A stretch of DNA of 64,000 nucleotides. Origin: Asticcacaulis sp. SL142 (lineage in GTDB: Bacteria; Pseudomonadota; Alphaproteobacteria; Caulobacterales; Caulobacteraceae). The notes beneath the pieces were generated by a model. It was given only the letters and a program-made list of their open reading frames with translations, was not told the DNA's origin and did no database searches. The position numbers and the translations under genes are program-made. Positions 1-64,000 of this stretch are shown in pieces (within the stretch, counting starts at the first letter, position 1; every line of letters begins with the position of its first letter). The stretch covers positions 2,071,501-2,135,500 of the forward strand of contig NZ_CP113061.1 in the NCBI RefSeq assembly GCF_026625745.1, given 5' to 3'.

Positions 1-549
1 GTTGGCTCTGAATGGTGCCGGTTCGGGACGCAGGATTCGACCGGGCTTGGCATTAAGCTGGAGCAGGACACCTGGGGCTCATGGATGCCGCATAAGTTCA
101 AGATGGCGGTGTCCGGTTGTCCGCGTAACTGCGCCGAAGCGACCATCAAGGACTTTGGTATTATCTGCGTGGACTCCGGCTATGAACTGCATGTCGGCGG
201 CAATGCCGGTATTCACCTGCGCGGCACCGATTTGTTGTGCAAGGTCGCCACCGAAGCCGAAGCGCGTGACTATTCGATGGCCTTTGTTCAGCTTTACCGC
301 GAAGACGCCTGGTATCTGGAACGCACCGCCCCGTGGATCGAGCGCGTCGGGTTGGAGTTTGTCAAAACCCAACTGTTTGACGAAGAAACCCGCGCTGACC
401 TCAAGGCCCGGTTCCTCGAATCCCAAGCCGTGTTTCAGGTTGATCCGTGGGCGGAACATGCTCCGAAATCCGAACCGGCCAAGGTCTTTTCGCCACTGGC
501 TGATTTACGCGAAGGCACATCACAAGATCATATTACGGAGACTGCGTGA
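1..549 (+). CDS. nirB: Nitrite reductase large subunit, C-terminal part (5' end outside window)
   Basis: The frame is open from the first base, so the gene is cut by the window edge; about 182 C-terminal residues are present. NirB reduces nitrite to ammonium in the cytoplasm with NAD(P)H, passing electrons to a siroheme coupled to a [4Fe-4S] cluster. The visible part holds the end of the siroheme/iron-sulfur domain: a WCRFGTQDS stretch with one cysteine near residue 6, then SGCPRNCAE near residues 36-44, the C-x3-C pair that ligates the cluster and siroheme. The stop overlaps the nirD start, which points to translational coupling. The family call is firm from these motifs and the nirD-nasA neighbourhood. 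Confidence 0.93.
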   Translation, partial: VGSEWCRFGTQDSTGLGIKLEQDTWGSWMPHKFKMAVSGCPRNCAEATIKDFGIICVDSGYELHVGGNAGIHLRGTDLLCKVATEAEARDYSMAFVQLYREDAWYLERTAPWIERVGLEFVKTQLFDEETRADLKARFLESQAVFQVDPWAEHAPKSEPAKVFSPLADLREGTSQDHITETA

Positions 550-881
550 TGAACGCCAATGTTACGCTCAATTGGATAGATGTGGGCGCGGCCATTGATG
601 TGCCGTATCAAGGCGCGCGCCGTGTCGATACTGACCTTGGGGCCATCGCCGTCTTTCGCACGGTCGATAACGAATACTACGCCGTCATGGACAAGTGCCC
701 GCACAAGGGTGGGCCTTTGTCCGAAGGCATCGTCCACGGCCGCCATATCGCCTGCCCGCTGCATAACTGGTCGTTTTCGTTGCAAACCGGCGAAGCGGTC
801 GGCACCGATGCCGGTAAGGGCTGCACCCCGACCGTGCCGCTTAAAATCGAGAACGAGCGCATTTTTTTAGGGATGAGATAG
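549..881 (+). CDS. nirD: Nitrite reductase small subunit, Rieske-type
   Basis: This 110-residue protein is the Rieske-like partner of NirB in assimilatory nitrite reduction. It carries CPHKGG (C-x-H) and, about 15 residues later, CPLHNW (C-x2-H), the full ligand set for a [2Fe-2S] cluster. Many NirD proteins lack these ligands, so this one probably still binds a cluster and may pass electrons. The ATG at 549 sits in a TGATG overlap with the nirB stop. A GTG three bases earlier would add one residue, but the ATG is the simpler choice. nasA starts seven bases after the stop, so nirB-nirD-nasA-cobA reads as one operon. Confidence 0.93.
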   Translation: MNANVTLNWIDVGAAIDVPYQGARRVDTDLGAIAVFRTVDNEYYAVMDKCPHKGGPLSEGIVHGRHIACPLHNWSFSLQTGEAVGTDAGKGCTPTVPLKIENERIFLGMR

Positions 882-887
882 GTTATC

Positions 888-3545
888 GTGCCCCCTTCCC
901 CGCAAGCAACTACATGCCCTTACTGCGGCGTCGGCTGCGGGGTTAAGGCTGTCATCAATAACCGCCAGATGACCGTGACCGGCGATGAAACCCATCCCGC
1001 CAATCAGGGTCGGCTGTGCTCCAAAGGTACCGCACTTGGTAACACCTTCGGCTTAGAGGGTCGGTTGCTTGAACCCCGCATCCGCCGCCATGGCCAGTTA
1101 GAGGCGGTATCGTGGGACGAGGCTCTGGATACCGTCGCCGCTAAATTTGCGCAAATTATCCGCGATCACGGCCCAGACGCGGTGGCGTTTTATGTGTCGG
1201 GTCAACTTCTTACTGAGGATTATTACGCCGTCAACAAACTGGCCAAGGGTTATATCGGCACAGCCAATGTCGACACCAATTCGCGCCTTTGCATGTCGTC
1301 CGCCGTCGCCGCCCACAAGCAGGCGTTCGGGGCTGATCTGGTACCCGGAACCTATGACGACTTAACTGAGGCCGACATGCTGGTGTTCTCAGGCCACAAC
1401 GCTGCCTGGACCCATCCGGTGCTGTACCGCCGGATCGAGAGCCGTGAGGGCCAGTTCCGCGTCTGCATCGACCCCAAGCGCACCGATACCGCTAAGGCCG
1501 CCGATCTGCATCTGATGATTAAACCGCAAACCGATGTGCGGCTGTGGAACGGATTGTGCGCGCACTTGATTGCCCGCGACGCGCTCGATCATGACTTTAT
1601 CGATCACCACACGGAAGGCTATTCGCGCCTGATGGCGGCTTTGAGCACCGACGACCAGAGCCTTGACGCCATAGCCGAAGATTGCGGTATTTCAGTCGCT
1701 GATCTCAAAAAATTCTACGACGGATTTTTGCACACGCCCAAGGTCGTCAGCCTGTTTTCGATGGGTTCAAACCAGTCATCGTCGGGCGTCCACAAAGGGC
1801 TGGCGCTGATCAATGCCCACCTGTTGTCGGGCAAGATCGGCAAGCCGGGGGCCGCGCCCTTCTCGATCACCGGTCAGCCCAACGCCATGGGCGGGCGCGA
1901 GGTTGGGGGGCTGGCCAACATGCTGGCCGCCCACATGGATTTTGATGAGGCCTCAAAATCCCTCGTCCAACGCTATTGGGGCTCACCAACCATCGCGCCC
2001 AAGGCAGGGTTAAAAGCCGTCGATATGTTCGAGGCGGTACGTTTGGGTAAGGTCAAGGCTATCTGGATCATGGCGACCAATCCGATGGTGTCCATGCCGG
2101 ATACCAACAAAATTCATGAGGCCCTGTCGAACTGCGAACTGGTGGTCGTATCGGACGTGATCGCGCGTACCGACACCATGGACATGGCCCATATTCAGTT
2201 TCCCGCCGCAGCGTGGGGCGAAAAAGACGGCACGGTTACCAACTCAGAGCGGGTCATTTCGCGTCAGCGGAACCTCACTCCCTTGCCGGGTTCCGTGCGG
2301 CCTGACTGGGCGATCATCGCCGACGTCGCCCGCCGCATGAATCCTGACTGGGTATCGGCTTTCAATTGGGCCGGGCCGGATGAGGTTTTTGCCGAACATG
2401 CTGGCCTGACCGCCTTTGAAAATGACGGCAAACGCTTCCTTGATCTGGGTGGCCTCACGGGTATGACAAAGGCCGAATATGACGCCCTTCAGCCGGTGCG
2501 CTGGCCGTTTAAAAAGGGTGGTCTGCCGGGGGATCGTCTGTTCGCAGATGGTCAGTTCAACACCCCAAATGGTCGCGCGCGATTAGTGCCGCCGATTGTG
2601 CGCAGCCCCGCCAATCAGACCACGGATGATTTCCCGTTCCACCTCAATTCGGCCCGCGTGCGCGATCACTGGCACACAATGACGCGCACGGCTTTAGCAC
2701 CGGAACTGAACCGCCATATCACCGAGCCGCTGCTCGATATCCACCCCAAGGATGCCCGTCGTCTGCACATCAAGGACGGGCGGCTGGCAGTCGTGACCAC
2801 GGCCTATGGTGAGGCCATTCTCAAGGCCCGCGTGACCGACGATGTGCGCGAAGGCAGCCTGCATATTCCCATGCACTGGACGAAGCAGTTCGCGCCGTTT
2901 GGCCGCTCAAACCAACTCATCAACCCCGCCGTTGATCCGATGTCGGGTCAGCCGGAGTTCAAGCATACGCCTGCCCATGTCCGTGCCTATAACGAAGCCT
3001 GGCACGGCTTTGTCATGGCCCCGCGTGATTTCGATGGTGAGTTGCCGACGTGGAGCGATGACACTATCTGGCGGCGCACCGCCCACGCCCATGCCGACTG
3101 TTTCGAGATCGCCGGAATTGCGCCGGTCGATATGTCGATGGTCGAGGCCAACCTTATATTGGAAGATGCGACCACCGGCCTGACGCGGCGGGTGCAGGTT
3201 GAGGACGGGCGGATTACGCGGGCGATGTTCCTGGCCCCGATCCATAAAAAATTGCCGCCGCGTGACTGGCTGCTGGAGCGGTTTGGCGATGCCGAACTTA
3301 AGCCTGCCGACCGCGCCGCCCTGCTGATCGGGCGTCTGCCGGGGATGGCCGACAAAGGCCGCATTATCTGCGCCTGCCGGTCAGTGGGCGAAATCGCCAT
3401 CAATGCTGCCATCGATGACGGGGCCAAGACTGTCGATGACATCGGTGACGCCACCACCGCCGGCACCTCCTGCGGATCGTGCAAGGGTGAACTGAAACAG
3501 TGCCTGCTGAAACGGGCGATCACAAAGGAACCGGTTCATGCGTGA
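888..3545 (+). CDS. nasA: Assimilatory nitrate reductase catalytic subunit with C-terminal BFD-like [2Fe-2S] domain
   Basis: An 885-residue cytoplasmic molybdoenzyme that reduces nitrate to nitrite. The N-terminus has CPYCGVGC (Cys10, 13, 17) and Cys44 in RLCSKG, the ligands of the [4Fe-4S] cluster of the bis-MGD family. The molybdopterin oxidoreductase and dinucleotide-binding domains follow. From about residue 825 a BFD-like domain has CAC and CGSC pairs for a [2Fe-2S] cluster, which is typical of NasA/NasC and replaces a separate electron donor domain. The start is a GTG at 888 with a weak ribosome site; it is chosen because the first cluster cysteine must lie close to the N-terminus. The 3' end overlaps cobA by 8 bases. 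The product needs the Moco genes immediately downstream. Confidence 0.95.
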   Translation: MPPSPQATTCPYCGVGCGVKAVINNRQMTVTGDETHPANQGRLCSKGTALGNTFGLEGRLLEPRIRRHGQLEAVSWDEALDTVAAKFAQIIRDHGPDAVAFYVSGQLLTEDYYAVNKLAKGYIGTANVDTNSRLCMSSAVAAHKQAFGADLVPGTYDDLTEADMLVFSGHNAAWTHPVLYRRIESREGQFRVCIDPKRTDTAKAADLHLMIKPQTDVRLWNGLCAHLIARDALDHDFIDHHTEGYSRLMAALSTDDQSLDAIAEDCGISVADLKKFYDGFLHTPKVVSLFSMGSNQSSSGVHKGLALINAHLLSGKIGKPGAAPFSITGQPNAMGGREVGGLANMLAAHMDFDEASKSLVQRYWGSPTIAPKAGLKAVDMFEAVRLGKVKAIWIMATNPMVSMPDTNKIHEALSNCELVVVSDVIARTDTMDMAHIQFPAAAWGEKDGTVTNSERVISRQRNLTPLPGSVRPDWAIIADVARRMNPDWVSAFNWAGPDEVFAEHAGLTAFENDGKRFLDLGGLTGMTKAEYDALQPVRWPFKKGGLPGDRLFADGQFNTPNGRARLVPPIVRSPANQTTDDFPFHLNSARVRDHWHTMTRTALAPELNRHITEPLLDIHPKDARRLHIKDGRLAVVTTAYGEAILKARVTDDVREGSLHIPMHWTKQFAPFGRSNQLINPAVDPMSGQPEFKHTPAHVRAYNEAWHGFVMAPRDFDGELPTWSDDTIWRRTAHAHADCFEIAGIAPVDMSMVEANLILEDATTGLTRRVQVEDGRITRAMFLAPIHKKLPPRDWLLERFGDAELKPADRAALLIGRLPGMADKGRIICACRSVGEIAINAAIDDGAKTVDDIGDATTAGTSCGSCKGELKQCLLKRAITKEPVHA

Positions 3546-4308
3546 TGGTTTTGTATCCTTAGTCGGCGCAGGCCCTGGCGATGCCGATCACCTGACGCTG
3601 GGGGCGCTGAAAGCTCTGCAATCGGCGCAGGCGGTGCTTTATGATGCCCTCGTCAGCGAAGATATCATCGCTCTGGCCCCCGCAAAATGCGTCAAGATCT
3701 GCGTCGGTAAGCGCGGTGACCGCTTGTCGGTGCCGCAGGACAAGACCAATGCCCTGATGGTGCGGTTAGCCAAAAAAGGGCTGCATGTGGTGCGCCTCAA
3801 AGGCGGCGATCCGTCGGTATTTGGTCGCGTCGAAGAGGAACGCGACTACCTTGAGGCCCACAATATTGCGCACAAAACCCTGCCCGGCGTCACCGCAGCC
3901 TCCGCCGCCGCAGCCCAGTTTTCATTCCCGCTCACCCATCGCGGCGAAGCCCGTTCGGTCACCTTTCTGACCGGCCGCACCAAGGACGGCTCGATTGACC
4001 TGAAAGAATCCGCCGTCTGCGATCCACAAACCTCGCTGGTGTTTTACATGTCATCGCACAATGCCGCCCATATCGAAGCGCGGCTCTTATCGGCGGGCCG
4101 CATCGCCGACACCCCCATCATCATCGTCGAAAACGCTGGCCGCGCTTACGCCCGTGCCATCAAGGGACGTTTAAACGAACTGGCCGCACAGGTCGCGGAA
4201 GCCGCTTATGAAGGCCCCGTTCTGATCGGAGTCGGTGAGGCTTTCCGCTTTGCACGGATGGGTGCGTCCGCTACACTTCAAGCATGGCCGAAAGTACAGA
4301 CAGCATGA
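3538..4308 (+). CDS. cobA: Uroporphyrinogen-III C-methyltransferase (SUMT)
   Basis: A 256-residue SAM-dependent tetrapyrrole methylase that methylates uroporphyrinogen III at C2 and C7 to give precorrin-2, the precursor of siroheme. It shows VGAGPGD at the N-terminus, RLKGGDPSVFGR near residue 85 and the PGVTAASAAA segment, all hallmarks of the family. It is a stand-alone SUMT without the CysG dehydrogenase/ferrochelatase part, so the last siroheme steps must be encoded elsewhere. Its place at the end of the nitrite/nitrate reductase operon, overlapping nasA by 8 bases, suggests that it supplies siroheme to NirB. The 3' end overlaps mobA. Confidence 0.93.
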   Translation: MRDGFVSLVGAGPGDADHLTLGALKALQSAQAVLYDALVSEDIIALAPAKCVKICVGKRGDRLSVPQDKTNALMVRLAKKGLHVVRLKGGDPSVFGRVEEERDYLEAHNIAHKTLPGVTAASAAAAQFSFPLTHRGEARSVTFLTGRTKDGSIDLKESAVCDPQTSLVFYMSSHNAAHIEARLLSAGRIADTPIIIVENAGRAYARAIKGRLNELAAQVAEAAYEGPVLIGVGEAFRFARMGASATLQAWPKVQTA

Positions 4309-4898
4309 TTGTGGGCGTGATCCTGGCGGGGGGGCAGGGCCAGCGGATGGGCGGCAATAAGCCGTTTGCCATCTATGATCACGCGCCCCTGATCAGCCAT
4401 GCCATAGCCGCCCTGACCCCGCAAGTATCGCAGCTTCTGATCAATGCCGGGGAGCCGATATCGCCGGTGGCCACGCAATTGCGCACCCTGAAAACCCCGC
4501 TGATCTATGATGATCCGGCCACTGCCAATCTCGGCCCCTTAAGCGGCATCCACACCGGACTTAAAGCGGCCATACGGATGAAAGCCAAATCGATGATCAG
4601 CCTGCCGTGCGATATGCCGCATATCCCCGCGACCATGGTCAAATCGCTGGTAACCGCCCAGATGGTGTCGGGCGCGGATATCATCTACATTAAGGGTCTG
4701 CGCGATCATCCTCTATGCGCCTTGTGGCAGCCGTCCGTGTTTGCGGCCCTTGATCAGGCCTTGCGTCAGGCTGATGGTGGCTTGGGCGTTTTGCGGTTTT
4801 TGAGCACGCAAAAGATCAGCACCCTCACCCCCACCGATGAACGCGCCTATACCAATATCAATAGTCTGGCCGATCTAAGCTTACAACAAACGATCTAG
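4284..4898 (+). CDS. mobA: Molybdenum cofactor guanylyltransferase
   Basis: MobA attaches GMP from GTP to molybdopterin to make the MGD cofactor that NasA needs. The nucleotidyltransferase signature LAGGQGQRMGGNK is at residues 14-26, and a conserved acidic region (LPCDMPHIP) follows near residue 110. At 204 residues it has the normal family length. Two starts are possible: ATG 4284, overlapping cobA by 25 bases, or ATG 4305, which forms an ATGA overlap with the cobA stop and leaves a short N-terminus before the signature. Neither has a strong ribosome site. The gene is last in the plus-strand operon and overlaps moeA tail to tail by 18 bases. Confidence 0.92.
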   Translation: MAESTDSMIVGVILAGGQGQRMGGNKPFAIYDHAPLISHAIAALTPQVSQLLINAGEPISPVATQLRTLKTPLIYDDPATANLGPLSGIHTGLKAAIRMKAKSMISLPCDMPHIPATMVKSLVTAQMVSGADIIYIKGLRDHPLCALWQPSVFAALDQALRQADGGLGVLRFLSTQKISTLTPTDERAYTNINSLADLSLQQTI

Positions 4899-6110
4899 CG
4901 GCAAAACCGGCACCAGATCGCCGGTCTTCACAACCGGAGCGTCGGAAGGGCGGCGCAGCAAGGCATTGGATTTGGCAAATACCGTCACCAGCGACGAGTC
5001 CTGATCGCGCAGGGCCGTGACCTTAAGCTGGCCCTTATCATCATGGGTGATCACAGCTCGCAGCCAGCTTTCACGCGGGCCATTGGCAGGGAGTGCGGCA
5101 GTCAGTTTGGCGGCAAGCATAGGCCGTGCCTCATAGCGGCCGAGAGCCGCCTCGATATAGGGCCGCAAAAACAACTGCGCGCAGACCATGGCCGAGGCCG
5201 GGTTGCCGGGCAGGCCCAAAACGCGGGTGCCGTCTTCGAGATTGCCCAACCATGTCGGCTTGCCGGGCCGGATATTGATGCTGGCGAAATCGACCTGTAG
5301 CCCCAGTTGTTCCAGCGCCGGTTTGACCAGATCGTAATCGCCGACACTGGCCCCGCCGATGGTAACAATCAGATCGGCTTTCACGCCTTTGAGTGCCTTA
5401 TGGATGCATTTCACCGAATCCCCGGCAGCACCTATGAATTTCGCCTTAGCGCCCCACTGTTCGACCAGGCCTATCAGGGCGTGAGAGCCGGATTCAAAAA
5501 TCTGATCGGATTTTGGTTTTTCACCTACCCGCACCAGTTCATCGCCGTTGGAGAGGATCGCCACCACCGGTTTTTTGCGCACAACAACCTTATGGTATCC
5601 GGCAGCCGCGACCAGCGATAACGCCCACGGATCAAGGATTTGTCCCGCCTTAAGCAAGACCTCGCCCGCCTTGAAATCACCACCACGCGGACGGATATTA
5701 TCGCTTTTAGAGGCCCAGCCATCAGGTTGCACGAAAATAAGATCTGATTGCCGGTCGATATTTTCCTGAATGATAACTGCGTTGGTCATCGCTGGTACCG
5801 GCGCGCCGGTAAAGATGCGCACCGCCTCACCGGCAATCAGATCCCCTTTGAAGCGCCGCCCGGCCAGACTTTCGCCAACCACCGTCAGCGGCTCTTTTTG
5901 CAGGGCCTCGTCGCTGATCAGATCCACCACCGCATAACCATCCATGGCCGAGGCATTGAACGGCGGCTGATCGCGGGTGGCCAGCACATCTTCGGCCAGC
6001 ACCCGACCGCGCGCTTTTTCCAGCTTCACCTTCTGCGTGCGCGGTTTCGGCGCCACCATGCGCAGAAAATCAGCGGCCTGATCGACGGTTATGCCTTTGA
6101 GCGCAGCCAT
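4881..6110 (-). CDS. moeA: Molybdopterin molybdenumtransferase
   Basis: A 409-residue MoeA, the usual length, which inserts molybdate into adenylylated molybdopterin. Motifs seen are SAMDGYAV near residue 54, LSNGDEL near residue 187, GGASVGDYD near residue 253 and GLPGNPASA near residue 300, all standard for the MoeA/gephyrin family. It is the last gene of a minus-strand moaA-moaB-moeA operon, with only four bases between the moaB stop and its ATG. The operon converges with the nitrate genes, so cofactor synthesis and the main user of the cofactor sit back to back. Confidence 0.95.
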   Translation of the reverse strand: MAALKGITVDQAADFLRMVAPKPRTQKVKLEKARGRVLAEDVLATRDQPPFNASAMDGYAVVDLISDEALQKEPLTVVGESLAGRRFKGDLIAGEAVRIFTGAPVPAMTNAVIIQENIDRQSDLIFVQPDGWASKSDNIRPRGGDFKAGEVLLKAGQILDPWALSLVAAAGYHKVVVRKKPVVAILSNGDELVRVGEKPKSDQIFESGSHALIGLVEQWGAKAKFIGAAGDSVKCIHKALKGVKADLIVTIGGASVGDYDLVKPALEQLGLQVDFASINIRPGKPTWLGNLEDGTRVLGLPGNPASAMVCAQLFLRPYIEAALGRYEARPMLAAKLTAALPANGPRESWLRAVITHDDKGQLKVTALRDQDSSLVTVFAKSNALLRRPSDAPVVKTGDLVPVLPLDRLL

Positions 6111-6114
6111 TTGG

Positions 6115-6681
6115 TTACTCCTTTAATCGGGGCATCAGTTCGACCATGTTGCATGGCCCATGACGGCTATCCAATTGCCAGCGGATGACCTTATCCCAGC
6201 CATCCTTGCACGCCCCGTTTGAACCCGGCAGGCAGAACACAAACACGCCGTCAATTAGCCCCGCCAAGGCCCGCGATTGCAGGGTCGACAGGCCGACCGT
6301 CTGGAAACTGACCATATGAAAAATGGTCGAAAAGCCTTCGATGCGTTTATCAAACATCGGCTCGACCGCTTCAGGGGTGACATCGCGGCCGGTAATGCCG
6401 GTGCCACCGGTGGTTATGATCACATCGACATCACCTGACGCAATCCAGGTGCGGATCGCGCCGCGGATATGCTCAACATCATCGCGCACAATATCGCGCG
6501 CCGCCAGATGATGGCCCGCCTCAGTGATCCGACGCGCCAGTACATCGCCGGAGGTATCGTTTTCCGCCGTGCGCGTGTCGGATACGGTGAGTATGGCGAT
6601 ATTGACGGATTTGAACGGGCGGTCTTCATGGATGCGTCCGGCCCCGATATAGGCGCGGTCAGTGTCGGTAAGGGGCAGCAA
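6115..6681 (-). CDS. moaB: Molybdenum cofactor biosynthesis protein B (MoaB/Mog-like)
   Basis: A 188-residue member of the MoaB/MogA family, which binds molybdopterin and in many species adenylylates it before metal insertion by MoeA. The family signature TTGGTGITGRDVTPEA is near residues 90-105, and a FCLPGSNGACKDGW segment near the C-terminus corresponds to the conserved PGs region. Three bases separate it from the moaA stop upstream and four from the moeA start downstream, so the three are surely co-transcribed. Whether it acts as MoaB or as MogA cannot be settled from sequence alone, but no other MogA is seen in the window. Confidence 0.92.
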   Translation of the reverse strand: MLPLTDTDRAYIGAGRIHEDRPFKSVNIAILTVSDTRTAENDTSGDVLARRITEAGHHLAARDIVRDDVEHIRGAIRTWIASGDVDVIITTGGTGITGRDVTPEAVEPMFDKRIEGFSTIFHMVSFQTVGLSTLQSRALAGLIDGVFVFCLPGSNGACKDGWDKVIRWQLDSRHGPCNMVELMPRLKE

Positions 6682-6684
6682 AAT

Positions 6685-7710
6685 CTATCCTCCGGTGACG
6701 GACATGGTACGGTTGCCCACGCCGCGCACTGTACCCGATTCAATCAGGAATTCATGGCGGCGGGGTTTATGGCTGAGGGCTTCGGTATAGGCGGCATCAA
6801 GGCCAGCATCGGTCGGATCAGCCCGCAACGCGGCGGCCAGATCGACATGATCCTCCTGCCCCAGACACATATAGAGCTTACCCGTGGCGGTCACCCGCAC
6901 CCGGTTGCAATCGTCGCAGAAATTATGGCTGAGCGGCGTGATCAGCCCCAGCTTACCGCCGGTTTCCGCAACACGGTAATAACGCGCCGGCCCCGCGGTT
7001 TTTTCACGTAAAGGCTCAAGGCTCCAGAACGATGACAGGTCGCGTACGACATCGCGCAACGATACAAACTGATCCTCGCGGCCCGCAATATCATCACCCA
7101 GCGGCATGGTCTCAATCAGCGAGACATCGATCCCGCGTCCGTGCGCCCAGGTGATAATGTCCGAAATTTCCGCGCGGTTATCACGCGCCAGCACAACCAC
7201 ATTCAGCTTGATTTTGATGCCTGAGCCTTGCGCCGTCTCGATCCCTTCGATCACCTTGGTGATATCCCCGCCGCGCGTAATGCGCCCGAACACATCGGGT
7301 TTCAGGCTATCCATCGACACATTGATGCGTTTGATATTCGCCGCCACCAGATCGGGCACGGCGTCCTTAAGCAATGTCCCATTGGTCGTCAGGGTTAGTT
7401 CTTTCAGACGCCCGGTTTCGACATGCGCACCCACCCGTTTCAGAAAGCCCAATATGCCTTTGCGCACCAACGGTTCGCCACCGGTGATGCGCAGGGTTTT
7501 TACCCCCTGATCCATCAGAAACAGGCTTAAGCGCTCCAGTTCCTCATAGGACAACAGCGCTGATTTCGGCAAAAAGGTCTGGCGCTCGCTCATGCAGTAG
7601 GTGCAGCGCAGGTCGCAGCGATCCGTCACCGAAATCCGTACATAGGAAATGCGGCGGCCATGAACATCGGCGCGGGCCGTAAGGGGCGAAGACTGGTATA
7701 AAGACGTCAT
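6685..7710 (-). CDS. moaA: GTP 3',8-cyclase (radical SAM)
   Basis: MoaA carries out the first step of Moco synthesis, turning GTP into 3',8-cyclo-GTP together with MoaC. The 341-residue protein has the radical SAM motif CDLRCTYC (C-x3-C-x2-C) near residues 32-39, the TGGEPL SAM-binding loop near residue 76, and a C-terminal cluster region NFCDDCNRVR with a third cysteine in LYMCLG. It ends in Gly-Gly, the conserved tail that is essential in MoaA. It is first in the minus-strand moaA-moaB-moeA operon and diverges from moaD, so the 120-bp gap holds both promoters. No moaC or moaE is in the window. Confidence 0.96.
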   Translation of the reverse strand: MTSLYQSSPLTARADVHGRRISYVRISVTDRCDLRCTYCMSERQTFLPKSALLSYEELERLSLFLMDQGVKTLRITGGEPLVRKGILGFLKRVGAHVETGRLKELTLTTNGTLLKDAVPDLVAANIKRINVSMDSLKPDVFGRITRGGDITKVIEGIETAQGSGIKIKLNVVVLARDNRAEISDIITWAHGRGIDVSLIETMPLGDDIAGREDQFVSLRDVVRDLSSFWSLEPLREKTAGPARYYRVAETGGKLGLITPLSHNFCDDCNRVRVTATGKLYMCLGQEDHVDLAAALRADPTDAGLDAAYTEALSHKPRRHEFLIESGTVRGVGNRTMSVTGG

Positions 7711-7830
7711 ATCAAACCTGTAGGTCAGGCTACATCAAAAGCCTGATCGTGAACAGAAAAACCGCGCGAATGTGACTGTAAATTCGTCTTATCTGGTTAT
7801 ATGGTTACAAAGCCCTGTTAAGGAAACCAC

Positions 7831-8076
7831 ATGATCCGCATTTTATTTTTCGGGAAAATATCTGACCTGATCGGCCAGCGCGAAATCACCGTGGCGCATG
7901 AAACAGGCCTGAACCTGCACCAATTGCGTGATACGGTATTTAGAGACCTATTGGCCGCGCAGGCCCTGAAACCATCCGATATTCACATGAGCGTCAACCA
8001 GACCAAAACACGCGATGACACAGCCCTGAATGATGGCGATGAAGTGGCCTTTTTTTCTGTTTTTTCAGGTGGTTAG
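7831..8076 (+). CDS. moaD: Molybdopterin synthase sulfur carrier subunit
   Basis: An 81-residue ubiquitin-like protein ending in SGG, the C-terminal Gly-Gly that is thiocarboxylated to carry sulfur into molybdopterin. The DGDEVAFF segment just before the tail is typical of MoaD. The ATG has a good ribosome site (AAGGAAA) seven bases upstream. It is transcribed away from moaA. Its usual partner moaE does not follow, so the large subunit of the synthase must be encoded elsewhere. Confidence 0.9.
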   Translation: MIRILFFGKISDLIGQREITVAHETGLNLHQLRDTVFRDLLAAQALKPSDIHMSVNQTKTRDDTALNDGDEVAFFSVFSGG

Positions 8077-8163
8077 CAGCCAAAACAAACCCTGAAAATA
8101 TCGACGCCGCGCGTAAAGGTTTGTTTATCTAAGCCTGCTAGAATTCCCTCAATCGAAGAATTC

Positions 8164-10173
8164 GTGAACGGACGTTTTGTCCGCCGTCCGCAGGTTGAGC
8201 CCTTGTCCCCGTCGCCCTTTGTACGCCTGATTAATCTCTTCCGTGTCCAGTCGGACAATACCGAGTTGGTGCGCGCCCAGTTTGACGCCCTGTCCAAACA
8301 GCTACCCCTGCTTTATCTGATCCTGGCCTCGACCTCGATTGCCATCGGCATCACCTATCATGACATAGCCCCTGTGTGGTTGTCTCTGTATATACCCGCT
8401 GGCTTTTTTATGATTTGTGCTGTCCGGCTTTGGGTCTGGTTCCGGCGTCGCGGCAAAACCGTCAGCGACGAGCAGGCCCTGAAACACCTCAAACTCACTA
8501 ATTTACTGGCATCGCTGCTGACAGCGTCTTACACTACGTACGGCCTCATTATTTATCAGTATGGCGACGCCTATGCCCAAAGCGCGGTGGCTTTTTGTCT
8601 GGCACTGACGGTCATCGGCTGCATCTTCTGCCTGATGAGTCTGCGCTCGGCAGCACTCAGCGTTATACTCATCGCCAATGCGCCCTTTTCCATCTTTCTT
8701 TTGATGCAAGGCCATACGGCCTTGCGTGCCGTGGCGATCAATCTGGCGATCGTATCGATTGCTATGGTGTTTATTCTGATGGTCTACTACCGCGAGTTTG
8801 CCAATATGGTGCAATCGCGCAAGGATCTGATCTGCAAGCAGGCAGAGACCGAACGCCTGAGCGATGATAACTTTCGTATCGCCAATCTCGACAGCCTGAC
8901 CGACCTGCCAAACCGCAGACGGTTCTTCGCCGCCCTGACGCTGACGTTCGAAATCTGCCACAAAAGTGGTGACCGTTTCGCCATTGGCATTGTAGACTTG
9001 GATGGCTTTAAGCCGGTCAATGACACCTACGGCCATGCTACCGGCGACCGGGTGCTGGTGGAGGCCGGTCGCCGCCTGCAAGACCTGTGTGGCGCCAACA
9101 TCATTTTATCGCGGTTGGGCGGTGATGAGTTCGGGCTGATCGTGACGGGTAATCCCAGTGACGAAGACCTGATGGCGTTAGGTAAAAAACTGGGCGATGT
9201 CGTGCGCCTGCCATATGACATTGGCGCCTCACACGCTCAGATTTCGGCCTGTATCGGCTTTGCCACCTTCCCGGATTCCGCCAATACCCCTGATGGCCTG
9301 TTTGAGCGGGCCGACTATGCGCTTTACTACGCCAAACGCCACCTGCGCGGGCAGACTGTGCTGTTCTCGCAGGCCCATGAGAAGCTGATCCATGAGCACA
9401 GCGTGGTCGAGCAGGCCCTGCAGGCAGCCGATCTGGAGTGTGAATTGTCGGTGGTCTATCAGCCGATCGTTGATGCCCGCACCGGCCGTATCGCGGCCTT
9501 CGAGGCTTTGGCGCGCTGGCAAAGCCCGTTCCTGGGTGCCATTGGCCCGGACCGGTTCATTCCCATCGCCGAACGCGCCGGGCTGATCCGGCCGATGACG
9601 AAGATATTGATCCAAAAGGCCCTCAGAGCGGCGGCGACCTGGCCGGATCAGATGCGCATTTCGATCAATCTGTCGGCGCAGGACATTGCCGTAGCCGAAG
9701 GTGTGGTGCAGATTATCGCCTGCGTCAACCAAAGCGGGGTTGACCCTAAGCGCATAGATTTTGAGATCACCGAAACCTCGATCACCAGTGATTTCATCCA
9801 AGCTCGCCGGGCGATTGACGCTTTGAAGGCCCTGGGATGCGGCATTTCGCTCGATGATTTCGGCACCGGCTATTCCTCGCTTAGCCACGTCCATAAGCTG
9901 CCGCTGGATAAGATCAAGGTCGACAAGAGCTTCATCTCGGACATCGACACCAATCCAGCCAGCTTTAAGATCGTGCGCTCGCTGATCGTGCTATGTCAGG
10001 ATATGGGACTGACCTGCGTGATGGAAGGGGTCGAGACCGAAGCCCAGTATGAAATATTGAGCGAACTGGGCGGCGACTACATTCAGGGCTGGTATTTCTC
10101 AAAGCCCATGTCGGCCGATCTGGTTCTGCGCTACATGGAACAGGATCAGCCCGACCGCCGCCAAAAGGCGTGA
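8164..10173 (+). CDS. Membrane-bound GGDEF-EAL cyclic di-GMP protein
   Basis: A 669-residue protein. Residues about 45-215 form an N-terminal membrane region of five or six helices with no recognised sensor family. A GGDEF domain at about 240-405 keeps the active motif LGGDEFG. An EAL domain at about 420-660 has FEALARW, SINLSAQD, DFEITET, DDFGTGYSS, KVDKSF and EGVETEAQ, i.e. the metal and substrate ligands of an active phosphodiesterase. There is no RxxD inhibitory site five residues before GGDEF, so product inhibition of the cyclase is unlikely. Both activities may be present; the net direction cannot be read from sequence. The GTG start at 8164 has no clear ribosome site and is the least certain point. 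Confidence 0.88.
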   Translation: MNGRFVRRPQVEPLSPSPFVRLINLFRVQSDNTELVRAQFDALSKQLPLLYLILASTSIAIGITYHDIAPVWLSLYIPAGFFMICAVRLWVWFRRRGKTVSDEQALKHLKLTNLLASLLTASYTTYGLIIYQYGDAYAQSAVAFCLALTVIGCIFCLMSLRSAALSVILIANAPFSIFLLMQGHTALRAVAINLAIVSIAMVFILMVYYREFANMVQSRKDLICKQAETERLSDDNFRIANLDSLTDLPNRRRFFAALTLTFEICHKSGDRFAIGIVDLDGFKPVNDTYGHATGDRVLVEAGRRLQDLCGANIILSRLGGDEFGLIVTGNPSDEDLMALGKKLGDVVRLPYDIGASHAQISACIGFATFPDSANTPDGLFERADYALYYAKRHLRGQTVLFSQAHEKLIHEHSVVEQALQAADLECELSVVYQPIVDARTGRIAAFEALARWQSPFLGAIGPDRFIPIAERAGLIRPMTKILIQKALRAAATWPDQMRISINLSAQDIAVAEGVVQIIACVNQSGVDPKRIDFEITETSITSDFIQARRAIDALKALGCGISLDDFGTGYSSLSHVHKLPLDKIKVDKSFISDIDTNPASFKIVRSLIVLCQDMGLTCVMEGVETEAQYEILSELGGDYIQGWYFSKPMSADLVLRYMEQDQPDRRQKA

Positions 10174-10183
10174 GTTTTCAGGG

Positions 10184-11287
10184 TCAAAGGATTTCGTTCA
10201 GCGCCTTAAGACAGGCCGCACCCAGATCGGCGCTGGCCTGAGGCGACCAGCCCTGTTCAGCATCGGGCACATCCAGACTGTCCTTGAAAGGCATTTCCAG
10301 CGTCATCCCGACACAGCCATAGCGACGGGGCACGGCGCGCGCGCAGATGGTCGGGGCGTCATCACCCCCAAAGTTGGGCGGATAGCCATAGGTGGTCTGA
10401 AAGGCCGGTGAGGCGTTCAGCAGCGCCGCATAATAGTCCTGACAGCCTGTCTTTTGGACCGGAGTCGATTTCACATCGATATCGCAGCCGTCAATAAAGA
10501 CATGCGGAATGGCTTCGTCACCGTGAACATCCATCATGAAATCGACGCCCGTATCGTCCATGGCCTTAAGGATAGCGGCCACTTCCGGCGCATTTTCGGG
10601 CGGAATGTGCCATTGCCGGTTCAGATCAAGCCCCGCCGCATTGGCGCGCAGATTGCCGTGGAACGCGCCGTCGATATTAACCAGCGGCACCAGATAGACG
10701 GTCGCTTTCGACAGCAGTTCTGCCACCGCCGGGTCGCCGGTTTTCATCAGGTGGGCCACCGCCCCGTCCATCCACCAGCTCGCCATGGTTTCGCCGGCGT
10801 GCTGCCGCCCCAGAAACCACACTTTTTTGGGTCCACTGCCTAACCGCAAGCGTGAAATGGGCCGCCCCTCGGTCGAATGACCGATGATGTCGAGCTTGCC
10901 CCCCGCCCCGGCGGCCCGGTGCAGCAGTTCCTCATGGCGCTTGAGGCCATAGGGGGCAAAATAGGCAAACCACACGACCGGCGTTTGCGGCGTATAGCTG
11001 ATGATCAGATCGCCGTTTTCATAGCGGGTATCGCACTGACGCCAAACCTCCCCATCTTCTGAGACGCGTGCGCGGTAATTATCCCAGCCGTCCGGGTATG
11101 AGCATTGATTAACGTCTTTGAGGGTCAGGGTCAGCGGCTGACCAATTTCACCATCGACCCGGAAATAAAACCACTGGCTCCAGCCCGCCTGGGTGTCTTT
11201 ACGGATGCGCAGATCGGCCCGGACGCCATCTATAGCCACAACCTCAATATTACCGCCGTCGAAATCAGAAGACACTGCCAAAGCCAT
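10184..11287 (-). CDS. M14 family zinc carboxypeptidase
   Basis: A 367-residue peptidase of the cytosolic carboxypeptidase-like group of family M14. Residues 1 to about 125 match the beta-sandwich N-terminal domain of these enzymes. The catalytic domain has the zinc ligands HAGE (His163, Glu166) and His255 in MDVHGDE, an arginine/asparagine pair in GLDLNRQW for binding the substrate C-terminus, and a likely catalytic glutamate in MTLEMPF near the end. No signal peptide is seen, so it should be cytoplasmic. Bacterial substrates of this group are poorly known. It converges with the GGDEF-EAL gene (10-base gap) and diverges from the luxR gene. Confidence 0.88.
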   Translation of the reverse strand: MALAVSSDFDGGNIEVVAIDGVRADLRIRKDTQAGWSQWFYFRVDGEIGQPLTLTLKDVNQCSYPDGWDNYRARVSEDGEVWRQCDTRYENGDLIISYTPQTPVVWFAYFAPYGLKRHEELLHRAAGAGGKLDIIGHSTEGRPISRLRLGSGPKKVWFLGRQHAGETMASWWMDGAVAHLMKTGDPAVAELLSKATVYLVPLVNIDGAFHGNLRANAAGLDLNRQWHIPPENAPEVAAILKAMDDTGVDFMMDVHGDEAIPHVFIDGCDIDVKSTPVQKTGCQDYYAALLNASPAFQTTYGYPPNFGGDDAPTICARAVPRRYGCVGMTLEMPFKDSLDVPDAEQGWSPQASADLGAACLKALNEIL

Positions 11288-11378
11288 TATTATCTACCCT
11301 AAGCTGGCTACAACCTTAGTCGTTGCCGTGATCACAATTGCCGTGTAGCGTGAACCCAACACAGCCTTAATTCAAGTC

Positions 11379-12119
11379 ATGCTGCATAAAACCGGTACCC
11401 ATCGTTTCGAAGATTTTATCGCGGATACGGCCCGCGCCGCAACGGCTGATGAGCTGTTTGGCACCTTCACGTCGGCGATGCACCGGTTTGGCTATGATCA
11501 GGTCAATTTCTCGATACCGCGCGATCTTGATCTGCCGCCGGAGCACAATCGCAGCAGCATCTTTGTCAGCTACCCCGAAGACTGGCAAAAATACTATGTG
11601 GAAAAAGACGTGGCGCGCATTGATCCGGTATTGAGAGCCGCCGCTACCCATCACTGGGGTTTTCTGTGGTCCGACCTTGAGAAACAGAACGCCCTGACCA
11701 AAACGCAGATAAGTCTGTTTCGTATGGCCGAAGACGCTGGCCTTAATAACGGCATTGGCATACCGTTTAAGGGGTCACGAGCCCAGATCGCCGGGGTCGC
11801 TCTGGCGTCCCGTGAACGCAGTAATGCCTGTCTGAAAAACCTAGATCTCATCAGCGCCTACTGCACGCAGTTCTATGCGGCCTATAAGCGCCTGTACGCC
11901 AGGTCAGAAACCCAGACCTTTGCGGTACTGACCCCAAAAGAGGAGGAAATCCTGCTATGGGTCGCCTCCGGCAAGACCGATGAAGATATCGCTTCCATAC
12001 TGACCATCAGCCGCAACACGGTTGACACCCATATGCGCCATATTTTCCGCAAACTCGACGTCACCAACCGCGTCCAAGCGGTCGTCAAGGCGGTCATGGC
12101 CGGCATAATTCATCCCTGA
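11379..12119 (+). CDS. LuxR-type transcriptional regulator with autoinducer-binding domain (LuxR solo)
   Basis: A 246-residue regulator with an N-terminal autoinducer-binding domain (about 20-165) and a C-terminal LuxR helix-turn-helix (about 180-240, with TPKEEEIL and SRNTVDTHMRHIFRKL). The four residues that hold acyl-homoserine lactones in TraR/LuxR are all present with the right spacing: Trp69, Tyr73, Asp82 and Trp97. A canonical AHL-type ligand is therefore plausible. No luxI-like synthase is in the window, so it is a solo that may sense a signal from a distant synthase or from neighbours. A run of inverted repeats follows the stop. Confidence 0.88.
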   Translation: MLHKTGTHRFEDFIADTARAATADELFGTFTSAMHRFGYDQVNFSIPRDLDLPPEHNRSSIFVSYPEDWQKYYVEKDVARIDPVLRAAATHHWGFLWSDLEKQNALTKTQISLFRMAEDAGLNNGIGIPFKGSRAQIAGVALASRERSNACLKNLDLISAYCTQFYAAYKRLYARSETQTFAVLTPKEEEILLWVASGKTDEDIASILTISRNTVDTHMRHIFRKLDVTNRVQAVVKAVMAGIIHP

Positions 12120-12133
12120 TCTCACGCCTTTAA

Positions 12134-12298
12134 AGCGGAATGATTTTTGACGGAATCATTTCGCTCAAGCCGCCACTGAGGCGGCGGCCAAGGTGGCATA
12201 ACCACCGCCCGGCGAGGGACTTAAGATAAGCTTAGATCATTATGTTTCCATCTTAAAACATAATGATCTAGCGCCAGCATCACGTATTCTCGTGATGC
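12134..12298. repeat. Cluster of five consecutive inverted repeats
   Basis: Five hairpins lie one after another in the 260-bp gap after luxR. They are 12134-12145/12154-12165 (12 bp with one G-U, 8-nt loop); 12169-12174/12180-12185 (6 bp, GC-rich); 12192-12196/12202-12206 (5 bp); 12233-12247/12256-12270 (15 bp, perfect, AT-rich, 8-nt loop); and 12277-12284/12291-12298 (8 bp, perfect). None is followed by a clear T-tract on the plus strand. They may end luxR transcription, form a structured leader for the small gene at 12380, or encode a small RNA; the sequence does not decide. Confidence 0.75.
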
Positions 12299-12379
12299 AC
12301 AGGCATAATTATTCCGATTAGCTTGGCTCTTACGGTTTCGAGGGCGGGGGCTTTTGGAAGCAACGTAAGGGGCAGGCAC

Positions 12380-12637
12380 ATGAACCAGACAGCACCGGAA
12401 GTCTTTTCTCTGGACGATCTCGATAACGGCGAGCAGACCATTCACAATGTCATAGCCGCGCTGGATTACATCAAATCGATCGCCGAAGCCGAGGGCGAAA
12501 CTGAGGTGGCTGAACTGATTGGTGCCACCTTTACCATTTGCCTCAACACCTATTCGCTGACCAAGCGCCTGCAACTGCGGGAAAAGATTGAGCGCGACAT
12601 GGGATTGCAGATCCGTCCGGCAGGTCGGCGCAATTAA
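12380..12637 (+). CDS. Small conserved-looking protein of unknown function (85 aa)
   Basis: I do not recognise this gene. The ATG at 12380 has a good ribosome site (AAGGGGCAGG) and gives an acidic, mostly helical 85-residue protein with a basic tail (RPAGRRN). A longer reading from TTG 12323 lacks a ribosome site and looks spurious. No signal peptide or membrane helix is evident; residues about 20-75 could form a helical bundle. It stands alone between the hairpin cluster and the end of the hydroxy-acid oxidase gene. Confidence 0.6.
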   Translation: MNQTAPEVFSLDDLDNGEQTIHNVIAALDYIKSIAEAEGETEVAELIGATFTICLNTYSLTKRLQLREKIERDMGLQIRPAGRRN

Positions 12638-12691
12638 ACCCATTTTTTTATGGGTAATAATATTTTCAAGATTAGTTTAAATATAAAAGAA

Positions 12692-12720
12692 ACCCGTCAG
12701 GTGTGTGCGTCCTGACGGGT
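12692..12720 (-). terminator. Intrinsic terminator of the hydroxy-acid oxidase transcript
   Basis: A perfect 10-bp stem (12692-12701/12711-12720) with a 9-nt loop. Read on the minus strand it is followed by TTTCTTTTATATTT, a U-rich tail. It lies about 150 bases after the stop of the minus-strand gene at 12872, so it should end the fiu-piuC-oxidase transcript. Confidence 0.75.
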
Positions 12721-12871
12721 GCCTTAATGTGGGGCCAGTTTGGGCGCAAGCCTAGGCCTATAGAGGGAGTCGATAGGTTAAGGTCGCCGGACATGACCAC
12801 CTTAAGACGTATTTTTAGGTCTGACAATGAAATCTACATTGATTTTCATTGGTGTTATTTTAAGGCCACAG

Positions 12872-13969
12872 TTATGGCCGCGCGGTAATTAGATGCGCAG
12901 GCGAGATATCCTTTAGAGTCGCGCAGCCACTTAAGGCCATGACCACTTCCAGTTCCTCGTGCAGGGTGCGGATGGCGTGCGCCACCCCTAAAGCCCCGGC
13001 GGTGGCAAGCGCGTGCATGACCGGACGGCCTATCATCACCGCAGACGCCCCGAGTGCCAGTGCCTTGAAAACATCGCTGCCGCGCCGGATACCGCCATCG
13101 ATCAGCACCGGCCCGCGCCCTTGGGTAGCTGCGACTATAGCGGGCAGAACCTCAATCGTGGCAGGCAGGCCATCCAGAATACGCCCGCCATGATTGGATA
13201 TAACCACACCCGCCGCCCCGACCTCAAAAGCCCGCACCGCATCCGTGGGCGTCAGTATGCCCTTAAGCATCACCGGCAATTGGGTCTGGCCGGTCAGCCA
13301 TTCCATATCTGCCCAGGTCGGCGCCTGCGCCATCAGGCCATCAAACACTACGCTCTGACCGGCAGAAAGCGGCGGCAAAGGCGTGGACGGCGACATAACA
13401 TTGACCGCCCTCACCCCGTCCGGCAGCGCAAATCCCGCCCGCTGTTCCCGGTTCCGAAGCCCCGCCAGCGGCGCATCGACCGTGACCATCAGCCCAGCAA
13501 ACCCAAGGCTTTCAGCCCGACGCACCATCTCAAGTACCACGCCCCGATCCGGTTGCAGATAGAGTTGCAGCCACAACGGATCGGTGGCCTTGGCCACAAT
13601 GTCCTCAAACGACACCGACGCCAGCGAGCTTATGACCATGCCAGCCCCGACCGCACCAGCCCCCATAGCGGTCGCCGCCTCCCCGTCCGGATGGAACAGT
13701 TTATGATAGGCCATAGGCGCCACACATATCGGATGCGGCAAGGCCCGCCCCAGCAGCTCCAACCGGGTATGGCCGCCCGCCACATTCCCCAGCACATGCC
13801 CCGCCAGTTTGATGCGCTGATAGGCCTGCATATTATCGGTCAGGGTCAGTTCATCACCCGCCCCGCTCATCAGATAGACCCAAGCATTATCATCCAGCCG
13901 TGCGCGGGCATAGCGCTCATAGTCGCTAAGACTGACGATATCGCGGGGGATGGCGGTCAGTATGGTCAC
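12872..13969 (-). CDS. FMN-dependent alpha-hydroxy-acid oxidizing protein (lactate dehydrogenase/oxidase type)
   Basis: A 365-residue TIM-barrel flavoprotein of the LldD/glycolate oxidase family, which oxidises 2-hydroxy acids to 2-oxo acids. Seen are the substrate-binding/catalytic segment ISNHGGRILDG near residue 258 and the FMN phosphate region DGGIRRGSDVFKALALGA near residue 292. The length is normal. It starts 10 bases after the piuC stop and so is probably the third gene of an iron-regulated operon. Substrate is uncertain; L-lactate is the commonest in the family. Confidence 0.87.
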   Translation of the reverse strand: MTILTAIPRDIVSLSDYERYARARLDDNAWVYLMSGAGDELTLTDNMQAYQRIKLAGHVLGNVAGGHTRLELLGRALPHPICVAPMAYHKLFHPDGEAATAMGAGAVGAGMVISSLASVSFEDIVAKATDPLWLQLYLQPDRGVVLEMVRRAESLGFAGLMVTVDAPLAGLRNREQRAGFALPDGVRAVNVMSPSTPLPPLSAGQSVVFDGLMAQAPTWADMEWLTGQTQLPVMLKGILTPTDAVRAFEVGAAGVVISNHGGRILDGLPATIEVLPAIVAATQGRGPVLIDGGIRRGSDVFKALALGASAVMIGRPVMHALATAGALGVAHAIRTLHEELEVVMALSGCATLKDISPAHLITARP

Positions 13970-13979
13970 AGTTCGCCCT

Positions 13980-14660
13980 TCATAAGTCGGCCCATTGGCG
14001 AAGAAGGTTATGATAGTGCGCCGTCAGCGCTACCACTTCGGCACAGTCGCCGAGGGTCTGCCGCAGCTTCAGAATGGTCATGTCCAGATCGAACAACATC
14101 TGACGGCGGGTATCGTCCCTGACCATGCTCTGCACCCACAAAAACGACGCCAGCCGCACCCCGCGCGTGACCGGCTCGACTCGGTGCAGGGAGGTTGATG
14201 GATAGAGTATGGCATCCCCGGACTTAAGTTTCACCTCATGGGCGCCGTAAGTATCCTCAACAATCAGTTCGCCGCCGTCATAGTCTGGGGGGTCGTTCAG
14301 AAACACGGTGCAGGAGACATCGGTGCGCACACTGATGTTTTTCAGCGGATCAAAGTGAATGGCACTATCGACATGATTACCGTAATGCCCCCCGCCTTCG
14401 TAGGCATTAAAGCGCGGTGTCAGGATGAGGTGCGGCAGGGCGGCCGAGACAAACAGCGGATGGGCTTTAAGCGCCTTTGTGACTATATCAGCCAAGATCT
14501 GAGACTGGGGCGCGTCGGCGGGCAGTTGGCGATTGTGCTTGACCTGCACGGCCTGCGGCCCGGCGGTGGCCGCCCCGTCCTGCCACGGTGCCGCGTTAAG
14601 GCCCGCGCGAATATGCTCAAGCTGATCAGAGCTTAACACTTCGGGAATATGCAGCATCAT
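13980..14660 (-). CDS. piuC: PKHD-type Fe(II)/2-oxoglutarate hydroxylase PiuC
   Basis: About 226 residues, the normal length of PiuC/YbiX. The ATG pair at 14660/14657 follows AGGAG by nine bases and gives the family N-terminus (MLHIPEVLS); a longer reading to 14702 is not needed. The Fe(II) ligands are the HxD in [11 protein letters not shown] and the distal His in [10 protein letters not shown], and the following Arg is placed to bind 2-oxoglutarate. PiuC is usually found beside catecholate siderophore receptors, as here with the Fiu-type receptor just upstream. Its substrate is not firmly known. Confidence 0.9.
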
Positions 14661-14707
14661 TATAGTTATCTCCTGATACCGTTTTACAGGTTTTCCCAAC
14701 AAAAACA

Positions 14708-14730
14708 GCCCCCGTCATCATAACGGGGGC
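14708..14730. terminator. Bidirectional-looking hairpin between receptor and piuC
   Basis: An 8-bp GC-rich perfect stem (14708-14715/14723-14730) with a 7-nt loop. Reading minus, it is followed by TGTTTTTGTT; reading plus, by CGTTCTTTTT. In the operon direction (minus) it sits between the receptor stop and piuC, so it may attenuate rather than end transcription into piuC. Confidence 0.7.
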
Positions 14731-14756
14731 CGTTCTTTTTGTCGTACCAAGCCTGA

Positions 14757-17042
14757 TTAGAACTTGTAGCTCAGGCTCAAGGTTGCCGAGCGTGGCTGGC
14801 CCATGGTTAGACGCGCGCCGGAGTTATTCAGCGTGGCGATATAGTCTTCATCGAAGAGGTTATAGACATTCAAACGCAGAGCCACATCACGGTTGAAATC
14901 ATAGGCTGCCATGGCATCCACCACCCAATAGGACGGGATTTCAGGTACGTTGGAGGTTGAGACATTGGCCGTCGGATCAACCACACGCTTTTGGTCAGAC
15001 GTGTAGCGCGCACCGCCACCGATAGTCAGTTTAGGCAGTACCTTATAGGTCGTCCAGACAGTGCCGGTCAGGTCCGGAGACCAGCGGGCCGCCGCGCCAT
15101 TACCATTGTTACCGGTCGAGCCTTCGGTAATCTCTGTGTCCATGGTCGCGATGCCACCCATAATGCTCCATTTGTCACTGATCTTACCGACCACGCTCAG
15201 TTCCACACCTTCAACGATGCGCTTACCGAACTGGACGACGCGAACCTCAGACGACGGATCAGAGTCGGTCGCGATTTCGTTCTCGTGTTCTGTGCGGTAG
15301 TATGCCGCCGTCACCGATAGGTGCTCATTCAGTAAATCCCACTTCGTGCCGACTTCGTAGTTGAGGGTTTCTTGCGGATCGAGGTTCGGGTTCGATGTCG
15401 AGGTGGCGCTTTCGCTCAGGGTGAAGTTCGCACCGCCCGGAGGTGTCACCGAATTGGCAATCGACGCATAGACCGAACCGTTCGGCAGAGGCTTATAGAC
15501 CGTGCCCACATTCCAGCTAAACACTGTATCATCGCCTTCAATGTGCGAGGCCAGTTTTGTGCCCGCAGGAATGGTCTGCACAGCCCCCGCCGCGACCAGA
15601 CCCTGGACCGTAATGATATCCGTTTCAGTTGAATAAGTGTCCGAGCGGAAGCCCGCATTGATCAACCATTGTTCATTTAACTTAATGGTATCAAAGGCAT
15701 AAATTGACAGGGTCGTGGTGCTGCCCTCGGTCATAGCGCCCGTATGCAAAAGAGGCGGCAAGGCAACATTGGCATTAGGATTATAAAGATTAGCCGCAGG
15801 GATTGCCGGAATTAACGCGGTGGGCGTCCCCGGTATGGACGTAGCCAGAGTCAGGGTCTTCTGACGCTCATACATGACTTCGGCCCCAGCCGACAGATCG
15901 TGCTCAATTCCGCCTGTGGTGAAGGATGTGACGATGCTGGTCTGGTTGGCCAGGATTTCATTTTCCTGATCCACGCCTTGACGCGATCGGCTCAGGGTCC
16001 AGGTTGCGGGGTCAGCGCTTACAGCCGTAATCGCGTTAACACCCGTAAGGACACGGTCCATTGAGGTTTTACCGTAACGTGCCGTATTGGTGATAAAAGT
16101 GTTTTCGTTCAGGTCATGCTCAAACTTGACCGTGAGCATGTTGGCTTCGGTCTTTTCGTAATCGTTAACTGAGCCATAGAAATTTTCACGATCAACCTTG
16201 GCACCCGCCATGATTGCTGCGTTGGCATTATAGAAGCCTTCCAGACCGATGCTGGGGATGCCACCGTCAGGGACATTGTCCTGCTTCACATGTTGGGCAA
16301 AGGCATAAAGGCGGGTACGGGTACCCAGACCGAAAGCCAGAGACGGCGCAATGCCATAGCCTGAATTGTTAACTTCATCGCGCCCCGGAACATCATTGTC
16401 CTGAGAGAAAGCGTTTAGGCGGAAGGCGACGGTATCACCCACCTTGTAATTGACATCGACCGCACCCCGCAGCCCCCCCTCCGAGGTCAGGTTGGCCTGA
16501 AGCGAAGAGGCATCCTGAAGGGTCGGCAGCTTTGACACCAGATTTATATAGCCCGAAGACGAACCCCGGCCACCATCCGAACCGGACGGGCCCTTAGCCA
16601 CTTCGATCTGCTCGATGTTAAAGGTATCGCGGGTCACGGCACCCAGATCGCGAATGCCATCGAGGAACAGCGAAGACTGCGCCGAAAAGCCACGCATCTG
16701 GAACGTATCACCTGATGACGTATTACCGTTTTCACCCAGTTGCATGGTGATACCCGGCGTATTGCGCAGAGCTTCCATCAGGGTTGTGGCACCCTGTTCC
16801 TGAATGATGTTCTTGGTGATGACCGTCACAGTCTTAGGCGTATCGACCAAGGCTTGAGTATATTTAGGTGAAGTCAGTTCAGCCTTGTACTTATCAACCG
16901 TGGCCGTGACCGTGACTTCTTTCAGGGTTTTTTCTTCGGCAGCCTGAGCGTGGGCGATGAGGGGTATGGCCGGAAGGGCTACGGCGGCGACGGTGGCCAG
17001 ATAGCGGTTGACGCTGTGTTTACGGCTGCGAATTTTGGTCAT
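14757..17042 (-). CDS. fiu: TonB-dependent catecholate siderophore receptor, Fiu-type
   Basis: A 761-residue outer-membrane receptor with a signal peptide (about 1-34, cleavage after AHAQA), a plug domain (about 45-170 with DTPKTVTVITKNIIQEQ and a DGIRDLG segment) and a 22-strand-type barrel ending in the aromatic LSLSYKF, typical for outer-membrane assembly. KEVTVTATVDKY at about residues 41-52 precedes the plug at the place where a TonB box is expected. The plug sequence and the adjacent piuC point to the Fiu group, which takes up iron complexes of catechols; the exact ligand is an inference. A Fur-like site lies about 60 bases upstream. The hairpin at 14708 separates it from piuC. Confidence 0.9.
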   Translation of the reverse strand: MTKIRSRKHSVNRYLATVAAVALPAIPLIAHAQAAEEKTLKEVTVTATVDKYKAELTSPKYTQALVDTPKTVTVITKNIIQEQGATTLMEALRNTPGITMQLGENGNTSSGDTFQMRGFSAQSSLFLDGIRDLGAVTRDTFNIEQIEVAKGPSGSDGGRGSSSGYINLVSKLPTLQDASSLQANLTSEGGLRGAVDVNYKVGDTVAFRLNAFSQDNDVPGRDEVNNSGYGIAPSLAFGLGTRTRLYAFAQHVKQDNVPDGGIPSIGLEGFYNANAAIMAGAKVDRENFYGSVNDYEKTEANMLTVKFEHDLNENTFITNTARYGKTSMDRVLTGVNAITAVSADPATWTLSRSRQGVDQENEILANQTSIVTSFTTGGIEHDLSAGAEVMYERQKTLTLATSIPGTPTALIPAIPAANLYNPNANVALPPLLHTGAMTEGSTTTLSIYAFDTIKLNEQWLINAGFRSDTYSTETDIITVQGLVAAGAVQTIPAGTKLASHIEGDDTVFSWNVGTVYKPLPNGSVYASIANSVTPPGGANFTLSESATSTSNPNLDPQETLNYEVGTKWDLLNEHLSVTAAYYRTEHENEIATDSDPSSEVRVVQFGKRIVEGVELSVVGKISDKWSIMGGIATMDTEITEGSTGNNGNGAAARWSPDLTGTVWTTYKVLPKLTIGGGARYTSDQKRVVDPTANVSTSNVPEIPSYWVVDAMAAYDFNRDVALRLNVYNLFDEDYIATLNNSGARLTMGQPRSATLSLSYKF

Positions 17043-17098
17043 GGGTTTTGGTTTTCCGTACTTGTGAATATCGAGAGACTATCAGCCGCATCCCGCAG

Positions 17099-17117
17099 TT
17101 AATAATCATTCGCAAGC
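17099..17117. promoter_or_regulatory. Candidate Fur box upstream of fiu
   Basis: Read on the minus strand the site is TTGCGAATGATTATTAA, close to the classical GATAATGATTATC-type iron box and similar to the site at 18990. It is 57 bases before the receptor start, a usual promoter position. Assignment to Fur is by pattern only. Confidence 0.6.
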
Positions 17118-17244
17118 CCGATTAAACCTAATCCCGTCTTTTGCAAGTGCAAAATGACCAGTTTTTGACTTTCATTATCAACTTGCAAAAAATGTGGCAA
17201 AAAACCAACACATTTCACATCCGACACAAATGCACGCGTAAAGA

Positions 17245-17278
17245 AAAGGGCCGCTCATCGCGAAATGAGCAGCCCTTT
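17245..17278 (-). terminator. Intrinsic terminator of the DUF4198 gene
   Basis: A 14-bp stem with one mismatch (17245-17258/17265-17278) and a 6-nt loop, followed on the minus strand by a TTTTCTTT tail. It lies 22 bases after the DUF4198 stop. Confidence 0.8.
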
Positions 17279-17300
17279 ACCTTTGAATATATGCGCGTAA

Positions 17301-18191
17301 CTACTGCGGCATGACCTCAAGCGTAACCGAATAGGACATGCGCAGCGGAGCCATCGGGCCACGCGGCGCACCCATGCCACCACCTTGGCCTCCCGCCGCC
17401 GGACCACCAACGGGTGCATCATCATCGTCAGCTTCCGGACGCGGCGGATAACTGGTGTTGACCCAATAGGCCCCCGCCAGTTCCCACTTGATCGAAAACT
17501 CACCGTTGGCATCGGTTTTCAGAACCTGATCCTTGAGCGCACCGCGGTAGCGTACCCCGCCGGGAACGATCTTGATCGACAGGCCAGACGTTGGCTTGCC
17601 GTCAACCAGCACGCGGAATTTTGCGACCTCCCCCAGCACCAGATCGGTTGTCGGTTGCAAAGGCAGAATTTCAAGGCCCTTACCGATCGCCTTGATGTCG
17701 GTCGGCGCACCTGAGGTCACAAAGGTCTCAACCCGGCCAAAATTGCGCGATACGGTCAACCCTTCGGCATTTGCCGGGACGTCCTTGGCGAAGGCCTCTT
17801 CGGTGCCGCGGAAACGCACATCCTGACCGTCCTTTTTATAGGTGGCCATGACCGAATTATTGACCGAGGCGATGCGGTAGGTGCCGGGCTTAAGCAGCTT
17901 AACATCAAAGGTCGAGCGCAACTTACCCGTTGAGACGTTCTCCGCCTCAACCGCCGCCCCATCCGGGCCGGTGATTTGCAGGCCGGTCAGGCGCATGGCG
18001 TTATGGTCGGCATAGAACAGACCGTTAGACGACGCCGCATCAACTGTGACATAGGTCGGGCGTTGCGGGTTGGTCGAGACCTCAACCTGAGTGGCCGATG
18101 GCAACAGCCACTGGCTATGGGCGACGGCGCTGACTGGACCGAGTGCGGCCAGAAGCGCCAGCGAACTGATAAGACCTTTGGTGAATTTCAT
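17301..18191 (-). CDS. Periplasmic DUF4198 domain protein
   Basis: A 296-residue exported protein with a signal peptide (about 1-24, ending VSAVAHS) and immunoglobulin-like beta domains of the DUF4198 family, which also includes the NikM-like periplasmic part of metal transporters. A HSQWLLP motif directly after the signal peptide is typical; the new N-terminal histidine could bind metal. The C-terminus has a glycine/proline-rich linker near residues 255-275. It sits downstream of tonB with 23 bases between them, so they are likely co-transcribed from the Fur-like promoter. DUF4198 proteins are often encoded with TonB receptors and with PepSY/DUF2271 proteins, which occur here at 41-45 kb. 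Confidence 0.82.
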   Translation of the reverse strand: MKFTKGLISSLALLAALGPVSAVAHSQWLLPSATQVEVSTNPQRPTYVTVDAASSNGLFYADHNAMRLTGLQITGPDGAAVEAENVSTGKLRSTFDVKLLKPGTYRIASVNNSVMATYKKDGQDVRFRGTEEAFAKDVPANAEGLTVSRNFGRVETFVTSGAPTDIKAIGKGLEILPLQPTTDLVLGEVAKFRVLVDGKPTSGLSIKIVPGGVRYRGALKDQVLKTDANGEFSIKWELAGAYWVNTSYPPRPEADDDDAPVGGPAAGGQGGGMGAPRGPMAPLRMSYSVTLEVMPQ

Positions 18192-18214
18192 GTCGTTAAG
18201 GTTCCCAATGGAGA

Positions 18215-18946
18215 CTAAGATTTCAGATTAAAGCGAATGGGTACATTGACCCAGGACTCGACGGCCTGCCCATTGCGACGGGCTGGGGTAAACTTCCAGG
18301 TCTTGACGGCCTGTCTGGCGGCACCATCCAAACGCAGGGAGCCGCTGGAGGTTTTGACCTGCACCTCACCCACGCCACCATCGGCACGCACCATAAGCCG
18401 CAGCCAGACCACGCCCTGCTCACGCATCTGCACGGACTTAGGCGGATATGGCGGGGCCGGATTACGCGACAAGGCCTGATCGACATCGACGTCAACAAAC
18501 CGCTCTGCGGCGGGGGCGGGCACAGGTGATGGCAGGGCAACCACCGGAGCGGCAGCGACGGTTTTAGGCGCTTCCACTGCGGCCATGACCAGAGGAGCGA
18601 CATTTGAGACCACAGGCGTATCAATGACGCGGGTCTTGATGGGCGACATGCTGACAGGTTGCGGTTTGGGCGGTGCCGGTGACGGCTTAGGCTTATCGGG
18701 CTCGATCTGCGGCAGGTACATCTCGACCAGCATCGCCTCCTCAAGGGAAGCCTGAGCAGGCGGCATGACAAAGCGCATGGTGACAAAATAAAGGCCAATA
18801 CCGGCATGAACGGCGATGGATAAAGCCACGGCAATGGCTATTGGCGATACGCGCGCGGCCTTAGTCGCAGAAGGCTTAAGGGCGCGTCCCGTTTCAGATT
18901 TAGTATTTGGCCTAATATTTGGCGCGAACGCCGCCTGCACACCCAT
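18215..18946 (-). CDS. tonB: Energy transducer TonB
   Basis: About 243 residues from ATG 18946. A single N-terminal membrane helix (VSPIAIAVALSIAVHAG) is followed by a proline-rich periplasmic span (about 75-145, many KP/AP pairs) and a C-terminal TonB domain (about 165-243 with YPPKSVQ and WKFTPARRNGQAV). TonB links the ExbBD proton motor to outer-membrane receptors; exbB/exbD are not nearby. An upstream TTG at 18994 would add 16 residues but overlaps the Fur-like box at 18990-19004, so the ATG is preferred. Its position between the two receptor loci fits dedicated service to iron uptake. Confidence 0.88.
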   Translation of the reverse strand: MGVQAAFAPNIRPNTKSETGRALKPSATKAARVSPIAIAVALSIAVHAGIGLYFVTMRFVMPPAQASLEEAMLVEMYLPQIEPDKPKPSPAPPKPQPVSMSPIKTRVIDTPVVSNVAPLVMAAVEAPKTVAAAPVVALPSPVPAPAAERFVDVDVDQALSRNPAPPYPPKSVQMREQGVVWLRLMVRADGGVGEVQVKTSSGSLRLDGAARQAVKTWKFTPARRNGQAVESWVNVPIRFNLKS

Positions 18947-18989
18947 GCCCACTACCCGCAATGATATCCGGCAGGCTGGGTAGCACCTA

Positions 18990-19004
18990 TGCAAATAATT
19001 CGCA
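18990..19004. promoter_or_regulatory. Candidate Fur-family box upstream of tonB
   Basis: TGCAAATAATTCGCA is an imperfect 15-bp palindrome of the TGCAAAT-A-ATTTGCA kind used by alphaproteobacterial Fur/Mur regulators. It lies 44 bases before the chosen tonB start. The assignment is by pattern. Confidence 0.6.
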
Positions 19005-19069
19005 AGTGCATGGGTGGTAAAATTAACGCCTTCTTACCTTTTTTACCGCGTCAAAACGTCCCTGCATCA

Positions 19070-20092
19070 TCAGACTTTCGGCACTGGTCCACTCGATTCA
19101 CGGATAACCAGTTCATGCGGCGTAAGGTACGTGCTGACGAAACCCGACTGCGTGCTTTGCTGATCCCAGGTATCAACCAGATGGACGACCTTACGCGCCA
19201 TCTCAAGGTACGGCTGGGCGATGGTCGTCAGTTGCGGCCAGACGGCAGACGCAATCGGCGCATCATCAAAGCCAACCACCGACAAATCACCGGGTATGCT
19301 GAGGCCCCGGCGATGGGCGACCATAGCCACCGCCGCCGCTGTTTCATCATTGGCCGCAAAAATCGCGGTCGGCGGCTCAGGCAAGGACAGCAGCGTCTCC
19401 GCCGCCTCAATGCCCTTTTTGAACATAAAATCGCCACTGGCGAACAGCTCTGGCTTTGGGCGCGGCAGGCCCCTGGCATCATAGGCTTCGATGACACCCG
19501 AACGCCGCAGGATCGTGGCCGAGTGATCGGGATGACCGGTGATATGGCCTATGCGCGTATGGCCCAGAGAAAACAGATATTCGATGATCTGACGCGCCGC
19601 CGCCCGGTCATCCATGACCACCGACGGAAAGTGCGGATCATGGACCGAGGGCGCAATCAGCACGGCGCGCGCCCCGCGTTCGCGCAGCAAATCCTTTAGT
19701 GGCGCAAAATCACACAGGGTCGGCAGCAAGATCAGATCGCGTACCCGCCCTTCGGTTAGGAAGCGATCCACCCGCGCCTGCCAGTCCGGCATAACGCCTT
19801 CGAACAGCTCGACCGTCATATATTTGCCCGCTTCCATGCAGGCGGTCAGCAGGGCCTGATGGAAACGGCTCTGGTAGCCGGAGGCCGGATCTTCCAGCAG
19901 CAGGCCGATCGAGGAAAACCCGCCCAGCCGCAACTGCCGCGCCGAGGCATTGGGGCTGTAATCCAGCGTCTTCATGGCCGCCAGAACCTGCTCACGGGTC
20001 GCCGTCTTGACCCGATCCGGCTCATTCAGAACCCGCGACACGGTCTTGGCGGACACCCCGGCCAGTTTTGAGACATCATATATGGTGGTCAT
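19070..20092 (-). CDS. LacI-family transcriptional regulator
   Basis: A 340-residue repressor with the LacI helix-turn-helix at residues 2-50 (IYDVSKLAGVSAKTVSRVLN) including the hinge helix region, and a periplasmic-binding-protein-like sensor domain (about 60-335) that usually binds a sugar or a phosphosugar. It diverges from the large TonB receptor across a 437-bp gap holding a LacI-type operator. By analogy with other Caulobacterales loci it should control the receptor and perhaps the halogenase genes; the effector is unknown. The 3' end faces the tonB promoter region. Confidence 0.92.
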   Translation of the reverse strand: MTTIYDVSKLAGVSAKTVSRVLNEPDRVKTATREQVLAAMKTLDYSPNASARQLRLGGFSSIGLLLEDPASGYQSRFHQALLTACMEAGKYMTVELFEGVMPDWQARVDRFLTEGRVRDLILLPTLCDFAPLKDLLRERGARAVLIAPSVHDPHFPSVVMDDRAAARQIIEYLFSLGHTRIGHITGHPDHSATILRRSGVIEAYDARGLPRPKPELFASGDFMFKKGIEAAETLLSLPEPPTAIFAANDETAAAVAMVAHRRGLSIPGDLSVVGFDDAPIASAVWPQLTTIAQPYLEMARKVVHLVDTWDQQSTQSGFVSTYLTPHELVIRESSGPVPKV

Positions 20093-20529
20093 GGTCGGTC
20101 AATTTACGGCATGGGCTTGAGGTTGGATTTTAAGACAGATTCGCCCGCTCCAACATTGTTTATGATGCAGTGAAGCCACACAATTCGCGCAATGTCCAGC
20201 CATTTGGCCCCGCATTATGACATCGATGACATTTATTATTGACAAAAATGAGGCATTTTGTGAAATCAACAACACTTCATGACGAAAACCATCCGTCGGA
20301 AGGTCAAAAAGCACGACAAAAGTGCTGTGACAGGGAAGACATTTTATGAATTATTCAATTTATTCAATACAAATCCCACTTCCTGCGAAAATGTCCGCAA
20401 GACATGATAACGTTACCATAAAAAGACATAAACTTAGCGGTCAAGACAAAAAAGGGTTCGTAAGGTCAGGTTTCAAACACATGCAGTCAGTTTAAACCGC
20501 GTTCGAGAACAACTTACAGGGACGAAACT
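20093..20529. other. Divergent intergenic region, 437 bp
   Basis: The gap lies between the LacI gene and the receptor gene and holds no convincing ORF. It is AT-richer than the flanks. The only clear element is the operator-like palindrome at 20404-20419. Ribosome signal for the receptor is weak (ACAGGGACGAAACT before the ATG). Confidence 0.6.
20404..20419. promoter_or_regulatory. LacI-type operator
   Basis: ATGATAACGTTACCAT is a 16-bp palindrome with one mismatched pair and the central CG step usual for LacI-family operators. It lies 111 bases before the receptor ATG. Binding by the adjacent LacI protein is an inference from position and symmetry. Confidence 0.72.
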
Positions 20530-23500
20530 ATGACAATCCAAACACGAAACCACCGCCCATATGGGCGAACCTTAAGCCGCAAGCTCAGTCTGGCGCTGGG
20601 GGCCGGCGTATCCGTGGCCGCACTCTCACTGGCACTGTCCACCGCCGCCACCGCGCAAGACGCAGTCCCCGCCGCCGATAGCGATATTGAAACTGTCGTC
20701 GTGACCGGCGTGCGCGCCTCACAACTGAAGTCGGTCGGCATCAAGCGCAAGGAAGTCGCCATTGTCGATGCCATTTCGTCCGAAGATATCGGCAAGCTGC
20801 CCGACACCACCATTGCCGATTCGGTTCAGCGTATTCCGGGCGTGCAGATCCGCCGTGACGCCGGCGAAGGCTCGACCGTCGATATCCGCGGCCTGTCGCA
20901 GGTCATCACCCTGATGAACGGTGAGCAGTATCTGTCGGCCGGTAACCTTGGCTCGGCCCAGCCGAACCTGCTGGATGTGCCGTCGCAACTGATGAACTCG
21001 GTTGTCGTCTATAAATCGACCGAGCCGACCAATGCTCTGTCGGGGATTTCCGGCACCATCGACCTGCAAACCCGTCGTCCGTTCCAGTTTGGTCAAGGCT
21101 TGACCCTGGCCGGGGCGATTGAGGGCCAGCGCGGCGACATGAGCGAAGGCGATGACTATGTTGCCAACGTGCTGGGGTCATGGCGCAATGACAATATCGG
21201 CTTCATGGCGTCAGTCGCGCAATCGAACGTCAATCTGGCCAACAATTTCTCCGGCGTGGTCGGCCTGTCCGGCAACAACGACTGGGGTGGCTCGGCCCCG
21301 CAGAACTTTGTGTCGCCACACGGTTTTGAAAGCTTCAGCCGCACCAATGAGCGCAAGCGTCTGGGCGCAAGCCTCGCGTTCGAGGCTCGCTTTGGCGAAG
21401 GCTATACGTTTGTGGCCGAAGGTTTCTACGCCAAGCTTGAGGACTATAACCGCGCCATCGGTATCAATATCTCCAACCGCTGGGACGGCGCCGCCTTTGG
21501 GGTCTGGGCCCAGCCGGATGTCTCCGCCGACAGCGGCCAAACCGGCTCCAACGGCCGTCCGTGGCTGACGGTCGACGAATATGACGTCAACGCTCACTGG
21601 GTGAACTCGTTCACTGTCAACCGCACCAATACGTCCGAGTCCTATAACTATAATCTGGAACTGAAGTACGATAACGGCGGCAAGTTCACCTATGAGGCCC
21701 GCCTGATCTCGGCAGACGCCAACCGCCTGAGCATGAACGGTCAGGTTCAGGGCGACCTGTCGAACTGGCAGTATGCTCCGGGCCGGTTCAACCTGTTCCG
21801 CAATGCCGATGACCGTACACGCGGCACCTTCTATCCGAAGGAAATCTGCGACACCTTTGATGCGTCGCGCCGTTCCAACAGCATCACCGGCAATCAGGGT
21901 GGTTGCTATATCAATCCGAACCCACAGGGTTACGGGGAGAACCCGCAGCTTCACTATGACATCTCAGGCGAAAGCCCGGTCTGGTCAGGCTTTGACACCC
22001 CGATCAGTGGTGGCTTAGGCGCGGGCAAGACCCTGAAGGACTACATGGCCAACCTCGGCTCCTATGCCGTCGGTGCGTTCTCGTCCGAAGGTAATAACGA
22101 AGCTGAATCGACGCTTCAGGTCGCCCGTTTTGACGCCCACTACACCTTCGATGAAAAGGCCTTTGGCCTGTTCACCAAGGTTAACGGCGGCATCCGCTCC
22201 TCCAAGCGCGATGTCTCGATCACCCAGTTCCACCTGTTCTCCGACTTCTATGCCGGCAAGCAGGACCAGAACGGTGTCGTCCAGAGCGCTGGCTGTGCGG
22301 CCCAGTGGAAAGCCATCGACGTAGTCATGGACAATCCGCGCTGCGCCCGTGGCGAAATGGTACCGTCCGCCACCAACCCCAGTGTCATGGTGTTCCAGCC
22401 CTACACCGTCAACCGTCCGACCCGCCTTGATCAGTACAATAACCCGATCTTCGTGACCGATCTGGGTGGCATCACGTCGGGCATCCCCGGCTTCTGGGCC
22501 GCTGATCCGCGTGACTTTGACGATGCGGCCGCGTTCATGAAGCGCGTCTTCGGCGGCGCTAACCGCGTCATCGTGCCGGGTCAGTCCTACGATGTCGACC
22601 TGACCGAAAACTCCGCCTATCTGGCCGGTGATTTCGAAGTCGGTGAAAAGATCCGCGGTAATGTCGGCGTGCGCGTCATCAATACCAAGATCGATGTCCG
22701 CCAGAACGTCACCGATCCGACTCAATATCCTTATGGCGACACCAACGAAGACATCGGCGATGTGTTCGACCAGAACCGCTACACGGACGTTTTACCATCG
22801 TTCAACATGATCTATGATTATTCGGATAAGCTGCGCTTCCGCTTCGCCGCTGCCAAGACCATGCAACCGCTTGACCTCGGTTCCTACGGCGGTGGCCTGA
22901 AGATCAACACCGCCGACAACGGCTCCGGTGGCCGGATCGTGACCAGTGCCGAACGCAGCGGCAACCCAGGCCTCAACCCCTGGCGGGCCAAAAACTTCGA
23001 TGCAGCGGCTGAATACTATCTCGGCCGGGCGTCGATGGTGAACGTGGCGTTGTTCTATATCGATATCGAAAGCTTCGTCACCGGCGGATCGACCACCGGA
23101 CGGTTCCCGAACCCAGATGGCTCACCAGAATATGACGTGCCGGTTTCGCTCAACATTCAGGGCGACGGCGGCAAGGTGCAAGGCGTTGAAATCGGCGGCA
23201 AGTTTGCCTTCGATGACTTCCTTGACGGCGGCATTTTGTCGAACTTCGGGGTCGATACCAACTACACCTTCTCGCCTTCGACCGAAAACCGTCGCGGCAT
23301 CGATGGTGACAAGCTGCCGTTCGTCAACAACTCAGAGCATCAGTACAATCTGGTTGGCTGGTATCAGGACGAAAAGTTCCAGTTCCGCGTCGCCTACAAT
23401 TACCGCTCCGACCGCGTGCAGGGTCTGGCGACTTTGAGCGGCGACAACATTCCGACCTATCAGGAAGAAAGCTCATATGTCGATGTCAACGCGACCTATG

Positions 23501-23655
23501 ACATCAATCCGAAGCTGTCGCTCTATCTCAACGGCTCCAACATCACCGGCGAGATCGAGAGCTATTACTATAAGTTCGCTGAGGGCAAGACCCAATTTGC
23601 CTATCAGAACGAGTATGAGCCCCGCATCACTATCGGCGTTCGCGCCAAGTGGTAA
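20530..23655 (+). CDS. TonB-dependent receptor, large carbohydrate-type
   Basis: A 1041-residue outer-membrane receptor with a signal peptide (about 1-43, ending TAATA), a TonB box-like ETVVVTGVRAS near residue 53, a plug domain with SVQRIPGVQIRRDAGEGSTVDIRGL (about 98-122, quoted in part: IPGVQIRRD, VDIRGL), and a long barrel ending in ITIGVRAKW. Length and plug sequence match the group found with LacI regulators and sugar-use genes in Caulobacter and Xanthomonas, rather than siderophore receptors. The substrate may be an oligosaccharide or glycoside, but no glycoside hydrolase is in the window. Two hairpins follow the stop, before the halogenase genes. Confidence 0.9.
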   Translation: MTIQTRNHRPYGRTLSRKLSLALGAGVSVAALSLALSTAATAQDAVPAADSDIETVVVTGVRASQLKSVGIKRKEVAIVDAISSEDIGKLPDTTIADSVQRIPGVQIRRDAGEGSTVDIRGLSQVITLMNGEQYLSAGNLGSAQPNLLDVPSQLMNSVVVYKSTEPTNALSGISGTIDLQTRRPFQFGQGLTLAGAIEGQRGDMSEGDDYVANVLGSWRNDNIGFMASVAQSNVNLANNFSGVVGLSGNNDWGGSAPQNFVSPHGFESFSRTNERKRLGASLAFEARFGEGYTFVAEGFYAKLEDYNRAIGINISNRWDGAAFGVWAQPDVSADSGQTGSNGRPWLTVDEYDVNAHWVNSFTVNRTNTSESYNYNLELKYDNGGKFTYEARLISADANRLSMNGQVQGDLSNWQYAPGRFNLFRNADDRTRGTFYPKEICDTFDASRRSNSITGNQGGCYINPNPQGYGENPQLHYDISGESPVWSGFDTPISGGLGAGKTLKDYMANLGSYAVGAFSSEGNNEAESTLQVARFDAHYTFDEKAFGLFTKVNGGIRSSKRDVSITQFHLFSDFYAGKQDQNGVVQSAGCAAQWKAIDVVMDNPRCARGEMVPSATNPSVMVFQPYTVNRPTRLDQYNNPIFVTDLGGITSGIPGFWAADPRDFDDAAAFMKRVFGGANRVIVPGQSYDVDLTENSAYLAGDFEVGEKIRGNVGVRVINTKIDVRQNVTDPTQYPYGDTNEDIGDVFDQNRYTDVLPSFNMIYDYSDKLRFRFAAAKTMQPLDLGSYGGGLKINTADNGSGGRIVTSAERSGNPGLNPWRAKNFDAAAEYYLGRASMVNVALFYIDIESFVTGGSTTGRFPNPDGSPEYDVPVSLNIQGDGGKVQGVEIGGKFAFDDFLDGGILSNFGVDTNYTFSPSTENRRGIDGDKLPFVNNSEHQYNLVGWYQDEKFQFRVAYNYRSDRVQGLATLSGDNIPTYQEESSYVDVNATYDINPKLSLYLNGSNITGEIESYYYKFAEGKTQFAYQNEYEPRITIGVRAKW

Positions 23656-23699
23656 GGGCTTAAATCCTTTAGGATACGTTCGTTGCGTAGCCTAAGCCT

Positions 23700-23782
23700 T
23701 TGGCGCGACGCCTATGGTGTCGCGCCAATCTTTCCCCAACTGAACTGCGAAAGGGAGCCTCCCTCCCTTTTCGCAGCTTTTT
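23700..23782 (+). terminator. Tandem terminator hairpins after the TonB receptor
   Basis: First hairpin: 10-bp perfect stem 23700-23709/23719-23728 with a 9-nt loop. Second hairpin: 23745-23776, a stem of about 12 bp with one bulge, followed by CTTTTT at 23777-23782. The second is a good intrinsic terminator. It would cut transcription between the receptor and the halogenases, or set their ratio by partial read-through. Confidence 0.78.
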
Positions 23783-23872
23783 GGGCCGCTTTTTAAAGCC
23801 ACTTTTTTGAGTTGATCCGCGCACGCGATGCGCCCATCCTGACCCCAAAATATAACCATCAGGAAACGCGAT

Positions 23873-25399
23873 ATGGATAAGGCCATCAGCACCATTGTCA
23901 TCGCCGGTGCCGGCACGGCAGGCTGGATGACGGCGGCGGCGCTTGCCAAACATTTCCAGAATACGCCGGTTAAAATCCGTCTGGTCGCCGCCTCAGACAT
24001 CGGCACCATCGGCGTCGGTGAAGCTACCATTCCGACCATCCGCACCTTTACCCAAAGCCTCGGCCTTGATGAGATGGAGATGGTGCGTGCAACCCGCGCT
24101 ACCATCAAACTGGCCATCGCCTTTAAGGACTGGAACCGCAAAGGCACGACCTTTTTTCACCCCTTTGGCGGCTACGGCGAAGACTTTGGCGACGTCGCTT
24201 TCCTGCAGGTTTTGAGTCGTTTACGCGCCGAAGGACACGCGCCCAACCTTGATGACTATTGCTTAGGCGCGGCTCTGGCCAAGGCCGGAAAATTCGCCAT
24301 GCCCGCCGGTCAAGCTCCATTTTACGGCGCGTTCTTTGACTGGGCCTATCACCTCGATGCCGGACTTTATGCCGACTATTTGCGCACCTTTGCGATGGGT
24401 CTGGGGGTTGAATATATCGACGCGCGGATTGAAGCCGTTAATCTTGATCCCGACAGCGGGCACATCCGGTCGCTGGGTATCAACACCGGCACTACGGTGG
24501 GCGGCGACCTGTTTATCGACTGCACCGGCTTTCAGGCCCTGCTGATCGGTAAGGCGCTGGGTGTGGGATACGAAGACTATGGCCAGTGGCTGTTCTGCGA
24601 CCGCGCCTATGCGGTGCAGTCAGAAACCACCGGCCTGGCACCGGCCCCCTATACCGAAGTCACCGCCCGCGACGCGGGCTGGCAGTGGGGCATCCCTTTG
24701 CAGCACCGGCGCGGCAATGGCTATGTCTATGCGTCGAACTTTACCGATGATGAGACGGCGCTTGCGACCCTCACCGCCAATGTGCCGGGCAAGATGCTCT
24801 TTGAACCGCGTCAGATCAAATTCTGCCCCGGCCGGCGCCAACAGGCCTGGGCCAAAAACTGCGTCGCCATTGGCCTGTCGTCAGGATTTCTGGAACCGCT
24901 GGAATCGACCTCGATCGCGCTCATTCAAACCGGCATCGAAAAGCTGAAACAACTATTTCCCGATAAGGGTTTTCACCCTGCTTTGACCGACGAATATAAC
25001 GATATGTCGCGTCGCGAATTTGAGCGGGTGCGCGATTTTATCATCCTGCACTATTACGCGTCTGATCGTGACGACACCGCGTTTTGGCGGGCCTGTAAAA
25101 CGATCGACCTGCCCGACACCCTGCGCCATAAGATCGAGCTTTATAAGGCCCGCGGCCATTTTGTGCGCTACCGCTGGGAGATGTTCCACCCGCAAAGCTG
25201 GCTGGCGATCTATGACGGTTATGGCTGGCACCCGCAGGCCTATGATCCGGCTACCGACGGCCTGAAACGCGATGACATGATAGAGGCTTGTAAACAAATG
25301 GCCGACTTCATCACAACCACCGTCGCCAAGGCCCCGACCCATCAGGACTATCTCGACTACTGCAACCGCATGGCTAACCCCGCAAGAGCGAGTGCGTAA
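23873..25399 (+). CDS. Flavin-dependent halogenase, tryptophan halogenase family (first copy)
   Basis: A 508-residue FAD-dependent halogenase homologue. It has the dinucleotide motif GAGTAGWM at residues 11-18, VGEATIP near residue 48, the active-site lysine in ATIKLAIAF corresponding to Lys79 of PrnA, the halogenase motif WQWGIP near residue 271, and the FLEPLEST segment with the active-site glutamate. All catalytic features are therefore kept. Homologues of this kind are common beside TonB receptors in Caulobacterales, and their natural substrates are mostly unknown; free tryptophan should not be assumed. A flavin reductase is needed but not nearby. The next halogenase begins one base after the stop. 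Confidence 0.9.
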   Translation: MDKAISTIVIAGAGTAGWMTAAALAKHFQNTPVKIRLVAASDIGTIGVGEATIPTIRTFTQSLGLDEMEMVRATRATIKLAIAFKDWNRKGTTFFHPFGGYGEDFGDVAFLQVLSRLRAEGHAPNLDDYCLGAALAKAGKFAMPAGQAPFYGAFFDWAYHLDAGLYADYLRTFAMGLGVEYIDARIEAVNLDPDSGHIRSLGINTGTTVGGDLFIDCTGFQALLIGKALGVGYEDYGQWLFCDRAYAVQSETTGLAPAPYTEVTARDAGWQWGIPLQHRRGNGYVYASNFTDDETALATLTANVPGKMLFEPRQIKFCPGRRQQAWAKNCVAIGLSSGFLEPLESTSIALIQTGIEKLKQLFPDKGFHPALTDEYNDMSRREFERVRDFIILHYYASDRDDTAFWRACKTIDLPDTLRHKIELYKARGHFVRYRWEMFHPQSWLAIYDGYGWHPQAYDPATDGLKRDDMIEACKQMADFITTTVAKAPTHQDYLDYCNRMANPARASA

Positions 25400-25400
25400 C

Positions 25401-26939
25401 ATGACTGACAATGCCATCACAAAAATCGTCATTGTGGGTGGAGGCACCGCCGGTTGGATGTGCGCGGCGATCCTGAGCCACTACCTGCCCAAAGGCCGGT
25501 TTGAGATCGCGTTGGTCGAATCCGAGCAGATCGGCACCATCGGCGTCGGGGAATCGACCGTGCCGCCAATCCTTGAGTTGCTGCGCAATCTCGGCATCAA
25601 CGAACAGGACTTCATTCAGGCGACGCAAGGATCATTCAAGCTCGGTATCCGCTTCGATGACTGGCGAAAAAAGGGCGAGACATATTTCCATCCGTTTGGA
25701 AATATCGGCGGCCCGGTCAGGGTGTCAAATGGCACCGCGCTTAATTTCTATCAGTTATGGCTGCGTGCCAAACAGGCAGGCCATCCGTCCGGGCTTCAGG
25801 ACTTTGCCCCTGCCGCCGTCATGGCCCATGCGGGCAAGTTCATGCTGCCGCAAAAGGCGCGCAATACACCCATCGGTTCGGCGGCCATGTCACTGCATAT
25901 TGATGCGTCTCTGGCAGCCAAATTCCTGCGCAGCCATGCCGAAGGCAATGGCGTCATCCGTCATGAAGGCATTGTCGGTCAGGTCCATCAGCATGACACC
26001 GGCTTTGTCCGCAGCGTTGAACTCAAGGACGGGCGTGAGATCACCGGTGATTTATTTCTCGATTGCACCGGCTTTCGCGCCCTGCTGATCGCGCAGACGC
26101 TGAAAACCGGCTTTATCGACTGGTCCGATGAATTGCTGTGCGATCGGGCGGTGGCGGTACAGACCGAAAACATCAACCCGCCCCATCCCTATACCTACGC
26201 CCAAGCCCAAAGTGCGGGCTGGCGCTGGCGCATCCCGCTGCAACACCGGGCGGGCAATGGCTATGTCTTTTCGTCAAAGCATATTTCCGACGATGAGGCG
26301 GTGGCCGCCCTGATGGCGCAGGTCGAGGGTGAGGCCGTCACCAAGCCTATGATCATCCCGTTCAAGACCGGGATGCGTTCGGAACTGTGGTCGAAAAACT
26401 GCGTGTCCGTCGGGCTGGCGTCCGGCTTTATCGAGCCGCTGGAATCGACCGCCATTCACCTGATTTACCGGGCGATGGATTTCCTGCTGCGCTACTTCCC
26501 TGAGCGCGATTGCGATCCGACCCTGATCCGCGAATATAACCGGCGCATGGCGGCCGATTATACCGAGATCAAGGATTTCGTGGTGCTGCACTATTGCACG
26601 ACTGAGCGCGACGACACGCCGTTCTGGCGCGATGTCAGATGCGCCCCCGTGCCGCAGACCTTACGGGAAAAGCTCGAACTGTTCCGCCTCAATGGCGCCT
26701 TACGCGAAGGGGTTGATGAACTGTTCCGCGCCCCGTCCTGGCAATCGGTGATGGAAGGGATGGGTGTGCGGCCACGCAGCTATCTGCCGCAAGCCAATCA
26801 CATCAGCCACAGCGATCTTGAGGCGACACTCAGCGCCGTATCGCGGCAATTGCCGGCCTTTGTCGATACCCTGCCCAGCCACGGTGAGTTCCTGCGCCAT
26901 CATTGTCCGGCCCATCTGCCAAAGGCGGCGGTCGCGTAA
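25401..26939 (+). CDS. Flavin-dependent halogenase, tryptophan halogenase family (second copy)
   Basis: A 512-residue paralogue of the gene before it, starting at ATG 25401 directly after its stop. It has GGGTAGWM near residue 12, VGESTVP near residue 46, the lysine in GSFKLGIRF, WRWRIP near residue 275, and FIEPLEST with the glutamate. The two copies share the fold but are clearly diverged, so they probably act on different positions or substrates, or as a pair, rather than being a recent duplication. An 18-bp palindrome begins at the base after the stop. Confidence 0.9.
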   Translation: MTDNAITKIVIVGGGTAGWMCAAILSHYLPKGRFEIALVESEQIGTIGVGESTVPPILELLRNLGINEQDFIQATQGSFKLGIRFDDWRKKGETYFHPFGNIGGPVRVSNGTALNFYQLWLRAKQAGHPSGLQDFAPAAVMAHAGKFMLPQKARNTPIGSAAMSLHIDASLAAKFLRSHAEGNGVIRHEGIVGQVHQHDTGFVRSVELKDGREITGDLFLDCTGFRALLIAQTLKTGFIDWSDELLCDRAVAVQTENINPPHPYTYAQAQSAGWRWRIPLQHRAGNGYVFSSKHISDDEAVAALMAQVEGEAVTKPMIIPFKTGMRSELWSKNCVSVGLASGFIEPLESTAIHLIYRAMDFLLRYFPERDCDPTLIREYNRRMAADYTEIKDFVVLHYCTTERDDTPFWRDVRCAPVPQTLREKLELFRLNGALREGVDELFRAPSWQSVMEGMGVRPRSYLPQANHISHSDLEATLSAVSRQLPAFVDTLPSHGEFLRHHCPAHLPKAAVA

Positions 26940-26957
26940 CCTATACGCAGGTATAGG
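26940..26957. promoter_or_regulatory. 18-bp palindrome, operator-like (copy A)
   Basis: CCTATACGCAGGTATAGG: 7-bp arms around a 4-nt centre. It matches the palindrome at 35791-35808 at 16 of 18 bases, with identical arms. It lies 129 bases before the haloperoxidase gene. The binding protein is unknown; the LuxR/FixJ-type proteins at 35-38 kb are candidates because the other copy is in their promoter region. Confidence 0.55.
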
Positions 26958-27085
26958 CAAACTCATCCCAAAACCCCGCCCTATCCCCCGTTGCCGCCCG
27001 CGACCGGACGCACGGCAGTGGCTATAGTCCGCCCGTAATCACGCCCCAAAGCCATTTCAGCACGGGTCGTCCGGAGACTATAACC

Positions 27086-28072
27086 ATGACCGATATTCTG
27101 AAATCTTCCCGCCGCACCGTGCTGACGGGTGCCACCGGGCTGATCGCCGCAACCAGCCTCAGTGGAGCCAGCCTGAGCGGTGCCGCCGCGGCCCAATCCT
27201 TAATCCCTAAACTATCAGGAGCTAAAACCATGCATACCAGCTACGTCAAAACCAAGGACGGCGTCGAAATATTTTACAAAGACTGGGGTCCCAAAACCGC
27301 CCAGCCGATTGTCTTCCATCACGGCTGGCCGTTGTCCGGTGATGACTGGGACGCCCAGATGCTGTTTTTCCTAAACAAAGGCTTTCGCGTCATTGCCCAT
27401 GACCGCCGCGGCCATGGCCGTTCCACCCAGGTTGGGGGCGGTCACGATATGGATCATTATGCGGCTGATGTCTCGGCTGTGGTCGAACATCTTGATCTGA
27501 AAAACGCCGTCCATATCGGCCATTCCACCGGCGGCGGTGAGGCCCTGCACTACGTCGCCAAATATGGCCAGCCCAAGGGCCGCGCCGCCAAGCTGGTGCT
27601 GATCGGGGCCGTGCCGCCGATCATGCTCAAAACACCCGCCAATCCCGGCGGTCTGCCGATCGAAGTCTTTGACGGCTTCCGCAAGGCCCTGGCTGATAAC
27701 CGCGCCCAGTTCTACCTCGATGTCGCCTCAGGCCCGTTCTATGGCTTCAACCGCCCCGGTGCCGCCGTCTCTCAGGGCTCTATTCAAAACTGGTGGCGGC
27801 AGGGCATGGTCGGCGGCGCCAAGGCACACTATGATGGGATCAAGGCATTTTCCGAGACTGATTTTACCGAAGACCTTAAGTTTGTCGACGTACCAACCTT
27901 AGTCATGCACGGCGACGACGACCAGATTGTGCCTATTGCCGATTCCGCTCTGTTGTCAGCCAAGCTGCTCAAAAACGGTACGCTTAAGGTCTATAAGGGC
28001 TTCCCCCATGGCATGTGCACGACCCACGCGGACGTCATCAATACCGACCTGCTGGCCTTTATCAAAGGTTAA
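27086..28072 (+). CDS. Tat-exported alpha/beta hydrolase, cofactor-free haloperoxidase/perhydrolase-like
   Basis: A 328-residue alpha/beta hydrolase. The N-terminus has a twin-arginine motif ([10 protein letters not shown]) and a hydrophobic stretch ending AAAAQ, so it should be exported folded. The mature part has [12 protein letters not shown] (oxyanion region), the nucleophile elbow GHSTGGG, an Asp in GDDDQIVP and a His in GFPHGM, i.e. a full Ser-Asp-His triad of the non-heme chloroperoxidase group. Such enzymes make peracids and are thought to be esterases or perhydrolases rather than true halogenases. Its place after two flavin halogenases may be coincidence or a functional link. A dispersed repeat and a terminator follow. 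Confidence 0.88.
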
Positions 28073-28079
28073 GCCATAA

Positions 28080-28125
28080 GCGCATGCCAAAAAGTGTGAA
28101 AGCGGTTTTTGGATTCACATGCGCG
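28080..28125 (+). repeat. Dispersed imperfect palindromic repeat, copy 1
   Basis: A 46-bp imperfect palindrome with GCGCATG and CATGCGC ends and inner arms around AAAAAGTGTGAAAGCGG. It is eight bases after the haloperoxidase stop. It aligns with copies at 31138, 39950 (inverted, inside metE) and 52525. It is the most diverged of the four. Confidence 0.85.
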
Positions 28126-28131
28126 TAATCT

Positions 28132-28174
28132 AAAAAATAGCCGCGCGGGCAACCACCTGCGCGGCTACTTTTTT
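28132..28174. terminator. Bidirectional intrinsic terminator between haloperoxidase and lrp
   Basis: A perfect 9-bp stem (28138-28146/28159-28167) with a 12-nt loop. On the plus strand it is followed by CTTTTTTC and on the minus strand by TTTTTTA. It serves the two converging genes. Confidence 0.88.
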
Positions 28175-28178
28175 CCCG

Positions 28179-28637
28179 CTACTTTTTTCGTTGTGTCGCC
28201 AGCACATTGCGGATCGAAAAGCTGGAGTGTATACGCTGCACCCCCGGCAGTTTGGACAGCACATCATTGTGGATGCGCTCAAATTCGTGGGCGCTGTCGA
28301 CATCGACCCGCAGCAGATAATCGGAATCGCCGGTCATCAGCAGACATTCACGAATTTCCGGATGGCGACGCACCGCGCTTTCAAAGCGTGAAAATGAGGC
28401 TTCGGTCTGCTTCTCCAGCGAAATGCGGATGATGACCGCAATGCCGTCTTCGCCCAGACTATCGCCAACCAGCGCCGTATAGCCGCGGATGACCCCCGAT
28501 TGTTCCAGAATATTGATCCGCCGCAAGCAGGCCGAGGGTGATAACCCCACCGCCTTGGCCAGGGCCGCATTGCTAAGGCGGGCATTTTCCCTCAGATGAC
28601 GGAGAATATTGCGATCGATCGCATCGAGAGCCTGCAT
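28179..28637 (-). CDS. Lrp/AsnC-family regulator
   Basis: A 152-residue protein with the Lrp helix-turn-helix (about 5-60: NAALAKAVGLSPSACLRRINILE) and an AsnC/RAM ligand-binding domain (about 65-148). It diverges from dadX-dadA, and Lrp-type proteins commonly activate or repress alanine catabolism, so an alanine-responsive regulator of that operon is likely. ATG 28637 is chosen; a GTG one codon upstream is equally possible. Confidence 0.92.
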   Translation of the reverse strand: MQALDAIDRNILRHLRENARLSNAALAKAVGLSPSACLRRINILEQSGVIRGYTALVGDSLGEDGIAVIIRISLEKQTEASFSRFESAVRRHPEIRECLLMTGDSDYLLRVDVDSAHEFERIHNDVLSKLPGVQRIHSSFSIRNVLATQRKK

Positions 28638-28771
28638 CACGAAAACTCCACATCATTCGCAGATTGTTTCAATATCCCGCTTAATTACGCATTTTCAGCG
28701 ACAAAACAATCTGACATTCAACGATCATTGCCCTATCCTTACATCAGAAACCAAACTTTTGCGGGCGGTTG

Positions 28772-29893
28772 ATGCGCAATCTGTTGTTACAAACCCTGTC
28801 ATCAGGTGCCGGAGGGTGCCTTCGGATAGATCTGCGGGCGCTGGCGGATAATTACGCGCGCCTGAAACTTAAGGCCCCGCACGCCGTGGCGGGTGCCGTG
28901 GTCAAGGCCAATGCCTATGGTTTAGGTGTCATCCCGGTCACCCAGACGCTTTATGCCGCCGGATGCCGTGAGTTTTTTGTGGCGCTGGCCCATGAAGCGT
29001 TTGACTTGCGCCCGCACCTGCCCGGCGATGCGCGGCTTTATATTTTGAATGGTCTGCCGCCGGGGGCCGAGGCCATATGTGCGGCGCAAGCTATTATTCC
29101 GGTGCTAAATGGTGTGGACCAGGTTGCACGCTGGGCGGACTGTGCGCAAAGCCTGGGCCGCGTCTTGCCGTGTGCACTTCAAGCCGATACCGGCATGTCG
29201 CGTCTGGGGCTATCAACCGATGAACTGGACGCCTTTCTGGTAGCACCTCCCAAAGGGCTCGATATTCGCCTGCTGATGAGCCATCTGGCCTGCGCCGATG
29301 AGCCGGAAAATACCGCCAATGGCTATCAGCTCAAAGCTATGCGACGGGCGATGGAACGCTTTCCCAATGTGCCGGTAAGTTTTGCCAATTCCGGCGGGAT
29401 TTTCCTCAGCCCCGCCTATCATCATGACCTGATCCGCCCCGGTATCGCGCTTTATGGCGGCGTGCCCCATGACGGGCGGCCCAATCCGATGCAGCCGGTT
29501 GTACGCCTCGATATCGCCGTCACCCAGACCCGCACCGTGCCTGCGGGCGCACACATCGGTTATGGCGGTACGTTTATAACGGAACGCGAGATGCGGCTGG
29601 CGACCTTGTCGGCCGGTTATGCCGATGGCCTGCCGCGCGCTCTGAGCAACCGGGGGGCGGCATGGTTTGAGGGCGTGCGCCTGCCGATCTTAGGCCGCGT
29701 ATCGATGGACAGCATTATCATCGATATCTCCGCCCTGAAACCGGATGCGTTACCGACGGGCAGCTTTGTTGAACTGATCGGCCCGCACCAGTCGGTCGAT
29801 GATCTGGCGCGCGATGCGGGCACCATATCCTATGAGATTTTGACCCAGTTGGGGTCACGTTACTTCCGCCATTATATCCCGGTATCGTCATGA
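28772..29893 (+). CDS. dadX: Alanine racemase, catabolic
   Basis: A 373-residue PLP-dependent alanine racemase. The PLP lysine is in [10 protein letters not shown] near residue 45, the catalytic tyrosine in GYGGTF near residue 265, and RVSMDS near residue 310 is typical. The ATG at 28772 is preferred over a TTG one codon upstream. It overlaps dadA by four bases (ATGA) and diverges from the Lrp gene. This fits the catabolic racemase that feeds D-alanine to DadA, but the sequence alone does not exclude a cell-wall role as well. Confidence 0.9.
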
Positions 29894-31137
29894 AAATCAT
29901 TATCTTAGGCGCAGGCGTTATCGGCGTGACCTCGGCCTGGTATCTGGCAAAGGCTGGCCACGCCGTCACAGTCATCGACCGGCAGTCCGGTCCCGCGCTA
30001 GAAACCTCATTTGCCAATGCCGGTGAGATTTCGCCCGGCTATTCGTCGCCGTGGGCGGCCCCCGGCATCCCGCAAAAAGCGCTGAAATGGCTGTTCATGA
30101 AGCGCGCCCCGCTGATCATCCAGCCGATGTTTGATATCGACACCCTGAAATGGATGGGGGCGATGTACCTCAACTGCAGCTACGATGCCTACCATACCAA
30201 CAAGGGCCGGATGGTGCGCGTTGCCGACTACAGCCGCGATTGCCTGATCGCGCTGCGGGGTGAAACCGGCATCGAATATGATCACCGCGAACTGGGCACC
30301 CTGCAGGTCTTTCGCACCCAGAAACAGATGGACGGGGTGGGTAAGGACACCGAGGTTCTGACTGAGGGCGGTGTGCCGTTCGAGGTGCTTGACCCCGCCG
30401 GATGTGCGCGCATTGAGCCGGGGATTGATACATCGAAAATCGTCGGCGGCTTGCGCCTGCCGCAGGATGAAACCGGCGACTGTTTTATCTTTACCAATGC
30501 CTTAGCGACGCGCTGCGAGGCCTTAGGGGTGAAGTTTATCTTTGACACCGCCATGACCGGCCTACGCCGTGAGGGCGGGCGCATCGTGGCGCTTGAGACC
30601 ACAAAAGGCGACTATGAAGCCGATGCGTTTGTGTGTGCGCTCGGCAGCTATAGTCCGGCGTTTCTGAAACCGCTTAGCCTCGATGTGCCGGTCTATCCGG
30701 TTAAGGGTTATTCGATCACCGTGCCGATCGTGGATGAGGCGAAGGCACCCATGTCAACCGTGATGGATGAAACCTATAAGATCGCCATTACGCGCTTAGG
30801 GTCACGCATTCGCGTCGGCGGCATGGCCGAAATCGCCGGGTTTTCGAAGGCACTGCCCGCCATAAGACAAGAGACGTTGACCTTTTCGGTCGAAGACCTG
30901 TTCGGCGGGTCGGGCGATCAGTCTCAGGCCAAGTTCTGGTCGGGCCTGCGCCCGATGACCCCCGACGGTACGCCGGTGATCGGGGCCACGCGCTATAATA
31001 ACCTGTGGCTCAATACCGGCCACGGCACGCTAGGCTGGACCATGTCGTGCGGCTCAGGGCGGGTGCTGGCCGACCTGATTAGCGGCGTAAAACCGGAAAT
31101 CGAGACGGGGGATTTGAACCTAAGCCGGTATGGTTAA
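29890..31137 (+). CDS. dadA: D-amino acid dehydrogenase, FAD-dependent
   Basis: A 415-residue flavoprotein that oxidises D-alanine to pyruvate and ammonia and passes electrons to the respiratory chain. The FAD-binding motif [13 protein letters not shown] is at residues 4-16, followed by the family motif [12 protein letters not shown] near residues 39-50 and [10 protein letters not shown] near 265. It is translationally coupled to dadX. A dispersed palindromic repeat begins at the base right after the stop and may act as its transcription end. Confidence 0.94.
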
Positions 31138-31181
31138 GCGCAATCCGAAAAGTGGACACCGGTTTTCGGATCAATTGCGCG
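31138..31181 (+). repeat. Dispersed imperfect palindromic repeat, copy 2
   Basis: A 44-bp palindrome with GCGCAATCCGAAAAGTGG on the left and CGGTTTTCGGATCAATTGCG on the right. It begins immediately after the dadA stop and ends six bases before the stop of the converging aldo/keto reductase, filling almost the whole gap, so it may also be the shared terminator. The same kind of repeat is widespread between genes in Alphaproteobacteria. Confidence 0.88.
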
Positions 31182-31186
31182 CCAAA

Positions 31187-32215
31187 CTATAGTTCCGACG
31201 ACACCTTCCAGATATTAAGCCCGCCATCGACGGCATGGGTGTCGATCTGCGCCAGTTCCTCCGCGCTGAAATCGAGACGATCGAGGGCTTTGAGCGAATC
31301 CGCCAATTGCTCGACATTGCGCGCGCCAATCAGGGCCGAAGTCACCCGCGGATCGCGCAGCACCCAGGCAATCGCCATTTGGGCCAGCGACTGGCCGCGG
31401 CTTTGGGCTATCAAATCTAGCTGGCGGATGCGCTCAAGATTTTCCGGCGTGATCAGGCCTTGACGGAACGATCCGGCCTTGGCCGCACGCGCATCGGCGG
31501 GCACACCGTTCAGATATTTGCGCGTCAGAAAGCCCTGCGCCAGCGGCGAAAAGGCGATGCAGCCCGTGCCTAAATCCTCAAGCGTATCCAGCAGCCCGTC
31601 TTCAATCCAGCGGTTGAGCATCGAATAGGACGGCTGATGGATCAGCAGCGGTACGTTTTCAGCCGCCAAAATCGCCGCGGCCTTACGCGTCAGTTCCGGC
31701 GAATAGGACGAAATCCCAACGTATAGCGCCTTGCCCTGCTGGTGCAGGCTGATCAGCGCGCCCATCGTCTCTTCCAGTGGGGTTTCCGGATCGACCCTGT
31801 GCGAGTAAAAGATATCGACGTAATCGAGGCCCATGCGCTTAAGGCTCTGGTCACACGACGCGATCAGGTATTTGCGCGACCCACCGATGCCACCGTACGG
31901 TCCCGGCCACATATCCCATCCGGCCTTGGTCGAGATAACCATTTCATCACGATAGGGCTTGAAATCGGACGCCATAACCTTACCGAAGTTTTCCTCAGCC
32001 GATCCCGGAGGCGGGCCATAGTTGTTGGCCAGATCGAAATGGGTAATGCCCGCATCAAAGGCATGGCGCAGGACGGCGCGGCCGGTTTCAAACACATCCG
32101 TACCCCCGAAATTCTGCCACAGGCCCAGAGATATAGCGGGCAGTTTCAGCCCCGAACGCCCGCAGCGGCTATAGGGCATGGTGTCATAGCGGGCAGCGGT
32201 CGGGGTATAGGTCAT
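31187..32215 (-). CDS. gpr: Aldo/keto reductase, L-glyceraldehyde 3-phosphate reductase type (YghZ)
   Basis: A 342-residue NADPH-dependent aldo/keto reductase. THFDLANNYGPPPGSAE near residues 58-74 carries the catalytic Asp and Tyr, the Lys is in ISTKAGWDMWPGPYG near 97, and the His in FYSHRVDPETPLEETM near 138. The PPPGSAE and GPYG segments are characteristic of the YghZ/Gpr group, which detoxifies L-glyceraldehyde 3-phosphate and methylglyoxal. It overlaps the glycerate kinase gene by four bases, so the two are translated together. Confidence 0.9.
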   Translation of the reverse strand: MTYTPTAARYDTMPYSRCGRSGLKLPAISLGLWQNFGGTDVFETGRAVLRHAFDAGITHFDLANNYGPPPGSAEENFGKVMASDFKPYRDEMVISTKAGWDMWPGPYGGIGGSRKYLIASCDQSLKRMGLDYVDIFYSHRVDPETPLEETMGALISLHQQGKALYVGISSYSPELTRKAAAILAAENVPLLIHQPSYSMLNRWIEDGLLDTLEDLGTGCIAFSPLAQGFLTRKYLNGVPADARAAKAGSFRQGLITPENLERIRQLDLIAQSRGQSLAQMAIAWVLRDPRVTSALIGARNVEQLADSLKALDRLDFSAEELAQIDTHAVDGGLNIWKVSSEL

Positions 32216-33042
32216 CGGTTATCCTCTCCTGAGATCACATCCGTCACGCGCCGATCAGTATCAAGCTTAAGCACCAGATCGGCACGGGCGGGCATTTCGC
32301 TCAGGATATGCCGGGTCAGACGCTCATAGGCAAGGACAAAGGCCGCCACCTCATCATCGCTCATGACATGCTCGCCGGTGCGGCCGTCCTTGGCCAGACG
32401 TTGTTTCAGGTCGTGTTCCTGCTCGGTGCGCCAGCGTGTCACCACCTCGAAATCGGGCGCGGCCAAAAGCACCAGCCGGTCGATATAGCCAAACAGGCGC
32501 GCGTAGCTGCCCATCAGGGCCTGATTGACATAGCGCCGCCAGATGCCGTCCGGGTCGTGTTCGGCCTCAAAGCCATTTACCGGATCGATCAGATCATCAT
32601 AGCCTTGGGAAATCGCCCCAACGCACCAGCCTTCAAACAAAACCACATCGACCGGCCCGGTCACCGGAGTCCAGGCTTGCGACGGATGCGGCTGATCGGC
32701 GGCCTTATCAAAGCGCGGCAACAGGGTCGCCCGTCCGGCTTTCAGGTTTTCGAGCAGCCGCTCTCCCAAAGGCGCATCATGGGTCATGGGCACACCGCGC
32801 GTCGCAAACAACGGATGGTAGCGGGCCGCAATATCGGCCCGGCGCTGCCGCGACAGATAAAGGTCATCAAGCGACAGTACAGCCACCCTCACACCCTCGC
32901 CTTCCAGCCGTTGCCGCACCTCAGCCGCCAGGGTCGATTTGCCACAACCTTGTGCACCGCAGATACCGACAATCAGCGGTTTAACCGCATTATCCCGCCA
33001 CCCCTGCAACGCTGAATAGACGGTATCGGCGGCTTTGGTCAT
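32212..33042 (-). CDS. glyK: D-glycerate 3-kinase-like P-loop kinase
   Basis: A 276-residue kinase with a Walker A motif GAQGCGKST near residues 29-37, LSLDDLYLSR near 56 and FEGWCVGA near 135, the pattern of the plant/yeast-type glycerate 3-kinase family related to uridine and pantothenate kinases. It would convert D-glycerate to 3-phosphoglycerate. It is first in a two-gene operon with the glyceraldehyde-type aldo/keto reductase, which fits three-carbon sugar acid metabolism. Confidence 0.85.
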   Translation of the reverse strand: MTKAADTVYSALQGWRDNAVKPLIVGICGAQGCGKSTLAAEVRQRLEGEGVRVAVLSLDDLYLSRQRRADIAARYHPLFATRGVPMTHDAPLGERLLENLKAGRATLLPRFDKAADQPHPSQAWTPVTGPVDVVLFEGWCVGAISQGYDDLIDPVNGFEAEHDPDGIWRRYVNQALMGSYARLFGYIDRLVLLAAPDFEVVTRWRTEQEHDLKQRLAKDGRTGEHVMSDDEVAAFVLAYERLTRHILSEMPARADLVLKLDTDRRVTDVISGEDNR

Positions 33043-33229
33043 GGATCTGCCCTGAGATGTCTGACTGATAATATTATGGTCACACCGTAATCTTATCCCC
33101 GCCCCTGCAAAACAGCAAGCTTACCCAATCCTGCAACCACATACAGGCTTATTGTGGACAGGTCATTTTTTACTTATTAACTGAAGCTCATCATAATAAA
33201 ATCTGAAACAGGAGCTTTCAGACGTCATT

Positions 33230-34000
33230 ATGAGCCACAGCAGTGTTCTGGTTTTAAATCCAAACCGGGCGGAGGCTCAGTATATTGCGACGATGCTGGA
33301 TGACCAGAAATGGCCAGCCATCGTCAGCTTTGATCCCTCATCTGCGTTTGACCTGATGAAATCGGAACGCTTTAAGCTTTTGATGTTTGAAGCCAATATC
33401 GACGGGGTCAATCTGACCGACCGGATTGATGACATCCGAAGGTTGGCGCCGTCTACGCCGCTTCTGATCGTGGCCCATGACCAGTGGGGGTCCCAGGCGC
33501 TTGAAGCTCAGATCGCCGGTGCCAGGGCGGCGGGGGCTGAGTTCACCCTGACCAAGCCCTTCAACAAGGATCAGTTGAAAACCATACTGGATGAGACGGC
33601 CAGCTATCACCGCGCCCGACGTACCGAGCATCACATACTGGTCATCGAAGACGATGAATTGCTGCGCACCAAGGTCACGCTGGTGCTGCGTCAGGTCGGT
33701 TATACCGTCTCCGAAGCCGTGAATATGGAAGATGCCTTTTTCGATCATAACCTGAGCCTTCTGGACATGGTCATCACCTCGATCCTGATCCCTGGCATTG
33801 GCGGCATCGCCGGTATCGGCCAGATCCGCAAGGACTGGCCCCACATCAAGGTGATCGCCATGTCGCAGGATGCCAACTCCAAAATCAGCGCCCTGCATGT
33901 GCTGGCCGCAGCCGAAGTCGCCGGCGCCAATGCCATTTTACCCAAGCCCTTTGCCATACCTGATTTTCTCAAAATGGTCGCCGCCGTCCTAAAGACCTGA
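33230..34000 (+). CDS. Tandem receiver-domain protein with both phosphoacceptor sites lost
   Basis: A 256-residue protein made of two CheY-like receiver domains (about 4-125 and 134-255) and no output domain. In the first, the phosphoacceptor position holds Glu54 (LLMFEANIDG) and the N-terminal acidic pair is missing. In the second, the acidic residues are present (VIEDDE) but the acceptor is Ser184 (VITSILIPG). The conserved Thr/Ser and Lys positions (LTKPF, LPKPF) are kept. It is therefore likely a phosphorylation-independent protein-interaction scaffold, or Glu54 acts as a fixed phosphomimic. ATG 33230 follows a GGAG site. It stands alone. Confidence 0.82.
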   Translation: MSHSSVLVLNPNRAEAQYIATMLDDQKWPAIVSFDPSSAFDLMKSERFKLLMFEANIDGVNLTDRIDDIRRLAPSTPLLIVAHDQWGSQALEAQIAGARAAGAEFTLTKPFNKDQLKTILDETASYHRARRTEHHILVIEDDELLRTKVTLVLRQVGYTVSEAVNMEDAFFDHNLSLLDMVITSILIPGIGGIAGIGQIRKDWPHIKVIAMSQDANSKISALHVLAAAEVAGANAILPKPFAIPDFLKMVAAVLKT

Positions 34001-34131
34001 TCGGCCTAAGAATTAGATAAAATATTAAATTCTATCGGTTATTTATAACCTGTGCGGCGCTGAACTATTTTAATCTTACATCCCGACCCGCATGTCTAAC
34101 CTTTAAACGTTGCGGTGCCGAAGGTACAATT

Positions 34132-34410
34132 ATGACAGACATTCAGATCGGCTGGATCGTGGCAATGGCCACAGGCGCCCTGATTGGCGCTGTGGCCGGG
34201 CTGATTGCGATGATGGCCAAAATTAACAGCAAACTGTGGTTTAACATCGTCCTGGGCATATTCGGTGCCATCATGGCCTATACGGTCAGTTTCGTGCTCG
34301 GCTTAGGCGCAGGCACCGCCGCCGCCGTTGTCATCGGTGTCGTGGGTTCGATTGCCTTTTTAACGGCGCACCACCTGATATTGAACCGCCGAACCTGGGC
34401 CAAGTGGTAG
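34132..34410 (+). CDS. Small membrane protein, GlsB/YeaQ/YmgE-like
   Basis: A 92-residue hydrophobic protein with about three membrane helices rich in glycine and alanine. The layout resembles the transglycosylase-associated (GlsB/YeaQ/YmgE) family of small stress-related membrane proteins, but the match is by pattern only. A GAAGG ribosome site precedes the ATG. The stop is six bases from the stop of the converging exporter gene. Confidence 0.6.
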   Translation: MTDIQIGWIVAMATGALIGAVAGLIAMMAKINSKLWFNIVLGIFGAIMAYTVSFVLGLGAGTAAAVVIGVVGSIAFLTAHHLILNRRTWAKW

Positions 34411-34416
34411 CGAGGT

Positions 34417-34740
34417 TCAATGTGCGGTGGCTTTCAGGCCAATAATCGCCACCAGCAGCATAACCAGAAATAGAATTCTTAAAGGGGTTACGGCTTCCTG
34501 AAACAGGAAAATACCCAATATAGCCGCCCCCAAGGCACCAATACCCACCCAGACCGCATAGGCCGTGCCGATGGGTAAATCCGCAGCCGCCTTGGCCAGC
34601 AGATACATGCTTAAGGCCAGGGTGATAAGGGTAAAGGCCGAGGGAATGGGCTTTGTGAAGCCTTCGGAATATTTAAGCCCGATCGCCCAACAAACTTCTA
34701 ACGCACCCGCGATAATCAGATAAATCCAGGGCAAAGACAT
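34417..34740 (-). CDS. gdx: SMR-family guanidinium exporter Gdx (SugE)
   Basis: A 107-residue four-helix SMR transporter of the SugE/Gdx branch. The substrate- and proton-binding Glu14 is in GALEVCWAIGLKYSEGF, and GTAYAVWVGIGALGAA near residue 57 matches the Gdx subgroup. Gdx proteins export guanidinium in exchange for protons. The assignment is strengthened by a guanidine-III riboswitch in the leader, 30 bases upstream. The ribosome site (GAAAGGA) overlaps the region just after the riboswitch. Confidence 0.92.
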   Translation of the reverse strand: MSLPWIYLIIAGALEVCWAIGLKYSEGFTKPIPSAFTLITLALSMYLLAKAAADLPIGTAYAVWVGIGALGAAILGIFLFQEAVTPLRILFLVMLLVAIIGLKATAH

Positions 34741-34769
34741 TTGCGCATCCTTTCAAAGGTTGAAACAAT

Positions 34770-34840
34770 GCGTCGTCTTGTCTTTCGGCGGGAAAGCCGC
34801 AGCGCAAGGCTACCGGGTACGGCGCGTCTCGTCCGGTAGG
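34770..34840 (-). promoter_or_regulatory. Guanidine-III (ykkC-III) riboswitch
   Basis: On the minus strand the leader reads CCGGACGAGACGCGCCGUAC, then CCGG, a variable hairpin, and GACAAGACGACGC. This matches the known guanidine-III core (CCGGACGAG...GCGCCGUACCCGG...GGACAAGACGGCGC) closely. The pseudoknot helix between GCGCCGU and ACGACGC has one C-A mismatch. It ends about 15 bases before the ribosome site of the Gdx gene, so translational control is likely. Confidence 0.82.
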
Positions 34841-34937
34841 AGTTATATAAGGCGTGGGTTTGCTTATGTAAATAATCGTATCGGCTGCCCTTACGACAAT
34901 CTGGTCAGAACATCCCAGACAGGGTAGCTTGAGACAC

Positions 34938-35402
34938 ATGAAAAAGCCTTTCCTCGTCAAAAACATCAACTTCTATCCGCCGCTGCTGGGGGCCGGAATC
35001 AAGGTCACGCGCATGAGCGACGACTATACCGAAATTGATGTCGCCATGAAGCTGACCTGGTGGAACCGCAATATCGTCGGCACCCAGTTCGGCGGGTCGC
35101 TCTATGCCATGACCGATCCGTTTTTCATGCTGATGCTGATGATGCAACTGGGCAAGGACTACATCGTCTGGGACAAGGCCGCGTCGATCCGCTTTGTGCG
35201 TCCGGGTCGCGGGCGGGTACGGGCCCTGTTTCGGCTCAGTCAAGACGAGGCCATGCAGATCCGCGATATGGCCGACCTGAATGGCAAGACCGAGCCGGTG
35301 CTGAAAGTTGACATTATCGATGACGATGGCCAGATCATCGCCGAAGTCGATAAGACGCTCTATGTGCGCAAAAAGGCCGAAAAGACCAAACCTAAGACCT
35401 AA
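34938..35402 (+). CDS. DUF4442 hotdog-fold thioesterase-like protein
   Basis: A 154-residue protein matching the DUF4442 (YiiD-type) hotdog family: NIVGTQFGGSLYAMTDPFFMLMLM near residues 45-68 (GTQFGGSLYA forms the central helix start), and a DKAASIRFVRPGRG strand region. A thioesterase or acyl-binding role is usual for the fold; the substrate is unknown. ATG 34938 is chosen over a TTG three codons upstream. The last bases overlap the converging HTH gene by four. Confidence 0.82.
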   Translation: MKKPFLVKNINFYPPLLGAGIKVTRMSDDYTEIDVAMKLTWWNRNIVGTQFGGSLYAMTDPFFMLMLMMQLGKDYIVWDKAASIRFVRPGRGRVRALFRLSQDEAMQIRDMADLNGKTEPVLKVDIIDDDGQIIAEVDKTLYVRKKAEKTKPKT

Positions 35403-35662
35403 ACCATAATGCCCATCTTTTCGGCGCGAAAAGCCGCTTCGGCACGGTTACGCACTGACAACTTAACGAAGATGTTCTTTACGTGAGACTTGACCGTTTC
35501 CGGCGTGACGCCTAACCGGCGGGCGATATGCTTATTGGACAGGCCCTGACCAATCAGGCGCACCACGCTGACTTCACGCAGGCTTAAGTGTTCCGATTTT
35601 TGGGGTGCGCGAAACGGCGAGGCAAAGGACGACACCGGCGTGTCTGTGAACTGGGGGTGCAT
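35399..35662 (-). CDS. Stand-alone LuxR-type helix-turn-helix protein
   Basis: An 87-residue protein that is little more than a LuxR/GerE DNA-binding domain (about 25-85: LSLREVSVVRLIGQGLSN, PETVKSHVKNIFVKL). There is no receiver or sensor domain. ATG 35662 is chosen because AGGAG lies seven bases upstream; a longer reading to 35767 lacks support. It diverges from the histidine kinase gene, with an 18-bp palindrome between them. It may work with, or antagonise, the FixJ-like regulator at 37531. Confidence 0.82.
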   Translation of the reverse strand: MHPQFTDTPVSSFASPFRAPQKSEHLSLREVSVVRLIGQGLSNKHIARRLGVTPETVKSHVKNIFVKLSVRNRAEAAFRAEKMGIMV

Positions 35663-35790
35663 GAGATATCTCCTGACGTGAGCCGATTCCAGAATACCAA
35701 ATCGCTCTGATTGCCTATCCTGACCCAAGGCAGGCCATGTCGGCAATTCTACTTGAGGAGAGATCACCTTAAGGTTTAGGTTCAGGGGAC

Positions 35791-35808
35791 CCTATACCAA
35801 GGTATAGG
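35791..35808. promoter_or_regulatory. 18-bp palindrome, operator-like (copy B)
   Basis: CCTATACCAAGGTATAGG, perfect 8-bp arms around AA. It is in the divergent gap 129 bases before the solo HTH gene and 107 bases before the kinase gene, and matches the palindrome at 26940 at 16 of 18 bases. Length and symmetry suit a dimeric LuxR/FixJ-type regulator. Confidence 0.62.
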
Positions 35809-35914
35809 CCGACAAACGCCCCTAAGCCTGAAAAACAATGGCGCAACTCGCCATAATAGCATATCTTATTTCGCTAATATACATTTTCCTAGTTCGCTTT
35901 CCGGGCGCTATTTT

Positions 35915-37534
35915 ATGTCTTCCGCTACTAATTTGCCGACATGGCTGACGCTGAACGGCAACGGCAAACCCTTGCTGTCTGAGGATATGCTCTTTTTTCA
36001 AGCCTGCACGGCGGTGCTGATCGCCGCCATTTTCCTGATCGACACGCTGGTGCCACTGGGGACGGCTGTGGCCGTGCTTTATGTCGTGGTGATCCTGATG
36101 TCGGCCAATTTTTGCCGGCGTAAGGGTCTGATTATCCTATCAGCCCTGTGCGTGACCCTGACGATCATCAGCTATATTTCGGGACATGGTCAGGACCTTA
36201 CCCGCGGGCAGATCGATGCAGTCACCGCCCCGCCCTTTATTCGCGCCCTGATCAGCATCGCCGCCATCGTCATCGCCACCGCTCTGGCACTAAAGACGCA
36301 ATCGGCCACCCGCATATTGCAGGCCAACGAACAGCGCTTTCGCTCGATCTTTGAGACGACGCGCTTTGGCATTTGGGAAGAAGACTATAGCGCCGTCGTG
36401 GTCCGCTTTGGCGAGTTGCGCGCCCAAGGCATAGACGACCTTGACCGCTATATCGCGACCCACCCGGAATTTGTTATCGAGGCGGTCGGTTTGGTCCGGA
36501 TCATCGATATTAATGAAACGGCGGTAAAACTGGTTAAGGGGACGCGTAAGGATCAGTTCATGTCCTCGCTTAGCACCATCTTTGTGCCGGAGACTATGCC
36601 ATCGTTTGAGGCCTTGCTGCGGGCGCTGGCGCGGGGCGATCCGTCCTGTGAAACCCTTACCCAGATCCGCGCATTGGATGGTGAGTACCGCGATATCGTG
36701 TGTGCCACGACCTTTCCGGTCGATGATCCGACCTTTGCCCATGTGCTGGTATGTGTGCTTGATATTACCGACCGGGTGCAGTCGCAGACGGAACTGGCCA
36801 AGGCCCAGGCTGATCTGGCCCACGTCAGCCGGGTGACAACGCTTGGGGAACTGACGGCTTCAATTGCCCACGAAGTCAATCAGCCGCTGGCGGCGATCGT
36901 CACCAATGGCGAGGCGGCCCTGCGCTGGTTAAACCGGCCTGAGCCGGATATGTCAGAGGCTCACAGCGCCATTGCCCGTATCATCAGCGAAGGCCGGCGC
37001 GCCAGTGACGTCATCTGGAAACTGCGGGCCATGTCGGTAAAGGCCGAGCCCCAGTCGAAACCGCTCGACATCAACGATATAATTCATGATGCGGTCTTAC
37101 TGACGCGGCACGAAATCAACAGCCATCAGGTGGCCCTGCAGCTTGAACTGGCGGATGATCTGCCGCAGGTGATGGGCGATAAAATCCAGATACAACAGGT
37201 CATCATCAATTTCATGCTCAACAGCATCCATGCCTTAAGCGACATCAGCAGCCATAGCCGCCGCCTCATCATCACCACAACTCTGGATGACCAGCACAGG
37301 GTGAAAGCCACAGTTGAGGATAACGGGTCTGGCATTCCGGCCGATCATGTTGAGGACGTTTTCAGTCCGTTTTTTTCGACCCGTGACGAGGGTATGGGCA
37401 TGGGGTTGTCAATCTGCCGCTCGATCATACACGCTCACCACGGCCAGATATGGACCTCTCCCGCCACCCGCAGTCAAACGGGCACCGTCATGCAATTCAC
37501 CCTGCCTTCGATCTTAGCCGGCGTCGCTCCATGA
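35915..37534 (+). CDS. Membrane PAS-domain sensor histidine kinase
   Basis: A 539-residue kinase. An N-terminal membrane region has about five helices (27-130), followed by a PAS-like domain (about 140-285), a HisKA domain with the phospho-histidine in IAHEVNQPLAAI near residue 322, and an HATPase domain with N (IINFMLNSIHAL), DNGSGIP, FFSTRDEGMGMGLS. The NQPL H-box places it with FixL/DctB-type kinases, usually paired with FixJ-like regulators, and the next gene is just that, overlapping by four bases. The signal is unknown; no heme-binding PAS motif could be confirmed. Confidence 0.92.
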   Translation: MSSATNLPTWLTLNGNGKPLLSEDMLFFQACTAVLIAAIFLIDTLVPLGTAVAVLYVVVILMSANFCRRKGLIILSALCVTLTIISYISGHGQDLTRGQIDAVTAPPFIRALISIAAIVIATALALKTQSATRILQANEQRFRSIFETTRFGIWEEDYSAVVVRFGELRAQGIDDLDRYIATHPEFVIEAVGLVRIIDINETAVKLVKGTRKDQFMSSLSTIFVPETMPSFEALLRALARGDPSCETLTQIRALDGEYRDIVCATTFPVDDPTFAHVLVCVLDITDRVQSQTELAKAQADLAHVSRVTTLGELTASIAHEVNQPLAAIVTNGEAALRWLNRPEPDMSEAHSAIARIISEGRRASDVIWKLRAMSVKAEPQSKPLDINDIIHDAVLLTRHEINSHQVALQLELADDLPQVMGDKIQIQQVIINFMLNSIHALSDISSHSRRLIITTTLDDQHRVKATVEDNGSGIPADHVEDVFSPFFSTRDEGMGMGLSICRSIIHAHHGQIWTSPATRSQTGTVMQFTLPSILAGVAP

Positions 37535-38181
37535 ACGCACCCTTGCCCCCGGCCCTGACCATGTATAGTGCGCACGTCTTTATCGTTGATGATGATGCCG
37601 CCGTTTGCGAGGCCTTATCCAGCCTGTTTCGCTCCATGGGCTTTGAGGTCAAATGCTTTTCCACGGCCATGGCGTTTCTGGCCCACAGCCTGCCCGATGC
37701 CCCGTCCTGTCTGGTGCTTGATATCCGTCTGCCCCTCATTAGCGGTCTTGAGTTCCAGAGCCAACTGGCGCGTCAGAATCTCCATATCCCCATTATCTTC
37801 ATGACCGGCCACGGCGATATCCCGATGTCGGTGCGGGCCATGAAAGCCGGCGCCGTTGATTTCCTGACCAAGCCGTTTCGCGATCAGGATATGCTGGATG
37901 CGGTGGCTTCGGCGATAAGCTTTGATCGTGAGCGCCGTCAGGGTGAAAAAAGCCTGCTGAGCTTACGCGAACGCTATAGCGCATTGAGCCCGCGCGAGCA
38001 GGAAGTCATGGCCTTTGTCACGTCAGGCCTGCTCAACAAACAGATCGCCGGCAAGATGTCGCTCAGCGAAATTACCGTCAAGATTCATCGGGGCCACGCC
38101 ATGAAAAAGATGCAGGCCCGGTCGCTGGCGGAACTGGTCTCCATGGCCCGCAGCCTGGGCCTTGACCCGAACGGCCGCTAA
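37531..38181 (+). CDS. FixJ-family response regulator
   Basis: A 216-residue regulator with a receiver domain (about 14-128; VFIVDDD, phospho-Asp in LVLDIRLPL, Thr in FMTGHGD, Lys in LTKPF) and a LuxR-type helix-turn-helix (about 150-212). ATG 37531 overlaps the kinase stop in ATGA, so the pair is translationally coupled and almost certainly a cognate two-component system. It may bind the 18-bp palindromes seen at 35791 and 26940. Confidence 0.93.
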   Translation: MNAPLPPALTMYSAHVFIVDDDAAVCEALSSLFRSMGFEVKCFSTAMAFLAHSLPDAPSCLVLDIRLPLISGLEFQSQLARQNLHIPIIFMTGHGDIPMSVRAMKAGAVDFLTKPFRDQDMLDAVASAISFDRERRQGEKSLLSLRERYSALSPREQEVMAFVTSGLLNKQIAGKMSLSEITVKIHRGHAMKKMQARSLAELVSMARSLGLDPNGR

Positions 38182-38290
38182 TCCGAGCTTAAACCATCGT
38201 ATGATATCTCTTTAATCGTCAGGCTGGCATAGTGATAACTATAACCGGCAGCCATACCGACTTCCGGAGTCTTATAAAGGGCCCCGCCCG

Positions 38291-38683
38291 GTGTGTAGTT
38301 CCGCGCTTTCCCGAGCACTGAGTGGTGTTATCATCGCCGTTATCGATGATGATGAATCCGTGCGTGAAGCGCTGATCAGTCTGCTGCGATCCTTCGGTTA
38401 TGCCACGCTGTCGTTCGCCTCGGCCGAGCAATTCCTTAGCGACGCCCGGCATGAGGCCATCGGCCTTGTCATCACCGACGTTCAGATGCCCGGCATGGGG
38501 GGTCTGGGGTTACAGGATCAGATGCGCACCCAGGGCCCGAATATTCCGCGCCTGTTTATGACCGCCTATCCGGAAAAAGACATTGAGGCCCGCGCCCTGG
38601 CGGGCGGGGCCTCCTGTTTCCTGCGTAAGCCATTTGAGGCTGAAACGCTGATCGCCTGCGTCGAGGCAGCCCTTAAGGGTTAA
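38291..38683 (+). CDS. Receiver-only response regulator
   Basis: A 130-residue single receiver domain with all key residues: IDDDE, phospho-Asp in LVITDVQMPG, Thr in LFMTAYPE, and Lys in LRKPF. It resembles the receiver of FixJ-type proteins. The start is a GTG with a distant AAGGG; it is not fully certain. It follows the FixJ-like gene by 109 bases and may compete for phosphate from the same kinase. The last four bases overlap the metE 3' end. Confidence 0.85.
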   Translation: MCSSALSRALSGVIIAVIDDDESVREALISLLRSFGYATLSFASAEQFLSDARHEAIGLVITDVQMPGMGGLGLQDQMRTQGPNIPRLFMTAYPEKDIEARALAGGASCFLRKPFEAETLIACVEAALKG

Positions 38684-41040
38684 GCCGTTTCGCGCAGTGA
38701 CTTAGCCGCGGCCACCATGTTGACCAGAGCCGGCCTGACCTCATCCCACTTACGGGTTTTCAGGCCGCAGTCGGGATTGACCCAAAGCTGGGCATCATTA
38801 AGCCGTTGCCGCGCCAGTGACATCAACTCGGTCATTTCACTCACCTCCGGTACGCGCGGACTATGGATGTCATAGACGCCCGGCCCGATCTCATTTGGAT
38901 ACTTTTTCGATTTGAAGACATCGAGCAGTTCCATCTTGGAGCGTGATGTCTCAATAGAAATCACATCAGCGTCCATGTTCGCCACGGCGTCCATGATGTC
39001 GTTGAACTCCGAATAGCACATGTGGGTGTGGATCTGGGTGTCATTGGATACGCCAGTCGAGCACAACCGAAACGCCTCGACCGCCCAGTCGAGATAGGCT
39101 TGCCAGTCGCCGCGCCGCAGCGGCAAACCTTCGCGCAGGGCCGCTTCATCGATCTGGATCATCTTAGCCCCTGCGTTTTCAAGGTCAGACACCTCATCGC
39201 GGATGGCGAGCGCAATCTGGCGGCAAGTTTCCGAGCGCGGCTGATCATCACGCACAAACGACCAATTGAGGATGGTCACCGGCCCGGTCAGCATCCCCTT
39301 GACCGGCCTCTCAGTGAGGCTTTGGGCATATTGCCACCATGAAACCGTCATCGGTTCAGGTCGCGAGACATCACCATACAGCACCGGCGGGCGCACGCAA
39401 CGCGAACCATAGGACTGCACCCAGCCGTGTTTGGTGAAGGCAAAGCCGGATAACTGCTCACCGAAATACTGCACCATGTCGTTGCGCTCGAACTCGCCGT
39501 GGACCAGCACATCAAGCCCGATGTCTTCCTGCCAGCGGATGGCGCGTTCAGTCTCGGCTTTCAGGAAGGCGTCGTATTGCGAATCGTCGATGGCACCCTT
39601 GGCGTGATCCGAACGGGCCTTGCGCACCTCAGAGGTTTGCGGGAACGAGCCGATAGTGGTGGTAGGAAAGGCGGGCAGGTTAAACGCCTGACGTTGCAGG
39701 TCGGCGCGAATGGCAAAGGCATGTTTGCGCTGAGCCTGATCTGGCGTCACGGCTTTGAGACGCGCCTTAACCGCCGCATCATGGACCTTGGGCGAGGCGG
39801 CGCGGGCCGCGGCGGCCTCTGCCGAGGCGGTCAGTTCGGTGGCCACATCACCACCCGACAGCGCTTTGGACATTACCGACAATTCGTCCATTTTTTGCAG
39901 CGAAAAGGCCAGCCAGGATTTGACATCCTCATCGAGCCCTTTGTTTTGTCGCGCATTTGAATCCGAAAACCGCTGCACGCTTTTCGGAATGCGCGCAGTC
40001 TCCAGATTAAGGTCGATCGGCACATGCAGCAGCGAACAGGACGGCGCGATCTGAAGGTTGCCACGGTCGGCGACAATTTTCAGGCGCTCAAGCACGGCGG
40101 GCAGATTGGCGCGCCAGATATTGCGGCCATCGATGACACCCAGCGAAAGGGTAAGCGTCTTTGGTGCAGCCTGCACAACCGCTTCAAGCTGCTCCGGTGC
40201 GCGCACCAGATCGACATGCAGACCCGCGACCGGCAAGTTCACCGCCGTCTCCAGATTATCGCCCAACCCACCGAAATAACTGGCCAGCATTATGCTGATT
40301 TGCGGCACCTCTTTGGCGAATGCTGCGTAGGTTTTTTGCAGGGCGGCCGTCGTTTCAGCATCCCCGTCCAGCACCAGTACCGGCTCATCGATCTGCACCC
40401 AGTCAGCGCCAGCGTCCGCCAGCGCTTTCAGCACCTCGACATAGACCGGGATCAGGCGCTCAATCAACGACAGGGGGTTCGCCAGCCCCTTGCCCAGCTT
40501 AAGGAAGGTGACCGGCCCGACCAGAACCGGACGGGTGTGATAACCCAGCGCCTTGGCCTCTAAAAACTCTTCGACGGCTTTTAACGATGTCAGTTTGAAT
40601 GTCTGATCATCGTTAAATTCCGGCACCATGTAGTGATAATTGGTGTCGAACCATTTGGTCATTTCCTGCGCCGACACGCCATGCCCGTTGCCATGAACAT
40701 GGCCATGTTCGCAGGTCTCGACGTGACCCGCCTGACTGCCGCGCGCCATCGCGAAATAGGTATCGAGGTCAACCGCCTCGCCATAAATCGCCGGAATCGC
40801 CCCGACCATCAGGCTGGTGTCCAGCACCTGATCATATAAGGAAAAATCATTCGACGGGATGATATCGACCCCGCGCGCCTTTTGCCGCGCCCAGTTGACG
40901 GCACGCAAATCTTTGGCGGTTTGCAGGAGAGTTGCTTGGTCGGACTTGCCCGACCAGTAAGATTCGAGGGCGAATTTAAGTTCGCGCTTAAGGCCGATAC
41001 GCGGGGTGCCTAAAGATGCGACGGGGATAATAGATGACAC
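38680..41040 (-). CDS. metE: Cobalamin-independent methionine synthase, with repeat-encoded insert
   Basis: A 786-residue MetE that methylates homocysteine from methyltetrahydrofolate without B12. The GTG at 41040 follows AGAGG and gives the normal N-terminus (SSIIPVASLGTPRIGLKREL, 20 residues quoted). The open frame continues to 41175 but that part is the riboswitch. The zinc ligands are in HTHMCYSEF and NPDCGLKTRKW. Two oddities make it longer than E. coli MetE (753): a His-rich stretch at about 105-121 (CEHGHVHGNGHG), and residues 349-364 encoded by an inverted copy of a dispersed palindromic repeat, still in frame. Expression should be off when cobalamin is present. Confidence 0.95.
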   Translation of the reverse strand: MSSIIPVASLGTPRIGLKRELKFALESYWSGKSDQATLLQTAKDLRAVNWARQKARGVDIIPSNDFSLYDQVLDTSLMVGAIPAIYGEAVDLDTYFAMARGSQAGHVETCEHGHVHGNGHGVSAQEMTKWFDTNYHYMVPEFNDDQTFKLTSLKAVEEFLEAKALGYHTRPVLVGPVTFLKLGKGLANPLSLIERLIPVYVEVLKALADAGADWVQIDEPVLVLDGDAETTAALQKTYAAFAKEVPQISIMLASYFGGLGDNLETAVNLPVAGLHVDLVRAPEQLEAVVQAAPKTLTLSLGVIDGRNIWRANLPAVLERLKIVADRGNLQIAPSCSLLHVPIDLNLETARIPKSVQRFSDSNARQNKGLDEDVKSWLAFSLQKMDELSVMSKALSGGDVATELTASAEAAAARAASPKVHDAAVKARLKAVTPDQAQRKHAFAIRADLQRQAFNLPAFPTTTIGSFPQTSEVRKARSDHAKGAIDDSQYDAFLKAETERAIRWQEDIGLDVLVHGEFERNDMVQYFGEQLSGFAFTKHGWVQSYGSRCVRPPVLYGDVSRPEPMTVSWWQYAQSLTERPVKGMLTGPVTILNWSFVRDDQPRSETCRQIALAIRDEVSDLENAGAKMIQIDEAALREGLPLRRGDWQAYLDWAVEAFRLCSTGVSNDTQIHTHMCYSEFNDIMDAVANMDADVISIETSRSKMELLDVFKSKKYPNEIGPGVYDIHSPRVPEVSEMTELMSLARQRLNDAQLWVNPDCGLKTRKWDEVRPALVNMVAAAKSLRETA
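39950..39994 (-). repeat. Dispersed palindromic repeat inside metE, copy 4 (in frame)
   Basis: These 45 bases, read on the minus strand, are identical to the intergenic copy at 52525-52569 except for one base. They lie within metE and are translated as ARIPKSVQRFSDSNAR, joining the two halves of the protein without a frameshift. Since 45 is a multiple of three and the surrounding protein matches the MetE family again right after, it looks like an in-frame insertion in a surface region. Confidence 0.9.
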
Positions 41041-41150
41041 GGTAACCTCTGTGCTGTGAGCGTAAGGTTCTGGCCATGCGCCTGCGCGCCCGCAGCGGCT
41101 GCGGGCTAAGGACGCACCGCCTGAGCCCTCCGCTCCGGGTGAAATATGAG

Positions 41151-41314
41151 GTCGCTGGCAGGTCTCCTGGCTCACGGGTCAGGGCTTAAGTCCGCCTTCT
41201 CAGGGGCATAAGTCCCCCAATGGCATATGAACCTTAGCTTACCGCGCACAGTTGCGGGGGCAGCGCCGGAGTTTAACCGGCTTCCCTCTTAGCCGCGCCG
41301 GTTTGGCAACCGAC
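41151..41314 (-). promoter_or_regulatory. Cobalamin riboswitch upstream of metE
   Basis: On the minus strand the leader holds GGGAAGCCGGUUAAACUCCG, then GCUGCCCCCGCAACUGUG, and the B12 box AGCCAGGAGACCUGCC, the conserved core of cobalamin riboswitches. GUCG and CGAC at the ends can form the closing helix. Between it and the GTG start is a strong 8-bp GC hairpin (41088-41095/41099-41106) without a U-tract, so control may be by occlusion of the ribosome site rather than termination. The gene codes the B12-independent enzyme, so repression by B12 is expected. Confidence 0.93.
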
Positions 41315-41364
41315 GCAGAACCACGACCCGCACAGCTATAGGGTGCGCATTCTGAAGAGTCAAT

Positions 41365-41384
41365 AAAGATATAAACATATCTTT
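41365..41384. promoter_or_regulatory. AT-rich palindrome in the metE promoter region
   Basis: AAAGATATAAACATATCTTT has perfect 8-bp arms around AAAC and lies about 50 bases upstream of the riboswitch aptamer. ATAAAGATAT-like palindromes are reported for the ArsR-type SahR regulators of methionine genes in Proteobacteria; I recall this loosely, so it is a suggestion. Confidence 0.45.
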
Positions 41385-41438
41385 ATATGATTATATCACG
41401 TTTGAATTTGGACTAACCGTGCGTGCTCGCCTTAGTTG

Positions 41439-42803
41439 TCAGTAAAGATCGCGGCGATAGCGTCCGTCAGCCAGAGCCTGATCCGCCCAATCATCGCCCA
41501 TGATCGTGCGCAGGGCCTTATCGACCCCCTGCCCCATCGACAGCCCGCCGCAGACCATAACCGCGCCGCCACCCGTCAGAAAATCGCGCACCCGATCAGA
41601 GGCGGTACTCAGGGCATCCTGCACATAGGTGCGCTGGCAGCTGTCGGGCCGGGAGAAACACAAACTGAGATCGCTCAACTCACCGGCCTGCACGCGCGCC
41701 GTCAGCGCCTTGCACAGGGCGCCATCGCGGATCGGATGGCGCTCGCCATAGATGACCCAATTGGCCTTATGGCCCACCGACAACCGCGCATCAATATGGG
41801 CATTGAGCCCGGCAAGGCCCGACCCCGCCGCGATCAGCAGCAGCGGCCCGTCACCTTCAGGGGTATGGAAATTTTTGTGCGGTTTTGTGCGCAGCATAAC
41901 CGTCTGACCGACACTTAAGTCATGGGTCAGCAGGCCCGACCCCAGACCGCGCGCACCGTCATCCTTGATGACCGCCCGCACATAGAGTTCAACCGCGCCT
42001 TGGACCGGCAGGGACGCCAGCGAATAGTCACGGACATGGCCATCTGGGGTCATGATTTCTGCCAGATCACCGGCCTGCCAATCCGGCAAGTCGCCGCTTT
42101 CGGGCTCCAGAACCACTCGGTAAAGTTTCGAGGCGTCACTGTCGGGGTTAAGGCATTCGCGCGCTTTCAATTGCCATGCACCGTAAGCCGCTTTGGGATC
42201 AAATGCCTCCGACTTGGCCCCTAGATCCGACAGATTTCCATACCACCGGTTCAGCGCCACCGGATCAAGATCATCGACCTCGATCACCTCAAAATAGGGC
42301 TTGGCCCCGCTGGCCCGCAGCCAGTCATAAACCTTACGCCCAAACGCACAAAAATCGGCATAGGACTTATCGCCAAGAGCCAGCACCGCATAATCAAGGT
42401 GACTGAGAACCGCGCCATCGTTCATGACCTTGGCCTCGAACCCCAAGACACTATCAGGCGCATCGCCATCGCCAGTCGTCGAGGCCACACACAGGACATG
42501 CTGCGCGCTTTCCAGATCACTCAGTTTCAGGTCAGCCATATCGATAATGCGCGCGACCTGCCCGCCGTCTGTGAGGCGCTTAAGTGTCGCCGTCGCAATC
42601 TCTTCGGCTTGACCGGTCTGGGAGGCATAGACGACCAGCCACGGGGTCGCACCTGCCGCCGCCTCACGCTTGAGGCGCGCTTTTTTCCGCTCACCGGCCC
42701 ATATCACCGCGCACATGATCAGGTAAAGCGCAGTTGCCCCCAGCACCCAGGCCCATGTGACCGGATCGCCCTGCACCTCGGCTATGATCTGCGACAATCC
42801 CAT
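41439..42803 (-). CDS. Membrane-anchored flavodoxin/ferredoxin-NADP reductase-like protein
   Basis: A 454-residue protein with one N-terminal membrane helix (about 17-36), a flavodoxin domain (about 50-195; VYASQTGQAEE phosphate loop) and a CysJ/FNR-like reductase domain (about 215-454; RDYSLASLP for FAD, GSGLAGL for NADP, C-terminal YRRDLY). It should take electrons from NADPH and pass them through FAD and FMN at the inner face of the membrane. It is the last gene of the PepSY-DUF2271-ApbE operon, three bases after the apbE stop, and is annotated elsewhere as a sulfite reductase flavoprotein; no sulfite reductase is near, so electron supply to the periplasm is the better inference. Confidence 0.85.
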   Translation of the reverse strand: MGLSQIIAEVQGDPVTWAWVLGATALYLIMCAVIWAGERKKARLKREAAAGATPWLVVYASQTGQAEEIATATLKRLTDGGQVARIIDMADLKLSDLESAQHVLCVASTTGDGDAPDSVLGFEAKVMNDGAVLSHLDYAVLALGDKSYADFCAFGRKVYDWLRASGAKPYFEVIEVDDLDPVALNRWYGNLSDLGAKSEAFDPKAAYGAWQLKARECLNPDSDASKLYRVVLEPESGDLPDWQAGDLAEIMTPDGHVRDYSLASLPVQGAVELYVRAVIKDDGARGLGSGLLTHDLSVGQTVMLRTKPHKNFHTPEGDGPLLLIAAGSGLAGLNAHIDARLSVGHKANWVIYGERHPIRDGALCKALTARVQAGELSDLSLCFSRPDSCQRTYVQDALSTASDRVRDFLTGGGAVMVCGGLSMGQGVDKALRTIMGDDWADQALADGRYRRDLY

Positions 42804-42806
42804 CTC

Positions 42807-43823
42807 TTACTCTTCAGTCCCATAGGCCGCCATCAGCGGGCTTAAGCGTTCAATTATATGCTCATCGTCCCGCACCATAATAAGAGCGGCAACGCCGTGC
42901 TGCGCACAAAATGCCATAGCGCGGGCAGCCCCCATCACCATCAGGGCGGTGGCCAGAGCATCGGCGCGCCAGCAATCTTTGTCCATCACCACCGCCCCCG
43001 CCATGCGATTATCAAGAGGGCATCCGGTGACGGGATCAATCGTATGGGCGTAGGTCTTATCATCATGCACAAAATAGCGCCGCCAGTCGCCGGACACCGC
43101 CACCGCCTGATCACAAAGTGCGATCAGACTACGCCCAAATGTTGCACCCGGCACCCGATCAATCTCCACCCACCATGGCTGACCATCAGGGCGCGCGCCG
43201 ATCCCCTTCAACTCCCCGCCGATTTCGACCAAAGCCGACACGACATCGAATTCATCGCGCAGAATATCCATCAGGCAATCAACGGCATAGCCCTTAGCGA
43301 TGGCGTTGAGATCAAGCCGCAGATCTTCGGGATGGATCAGCCCGCCGTCCTGCACCACCAAATCGCGCCAGTCAGAAGGTCGCGTTTTCAGCCCGTCCCG
43401 CACCGGCTCTGGCGGGAGGCCGGTATCGACCGCGCGCGATCCAAACCCCCAGGTCTCAACCGCCTCCAGCAGACACGGATCAAACGCGCCGTCCGTCAAT
43501 TGCGCGACCTCAACCGCCTTAGCCACCACACCCAGTAACATAGGCGGCAGCGTCACATGCTGCCACGGCCCTGCCCCGTTGAACCGGCACAAATCCGATG
43601 ACGGCCTATAGGGCGACATCTGAGCGTCGATCTCGTCCAGACAGGCCTCAATCCGCGCCCGCGCCTCAGTCGCATCACCCCGCCCCAAGACCGCCTTGAC
43701 CTGCCATGACGTGCCAAACGCCTGTCCGCTCAAGGTCGTGATGATGGCATCGGCAGGCGGCTTTTGCGGCACATTGACCGGCGGGATAAAGATGCGCACA
43801 TCGTCTGGCGCGGCCACAAACAT
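42807..43823 (-). CDS. apbE: FAD:protein FMN transferase
   Basis: A 338-residue ApbE, which transfers FMN from FAD to a threonine or serine of target proteins. The conserved LNAIAKGYAVD near residue 165 and HTIDPVTGCPLDN near 265 are present, with a C-terminal Asp-rich metal site region (KDCWRADALATALMVMG). Unlike most ApbE proteins, no signal peptide or lipobox is seen at this start, so it may act in the cytoplasm, or the true start is not clear. It lies between the DUF2271 gene and the flavodoxin-reductase gene with three-base gaps, and the DUF2271 product is its likely target. Confidence 0.9.
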   Translation of the reverse strand: MFVAAPDDVRIFIPPVNVPQKPPADAIITTLSGQAFGTSWQVKAVLGRGDATEARARIEACLDEIDAQMSPYRPSSDLCRFNGAGPWQHVTLPPMLLGVVAKAVEVAQLTDGAFDPCLLEAVETWGFGSRAVDTGLPPEPVRDGLKTRPSDWRDLVVQDGGLIHPEDLRLDLNAIAKGYAVDCLMDILRDEFDVVSALVEIGGELKGIGARPDGQPWWVEIDRVPGATFGRSLIALCDQAVAVSGDWRRYFVHDDKTYAHTIDPVTGCPLDNRMAGAVVMDKDCWRADALATALMVMGAARAMAFCAQHGVAALIMVRDDEHIIERLSPLMAAYGTEE

Positions 43824-43826
43824 GGG

Positions 43827-44357
43827 TTACGGCTTATAGGTGTAGCTGATGGCCCCCAGCTCGCTGGCCCCTTTACCCGAACCGTTCGACGCCTTGGTCA
43901 GGTTGAGTGGCACGCGCACGATCTCAAGGCCACCGGCTTCGCGTGAGGCTTCGATGACAAGGTTATACTGGCCCGGCTTGATGCCTTTCAGGCCATTGGC
44001 CTGCGTAAAGTTCACTGTCTGGCGGCCCGGTGCCTTGGTGGCTGAGGCCAGACCGTCAGGCATAGTGGTCAGGGAACGGCCGCTTTTGCGCCACCAGGCG
44101 CGCATATCCTTGAGCCACTTCTTGCCGCCGTCGTCCTTCATCTTGACGTCGTACCAGACAAACAGATTGCCGGCGTGCGCCCCATCAGCCGTTTCAATCC
44201 AGCCAGCCACATAGGGCTTATGGTATTCGGCGACGGTCAGGCGCGGCACCTCGACGGTGACGGCAAGCTCGGCGGCAGATGCGCCCGCCGCGGCCCCCAT
44301 ACCCCCAGCCACGGCAAACGCGGCCCCCCAACCCGAAACCTGAGTAACTTTGAACAT
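43827..44357 (-). CDS. Periplasmic DUF2271 protein, possible flavinylation target
   Basis: A 176-residue protein from ATG 44357 (AAGGG upstream); the longer frame to 44558 runs into the PepSY gene and is not real. An N-terminal alanine/glycine-rich signal peptide ends near residue 29 (AGASAAE). The DUF2271 domain follows, with a WYDVKMKDDGGKKWLKDMR segment. DGLASAT at residues 101-107 resembles the ApbE target motif (D-x2/3-[ST]-[GS]-A-T), so Thr107 may carry FMN. This is inference from motif and the adjacent apbE. It would be the periplasmic electron carrier of the operon. Confidence 0.82.
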   Translation of the reverse strand: MFKVTQVSGWGAAFAVAGGMGAAAGASAAELAVTVEVPRLTVAEYHKPYVAGWIETADGAHAGNLFVWYDVKMKDDGGKKWLKDMRAWWRKSGRSLTTMPDGLASATKAPGRQTVNFTQANGLKGIKPGQYNLVIEASREAGGLEIVRVPLNLTKASNGSGKGASELGAISYTYKP

Positions 44358-44401
44358 GACTCTACCCTTATCAAAATACCGACCGCATCCCGCAGCCGTT
44401 G

Positions 44402-45019
44402 TTAATGTACAAAGACCATAAACAGGATGAACGGGGCCAGAACCCCAAATCCGATCAATGGCCAGGTGATGGCGCGGGACTTGGCATAGACCCACAAAAG
44501 CCCGAACCCGGTCAGGCAAAAGATCACGCAAAACAGCGCGATAATATCGATGAACCACGACCAGGCCGGGCCGGAATTACGGCCCTTATGCAGGTCATTC
44601 AGAATGGCAATGACGCCGCGATCGGTTCGCTCATAGGTCATAAGGCCGGTGTCGCGCTCAATTGATACCCAGGAATCAACACCGGGCTTGGGCATGGGAA
44701 TATAGATTTCCCCCTCGCTGACTTCGGCTTCATAGCCTTCGACATCAATGCCGGAGGATTCAAGGATCATGTGCACAGCGGGCACCGGCAAATCGGCCTT
44801 GTCCTGCGCCCCGTCGAACGCAGTCAACTGATTAGGCGTCAGGGTGACTTCCTTGGTGTCGATCTTAGGCTTGGCTTCGATGTCAGTGGCGTGATTGAGC
44901 GTGTAGCCCGTCACGGAAAACAGGAACATGGCCATCAGGCAGACGGCGGAACTGATCCAGTGCCACTGACGCAACTGATTGCGCCAGAAGGACGCGCCTA
45001 AGCCAGAAAAAGACGACAT
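44402..45019 (-). CDS. PepSY-associated membrane protein
   Basis: A 205-residue inner-membrane protein with helices at about 23-42, 150-175 and 182-203 and a periplasmic PepSY-type domain in between. Histidines in RQWHW (about 20), LNHATD (about 43) and NDLHKGR (about 145) sit at helix ends where PepSY proteins are thought to bind heme. It is first in the operon, 28 bases after a Fur-like box, followed by DUF2271, ApbE and the flavodoxin-reductase. An electron carrier across the membrane, perhaps for reducing ferric siderophores, is the best inference. Confidence 0.82.
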   Translation of the reverse strand: MSSFSGLGASFWRNQLRQWHWISSAVCLMAMFLFSVTGYTLNHATDIEAKPKIDTKEVTLTPNQLTAFDGAQDKADLPVPAVHMILESSGIDVEGYEAEVSEGEIYIPMPKPGVDSWVSIERDTGLMTYERTDRGVIAILNDLHKGRNSGPAWSWFIDIIALFCVIFCLTGFGLLWVYAKSRAITWPLIGFGVLAPFILFMVFVH

Positions 45020-45046
45020 TGACGAATAGAAACCCGCAAACCCGAA

Positions 45047-45063
45047 TTGAGAATTATTCTTAA
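45047..45063. promoter_or_regulatory. Candidate Fur box upstream of the PepSY operon
   Basis: TTGAGAATTATTCTTAA is a nearly perfect 17-bp palindrome of iron-box type, 28 bases before the PepSY start. Similar sites precede fiu (17099) and tonB (18990). The assignment is by pattern. Confidence 0.62.
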
Positions 45064-45224
45064 TAACATGAGGTTTTTATGATCACAAGCATCGTTACCA
45101 GAAAATCGACACATTTTTCGCAACGCAAAACGATCTTCGCCCGATAGCCGAGCCGCCTTGACGCCGTGACATCGCACGCGCTTAAATCGTGTTAACCTTT
45201 GATTAACCTTTTCAGGAGCCCACT

Positions 45225-45551
45225 ATGCGCATAAAGGCATTTCTCATTATCGGTCTGACCTGCGCCGTGCCTTTACTTACCGCCTGCGGACACAACCCTT
45301 ACGCCTATTCCGAATCCAAGCGACAGCACTACCAGAACCTTTATCAAGGTGACGGCTATTACCGCGACGATCATCACCACAAGACTCGCGCTCATGACTG
45401 CCGTAAACATGATCACCGCCACGACCGCAAAGCCCGCCGGGTGAGCGCCCACTATCAGGGCGAAGTTTATCATGACAGTCCGCGCCCTGATTATGTCGCT
45501 GAGGCTACGCGCGCGCCCGACTGCCCGTGCCGGATGGTGTCACGGTATTGA
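45225..45551 (+). CDS. His-rich lipoprotein of unknown function
   Basis: I do not recognise the family. The 108-residue product has a lipoprotein signal (LLTACG, lipidated Cys21) and a strongly His/Asp/Arg-rich middle (about 49-72: DDHHHK, KHDHRHDRK), then DCPC near the C-terminus. This composition suggests metal binding at the cell envelope. ATG 45225 follows AGGAG. It diverges from the PepSY operon across the Fur-like box region, so a link to iron or another metal is possible but unproven. Confidence 0.72.
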   Translation: MRIKAFLIIGLTCAVPLLTACGHNPYAYSESKRQHYQNLYQGDGYYRDDHHHKTRAHDCRKHDHRHDRKARRVSAHYQGEVYHDSPRPDYVAEATRAPDCPCRMVSRY

Positions 45552-45598
45552 TCGCCTGACGGATATTGGTCTAAACAGCGGCGCAAAGGAACGCTGCC

Positions 45599-46072
45599 AT
45601 GTCCAAGACCACACCCGCCACCGCCGCCCTGACCAGGGCTGGAATTGCGTTTGAGCTATTCCCCTACGACTATGATCCGAACGCCCCGCGCGTCGGGTTA
45701 CAGGCGGCGCAAGCGCTTGGCAAAGCCCCAGAGCAGGTGTTCAAAACCCTGATGGCGGAGGTTGACGGTAAGCCGGTGTGCGTGGTGGTGCCGTCCGATT
45801 GCGAAGTCAGCATGAAGAAACTGGCAGCCACCTTTGGCGGCAAATCGGCCAACATGATGAAGCCAGCGGATGCCGAGCGCCTGACCGGTTTCAAAGTCGG
45901 CGGCATCAGCCCGTTCGGTCAGAGAAAAGCCACACCGACCGCGATCGATGAGACGGCCACCCTGTTTGATCAGGTGCTGATCAATGGCGGCCAGCGCGGG
46001 TTACTGGTAGGCTTATCGCCTGACGATGCGGTGCGGGTGACGAGCGCGAAACTGGCGGATTTAACGGCTTAA
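45599..46072 (+). CDS. ybaK: Cys-tRNA(Pro)/Cys-tRNA(Cys) deacylase YbaK
   Basis: A 157-residue YbaK/EbsC-type editing protein that hydrolyses mischarged Cys-tRNA(Pro). [23 protein letters not shown] at the N-terminus, the lysine in VFKTLMAE near residue 46, and [11 protein letters not shown] near 99 are typical. AAAGGA precedes the ATG. The stop overlaps the converging DUF2256 gene by four bases. Confidence 0.93.
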
Positions 46073-46209
46073 CCCTTTCGGCACCGATCTGAGCAATATT
46101 TGACCTCATCCCAGACCTTTGCCCACTTTTTACGCCAGTTAAACGGACGGCCACAGGTCACGCACACCTTAGACGGCAAGGTCGATTTAGTATAGCGAGT
46201 GGGCTTCAT
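46069..46209 (-). CDS. DUF2256 small zinc-ribbon-like protein (46 aa)
   Basis: A 46-residue gene that is easily missed. It reads [15 protein letters not shown] and [14 protein letters not shown]: two C-x2-C/C-x3-C pairs, the pattern of the DUF2256 family, probably binding zinc or another metal. Its ATG overlaps the photolyase stop (ATGA), so it is the last gene of that operon. DUF2256 genes are often beside such photolyases; their role is not known. Confidence 0.9.
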
Positions 46210-47744
46210 AACGCCCCCTCATGCATCAGGTGCCTGACCTGATCGGCGCGGGCGCGGTAAGCGGCCTGCTTTGCCTCCCCCATCCGGTCCCAGGTCGCAT
46301 AGGCATAGTTCAGTCGATGGTGGCCGTTAAAGCGATCACGGTGGCGGCTCATGAAATCCCAATAGAGACTGTTAAACGGGCAGGCCCTATCTCCGGTCGC
46401 ATCCTTGACATCATAGTGACAGCTTTGGCAGAAATTACTCATTTTCGAGATGTAGTTGCCGCCCGCCGCATAGGGCTTTGAGGCCATAATCCCGCCGTCA
46501 GCGTGCAGCGCCATGCCGAGCGTATTGGGCAATTCCACCCATTCGTAGGCATCAGCATAGACCGCCAGATACCATTCATGAACCTGACGCGGTTCAAGCC
46601 CGGCCAGCAGGGCAAAATTACCAGTGATCATCAGCCGCTGGATATGGTGGGAATAGGCGTGATCCAGCGTATGGGTAACGGCCTGTTTGACGCAGTGCAT
46701 TTTGGTGTCTGCATCCCAGTAAAACCACGGCAGGTCTTCGCGGGCACCCAGCTCATTCATGTCGGCATAATCCGGCATGTGCCGCCAGTAAATGCCGCGC
46801 ACATATTCGCGCCAGCCTAAAACCTGACGGATAAACCCCTCAGCGGCATTAAGCGGTGCCACGCCATCGCGATATGCGGCTTCGGCCTTTTGGCAGACCT
46901 CTAGCGGATAGAGGAATCCGATATTGATATAGGCCGCCATCAGCGAGTGATAGAGATAGGGCTCATCCGTCACCATCGCGTCCTGATAGGTGCCAAATGA
47001 TGGCAGGCAATGGGTTATGAAATGATCCAGTTCTTTCAGAGCCTGCGTACGGGTGACCGCGAAATGAAATGGCTCCAGCCTGCCGATATTATCCGGGAAG
47101 CGATCCCGCACCAGATCGAGCACCTCGCGCGTAATGGCGTCTTTTTTAAAACTGAGCCGCTTCGGTGCGGTCAGGCCTTTGACCGGCGGCTGGCGGTTAT
47201 CTTTGTCGAAGTTCCACTGGCCGCCGCAGGGTTTGCCGTGCGCATCCATCAACAGATTATAGCGCGCCCGCATGTGGCGATAAAAAAACTCCATCCGAAG
47301 TTCTTTTTTGCCATCGGCCCAGGCCGCAAATTCATCGTGCGAACACAAAAACCGCGTGTCTGGCAAGACCGTCATCGGTACGCTTAGGTGCGCCTGCAAA
47401 GCCTCAAATGCCTCTTTCAGCCGCCATTCCCCGGCCTCTGTCACCATGACTTCGGACGGGTTCAGTTCTTTCACCGCCCGCTCTATCTCACCGGTCAGGC
47501 TATGGGTATTTTCAGGGTCATCCAGTTTGACATATCGTACCGTGTATCCCGCCTGCGTCAAAGCCTGCCGATAGTGACGCATGGCCGCAAAGACAAAGGC
47601 GATCTTTTTGACATGGTGCTTAACATAGCCGGCTTCATCACCGACCTCAGCCATCAAGATCACATCATTGGCCCGGTCGGCGGTGCGAATAATCTCAAGC
47701 CGCGTCGATAACTGATCGCCCAGAACAACTCTTAAGGTCGTCAT
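46206..47744 (-). CDS. Iron-sulfur bacterial cryptochrome/photolyase (PhrB-like)
   Basis: A 512-residue member of the FeS-BCP group, whose known members repair (6-4) photoproducts or act as light sensors. The N-terminal antenna-like domain begins [10 protein letters not shown]. The C-terminal FAD domain has the four cluster cysteines: one in [19 protein letters not shown] near residue 365, and three in [21 protein letters not shown] near 452-472 (spaced C-x2-C, then C). DNA repair activity is likely. It is in an operon with an SDR gene (four-base overlap upstream) and DUF2256 (overlap downstream). Confidence 0.93.
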
Positions 47745-48445
47745 ATTTTAGTGCGCGGCCGGATGCCGCCTAAGCCGCCGTCGACGCCCAGCACCTGACC
47801 GGTGATCCAGTCATTGGCCGGATCAAGCAGGAACACAATCGCGCGGGCGATATCATCGGGTTCACCCAACCGCCCCAAAGCGTGCATGGACTCCGAGACT
47901 TTGCGCGACATATCATTGGCGGTTAGCGCTTTCGTCATCCGCGTCTGCACCAGACCGGGGGCCACGGCATTGAAGCGCAGATTTTGACCGGCATAGGTCG
48001 CCGCCGCCGAGCGTATCAAGCCCTCAACGCCCGCCTTGGCCGCCGCAACAGCTTCGTGGTTGGCCAGGCCTTCGTGAGCGGCGGCTGAGGATATCAGCAC
48101 CACCGATCCGCCCGCCGTCATATGCTTGGCCGCCGCGCGTACCACGGCAAAGGCGGTGGTCAAAGACGCATCCATCACGGCTCTATATTGTTCTGCGCTG
48201 GTCATATGGGCAGGTTTTAACCACAGCGATCCGGCGCAATTGACCACGCCGTCGATGGATCCGTGCGTTTCAGTCGCTTTTGAAAACGCCTGCTCAACCG
48301 CCGTAAAGTCGGTGGCGTCGAGCGTAATGTCACCGGATTGAGGCTGGCGGGCCGTGGAGGTGACGTCATGCCCGTGCGCCGTCAACAGATCTTTGGTCGC
48401 CCGGCCTATATCGCTTGAACCGGCAATAACAAGAAAATGCGCCAT
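47741..48445 (-). CDS. Short-chain dehydrogenase-like protein lacking the catalytic tyrosine
   Basis: A 234-residue protein of the SDR fold with an altered nucleotide motif (AGSSDIGRA), VNCAG near residue 69 and a Ser region ISSAAAHEG near 118. In the YxxxK active site the tyrosine is Val (HEAVAAAKAG), while the lysine is kept. Normal dehydrogenase chemistry is therefore doubtful. It overlaps the photolyase gene by four bases and begins the operon. ATG 48445 is chosen over a GTG one codon upstream. A structural, DNA-damage-related or cofactor role is possible, none of it shown. Confidence 0.85.
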   Translation of the reverse strand: MAHFLVIAGSSDIGRATKDLLTAHGHDVTSTARQPQSGDITLDATDFTAVEQAFSKATETHGSIDGVVNCAGSLWLKPAHMTSAEQYRAVMDASLTTAFAVVRAAAKHMTAGGSVVLISSAAAHEGLANHEAVAAAKAGVEGLIRSAAATYAGQNLRFNAVAPGLVQTRMTKALTANDMSRKVSESMHALGRLGEPDDIARAIVFLLDPANDWITGQVLGVDGGLGGIRPRTKI

Positions 48446-48500
48446 CACACCACCCTTATCTAATATGGCTTAGATACGATGGCCCGCCGCAAATGGATTG

Positions 48501-48989
48501 TTATTTGCCCTTGGTGCCAAGCCGTTTGGCATTGGCGGTAGCGCGGCGATGGATAGGCTTCAGGCCCCGGTTCACAAGCGTCGCCGTCGTGTGGCTCAGG
48601 TGAGACGCACTGACCGCACTATCGGTCAGGGTCTGCATCAGCTTGGCCTGACGGGTCATCATCTGCTCAGGCGTCTGACTGAACGCCAGCGACATAAAAT
48701 CGCTGGTGCCCGTCATCATGTGTTTAAAGGTCTCAGTGCCAATCTGCTGGTTCAGCCCCATCATATAGCGGGTCATGGCAAACATCGATTCATGCGCCGC
48801 CTCAACCTTTTCCTGCGACATCAGATTAAACTCGGCCTGATCCGCCGCACTGGGGATCGGATCAGAGTTCATCATCTGAGTGGTACGATGATTGATGACA
48901 TGGGCAGACGCCATCATCATCTCGGTGGTCTTAAAGGCCAGATCGGTCCACACAGTGAACGGGTTAGCCGGGGCACGGAAAGGCTTCAT
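48501..48989 (-). CDS. Phasin-like helical protein
   Basis: A 162-residue, Met- and Ala-rich helical protein (FNLMSQEKVEAAHESM, FKHMMTGTSDFMSLAF) that resembles phasin family members, which coat polyhydroxyalkanoate granules. No polymer synthase is nearby, so the link is by composition and pattern only. It ends in a basic tail (RRATANAKRLGTKGK). Confidence 0.6.
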   Translation of the reverse strand: MKPFRAPANPFTVWTDLAFKTTEMMMASAHVINHRTTQMMNSDPIPSAADQAEFNLMSQEKVEAAHESMFAMTRYMMGLNQQIGTETFKHMMTGTSDFMSLAFSQTPEQMMTRQAKLMQTLTDSAVSASHLSHTTATLVNRGLKPIHRRATANAKRLGTKGK

Positions 48990-49021
48990 TTGTTTTTTTA
49001 TCTTTCAACTCACATGCCGGA

Positions 49022-49645
49022 TCAGACCTGCGGAACTAACATACCACGCCCAACCGCCGGACGCGCAGCTATTTTATCAATGTAAGCCTGAACATAGTTA
49101 AAACCGTCTAAAAGCGCTTCGGCCTTATAGCCGGTGGTCAAACCCGCCAGCCACGGAAAGATGGCCATATCGGCGATCGAATAGTCATCGCCGCCAACGT
49201 AAGCGGCCTCGGACAGACGCTTATCGAGCACCCCCAGCAGGCGGCGCACCTCACCGGTATAGCGCTCAACCGCATAGGGGATTGTCTCCGGCGCATAGAC
49301 GGTGAAATGGCCGAACTGCCCGAACATCGGCCCCATGCCGCCCACCTGCCAGTTGAGCCATTCCAGCACTTTGTAGCGGGCAGCACCTGACGCGGGCAGG
49401 AACTTGCCGGTCTTTTCCGCCAGATAGATCAGGATCGCGCCCGATTCGAAGACACTCAGGCCGCCCGCATCTTCATCAACAATGGCTGGGATTTTATTGT
49501 TGGGGGAGATGTTGAGAAAGTCCGGCGCGAACTGTTCATTCTTGGAGATATCGATCGGAAACACCGTGTACGGCAGGCCAAATTCTTCGAGCGCAATGGA
49601 AATCTTGCGGCCATTAGGCGTGCGCCAGGTATAAAGATTGATCAT
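49022..49645 (-). CDS. Glutathione S-transferase family protein (YfcG/YghU-like)
   Basis: A 207-residue GST with a thioredoxin-fold N-domain (YTWRTPNGRKISIALEE, NNKIPAIVDED, VFESGAILIYLAE) and an all-helical C-domain (about 90-205). The N-terminal TPNGRK and the ESGAI glutathione-binding motif put it near YfcG/YghU, which are disulfide-bond reductases using glutathione. The start is the ATG at 49645. Confidence 0.9.
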   Translation of the reverse strand: MINLYTWRTPNGRKISIALEEFGLPYTVFPIDISKNEQFAPDFLNISPNNKIPAIVDEDAGGLSVFESGAILIYLAEKTGKFLPASGAARYKVLEWLNWQVGGMGPMFGQFGHFTVYAPETIPYAVERYTGEVRRLLGVLDKRLSEAAYVGGDDYSIADMAIFPWLAGLTTGYKAEALLDGFNYVQAYIDKIAARPAVGRGMLVPQV

Positions 49646-49728
49646 TGCGTGGGCTCCGGTCTAAGCAAAACCAGAAGATGGGACGCCCGCGCAGAAACGG
49701 CAAGAACTACCGCTACACTTCGCTGTGA

Positions 49729-50356
49729 CTACAGCCAGATGGCCTTGGTTTTATTCAGCCAACTCTGGCGCTGGTCAAGGCCGTGGCGGGCGGGGCCGTT
49801 GATCAGGCGAGTGACCTCAGAGATATCATCGGCGTCCGCCGCTACGTTGATATTGCGCGTCAGCCAGAACCGCGCCGCCGCCTGGGCGGCCGGGCCGGCC
49901 TGTCCCAAAAGTTCGGGGTGGGCGATGACCGGCAGGCCGGAATAGGCTTCGACCTCGCGGTAATTATTCTTACCCGTAATCATCATGAAACCGCGCCCGC
50001 GATAGCGATAACCGTCGCCGGAGGCTTCGTTGCCGTTGCCGAGCCGGTTGGCATAGATGCAGTTACCGATAGCGACCGGCCCTTTGGCGATCAGGGCCTG
50101 CGCCGTGGGCCAGACCTTTGACATTGCTGAAGGTCTTATCGAGATAGGCGGCATTTTTATAGTTGGTGCTTTCGACCAGCGCCGAAAACCCTGCACTTTC
50201 ATGGGCGATCTGGGCCATGAAATGCACCAGCCGTTGGGCGGTGTCGATCTCGGCATCGGCCAGCACGTCATTGATGGCTTCGGCATAGCTCAAAGCCCGG
50301 TCAGGCCGGATTTTCGGCACCATGGCGATCAAATGCGCCTGAACAACATCCACCAT
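49729..50356 (-). pseudogene. GH19 chitinase/lysozyme-like gene broken by a frameshift
   Basis: Two minus-strand reading frames give halves of one protein. From ATG 50356 the first half (VDVVQAHLIAM, ALVESTNYKNAAYLDKTF) runs to about 50110, then stops soon after. The second frame continues the family (CIYANRLGNGNEASGDGYRY, YRGRGFMMITGKNNYR) to 49729. The join needs a single-base shift near 50100-50125. Catalytic Glu in HESAGF and the NGNEASGDGYRYRGRG block are those of GH19-type endolysins. Either a true pseudogene or a sequencing error. It follows the membrane protein gene by ten bases. Confidence 0.85.
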
Positions 50357-50366
50357 GCTTGCGCCC

Positions 50367-51803
50367 CTAACTCTCTTCTCTGGGCCGCTCATGGGGATCG
50401 ATTGCCGCCAGAGCTTCCTGATCCTCTACCTTTGAGACTAGGCGCGCGGTAATCAGCGGGGATTGGGCTGAGGATACATAGCCGCCGGAATAGTTGGCCA
50501 CAGCGGCAGGCGGCGGTGAGGTAGGCGGGGTTTCACCAATAATATTCCACAGATTGGGAGAGCCGGTTGAGGTCGCGTCCTTGGGCTTTTGGGTCGAGCG
50601 GATGACCATCAGGCGGTTTAAGATATCAAACCAGAACGGCGCGCCCAAGGTGATGGCAAAGGCCGTCATCAGCCAGCCCAGCATAATGGTCAAAAGCCCG
50701 ATGGTATTGCGCAGGAAATTACCGCCGAACACCAGCGCGTCTTCGGCGTCCATACGCACGTCCAGCAGTTTGACCAGATAATCCAGTTGGGTGTCAAACC
50801 AGCCGCGCACACCGGTCGGATTGGCGGGCGTCTCAGAAGGGGCGTTTGGATCTTCCGGAACGGCAATGTTGAAAAAGCGCTCCATCGACTCCAGCGTGTT
50901 GTCGTTCCAGCCCAACGGCAGGCCGAGCGTATCAATATAGTCTTTTTCGGTTTCAAGATTTTGCCAGGTCTTGGCCATGTCGGCATTGGGGGCCGGTTCC
51001 GCCAGAACCGCCGGCGGGGCGACCATGGCCGGAGCCGCCGCGGTTGAAACATCGGCAGCGACTTCGGACGACGGCAGCGCGTCAATCGTGATCGGCCGAG
51101 GTTCGGTTTGGACCCGGCTATGTTCGATATAGGCTTCGGCCTTGGCTACCGCCACCTTACGCAGGGTCGGGTCGCGGTACAGACTGTCGGCGATAACAAA
51201 GGTGTTAATATTCAGGATGACTGAGGCGGCCAGCCCCGACCAGAACACGATCTTATGGGTATCGCGCCGGTACCAGCCCGACACCCGCACCATCGACGCA
51301 TCGTACCAGTTTTCGATCTGTTTCTGAGCCTGAACATAGTCACCGCCACTGGAGCACAGGGCAAATTGCACGACTTTTTTCAGACGCTGATCTTCTAAGC
51401 GTTCTGAGGCCTCCAGCAGATTGTTGATATCGCGGCCCTCAATCGTCGAATAGCCGCCCTTATCAGCGACAATATCAAGCAGGGCGGCGGCAAAGCTGTT
51501 CGATGAGATATAGGACGGCAGGTTGCGTCCGGCGCGGAATTTGCGCTTATCCGGCGTGGAATAGTCGCCTTGGTACAGTGACTGGATCAGGGGGTGGGTA
51601 TAAAAGTCCTTGACCAGCGCATATTTCTCAGCCCCGCGTCCGTGATGGCGGCCCAGCATTTCGGTGATGCCGCGTTCCAGCATCCGGCCACGGCTTTTGA
51701 CAAAGCCTTCCAGCGATTCCCGCGCAATAGTCGTGATCACGCTGATCAGCAGGTACACAAAGACCAGCCCAGCCGCCACCTCTATGGAATCGGGAAACAC
51801 CAT
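50367..51803 (-). CDS. Membrane protein of unknown function (478 aa)
   Basis: I do not recognise the family. Membrane helices are likely at about 8-28, 196-216 and 362-395. Between them are a soluble domain (30-190) and a Pro/Ala-rich stretch (about 240-280). The C-terminal tail from about 410 is Pro/Ser-rich. There is no signal-type domain or enzyme motif. It starts at ATG 51803 and precedes the GH19-like gene, so the two may form an operon of envelope function. Confidence 0.72.
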   Translation of the reverse strand: MVFPDSIEVAAGLVFVYLLISVITTIARESLEGFVKSRGRMLERGITEMLGRHHGRGAEKYALVKDFYTHPLIQSLYQGDYSTPDKRKFRAGRNLPSYISSNSFAAALLDIVADKGGYSTIEGRDINNLLEASERLEDQRLKKVVQFALCSSGGDYVQAQKQIENWYDASMVRVSGWYRRDTHKIVFWSGLAASVILNINTFVIADSLYRDPTLRKVAVAKAEAYIEHSRVQTEPRPITIDALPSSEVAADVSTAAAPAMVAPPAVLAEPAPNADMAKTWQNLETEKDYIDTLGLPLGWNDNTLESMERFFNIAVPEDPNAPSETPANPTGVRGWFDTQLDYLVKLLDVRMDAEDALVFGGNFLRNTIGLLTIMLGWLMTAFAITLGAPFWFDILNRLMVIRSTQKPKDATSTGSPNLWNIIGETPPTSPPPAAVANYSGGYVSSAQSPLITARLVSKVEDQEALAAIDPHERPREES

Positions 51804-51912
51804 TTCACCCCCAGCCGTTCAGGCCGCCTTAACGCTTCCGCCGGAAACTTCAACCCACGCCACCCTACTAAGGCTGAGTATTAACCAAAATTAACCACAG
51901 TTCAATGACGAG

Positions 51913-51945
51913 ACAGCCCTGCGCAGATAATCCGCGCAGGGCTGT
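51913..51945 (-). terminator. Hairpin terminator after DUF1993
   Basis: A perfect 12-bp stem (51913-51924/51934-51945) with a 9-nt loop, lying 26 bases after the DUF1993 stop. There is no good U-tract, so it may only stabilise the 3' end. Confidence 0.68.
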
Positions 51946-51970
51946 GGCAATTTGGATGATATCTGTTGTC

Positions 51971-52507
51971 TTATCTTGGGCCGAGGTAATCCAGCTTACC
52001 GATCTTGACGCCCTTATGGCGGATGATGCCGTAGGCGGTCGTGACGTGGAAAAACAGGTTCGGCAGCACAAAGCCGGTCAGATAGTCATAGCCTTTGAAA
52101 TGGATGTCACCGCTGCGGACTTTCAATGTGACATCGCGGGTTTCAGCCCCGTCAAACAGGTCACGATCAACGGAATTAATAAACTCGATCGTCTTATCGA
52201 TACGCTGATGCAGTTCATCAAAGGTGGTTTCGATATCGGCAAAAGACGGGTTTTCGACGCCCGCCAGACGCGCCACGGCCCCCTTAGCGGTATCGGTCGC
52301 CAGTTGCACCTGATTGACCAGAGCCAACATATCCTCGATCAGCCGCGCCCCCAGCATGTCTTCGGGCTTTAAGCCATTATCCTCGACATGGGCTTCGGCT
52401 TTGTCGAGCAGATGCGACAGGTTTTTGAGCGCCCGCACCAGAACGGGGACGGTCATGGAATACATATCCACGGATACGGCGGTTTTTTCGGGAGCAAGCA
52501 GAGACAT
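51971..52507 (-). CDS. DUF1993 domain protein
   Basis: A 178-residue cytoplasmic protein matching DUF1993: helical throughout with MYSMTVPVLVRALKNLSHLLDKAE near residues 15-38 and the C-terminal LPNLFFHVTTAYGIIRHKG block, where the His residues resemble metal-site residues of the DinB-like fold. Function unknown. A copy of the dispersed palindromic repeat lies 18 bases upstream of its ATG, next to the ribosome site (AGGA). Confidence 0.85.
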   Translation of the reverse strand: MSLLAPEKTAVSVDMYSMTVPVLVRALKNLSHLLDKAEAHVEDNGLKPEDMLGARLIEDMLALVNQVQLATDTAKGAVARLAGVENPSFADIETTFDELHQRIDKTIEFINSVDRDLFDGAETRDVTLKVRSGDIHFKGYDYLTGFVLPNLFFHVTTAYGIIRHKGVKIGKLDYLGPR

Positions 52508-52524
52508 GGGCTAATCCTCAAGAG

Positions 52525-52569
52525 CGCATTCCGAAAAGTGTGCAGCGGTTTTCGGATTCAAATGCGCGT
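52525..52569 (+). repeat. Dispersed palindromic repeat, copy 3
   Basis: A 45-bp imperfect palindrome (GCGCATTCCGAAAAGTGTGC on the left, ending TTCGGATTCAAATGCGCG). It differs at one base from the inverted copy inside metE. It is just upstream of the DUF1993 start. Confidence 0.9.
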
Positions 52570-52630
52570 TAAAACAATGAACAATCTGATGCTCATGAGG
52601 TGCGCCCTAACCGTGCCGTTTTCAAGGCCT

Positions 52631-54325
52631 TCACACGACTGTGAGCGGCCCCGCACGCTTATCTTCGGCGCGGGCCACAAAGGTTTTTTGTGACGCCGTC
52701 GTAAACTCGCGCGAGGTGATGGTCGATACCGTCATCCACTCACCGATCATCTGATCCGGCGTCAGGGTCAGGCGGATAAATCCATTATAATTGTCATCGG
52801 CATCAAGGACTTCTGGGTTGACCTCGGCCAGCCCCTTGGCCAGTTCGTAGCCCGGCAGGATCTTATCCAGCCAGCGGGTCGGGCTGGTGATCGAGGTCAC
52901 GCCCAGTTCAACGCCGACTTGCTGCCCCTGCGCATCATGAAGCTGATTGGCCCAGGCACAGTGGCTGTCGCCCGATATCACCACGGCGCGCGCGTTGGTG
53001 GCCTTGATCATGTCGTAAAAGCGCTCACGCTCGGCCGGATAGCCATCCCAGGCATCCAGATTAAGCGGCAGGGGCGGGTTCTGGCTGAACAGGCCCATCA
53101 TGGCCGTCAGGTACTTTTGCGCCTCAAGCGGCATCATGGGCATGAGGGTTTTGATTTTCTCCGGCCCCAGCACCTTATTGACATCGGGGCCAGCGACACG
53201 GGCCATGACGACCTGATTGCCCAGAACCTGCCACCGTACGCCCGCCTCGGTTGATGATTTAAGAGTCGATTTTAGCCACTGGCGCTGCTCTGGCCCGAAC
53301 AGTTCGCGGGCCGGATCGTTGAGCTTTTTACGGAAAGCCTCGACATTAAGCTGGCGCGTACCGTCGGGCAGGGTCAGCATTTCAACATCATGCTGGTAAT
53401 CGAGTTGCTTTGAGCGCGCCAGCAGGCGGGTCTCGACCATGATCAGTTCAGCCAGCTTGCCAAAGCGGAAGGAACGATAGATGGCGTCCGACAATTGCCC
53501 CGGTTGAGGATCGCGGATCGGCATCCATTCGCGGTAGGCTTTTAAGCCCTTGGCCTTGCGTTCAAACCAGTCGCCTTCACCAGCATTGTGGTTCTCGGCA
53601 CCGCCGTACCAGGGGTCATTGGTGATCTCATGGTCGTCAAATACGCATATCCACGCGGCGCGGGCATGGGCGGCCTGAAGGTCTGGATCGGCCTTATACT
53701 GCGCATGACGCAGGCGGTAGTCATCAAGGCTGACGATCTCATGGGGCGGCTGAGGGATACGGCCCAGCATCTGGCCATTGGTCATGCCGTAGGCGGTAAC
53801 CGCCGCACCATATTCGTAGATATAGTCGCCCAGATGCACGACCACATCGACTTCCGGCAATTCGGCAATGGCTTTATAGGCATTGAAATAGCCGTTCGGA
53901 TGCAGCGAACACGACGCCACCGCCATGACCACCTTATCGGTGTTTTCGGGCAGGGTTTGGGTGCGGCCAGTGGGTGATAAGGCCTCACCGGCGCGGAAGC
54001 GGTAATAATAGGTGGCGCCGGGTTTCAGGCCCGCAGCATCGACCTTGACCGTATAGTCACGCCCCGCATCGGTCGTTAATTTGCCGGTGGTTATGATCTG
54101 CGTAAAGGCTTCATCGGTGGCAATATCATAGGTAACTTGGGTCGGCTTTTGCGCCCCCGACAGCCGCGTCCACAGGATTACGCGGTCATGGAGCGGATCA
54201 CCCGACGCCACACCGTGCGCGAAGTGCAGACCTTTGAGCTGCGGCGAAACCTCAGACGCCCCCAAAGCGGGCGCGCTACCTACGGCAGCCAGTGACAGTA
54301 ACGCACGACGACGCGACAGCTTCAT
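52631..54325 (-). CDS. phoD: Alkaline phosphatase PhoD family, Tat-exported
   Basis: A 564-residue phosphodiesterase/phosphatase of the PhoD family. The N-terminus has the twin-arginine motif SRRRALLSLA (residues 4-13). The family signature HGVASGDP is near residue 37, HLGDYIYEYG near 165, the WICVFDDHEITND block near 225-237, and the metal-binding ISGDSHCAW near 448. PhoD enzymes release phosphate from diesters in the periplasm and are often phosphate-regulated; no Pho box is clear here. Confidence 0.94.
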   Translation of the reverse strand: MKLSRRRALLSLAAVGSAPALGASEVSPQLKGLHFAHGVASGDPLHDRVILWTRLSGAQKPTQVTYDIATDEAFTQIITTGKLTTDAGRDYTVKVDAAGLKPGATYYYRFRAGEALSPTGRTQTLPENTDKVVMAVASCSLHPNGYFNAYKAIAELPEVDVVVHLGDYIYEYGAAVTAYGMTNGQMLGRIPQPPHEIVSLDDYRLRHAQYKADPDLQAAHARAAWICVFDDHEITNDPWYGGAENHNAGEGDWFERKAKGLKAYREWMPIRDPQPGQLSDAIYRSFRFGKLAELIMVETRLLARSKQLDYQHDVEMLTLPDGTRQLNVEAFRKKLNDPARELFGPEQRQWLKSTLKSSTEAGVRWQVLGNQVVMARVAGPDVNKVLGPEKIKTLMPMMPLEAQKYLTAMMGLFSQNPPLPLNLDAWDGYPAERERFYDMIKATNARAVVISGDSHCAWANQLHDAQGQQVGVELGVTSITSPTRWLDKILPGYELAKGLAEVNPEVLDADDNYNGFIRLTLTPDQMIGEWMTVSTITSREFTTASQKTFVARAEDKRAGPLTVV

Positions 54326-54428
54326 AGTGTAGCCCCCTGATCCAGCGATCAGAACGGTTGATTAAACCGCGTCGATGTCAGGGGTATTGCACATCTGTGA
54401 TGGTTTTGTGTGCAAAGGGTTAACGAAA

Positions 54429-54460
54429 AAACCCCTCCGGTTTGGCTTCCAGAGGGGTTT
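54429..54460 (-). terminator. Intrinsic terminator after the BI-1 gene
   Basis: A 9-bp stem (54429-54437/54452-54460) with a 14-nt loop, followed on the minus strand by TTTTTTC. It lies about 22 bases after the stop of the gene at 54482. Confidence 0.82.
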
Positions 54461-54481
54461 CAACACTGTATTTAATCCCGA

Positions 54482-55228
54482 TTAATCCCGGCGCACGCCC
54501 ATAAAGGCCAGCAGGAACTGGAACATATTGATGAAGTCAATATAGAGGCTTAGCGCGCCATAGTTGGTGGCCATAGCCATGCCAGCCTCATTACCGCCCA
54601 AAGCATAGTAGGTGCGCTTTAGATTTTGGGTGTCGTAGGCTGTCCAGCCTGCAAAGATAAGAACACCGATTGCGCTAATTACCAGTTGAGTAATGCCGCT
54701 CTTGATCAGGAACATATTTACAAGCACAGCGATAATCAGACCTATGGTCGCCATTAAAAGGAACGTGCGCATACCCGAAAGGTCTTTCTTGGTTGTATAA
54801 CCAAAAAGGCTTAGCGCACCAAAGGCAGCCGCCGTCACGAAGAAAGTAGTGGCAATGGATTGGCCTGTGTAGACTATTCCCAACACGCCCATGGAAAGCC
54901 CGATCAGGCCAACTATCAGCCAATAAAGGATCGCCGTAGACGTAGTCGTAGGGTTACGCATTACAAAGCCCGCCCCCAAAAGGATGACTAAAGGCGCAAA
55001 AGCTACACCCATACCTAGCGGCGTATAGCCCATACCGCCCGTTGCGGTCCGTTGAAAGAACAAGGCCGTCACTTCCGGTACGAAGGCGACAACGGCAGCC
55101 AGCAACCCCGTTACAACGAGGCCCAGCCCCATCTTGTTGTAGACGCCGAGCATGAACTTACGTAAGCCCTCGTCATAGGCGAGGTCAACCGTAGGTGCCG
55201 AAGAGTATTGACCTTTATAGTCACTCAT
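54482..55228 (-). CDS. Bax inhibitor-1/YccA family membrane protein
   Basis: A 248-residue protein with seven likely helices (about 30-245) of the BI-1 fold. The C-terminal SLYIDFINMFQFLLAFMG with the paired aspartates (also TAYDTQN near 200) matches the di-aspartyl pH sensor region of YetJ-type calcium-leak channels. ATG 55228 follows AAGGGAAA; the longer frame is not used. Confidence 0.92.
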   Translation of the reverse strand: MSDYKGQYSSAPTVDLAYDEGLRKFMLGVYNKMGLGLVVTGLLAAVVAFVPEVTALFFQRTATGGMGYTPLGMGVAFAPLVILLGAGFVMRNPTTTSTAILYWLIVGLIGLSMGVLGIVYTGQSIATTFFVTAAAFGALSLFGYTTKKDLSGMRTFLLMATIGLIIAVLVNMFLIKSGITQLVISAIGVLIFAGWTAYDTQNLKRTYYALGGNEAGMAMATNYGALSLYIDFINMFQFLLAFMGVRRD

Positions 55229-55387
55229 TAGAAAAATTTCCCTTTTGCCGTTTCCAACCATATGGAACTTAAAGCTTAGTGTAGCATATTATATGGTGAA
55301 ATTGCCAATTCTTCGCAAGTCCCGCCTTCACAATTCTATAAAGGCTTCGTGATAGACGGCAAACCCATGAAATTTTGAGAGTTTTTG

Positions 55388-56422
55388 ATGAACTATTCCG
55401 AACTGGGCCGCACCGGCATTAAGGTCTCCCGCGTATGTCTGGGCACCATGACCTGGGGGCAGCAAAATACCGCGGCCGAGGGCCACGCCCAGATGGACTA
55501 TGCGACCTCCCGCGGCATCAACTTCTTTGATACCGCTGAGGTCTATGCCGTGCCGCCCAAGGCCGAAACTTACGGAGCGACTGAGACCATTATCGGCAAC
55601 TGGTTCAAGGCGACGGGCAAGCGTCAGGACATCGTTCTGGCCTCCAAGGTCACCGGCCGCGAAGACATGATGAAGTGGATCAGAGGCGGCCCGCGCCACA
55701 CCCGCGCCCATATCGATGAGGCCGTCGAGGGATCGCTGAAACGCCTGCAAACCGACTATATCGACCTTTATCAATTGCACTGGCCCGACCGGCGCTATCC
55801 GGGGTTTGGCTTCCACAGCTATGTTGATTATGACGCCGACTATGAGGCGTTTGAGACCATTCTGGAAAGCCTCGACGCCCACATCAAAAAGGGCAATATC
55901 CGCCATTTTGGCGTGTCGAATGAGAGCCCGTGGGGCCTGATGCGCTTTATCGCCGAGAGCGATAAGCGCGGCCTGCCCCGCCCGGCGTCGATCCAGAATT
56001 GTTACAACCTCGTCACCCGCGTGTTTGAATATGGGCTGGCTGAGGTGGCGTTGCGTGAGCAGGTTGGGCTTCTGGCCTATTCCCCGCTGGCGCAGGGCTA
56101 TCTGACCGGCAAGTATCAGGGCGGGGCGCGACCTGACGGCGCGCGCAAGACCCTGTTTGAACGGCTGGGGCGCTATGAACGACCGGGCGGGATCGAGGCC
56201 ATTGATGCCTATGTTGACCTGGCGCGGATCTTGGGATTATCGCCTGAGCAACTGGCCCTGAAATTCGTCGATAGCCGCCCGTTTGTGACCTCAACCATCA
56301 TTGGCGCCACGACGATGGAACAGCTTAAAACCGATATCGACGCTTTTGAGCTTGAGTGGACCAAAAAACTGGAGACTCAGGTCGATAAGGTGTTCAAAAT
56401 CCACAGAAGCCCAGCCGCATAA
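55388..56422 (+). CDS. tas: Aldo/keto reductase, Tas-like
   Basis: A 344-residue NADPH-dependent reductase resembling E. coli Tas. The catalytic residues are in FFDTAEVY (Asp, Tyr), VLASKVTG (Lys) and YQLHWPDR (His). ATG 55388 is preferred over a TTG one codon upstream. The CitE-like gene follows eight bases after the stop, so they are probably co-transcribed. Confidence 0.88.
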   Translation: MNYSELGRTGIKVSRVCLGTMTWGQQNTAAEGHAQMDYATSRGINFFDTAEVYAVPPKAETYGATETIIGNWFKATGKRQDIVLASKVTGREDMMKWIRGGPRHTRAHIDEAVEGSLKRLQTDYIDLYQLHWPDRRYPGFGFHSYVDYDADYEAFETILESLDAHIKKGNIRHFGVSNESPWGLMRFIAESDKRGLPRPASIQNCYNLVTRVFEYGLAEVALREQVGLLAYSPLAQGYLTGKYQGGARPDGARKTLFERLGRYERPGGIEAIDAYVDLARILGLSPEQLALKFVDSRPFVTSTIIGATTMEQLKTDIDAFELEWTKKLETQVDKVFKIHRSPAA

Positions 56423-56430
56423 GGTTTTCC

Positions 56431-57252
56431 ATGTTCCGTTCCGTTTTGTTTATCCCGTGCGGCAACCCCAAAGCCCTGTCGAAAGCGCATAGCCTGAAGG
56501 CCGACGCGTTGATTTTTGACCTTGAGGACGCCGTCGGCGACACAGTCAAGGCGGCAGCACTTGAGGGCCTGATCGAGACCGCCGGGGCCGGTGATTTCGC
56601 GACACCTTACCGCATGGTGCGGGTCAATCCGGAGACAGCGGAGCCGGACTTAAAAGCCTTTGGTGACCTGTTTGCCGCCGGACGGTTGCACGGCATTGTC
56701 ATCCCCAAGGTCGCCAGCCCGCAGGCGATTGAGGACATGGCCTTTATGATGCCCGAAGTGGATCTGTGGGCCATGATCGAGACCCCGATGGGAGTGGTCA
56801 GATTACCCGACATTGCCAAACTGTCCGGTAAGCAGCCGCTCAAGGGGCTGATCGCCGGGCCTAACGATCTGCGCAGCGGCCTGCGCGCCGCCTCGACGCC
56901 CAAACGCATTGAACTGCGTTATGCCCTCAGCCAGATCGTGCTCTATGCCCGCGCTTACGGCTTGATCGCGCTCGACGGGGTATATAATGCCTTTAAGGAC
57001 GAAGCCGGGTTCCGCGCCGAATGTGTGCAGGGCAAGGCGTTGGGCTTTGATGGCAAGAGCCTGATCCACCCGTCTCAGATCGAAGGCTGCGAGATCGCCT
57101 TCTCGCCCAACGCCACCGAGATCGCCTGGGCGCAGGCGGTGCTTTTGGCCTATGAAGCGCCGGAAAATGCCTTAGCCGGCGTGGTGTCGGTAAACGGTGA
57201 GATGATCGAGCGCCTGCACCTTAAACGCGCCCGTGAAATCCTGAGTTTGTAA
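56431..57252 (+). CDS. CitE-like aldolase/lyase
   Basis: A 273-residue TIM-barrel protein of the HpcH/HpaI/CitE family, which cleaves or forms beta-hydroxyacyl-CoA esters. The FIPCGNPKAL and DALIFDLEDAVG N-terminal motifs, the Arg in RMVRVNPE and the metal acid residues in MIETPMG and DLEDAV are as expected; GKSLIHPSQIE near residue 213 is typical. No CitF or other citrate lyase subunits are near, so the substrate is unknown (malyl-CoA or citramalyl-CoA type are possible). Confidence 0.85.
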   Translation: MFRSVLFIPCGNPKALSKAHSLKADALIFDLEDAVGDTVKAAALEGLIETAGAGDFATPYRMVRVNPETAEPDLKAFGDLFAAGRLHGIVIPKVASPQAIEDMAFMMPEVDLWAMIETPMGVVRLPDIAKLSGKQPLKGLIAGPNDLRSGLRAASTPKRIELRYALSQIVLYARAYGLIALDGVYNAFKDEAGFRAECVQGKALGFDGKSLIHPSQIEGCEIAFSPNATEIAWAQAVLLAYEAPENALAGVVSVNGEMIERLHLKRAREILSL

Positions 57253-57334
57253 AGGCGCGGGTGAAACCGCCGCCTACAGAAAGTTTTTAATGATTTCAGT
57301 TTAGATTACTTTATCTGGCATCTGGAGTCATCGC

Positions 57335-58114
57335 ATGTCTGATAAAACCTCTTGTAACGGCTGCCGCGATGGGGTCGGCTTTGAGTTGCCGATCACCATG
57401 GCCTTTCAGCCGATAGTCAATGTGGCGGAAGGCTTCGTGTTTGCTCACGAAGCCCTGGTTCGCGGCGTTAATGGCGAAGGTGCTGGCCAGGTTTTGTCTC
57501 AGGTGTCAGACCAAAACCGCTATGCCTTTGATCAGGCCTGCCGGGTTAAGGCCATTGAGCTGGCCGCCGGTCTGAACTTCGCCCAAAACGGCACGCACCT
57601 GTCGATCAATTTCCTGCCCAACGCCGTTTATGAGCCGCGCGCCTGTATTCGACTTACCTTAGCTGCGGCGATGAAAAATGATTTCCCGCTACGGAATATC
57701 ATTTTCGAGTTCACGGAAACCGAGAAGCTTGACACCGTCCATCTGCTGAACATCTTACGATCCTATCGCGCCATGGGTTTTAAGACGGCGATTGATGACT
57801 TTGGGTCAGGCTATGCGGGCCTTAGCTTGCTATCGAAGTTCCAGCCGGATCTGGTCAAGATCGACATGGATCTTATCCGCGATATCGATAAAGACCGGGT
57901 TAAGCGCGTTATCCTCAAAAACACGATTAAGATACTGACCGAACTGGATATTCAGGTCATTTGCGAAGGTATCGAAACCGTCGAAGAATACACCGCTTTA
58001 CAGGATATGGACGTGAAACTCATGCAAGGCTACCTGTTCGGACGGCCCGCCGTGGCGTTGGCCCCTGAGCCGATGTGGCCCGGAGATCATGCCGGATTAA
58101 AAAACACGGCATAA
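57335..58114 (+). CDS. Stand-alone EAL-domain protein
   Basis: A 259-residue EAL domain without GGDEF or sensor. Seen are HEALVRG (the EAL signature), SINFLPNAVYE, FEFTETE, DDFGSGYAG, KIDMDLIRD and CEGIETVEE, with the final QGYLFGRP; so metal and substrate ligands are present and cyclic di-GMP hydrolysis is likely. It begins with a short Cys-containing segment (SCNGCRDG), which may be a redox or metal site. It ends close to the converging rarD gene. Confidence 0.85.
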   Translation: MSDKTSCNGCRDGVGFELPITMAFQPIVNVAEGFVFAHEALVRGVNGEGAGQVLSQVSDQNRYAFDQACRVKAIELAAGLNFAQNGTHLSINFLPNAVYEPRACIRLTLAAAMKNDFPLRNIIFEFTETEKLDTVHLLNILRSYRAMGFKTAIDDFGSGYAGLSLLSKFQPDLVKIDMDLIRDIDKDRVKRVILKNTIKILTELDIQVICEGIETVEEYTALQDMDVKLMQGYLFGRPAVALAPEPMWPGDHAGLKNTA

Positions 58115-58128
58115 TTCCAGGCCATAAT

Positions 58129-59052
58129 TCAGGCGGCCGTTTTCAGTTCCTTAAACCGCCGCCAGGCCCCAAACGCGAAAATCAGCGCCCCGCCCCAGAT
58201 AAAGGCGAACGACAGAGCGCGCAAAGGCGTGAACAGTTCGCCCTGAAACAGGCCGATGCAAAAGCTGATGGTGGGCGCAATGAACTGGATAAAGCCCATG
58301 GTCGACAGGGCCAACCGGCGCGCCACGAATGAAAACAGCGCCAGCGGCAGCACGGTCACCGGCCCGGTCAGGATAAACCAGAAGGCATTGGACGGCGCAT
58401 CAAAGAAATGGCCCTGCCCCGTCGCTTCAAACCACCACAGATAGATGATCGACGGCACAAACAGGAACACGCACTCAACGAACAGTCCGCCCAGAGCCGT
58501 GACTGGCACCTGCTTACGGATGATGCCATAGGCGGCAAAACTAATGGCGATGGTCAGGCCGATATAGGGAATATGGCCCAGCGCCAAAGCCTGCACACCG
58601 ACACCGACCACCGCCATGCCGATGGCGATCTTACCGTAGATATCGAGCCGCTCGCGGAAGAACGCCGCCCCCACCGCCATATTGATCAGCGGGTTGAGGT
58701 AGTACCCCAGCGAGGTTTCCATGGTGTGCTGATTGGTCACCGCCCACACGAACACGCCCCAGTTGATGGCGATCATCACCGACGATAACAGGAGCAGCAG
58801 CGCCAGCTTGGGCTTGAGGAAATAGGACATGGCTTCGGGCAGTTGCTTGGTCAGAATGACCAGACCGAACGACCACAGCAGCGCCCACACGGATCGATGC
58901 GCCATAATCTCCAGCGCCCCGGCATCAATGGCTTTGAGCGGCAGATAGGCCAGCGGCGCAAAGCCCCATACGCCGTAGCACATGATAGCCAGCCCGATGG
59001 GCGAGGTCAGGAAAGAACCGGAAGGTTGTGAAGATGTGCCGGGGGAGGACAT
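58129..59052 (-). CDS. rarD: EamA-family transporter RarD
   Basis: A 307-residue membrane protein with about ten helices of the RarD branch of the EamA/DMT superfamily. The start of the first helix (IGLAIMCYGVWGFAPLAYLPL) and NWGVFVWAVTNQHTMETSLGYYLNPL near residue 95 are characteristic of RarD. ATG 59052 is chosen; the longer frame to 59169 runs through the asd terminator. The substrate is unknown. Confidence 0.88.
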   Translation of the reverse strand: MSSPGTSSQPSGSFLTSPIGLAIMCYGVWGFAPLAYLPLKAIDAGALEIMAHRSVWALLWSFGLVILTKQLPEAMSYFLKPKLALLLLLSSVMIAINWGVFVWAVTNQHTMETSLGYYLNPLINMAVGAAFFRERLDIYGKIAIGMAVVGVGVQALALGHIPYIGLTIAISFAAYGIIRKQVPVTALGGLFVECVFLFVPSIIYLWWFEATGQGHFFDAPSNAFWFILTGPVTVLPLALFSFVARRLALSTMGFIQFIAPTISFCIGLFQGELFTPLRALSFAFIWGGALIFAFGAWRRFKELKTAA

Positions 59053-59129
59053 GGCATTATACTTTGCAAAATGTATCAAACGATACAGGTCATCGGGTAC
59101 AAGATTATGAAGGGGCAAACAACGAAAAA

Positions 59130-59156
59130 CCGGCAGAACCTTGGGGGTTCTGCCGG
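59130..59156 (-). terminator. Intrinsic terminator of asd
   Basis: A perfect 11-bp stem (59130-59140/59146-59156) with a 5-nt loop, followed on the minus strand by TTTTTCGTT. It lies 29 bases after the asd stop. Confidence 0.9.
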
Positions 59157-59185
59157 CTAAAACGATCACCTTTTATGAGCGATCT

Positions 59186-60214
59186 TTAAGCTGTAACTGG
59201 CGTCAGAACCCCACGTTCATCAAGAAGCTGTGCAATCTGCACGGCGTTGAGCGCCGCGCCTTTGCGCAGGTTGTCGGACACGCACCAGAAGGCGAGACCG
59301 TTCTTGACTGACGGGTCTTTGCGGATACGCGAAATGAAGGTGTCAAACTCACCGACACATTCTTTTGGCGTGATATAGCCGCCCGCTTCGCGCTTATCGA
59401 TCACGGAAATGCCGGGGGCTTCGCGCAGGATTTCGCGCGCTTCGTCTTCGTCGATCGGGTTTTCAAACTCGACATTGATCGATTCCGAGTGACCAACAAA
59501 CACCGGCACGCGCACGCAGGTGGCAAACACTTCGATATTCGGATCGAGAATCTTTTTCGTCTCGACCTTCATCTTCCACTCTTCTTTAGTTTGGCCGTCT
59601 TCCATGAAGACGTCGATGTGCGGAATGACGTTGAAAGCGATTTCCTTGGAGAACTTCTTGGCCGGGACATCGCCCATGACGAATACAGCCTTGGTCTGGT
59701 TCCACAGCTCATCCATGCCTTCTTTGCCGGCACCGGCCGTCGCCTGATAGGTCGAGACGATGACGCGCTTAACCACCGCCGCGTCGTGCAGAGGCTTTAG
59801 GGCCACAACCATCTGGATGGTCGAGCAGTTCGGGTTAGCGATGATGTTCTTTTTCTTGCAGTCCCAGATGGCGTCCGGGTTCACTTCCGGCACGATCAAC
59901 GGCACGTCCGGGTCCATACGCCAGGCCGAGGAATTGTCGATGACGATCGGGCCAAGCTTGCCGATCTTTTCCGACCAGGCCTTAGACACGTCGCCGCCCG
60001 CGCTCATCAGCACGATATCGACCTTAGTGAAATCAAAGGTTTCCAGATCAAGACATTTGAGGGTGCGGTTGCCGAATGAGACTTCAACCCCAATCGATTT
60101 GCGCGAAGCGACCGCGTAAATGTCCTTAATCGGGAAATTGACTTCTTCGAGAGTCGCCATCATTTCGCGACCCACGGCGCCGGTAGCGCCTACAACTGCA
60201 ACACGATAAGACAT
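59186..60214 (-). CDS. asd: Aspartate-semialdehyde dehydrogenase
   Basis: A 342-residue enzyme that reduces aspartyl phosphate to the semialdehyde for lysine, methionine, threonine and diaminopimelate. VVGATGAVGREMM near residues 7-19 binds NADP, the active-site cysteine is in NPNCSTIQ near residue 130, and the ATYQATAGAGKEG-like block (TYQATAGAGKEG) follows near 161. Length is normal. It is monocistronic with a strong terminator. Confidence 0.96.
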   Translation of the reverse strand: MSYRVAVVGATGAVGREMMATLEEVNFPIKDIYAVASRKSIGVEVSFGNRTLKCLDLETFDFTKVDIVLMSAGGDVSKAWSEKIGKLGPIVIDNSSAWRMDPDVPLIVPEVNPDAIWDCKKKNIIANPNCSTIQMVVALKPLHDAAVVKRVIVSTYQATAGAGKEGMDELWNQTKAVFVMGDVPAKKFSKEIAFNVIPHIDVFMEDGQTKEEWKMKVETKKILDPNIEVFATCVRVPVFVGHSESINVEFENPIDEDEAREILREAPGISVIDKREAGGYITPKECVGEFDTFISRIRKDPSVKNGLAFWCVSDNLRKGAALNAVQIAQLLDERGVLTPVTA

Positions 60215-60359
60215 CGCGCATACTCCTCAACTGGCCGTAATCTGCGGCCGATATGCGTGCTTTTCGACTTCGACCGCGCACGCAAAAACGGATGCGCGCC
60301 CTATACAGCAGTGTGTGGATAATGAAAACGCTTTTTCGTAATCTGGTTATTCAGCAGAA

Positions 60360-60785
60360 CTATCGAAAGTATATGTGATTGGCATTGAGCACGCTGTGCA
60401 ACCCGGTGCGGTTGGCCCCGATCAGGACGCGGTCCAGCGCCCCCAAAAGCCCCTCAGAAGTAAACGGCTTTTTCAGGAACCCGTCGCCGCCGGCGGCATG
60501 GCCCTCATTAATGTGGTCTTCGTCATCATTGCTGGTCACCAGCAGGATCGGACAGTGGCTAAGGTGGAAGCCTTCTTCGATCTGGCGGATTTCGCGCGTG
60601 GCTTCTATGCCCGATTTGACCGGCATCTGAATATCCATCAGGATCGCGTCATATTCGTCTTCCTGATAGGCCTCGACCGCCTCTTCGCCATTGCGGACAA
60701 AGTCGACCTCAACCCCGGTCGCCGCCAGCATGAGATCGATCATGCGGGAATGGGTGCTGTTATCCTCAACGCATAGAACCTTCAT
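60360..60785 (-). CDS. Receiver-domain response regulator
   Basis: A 141-residue single-receiver protein from ATG 60785 (AAGGGAGT upstream). It has CVEDN at the N-terminus, the phospho-Asp in AILMDIQMPV near residue 50, Thr in LLVTSNDDED, and Lys in LKKPFTSEG. The C-terminal tail of about 20 residues (TGLHSVLNANHIYFR) is not part of a known output domain. It is monocistronic and its kinase is not known. Confidence 0.88.
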   Translation of the reverse strand: MKVLCVEDNSTHSRMIDLMLAATGVEVDFVRNGEEAVEAYQEDEYDAILMDIQMPVKSGIEATREIRQIEEGFHLSHCPILLVTSNDDEDHINEGHAAGGDGFLKKPFTSEGLLGALDRVLIGANRTGLHSVLNANHIYFR

Positions 60786-61037
60786 CGGACACTCCCTTTG
60801 CTTCGATGTTTCACCACCGTTCACGCGGCTTTCCAAAAATGAAACATTCCGAAACAAACCCAAGCAAGAACGCTGCCAGTTAAGCGTTAACAGGGGGTGT
60901 GCAAAAAACCGATCCGCAGGCTTAAAACCTTCTGTTACCGGGTGATAAACGCGCCGATTTGACACAGTGGGCAGGCTTTACGCAGATGCGGCATTTTTTT
61001 AACGCGATCATCATCAAGTTTTGCTAAGGCTGACGGC

Positions 61038-62156
61038 ATGAGCAGCGCCATTAAATCCCAGTACAAACGCCTGATCAAATCCGGCGACCTGACCCCCGAT
61101 CCGGCCCAGAGTGCGGCGATTGACGTGCTGATCAAACTGGAATGTAAGATTTACCGCTCTCAATCATTCTGGCGGCAGTTTTTAGGGATCAGCCCGCGAG
61201 TTTACGGACTTTATCTGTGGGGCCTGCCCGGTCGCGGCAAGTCGATGATGATGGATCTGTTCTATGATCAGATCAGATTCCCGTCCAAGCGCCGCATCCA
61301 TTTTCACACCTTTATGGCCGAGGTGCACGGCTATGTGAAACAATGGCGCGAAAGCGACGCGAAGACGCGCAAAGCCATTTTTGGCACCCATAAAGGCGAT
61401 GACCCGATTGCGCCGATTGCCGGACTGATTGCCAAGCGCTCGAAACTGCTGTGTTTCGATGAGCTACAGGTCACCGATATTGCCGATGCCATGATGTTGG
61501 GGCGGCTGTTTGAAGCCCTGTTTGCGCGCAAGGTGATCGTCGTCATCACCTCTAACCGGGCCCCGGATGAGCTTTACAAAAACGGCCTGAACCGCGACCT
61601 GTTTGCGCCGTTTATCCGTATGATTGCGGAAAAGATGAAGGTGCTTGAGGTCAAGGGCCCCAAGGATTTCCGGCTGGATCGACTCAAAGGCTCAAAGGTC
61701 TATTTCACGCCGTCAGAGTCAGGTACTGAGGTCGCCACCTACAACGCCCTGTGGGCCAAGCTGACCAAAAACCTGACGGAAACCGGTGCGTGCCTTGAGG
61801 TCAATGAGCGTCGCTTAGAGTTCAAGCGGGCGGCGGGGCCCCTGTTGCGGGCGTCATTTGCTGAGCTGTGCGCGGCCAATAATGGCGCGCAAGATTATCT
61901 GGCGATTGCGGAGCGCTTCACCACCGTCTTTATCGACCATGTGCCGCGCTTAAGCATCGATAAACGCAACGAAGCCCGCCGGTTTGTGACCCTTATTGAC
62001 GCGCTCTATGAGGCAGGCACCAAGCTGGTCGTTCTGGCCGAGGCCGAACCGGCGGATCTCTACCCCAAGGGCGACGGCGCGTTTGAGTTCGAGCGTACGG
62101 TGTCACGATTGGAAGAGATGCGCTCGGAAGCCTACCTTGATCGCGTGGCTCAATGA
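61038..62156 (+). CDS. zapE: Cell division protein ZapE (AFG1-like ATPase)
   Basis: A 372-residue AAA-type ATPase with Walker A in LWGLPGRGKSMM near residues 61-72 and Walker B in LLCFDELQVTDIADAM near 137-152, followed by TSNRAPDELYKNGL, the family's signature. ZapE acts at the division site under stress in E. coli. The start at 61038 is plausible from the family N-terminus. The composite inverted repeat at 62160 follows directly. Confidence 0.93.
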   Translation: MSSAIKSQYKRLIKSGDLTPDPAQSAAIDVLIKLECKIYRSQSFWRQFLGISPRVYGLYLWGLPGRGKSMMMDLFYDQIRFPSKRRIHFHTFMAEVHGYVKQWRESDAKTRKAIFGTHKGDDPIAPIAGLIAKRSKLLCFDELQVTDIADAMMLGRLFEALFARKVIVVITSNRAPDELYKNGLNRDLFAPFIRMIAEKMKVLEVKGPKDFRLDRLKGSKVYFTPSESGTEVATYNALWAKLTKNLTETGACLEVNERRLEFKRAAGPLLRASFAELCAANNGAQDYLAIAERFTTVFIDHVPRLSIDKRNEARRFVTLIDALYEAGTKLVVLAEAEPADLYPKGDGAFEFERTVSRLEEMRSEAYLDRVAQ

Positions 62157-62159
62157 GAA

Positions 62160-62207
62160 CTCCCCCTGTTGCAGGGGGAGCTGATATAAATCATTGATTT
62201 ATATCAG
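62160..62207. repeat. Composite hairpin: GC stem directly joined to AT palindrome
   Basis: 62160-62168/62172-62180 is a perfect 9-bp GC stem with a 3-nt loop. It is joined without a gap to 62181-62193/62195-62207, a perfect 13-bp AT palindrome with one central base. AGGGGGT follows (62208-62214) and could pair with the left GC arm instead, giving an alternative fold. It lies between the converging zapE and serine hydrolase genes and may be a shared terminator or a small mobile palindrome. Confidence 0.8.
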
Positions 62208-62236
62208 AGGGGGTATCCCTTCTCTGAAAAAAGCAT

Positions 62237-63361
62237 TTAAATACAGTTATAAACACAATCCATCAGCCGTACCGAGCGCGGATCACCGATCAGGTAATTG
62301 GATTGCCGGTTCATGGCATAGGCCGCCGACAGCTTCTTATCCGGATCGGCCATGACCATCGACCCGCCATTGCCGGAATGACCGACAGCGCGTTCGTTCT
62401 TGCCGTAGATGAGAATGTTTTTATTGCGCAGGAAGCCTGCCGCCCACGACAGCTTAAAGGGCAGGACGCGGTCGGGGCCATAGACGCGTTCACGCAAGGC
62501 CTGCCCTAACGCGCTCAAAGATATCACCCGATCCCCGCCGATAAAGCCGCCGGTGGCAATGATGTTCATGTACTTCGCCAGCGCTTCAGAGGTGGCATGA
62601 CCGTTGGCGGCAGGCATTTCAAGCGAGCGCCACTCCGCCGATCCGCGACCGCCGGGGAAAGCGCCTTTGTTCAGAAACGCCGCTTTTTTGATGTCATCGA
62701 CCTCACCGAAATTGGGCACGGTTGAGGGTTTTTGCAGGTCGCTGATCCTGTCAAATTCACTTTCGGGCGTGCCTATATAGAGATCCAGATCGTACTTACC
62801 CGCAATATCCTCACGCAACGCCGTCCCCAGCGTGCGGCCATCGGCGCGTCTGAAAAGCTCGCCCAGCATAAAGCCGGTCGTATAGGGATGGTAACCTGAC
62901 CCTTCGCCCGGCGTCCACAGCGGCGTTTGTTCGCAGATCGCCTCAAGCACCGCCGGAATATCGAACCACAGTTCCGGCGCGCGTGGCGGATCAAAACCCG
63001 GAATCCCGCCCTGATGAGAAATCAGTTGACCGAGCGTAATCTGATCCTTGCCGTTCTGACCAAATTCTGGCCAATAGCTGGCGACGGTGGCTTCATAATC
63101 CAGCTTACCCTGATCGACCAGCCGCGCGATCATCAGGGCGGTGACGGCCTTGGTCGAGGAAAACACCGGCACCAGTGTCTTATCGGTAAACGCAACCTCG
63201 CCGCCCCGGTCGACCGATCCAGCCCACAGGTCGAGGATCACCTCCCCGTCCTGCACCACCGTAAAGCGCGCCCCACGCTCATGACCTTCGGCAAAATTAG
63301 CCGCGAACGCATCTTTGACGGGGCCGAGATGAGCCGCTGCAAACCCGTGAATATCCGTCAT
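62237..63361 (-). CDS. Serine hydrolase, class C beta-lactamase fold (EstB-like)
   Basis: A 374-residue protein with the SxxK nucleophile motif SSTK near residue 68, and a YHPYTTG block near residue 158 with the catalytic Tyr where esterases of this family differ from beta-lactamases (YxN). HSGNGGSM near 335 corresponds to the KTG-like region. No signal peptide is seen, so cytoplasmic esterase is more likely than beta-lactamase. ATG 63361 follows AAGGGGAAC. Confidence 0.86.
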   Translation of the reverse strand: MTDIHGFAAAHLGPVKDAFAANFAEGHERGARFTVVQDGEVILDLWAGSVDRGGEVAFTDKTLVPVFSSTKAVTALMIARLVDQGKLDYEATVASYWPEFGQNGKDQITLGQLISHQGGIPGFDPPRAPELWFDIPAVLEAICEQTPLWTPGEGSGYHPYTTGFMLGELFRRADGRTLGTALREDIAGKYDLDLYIGTPESEFDRISDLQKPSTVPNFGEVDDIKKAAFLNKGAFPGGRGSAEWRSLEMPAANGHATSEALAKYMNIIATGGFIGGDRVISLSALGQALRERVYGPDRVLPFKLSWAAGFLRNKNILIYGKNERAVGHSGNGGSMVMADPDKKLSAAYAMNRQSNYLIGDPRSVRLMDCVYNCI

Positions 63362-63501
63362 GAAACTGTTCCCCTTAACCAACAGACTTGTGTTTATCCC
63401 GCGTTGCCAAAAACAGCAATAATGATGACCTGCAATATTGTTATGGCGACGGAAAGGGGCTCTAATGGCGTTAAACCAGCAGAGAATAACGGGAGCTATT
63501 C

Positions 63502-64000
63502 ATGACCAATTTCCATCGGATGTTCGGCGCAGCCCTCATGGGGGCGGCCATAGTTTGCGTAAGCGCACCGGCTATGGCCGAAGATGCAGCCCTGAAAGCC
63601 GCCGCCTCTGGCGCGTGGCGCGCGCCTGAAAATGCCGCCCGCGATCAGTACCGCCATCCGGTCGAAGCCCTGACCTTCTGGGGCCTTAAACCCGGCATGA
63701 CCGTGGTTGATGTCAACCCTGGCAACAAAGGCTGGTGGACCGAGATTCTGGCCCCCTACGCCAAGGCAACCGGCGGGGCCTATGTGGCAGCCGTCGGCAA
63801 TGTCGCCAACTATTCTGCCGGTGATCCGGCCATCATGGGCGATGTCAAAGCCTATACCCTGTCGCCCACGGTCAATGAAGTCCCGGCCGGTTCGGTCGAT
63901 ATGGTTCTGGTGGCGCGCTATTTCCACAACTGGGCCCGTCAGGACGGCACAACCGATGCCTATATGAGCGCGTTCAATACCATGCTTAAGCCCGGTGGCA
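63502..64000 (+). CDS. Exported SAM-dependent methyltransferase-like protein, 5' part (cut by window end)
   Basis: The frame is open to the last base, so only about 166 residues are seen. A signal peptide (about 1-26, ending APAMA) precedes a class I methyltransferase-like domain: VVDVNPGNKGWWTEILAPYA near residues 72-91 (motif I is unusual, VNPGNKG) and a DMVLVARYFHNW segment. Such exported methyltransferase-like proteins are known in Proteobacteria but their function is unclear. ATG 63502 follows GGGAG. Confidence 0.82.
   Translation, partial: MTNFHRMFGAALMGAAIVCVSAPAMAEDAALKAAASGAWRAPENAARDQYRHPVEALTFWGLKPGMTVVDVNPGNKGWWTEILAPYAKATGGAYVAAVGNVANYSAGDPAIMGDVKAYTLSPTVNEVPAGSVDMVLVARYFHNWARQDGTTDAYMSAFNTMLKPGG

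Follow-up and report, generated by a model that had tools for sequence, protein, structure and literature searches.

Rickettsia is the best-known host of palindromes that lie in frame within genes, and genome decay is an easy explanation for them there. In the accessible text of two reviews, the Rickettsia palindromic elements (RPE) are described both in intergenic positions and in frame within unrelated conserved proteins (PMC2229807, PMC10969869). The Caulobacter CcrM-associated intergenic repeats (CIR) and the Bru-RS1/2 elements of Brucella are presented in the available sections of the first of these as units of approximately 110 bp in Caulobacter, Brucella, and other alphaproteobacteria, consisting of two long stem-loops and a linker with GANTC in a stem-loop; CIR are said there never to be intragenic and to contain stop codons whichever of the six frames is read (PMC2229807), and the corresponding portion of the 2024 review calls them "strictly intergenic" (PMC10969869). 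The GTAG and CGTC REPs, as far as the accessible part of a 2013 study goes, are mostly intergenic, with in-frame copies in the proteins of a number of free-living species, some of them alphaproteobacteria; their stems measure 5 to 13 bp, and the CGTC elements have 8- to 9-bp stems, 4- to 5-base loops, and a CCA tail (PMC3733652). Cod-2 of Corynebacterium diphtheriae is introduced in the available text of a 2008 report as a small repeat that occurs in a variety of coding sequences and in more than one frame, and it is likened there to RPE (PMC2267715). As a phenomenon, in-frame palindromes are therefore already known from Rickettsia, REPs, and Cod-2.

Asticcacaulis is a free-living genus of the Caulobacteraceae. 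In the window, the whole 64,000-nucleotide stretch of the Asticcacaulis sp. SL142 genome (G000) that was analyzed, metE (positions 38680 to 41040, minus strand) starts with GTG and encodes a cobalamin-independent methionine synthase of 786 amino acids, identified from family models (scores of 1144 and 1105 bits against two models of full-length MetE, each above its cutoff) and solved homologues (1u1h, 4ztx, and others). The gene carries a 57-bp insertion (39938 to 39994, minus strand) equivalent to 19 codons (residues 350 to 368, RIPKSVQRFSDSNARQNKG), which was delimited by a DNA alignment with eight empty congeneric sites and by a gap in the proteins of congeners. The extra bases, GCGCATTCC...ACAAAACAAAGG, are flanked by GAGACTGC and GCTCGAT in this alignment, with an ambiguity of one or two bases at the ends, and consist of a 44-bp imperfect palindrome and a 13-bp A-rich tail. 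The 45-bp hairpin part of the repeat (39950 to 39994, minus strand), defined from sequence and fold, contains a GATTC (GANTC) site. In the protein, ARIPKS starts at residue 349, and LDEDVK follows from residue 369.

As anticipated in the preliminary description, the segment is missing from the MetE of relatives. Among 24 congeneric genomes searched besides that of SL142, a full-length MetE was present in 15; the other nine had no match or shorter ones (approximately 320 C-terminal residues, or repeat-like stretches). All 15 full-length proteins lack exactly these 19 residues, a gap at the same site was found in all 80 of the more distant loci retained for comparison, and the solved homologues 4ztx and 1u1h are also without the insert. 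Since congeners, distant loci, and solved homologues all lack it, the segment was gained in the lineage of SL142. The opposite reading, that 19 ancestral residues were lost in all relatives, has virtually no probability left, as it is refuted by parsimony across these same comparisons and as the DNA concerned is a dispersed repeat. The metE copy folds as a single hairpin of −22.7 kcal/mol (z score, −4.2), with none of 200 shuffles equally good. The suggestion that the insertion site might be a loop agrees with the structural model of MetE, in which residues 350 to 366 have pLDDT values below 50 and lie in the N-terminal barrel with a strand on one side and a helix on the other, the insert being predicted as disordered within an otherwise well-folded enzyme; residues 106 to 119 form a second segment with pLDDT below 50.

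Using a 141-base query against the single 3.7-Mb contig of SL142, the repeat was found in at least 38 places at an E value of ≤0.001, the query site included (scoring covered 40 of the 53 initial candidates), with the best other copy of the metE repeat at an E value of 1.3e-17. This upholds the earlier proposal of a dispersed repeat over a chance resemblance. The aligned copies have AGCGCATTCCGAAAAGTGTGAAGCGGTTTTCGGA-nnn-AAATGCGCG in common, with an A-rich tail after it, and the family stem is in two parts with an internal bulge. Their 5′ ends are consistent, and TA, a terminal feature of CIR/Bru-RS, stands at the terminus in 17 of 38 copies (strict pattern, 5′ end only), and their 3′ ends read GCGCG and then TT, TC, AC, or others. 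Most are a single hairpin, the start of a second arm following only 5 of the 38. A GANTC site is present in 11 and absent from 25 of the 36 copies taken into the counts of GANTC and reading frames, which include both in-gene copies of this genome. Similar repeats were identified on 9 of 72,556 plasmid records (Bartonella, four; Asticcacaulis, three; Ensifer, one; Ochrobactrum, one); the repeat is present on plasmid NZ_AP018829.1 of Asticcacaulis excentricus and also in Asticcacaulis sp. AND118.

An intergenic copy lies in the same window (52522 to 52577, plus strand), as defined by its sequence and comparison with four relatives, and it folds into the same hairpin as the metE copy (−21.0 kcal/mol; z score, −4.1). 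The reported match of the two copies at 44 of 45 bases was confirmed, with the intergenic segment starting at 52524 (52524 to 52568) and not at 52525. The conclusion drawn from it, that the insertion was a recent event, was overstated: the metE and intergenic copies match a hand-set consensus at 50 and 54 of 55 positions, respectively, and because both are this close to the family consensus, their near-identity is weak evidence for a recent event and does not show that either is the parent of the other. The site of the 52524 copy is empty in G008 and G020 and filled in G005 and G014, the four relatives examined, and from this pattern of presence and absence alone we infer that the family has moved within the genus. 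At the filled sites (L367 in G014 and L368 in G005), the first hairpin is 20 bases longer (TTTTGGCTCCGCCGAACTGCG), and arm or loop variants related to this extension were observed in SL142 copies L017, L033, L035, L038, L040, L042, and L044.

Twenty-five congeneric genomes were screened with profiles of four translated frames (f1, f2, r0, and r1). Among the matches listed, 80 loci were examined, and 40 open frames from 37 loci were scanned with Pfam, plus 10 frames from the SL142 genome. Besides metE, at least six in-frame insertions of the family were identified, each with empty orthologous sites, bringing the total to at least seven in four species, a lower bound because the screen covered four frames and the matches listed. 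The check for copies inside other genes, proposed in the preliminary description, thus gave one more protein in SL142, so that 2 of its 38 copies are shown inside proteins, and at least five in congeners. In SL142, the gene for a phytase-like protein has 57 extra bases relative to its four nearest orthologues, with the insert in none of the six relatives aligned; a PF13449 match spans the repeat, which is read in a frame unlike that of metE (AHSEKCEAVFGKKCALEF). G001 has a 60-bp insertion in an amine oxidase (FAD, LkcE type) and 102-bp insertions in a PanE-like reductase and a GST, each with empty sites in all seven relatives aligned. An MFS transporter of G016 carries 54 bp with the element antisense (empty in 6/6 relatives aligned), and in the permease of G020, 102 bp follow MKPD at the N terminus, where two relatives read MKPDLKLIL and the third (G008) has a different sequence. 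The permease is the weakest of the seven cases, because the insertion is N-terminal and an in-frame GTG within the element could serve as the start; L300 (G008) was left out of its empty-site count, and L364 and L365 were left out of the comparisons that gave the G016 and G020 cases. At the permease N terminus in L300, a different in-frame stretch (MKPDHLNLPPRLRGGRTAKRWEG...) lies upstream of the part encoding KPILSIGSP; it looks like a second, unrelated palindromic family, the same spot possibly having been hit twice. Elsewhere, in L335 (G013, about 2499 to 2602), a conserved membrane protein has two tandem repeat copies a short way upstream, both within a single open frame, and one copy is present at the corresponding place in L349 (G001).

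A number of other candidates were rejected as insertions within proteins. In isocitrate lyase L240, the repeat covers residues 94 to 110 and the PDB match starts only at 137, and in TilS L237, MnmC L231/L232, and alpha-amylase L259, the family match starts downstream of the repeat; the same holds for permease L317, Mur ligase L321, glutaminase L260, glutathione peroxidase L327, and low-molecular-weight phosphatase L336, and in all of these translation may in fact start downstream of the repeat. N-terminal extension by the repeat is possible in these rejected candidates. Long open frames that match no Pfam family, among them the 851-amino-acid frame of L251, were set aside as probably spurious, and the galB beta-galactosidase gene of A. 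excentricus (plasmid pASEM-1, L376, repeat at 3001 to 3057) merely ends 2 bases inside the repeat.

The insertions in the PanE-like reductase, GST, and permease are complete units of a first hairpin, an A-rich linker, and a second hairpin ending in GCTCTG. One-hairpin units measure 54 to 60 bp and two-hairpin units 102 bp, and all three of the latter add exactly this length, reading ERIPKSVQRFSESNARQDKKPEHDSDPTGSGCALVP and similar in the metE frame. The two-hairpin architecture was also found in intergenic copy L023. At the empty sites corresponding to these three insertions (L309, L310, and L297), CTG is read at the 3′ junction (CTCTGGTGCC, AACTGGTTCC, and ATCTGAAAC), which could be a target rule or a joint in shared sequence. 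No target-site duplication could be defined at the repeat insertions, and no match to the Y1 transposase (Y1_Tnp, PF01797; RAYT type) was found in the SL142 genome, the PF01797 control being positive in Caulobacter vibrioides and 4 others of 14. Taken with the CTG at empty sites for an element ending in GCTCTG, these results would also suit a repeat that did not transpose but was copied from an element already present, through recombination or template switching at a short sequence shared with the target. Such a route is possible though doubtful, as insertion at unrelated sites and consistent 5′ ends are easier to explain by an enzyme recognizing hairpins.

Five of the seven insertions use the metE frame, and f1 and r0 are used by one each. 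In the 36 SL142 copies, f2 is open in 25, f1 in 30, r0 in 31, r1 in 18, r2 in 19, and f0 in 12. These counts suggest that more than the openness of a frame lies behind the preference, the numbers being small and the screen covering f1, f2, r0, and r1; the preference itself may be biased by the search. GANTC is present in six of the seven in-gene copies, compared with 11/36 SL142 copies, and in both arms of all three two-hairpin in-gene units, and it is absent from two-hairpin copy L023 and from the Ochrobactrum and Ensifer copies. The enrichment of GANTC and the recurrence of one frame could be taken to mean that the insertions are adaptive, the RIPKS... loop or the GANTC site bringing new function or regulation. 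We consider this very improbable, given the small numbers, the seven unrelated genes, and the predicted disorder of the loop.

A different view starts from the context of metE. A cobalamin riboswitch (41140 to 41340, minus strand; Rfam RF00174, 118.7 bits), separate from the repeat, lies 5′ of the gene, and a metH family match above the cutoff is present in the SL142 genome, so that MetE would be needed only without B12 and the gene may be dispensable in the presence of the vitamin. The metH matches are split over two open frames of 369 and 891 amino acids (G000:C1:1609873-1614172); metH is also in two separate frames in G005, G013, and G020 and in one long frame in G008 and G014. On these grounds, metE could be decaying in this species because B12-dependent MetH can replace it, the insertion being inactivating or neutral. 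This is unlikely, as the metE frame is open throughout, its dN/dS equals the low value of the orthologues that lack the insert, with no excess dN on its own branch, the riboswitch aligns with the full length of its model, and the same frame-preserving outcome was found in six other genes; a recent loss of MetE function would not show in dN/dS.

By far the most probable explanation is that the 57 bp are a dispersed, nonautonomous palindromic repeat that entered metE, then intact, once the lineage of this species had separated from the sampled relatives, preserving the frame. Since this copy, on the coding strand, keeps an open frame from the hairpin to the end of the tail (RIPKSVQRFSDSNARQNK) and has a length divisible by three, MetE would have acquired 19 hydrophilic residues as a loop linking a strand and a helix in the N-terminal barrel; judging indirectly from dN/dS and the structural model, the enzyme probably still works. 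Insertions that break a protein would presumably be lost and open-frame ones in loops, linkers, and termini would persist, and we infer that selection filters insertions in this way and that the repeat is mobilized by an enzyme acting in trans.

The comparison with RPE made in the preliminary description stands for the in-frame insertion, the open gene, and the empty orthologues, and the present palindrome likewise occurs both between genes and within unrelated conserved proteins with a similar coding size; such behavior is not particular to Rickettsia, being shared by REPs and Cod-2. The likeness drawn here is one of behavior. RPE are approximately 100 to 150 bp and live in obligate intracellular hosts, and the small share of SL142 copies shown inside proteins is a further difference. 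By description only, the 102-bp unit of two hairpins and a linker with GANTC resembles CIR and Bru-RS1/2, which measure about 103 to 110 bp, and related copies on Ochrobactrum, Ensifer, and Bartonella plasmids recall the span of CIR/Bru-RS across alphaproteobacteria. However, the present family occurs inside genes, and most copies have one arm and lack GANTC. Like REPs, it consists of short, mostly intergenic palindromes, some in frame in proteins, but its stem is longer, the terminal GTAG tag is absent from the SL142 copies, and GCGCGTC stands at the 3′ end of only part of the copies, with a stem and loop that differ from the CGTC description. Cod-2 belongs to an unrelated organism and, in the text available, is described as genic, whereas the present family is mainly intergenic. 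Within the mostly non-subscription literature searched, no account of the family within genes was found and "RIPKSV" appears in no paper, in keeping with the preliminary statement that no such report was known and with the two reviews, in their accessible parts, that call CIR strictly intergenic.

What is new, on the sequence comparisons made here, is that a family similar by description to CIR/Bru-RS, which are strictly intergenic in print, lies repeatedly in frame within proteins of free-living bacteria. More tentatively, and in our estimate with the odds against it, this family may be a widespread alphaproteobacterial, protein-invading element, whose 102-bp unit has one sense frame encoding a charged, probably disordered peptide (RIPKSV.RFS.SNAR...) and carries CcrM sites into coding sequence. 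The unit would be preadapted to entering proteins because 102 bp is divisible by three and the sense frame is open; this reading draws on the uniform length added by the complete in-gene units and the single frame shared by most insertions. The seven cases correct the printed statement that such repeats are never intragenic, and RIPKSV-type segments in annotated alphaproteobacterial proteins may be repeat derived. As the genus is free-living and culturable and the cases, spread over four of its species, have clean empty sites, insertion, tolerance, and the effect on the enzyme are directly testable, the insert-free orthologue being a ready control.
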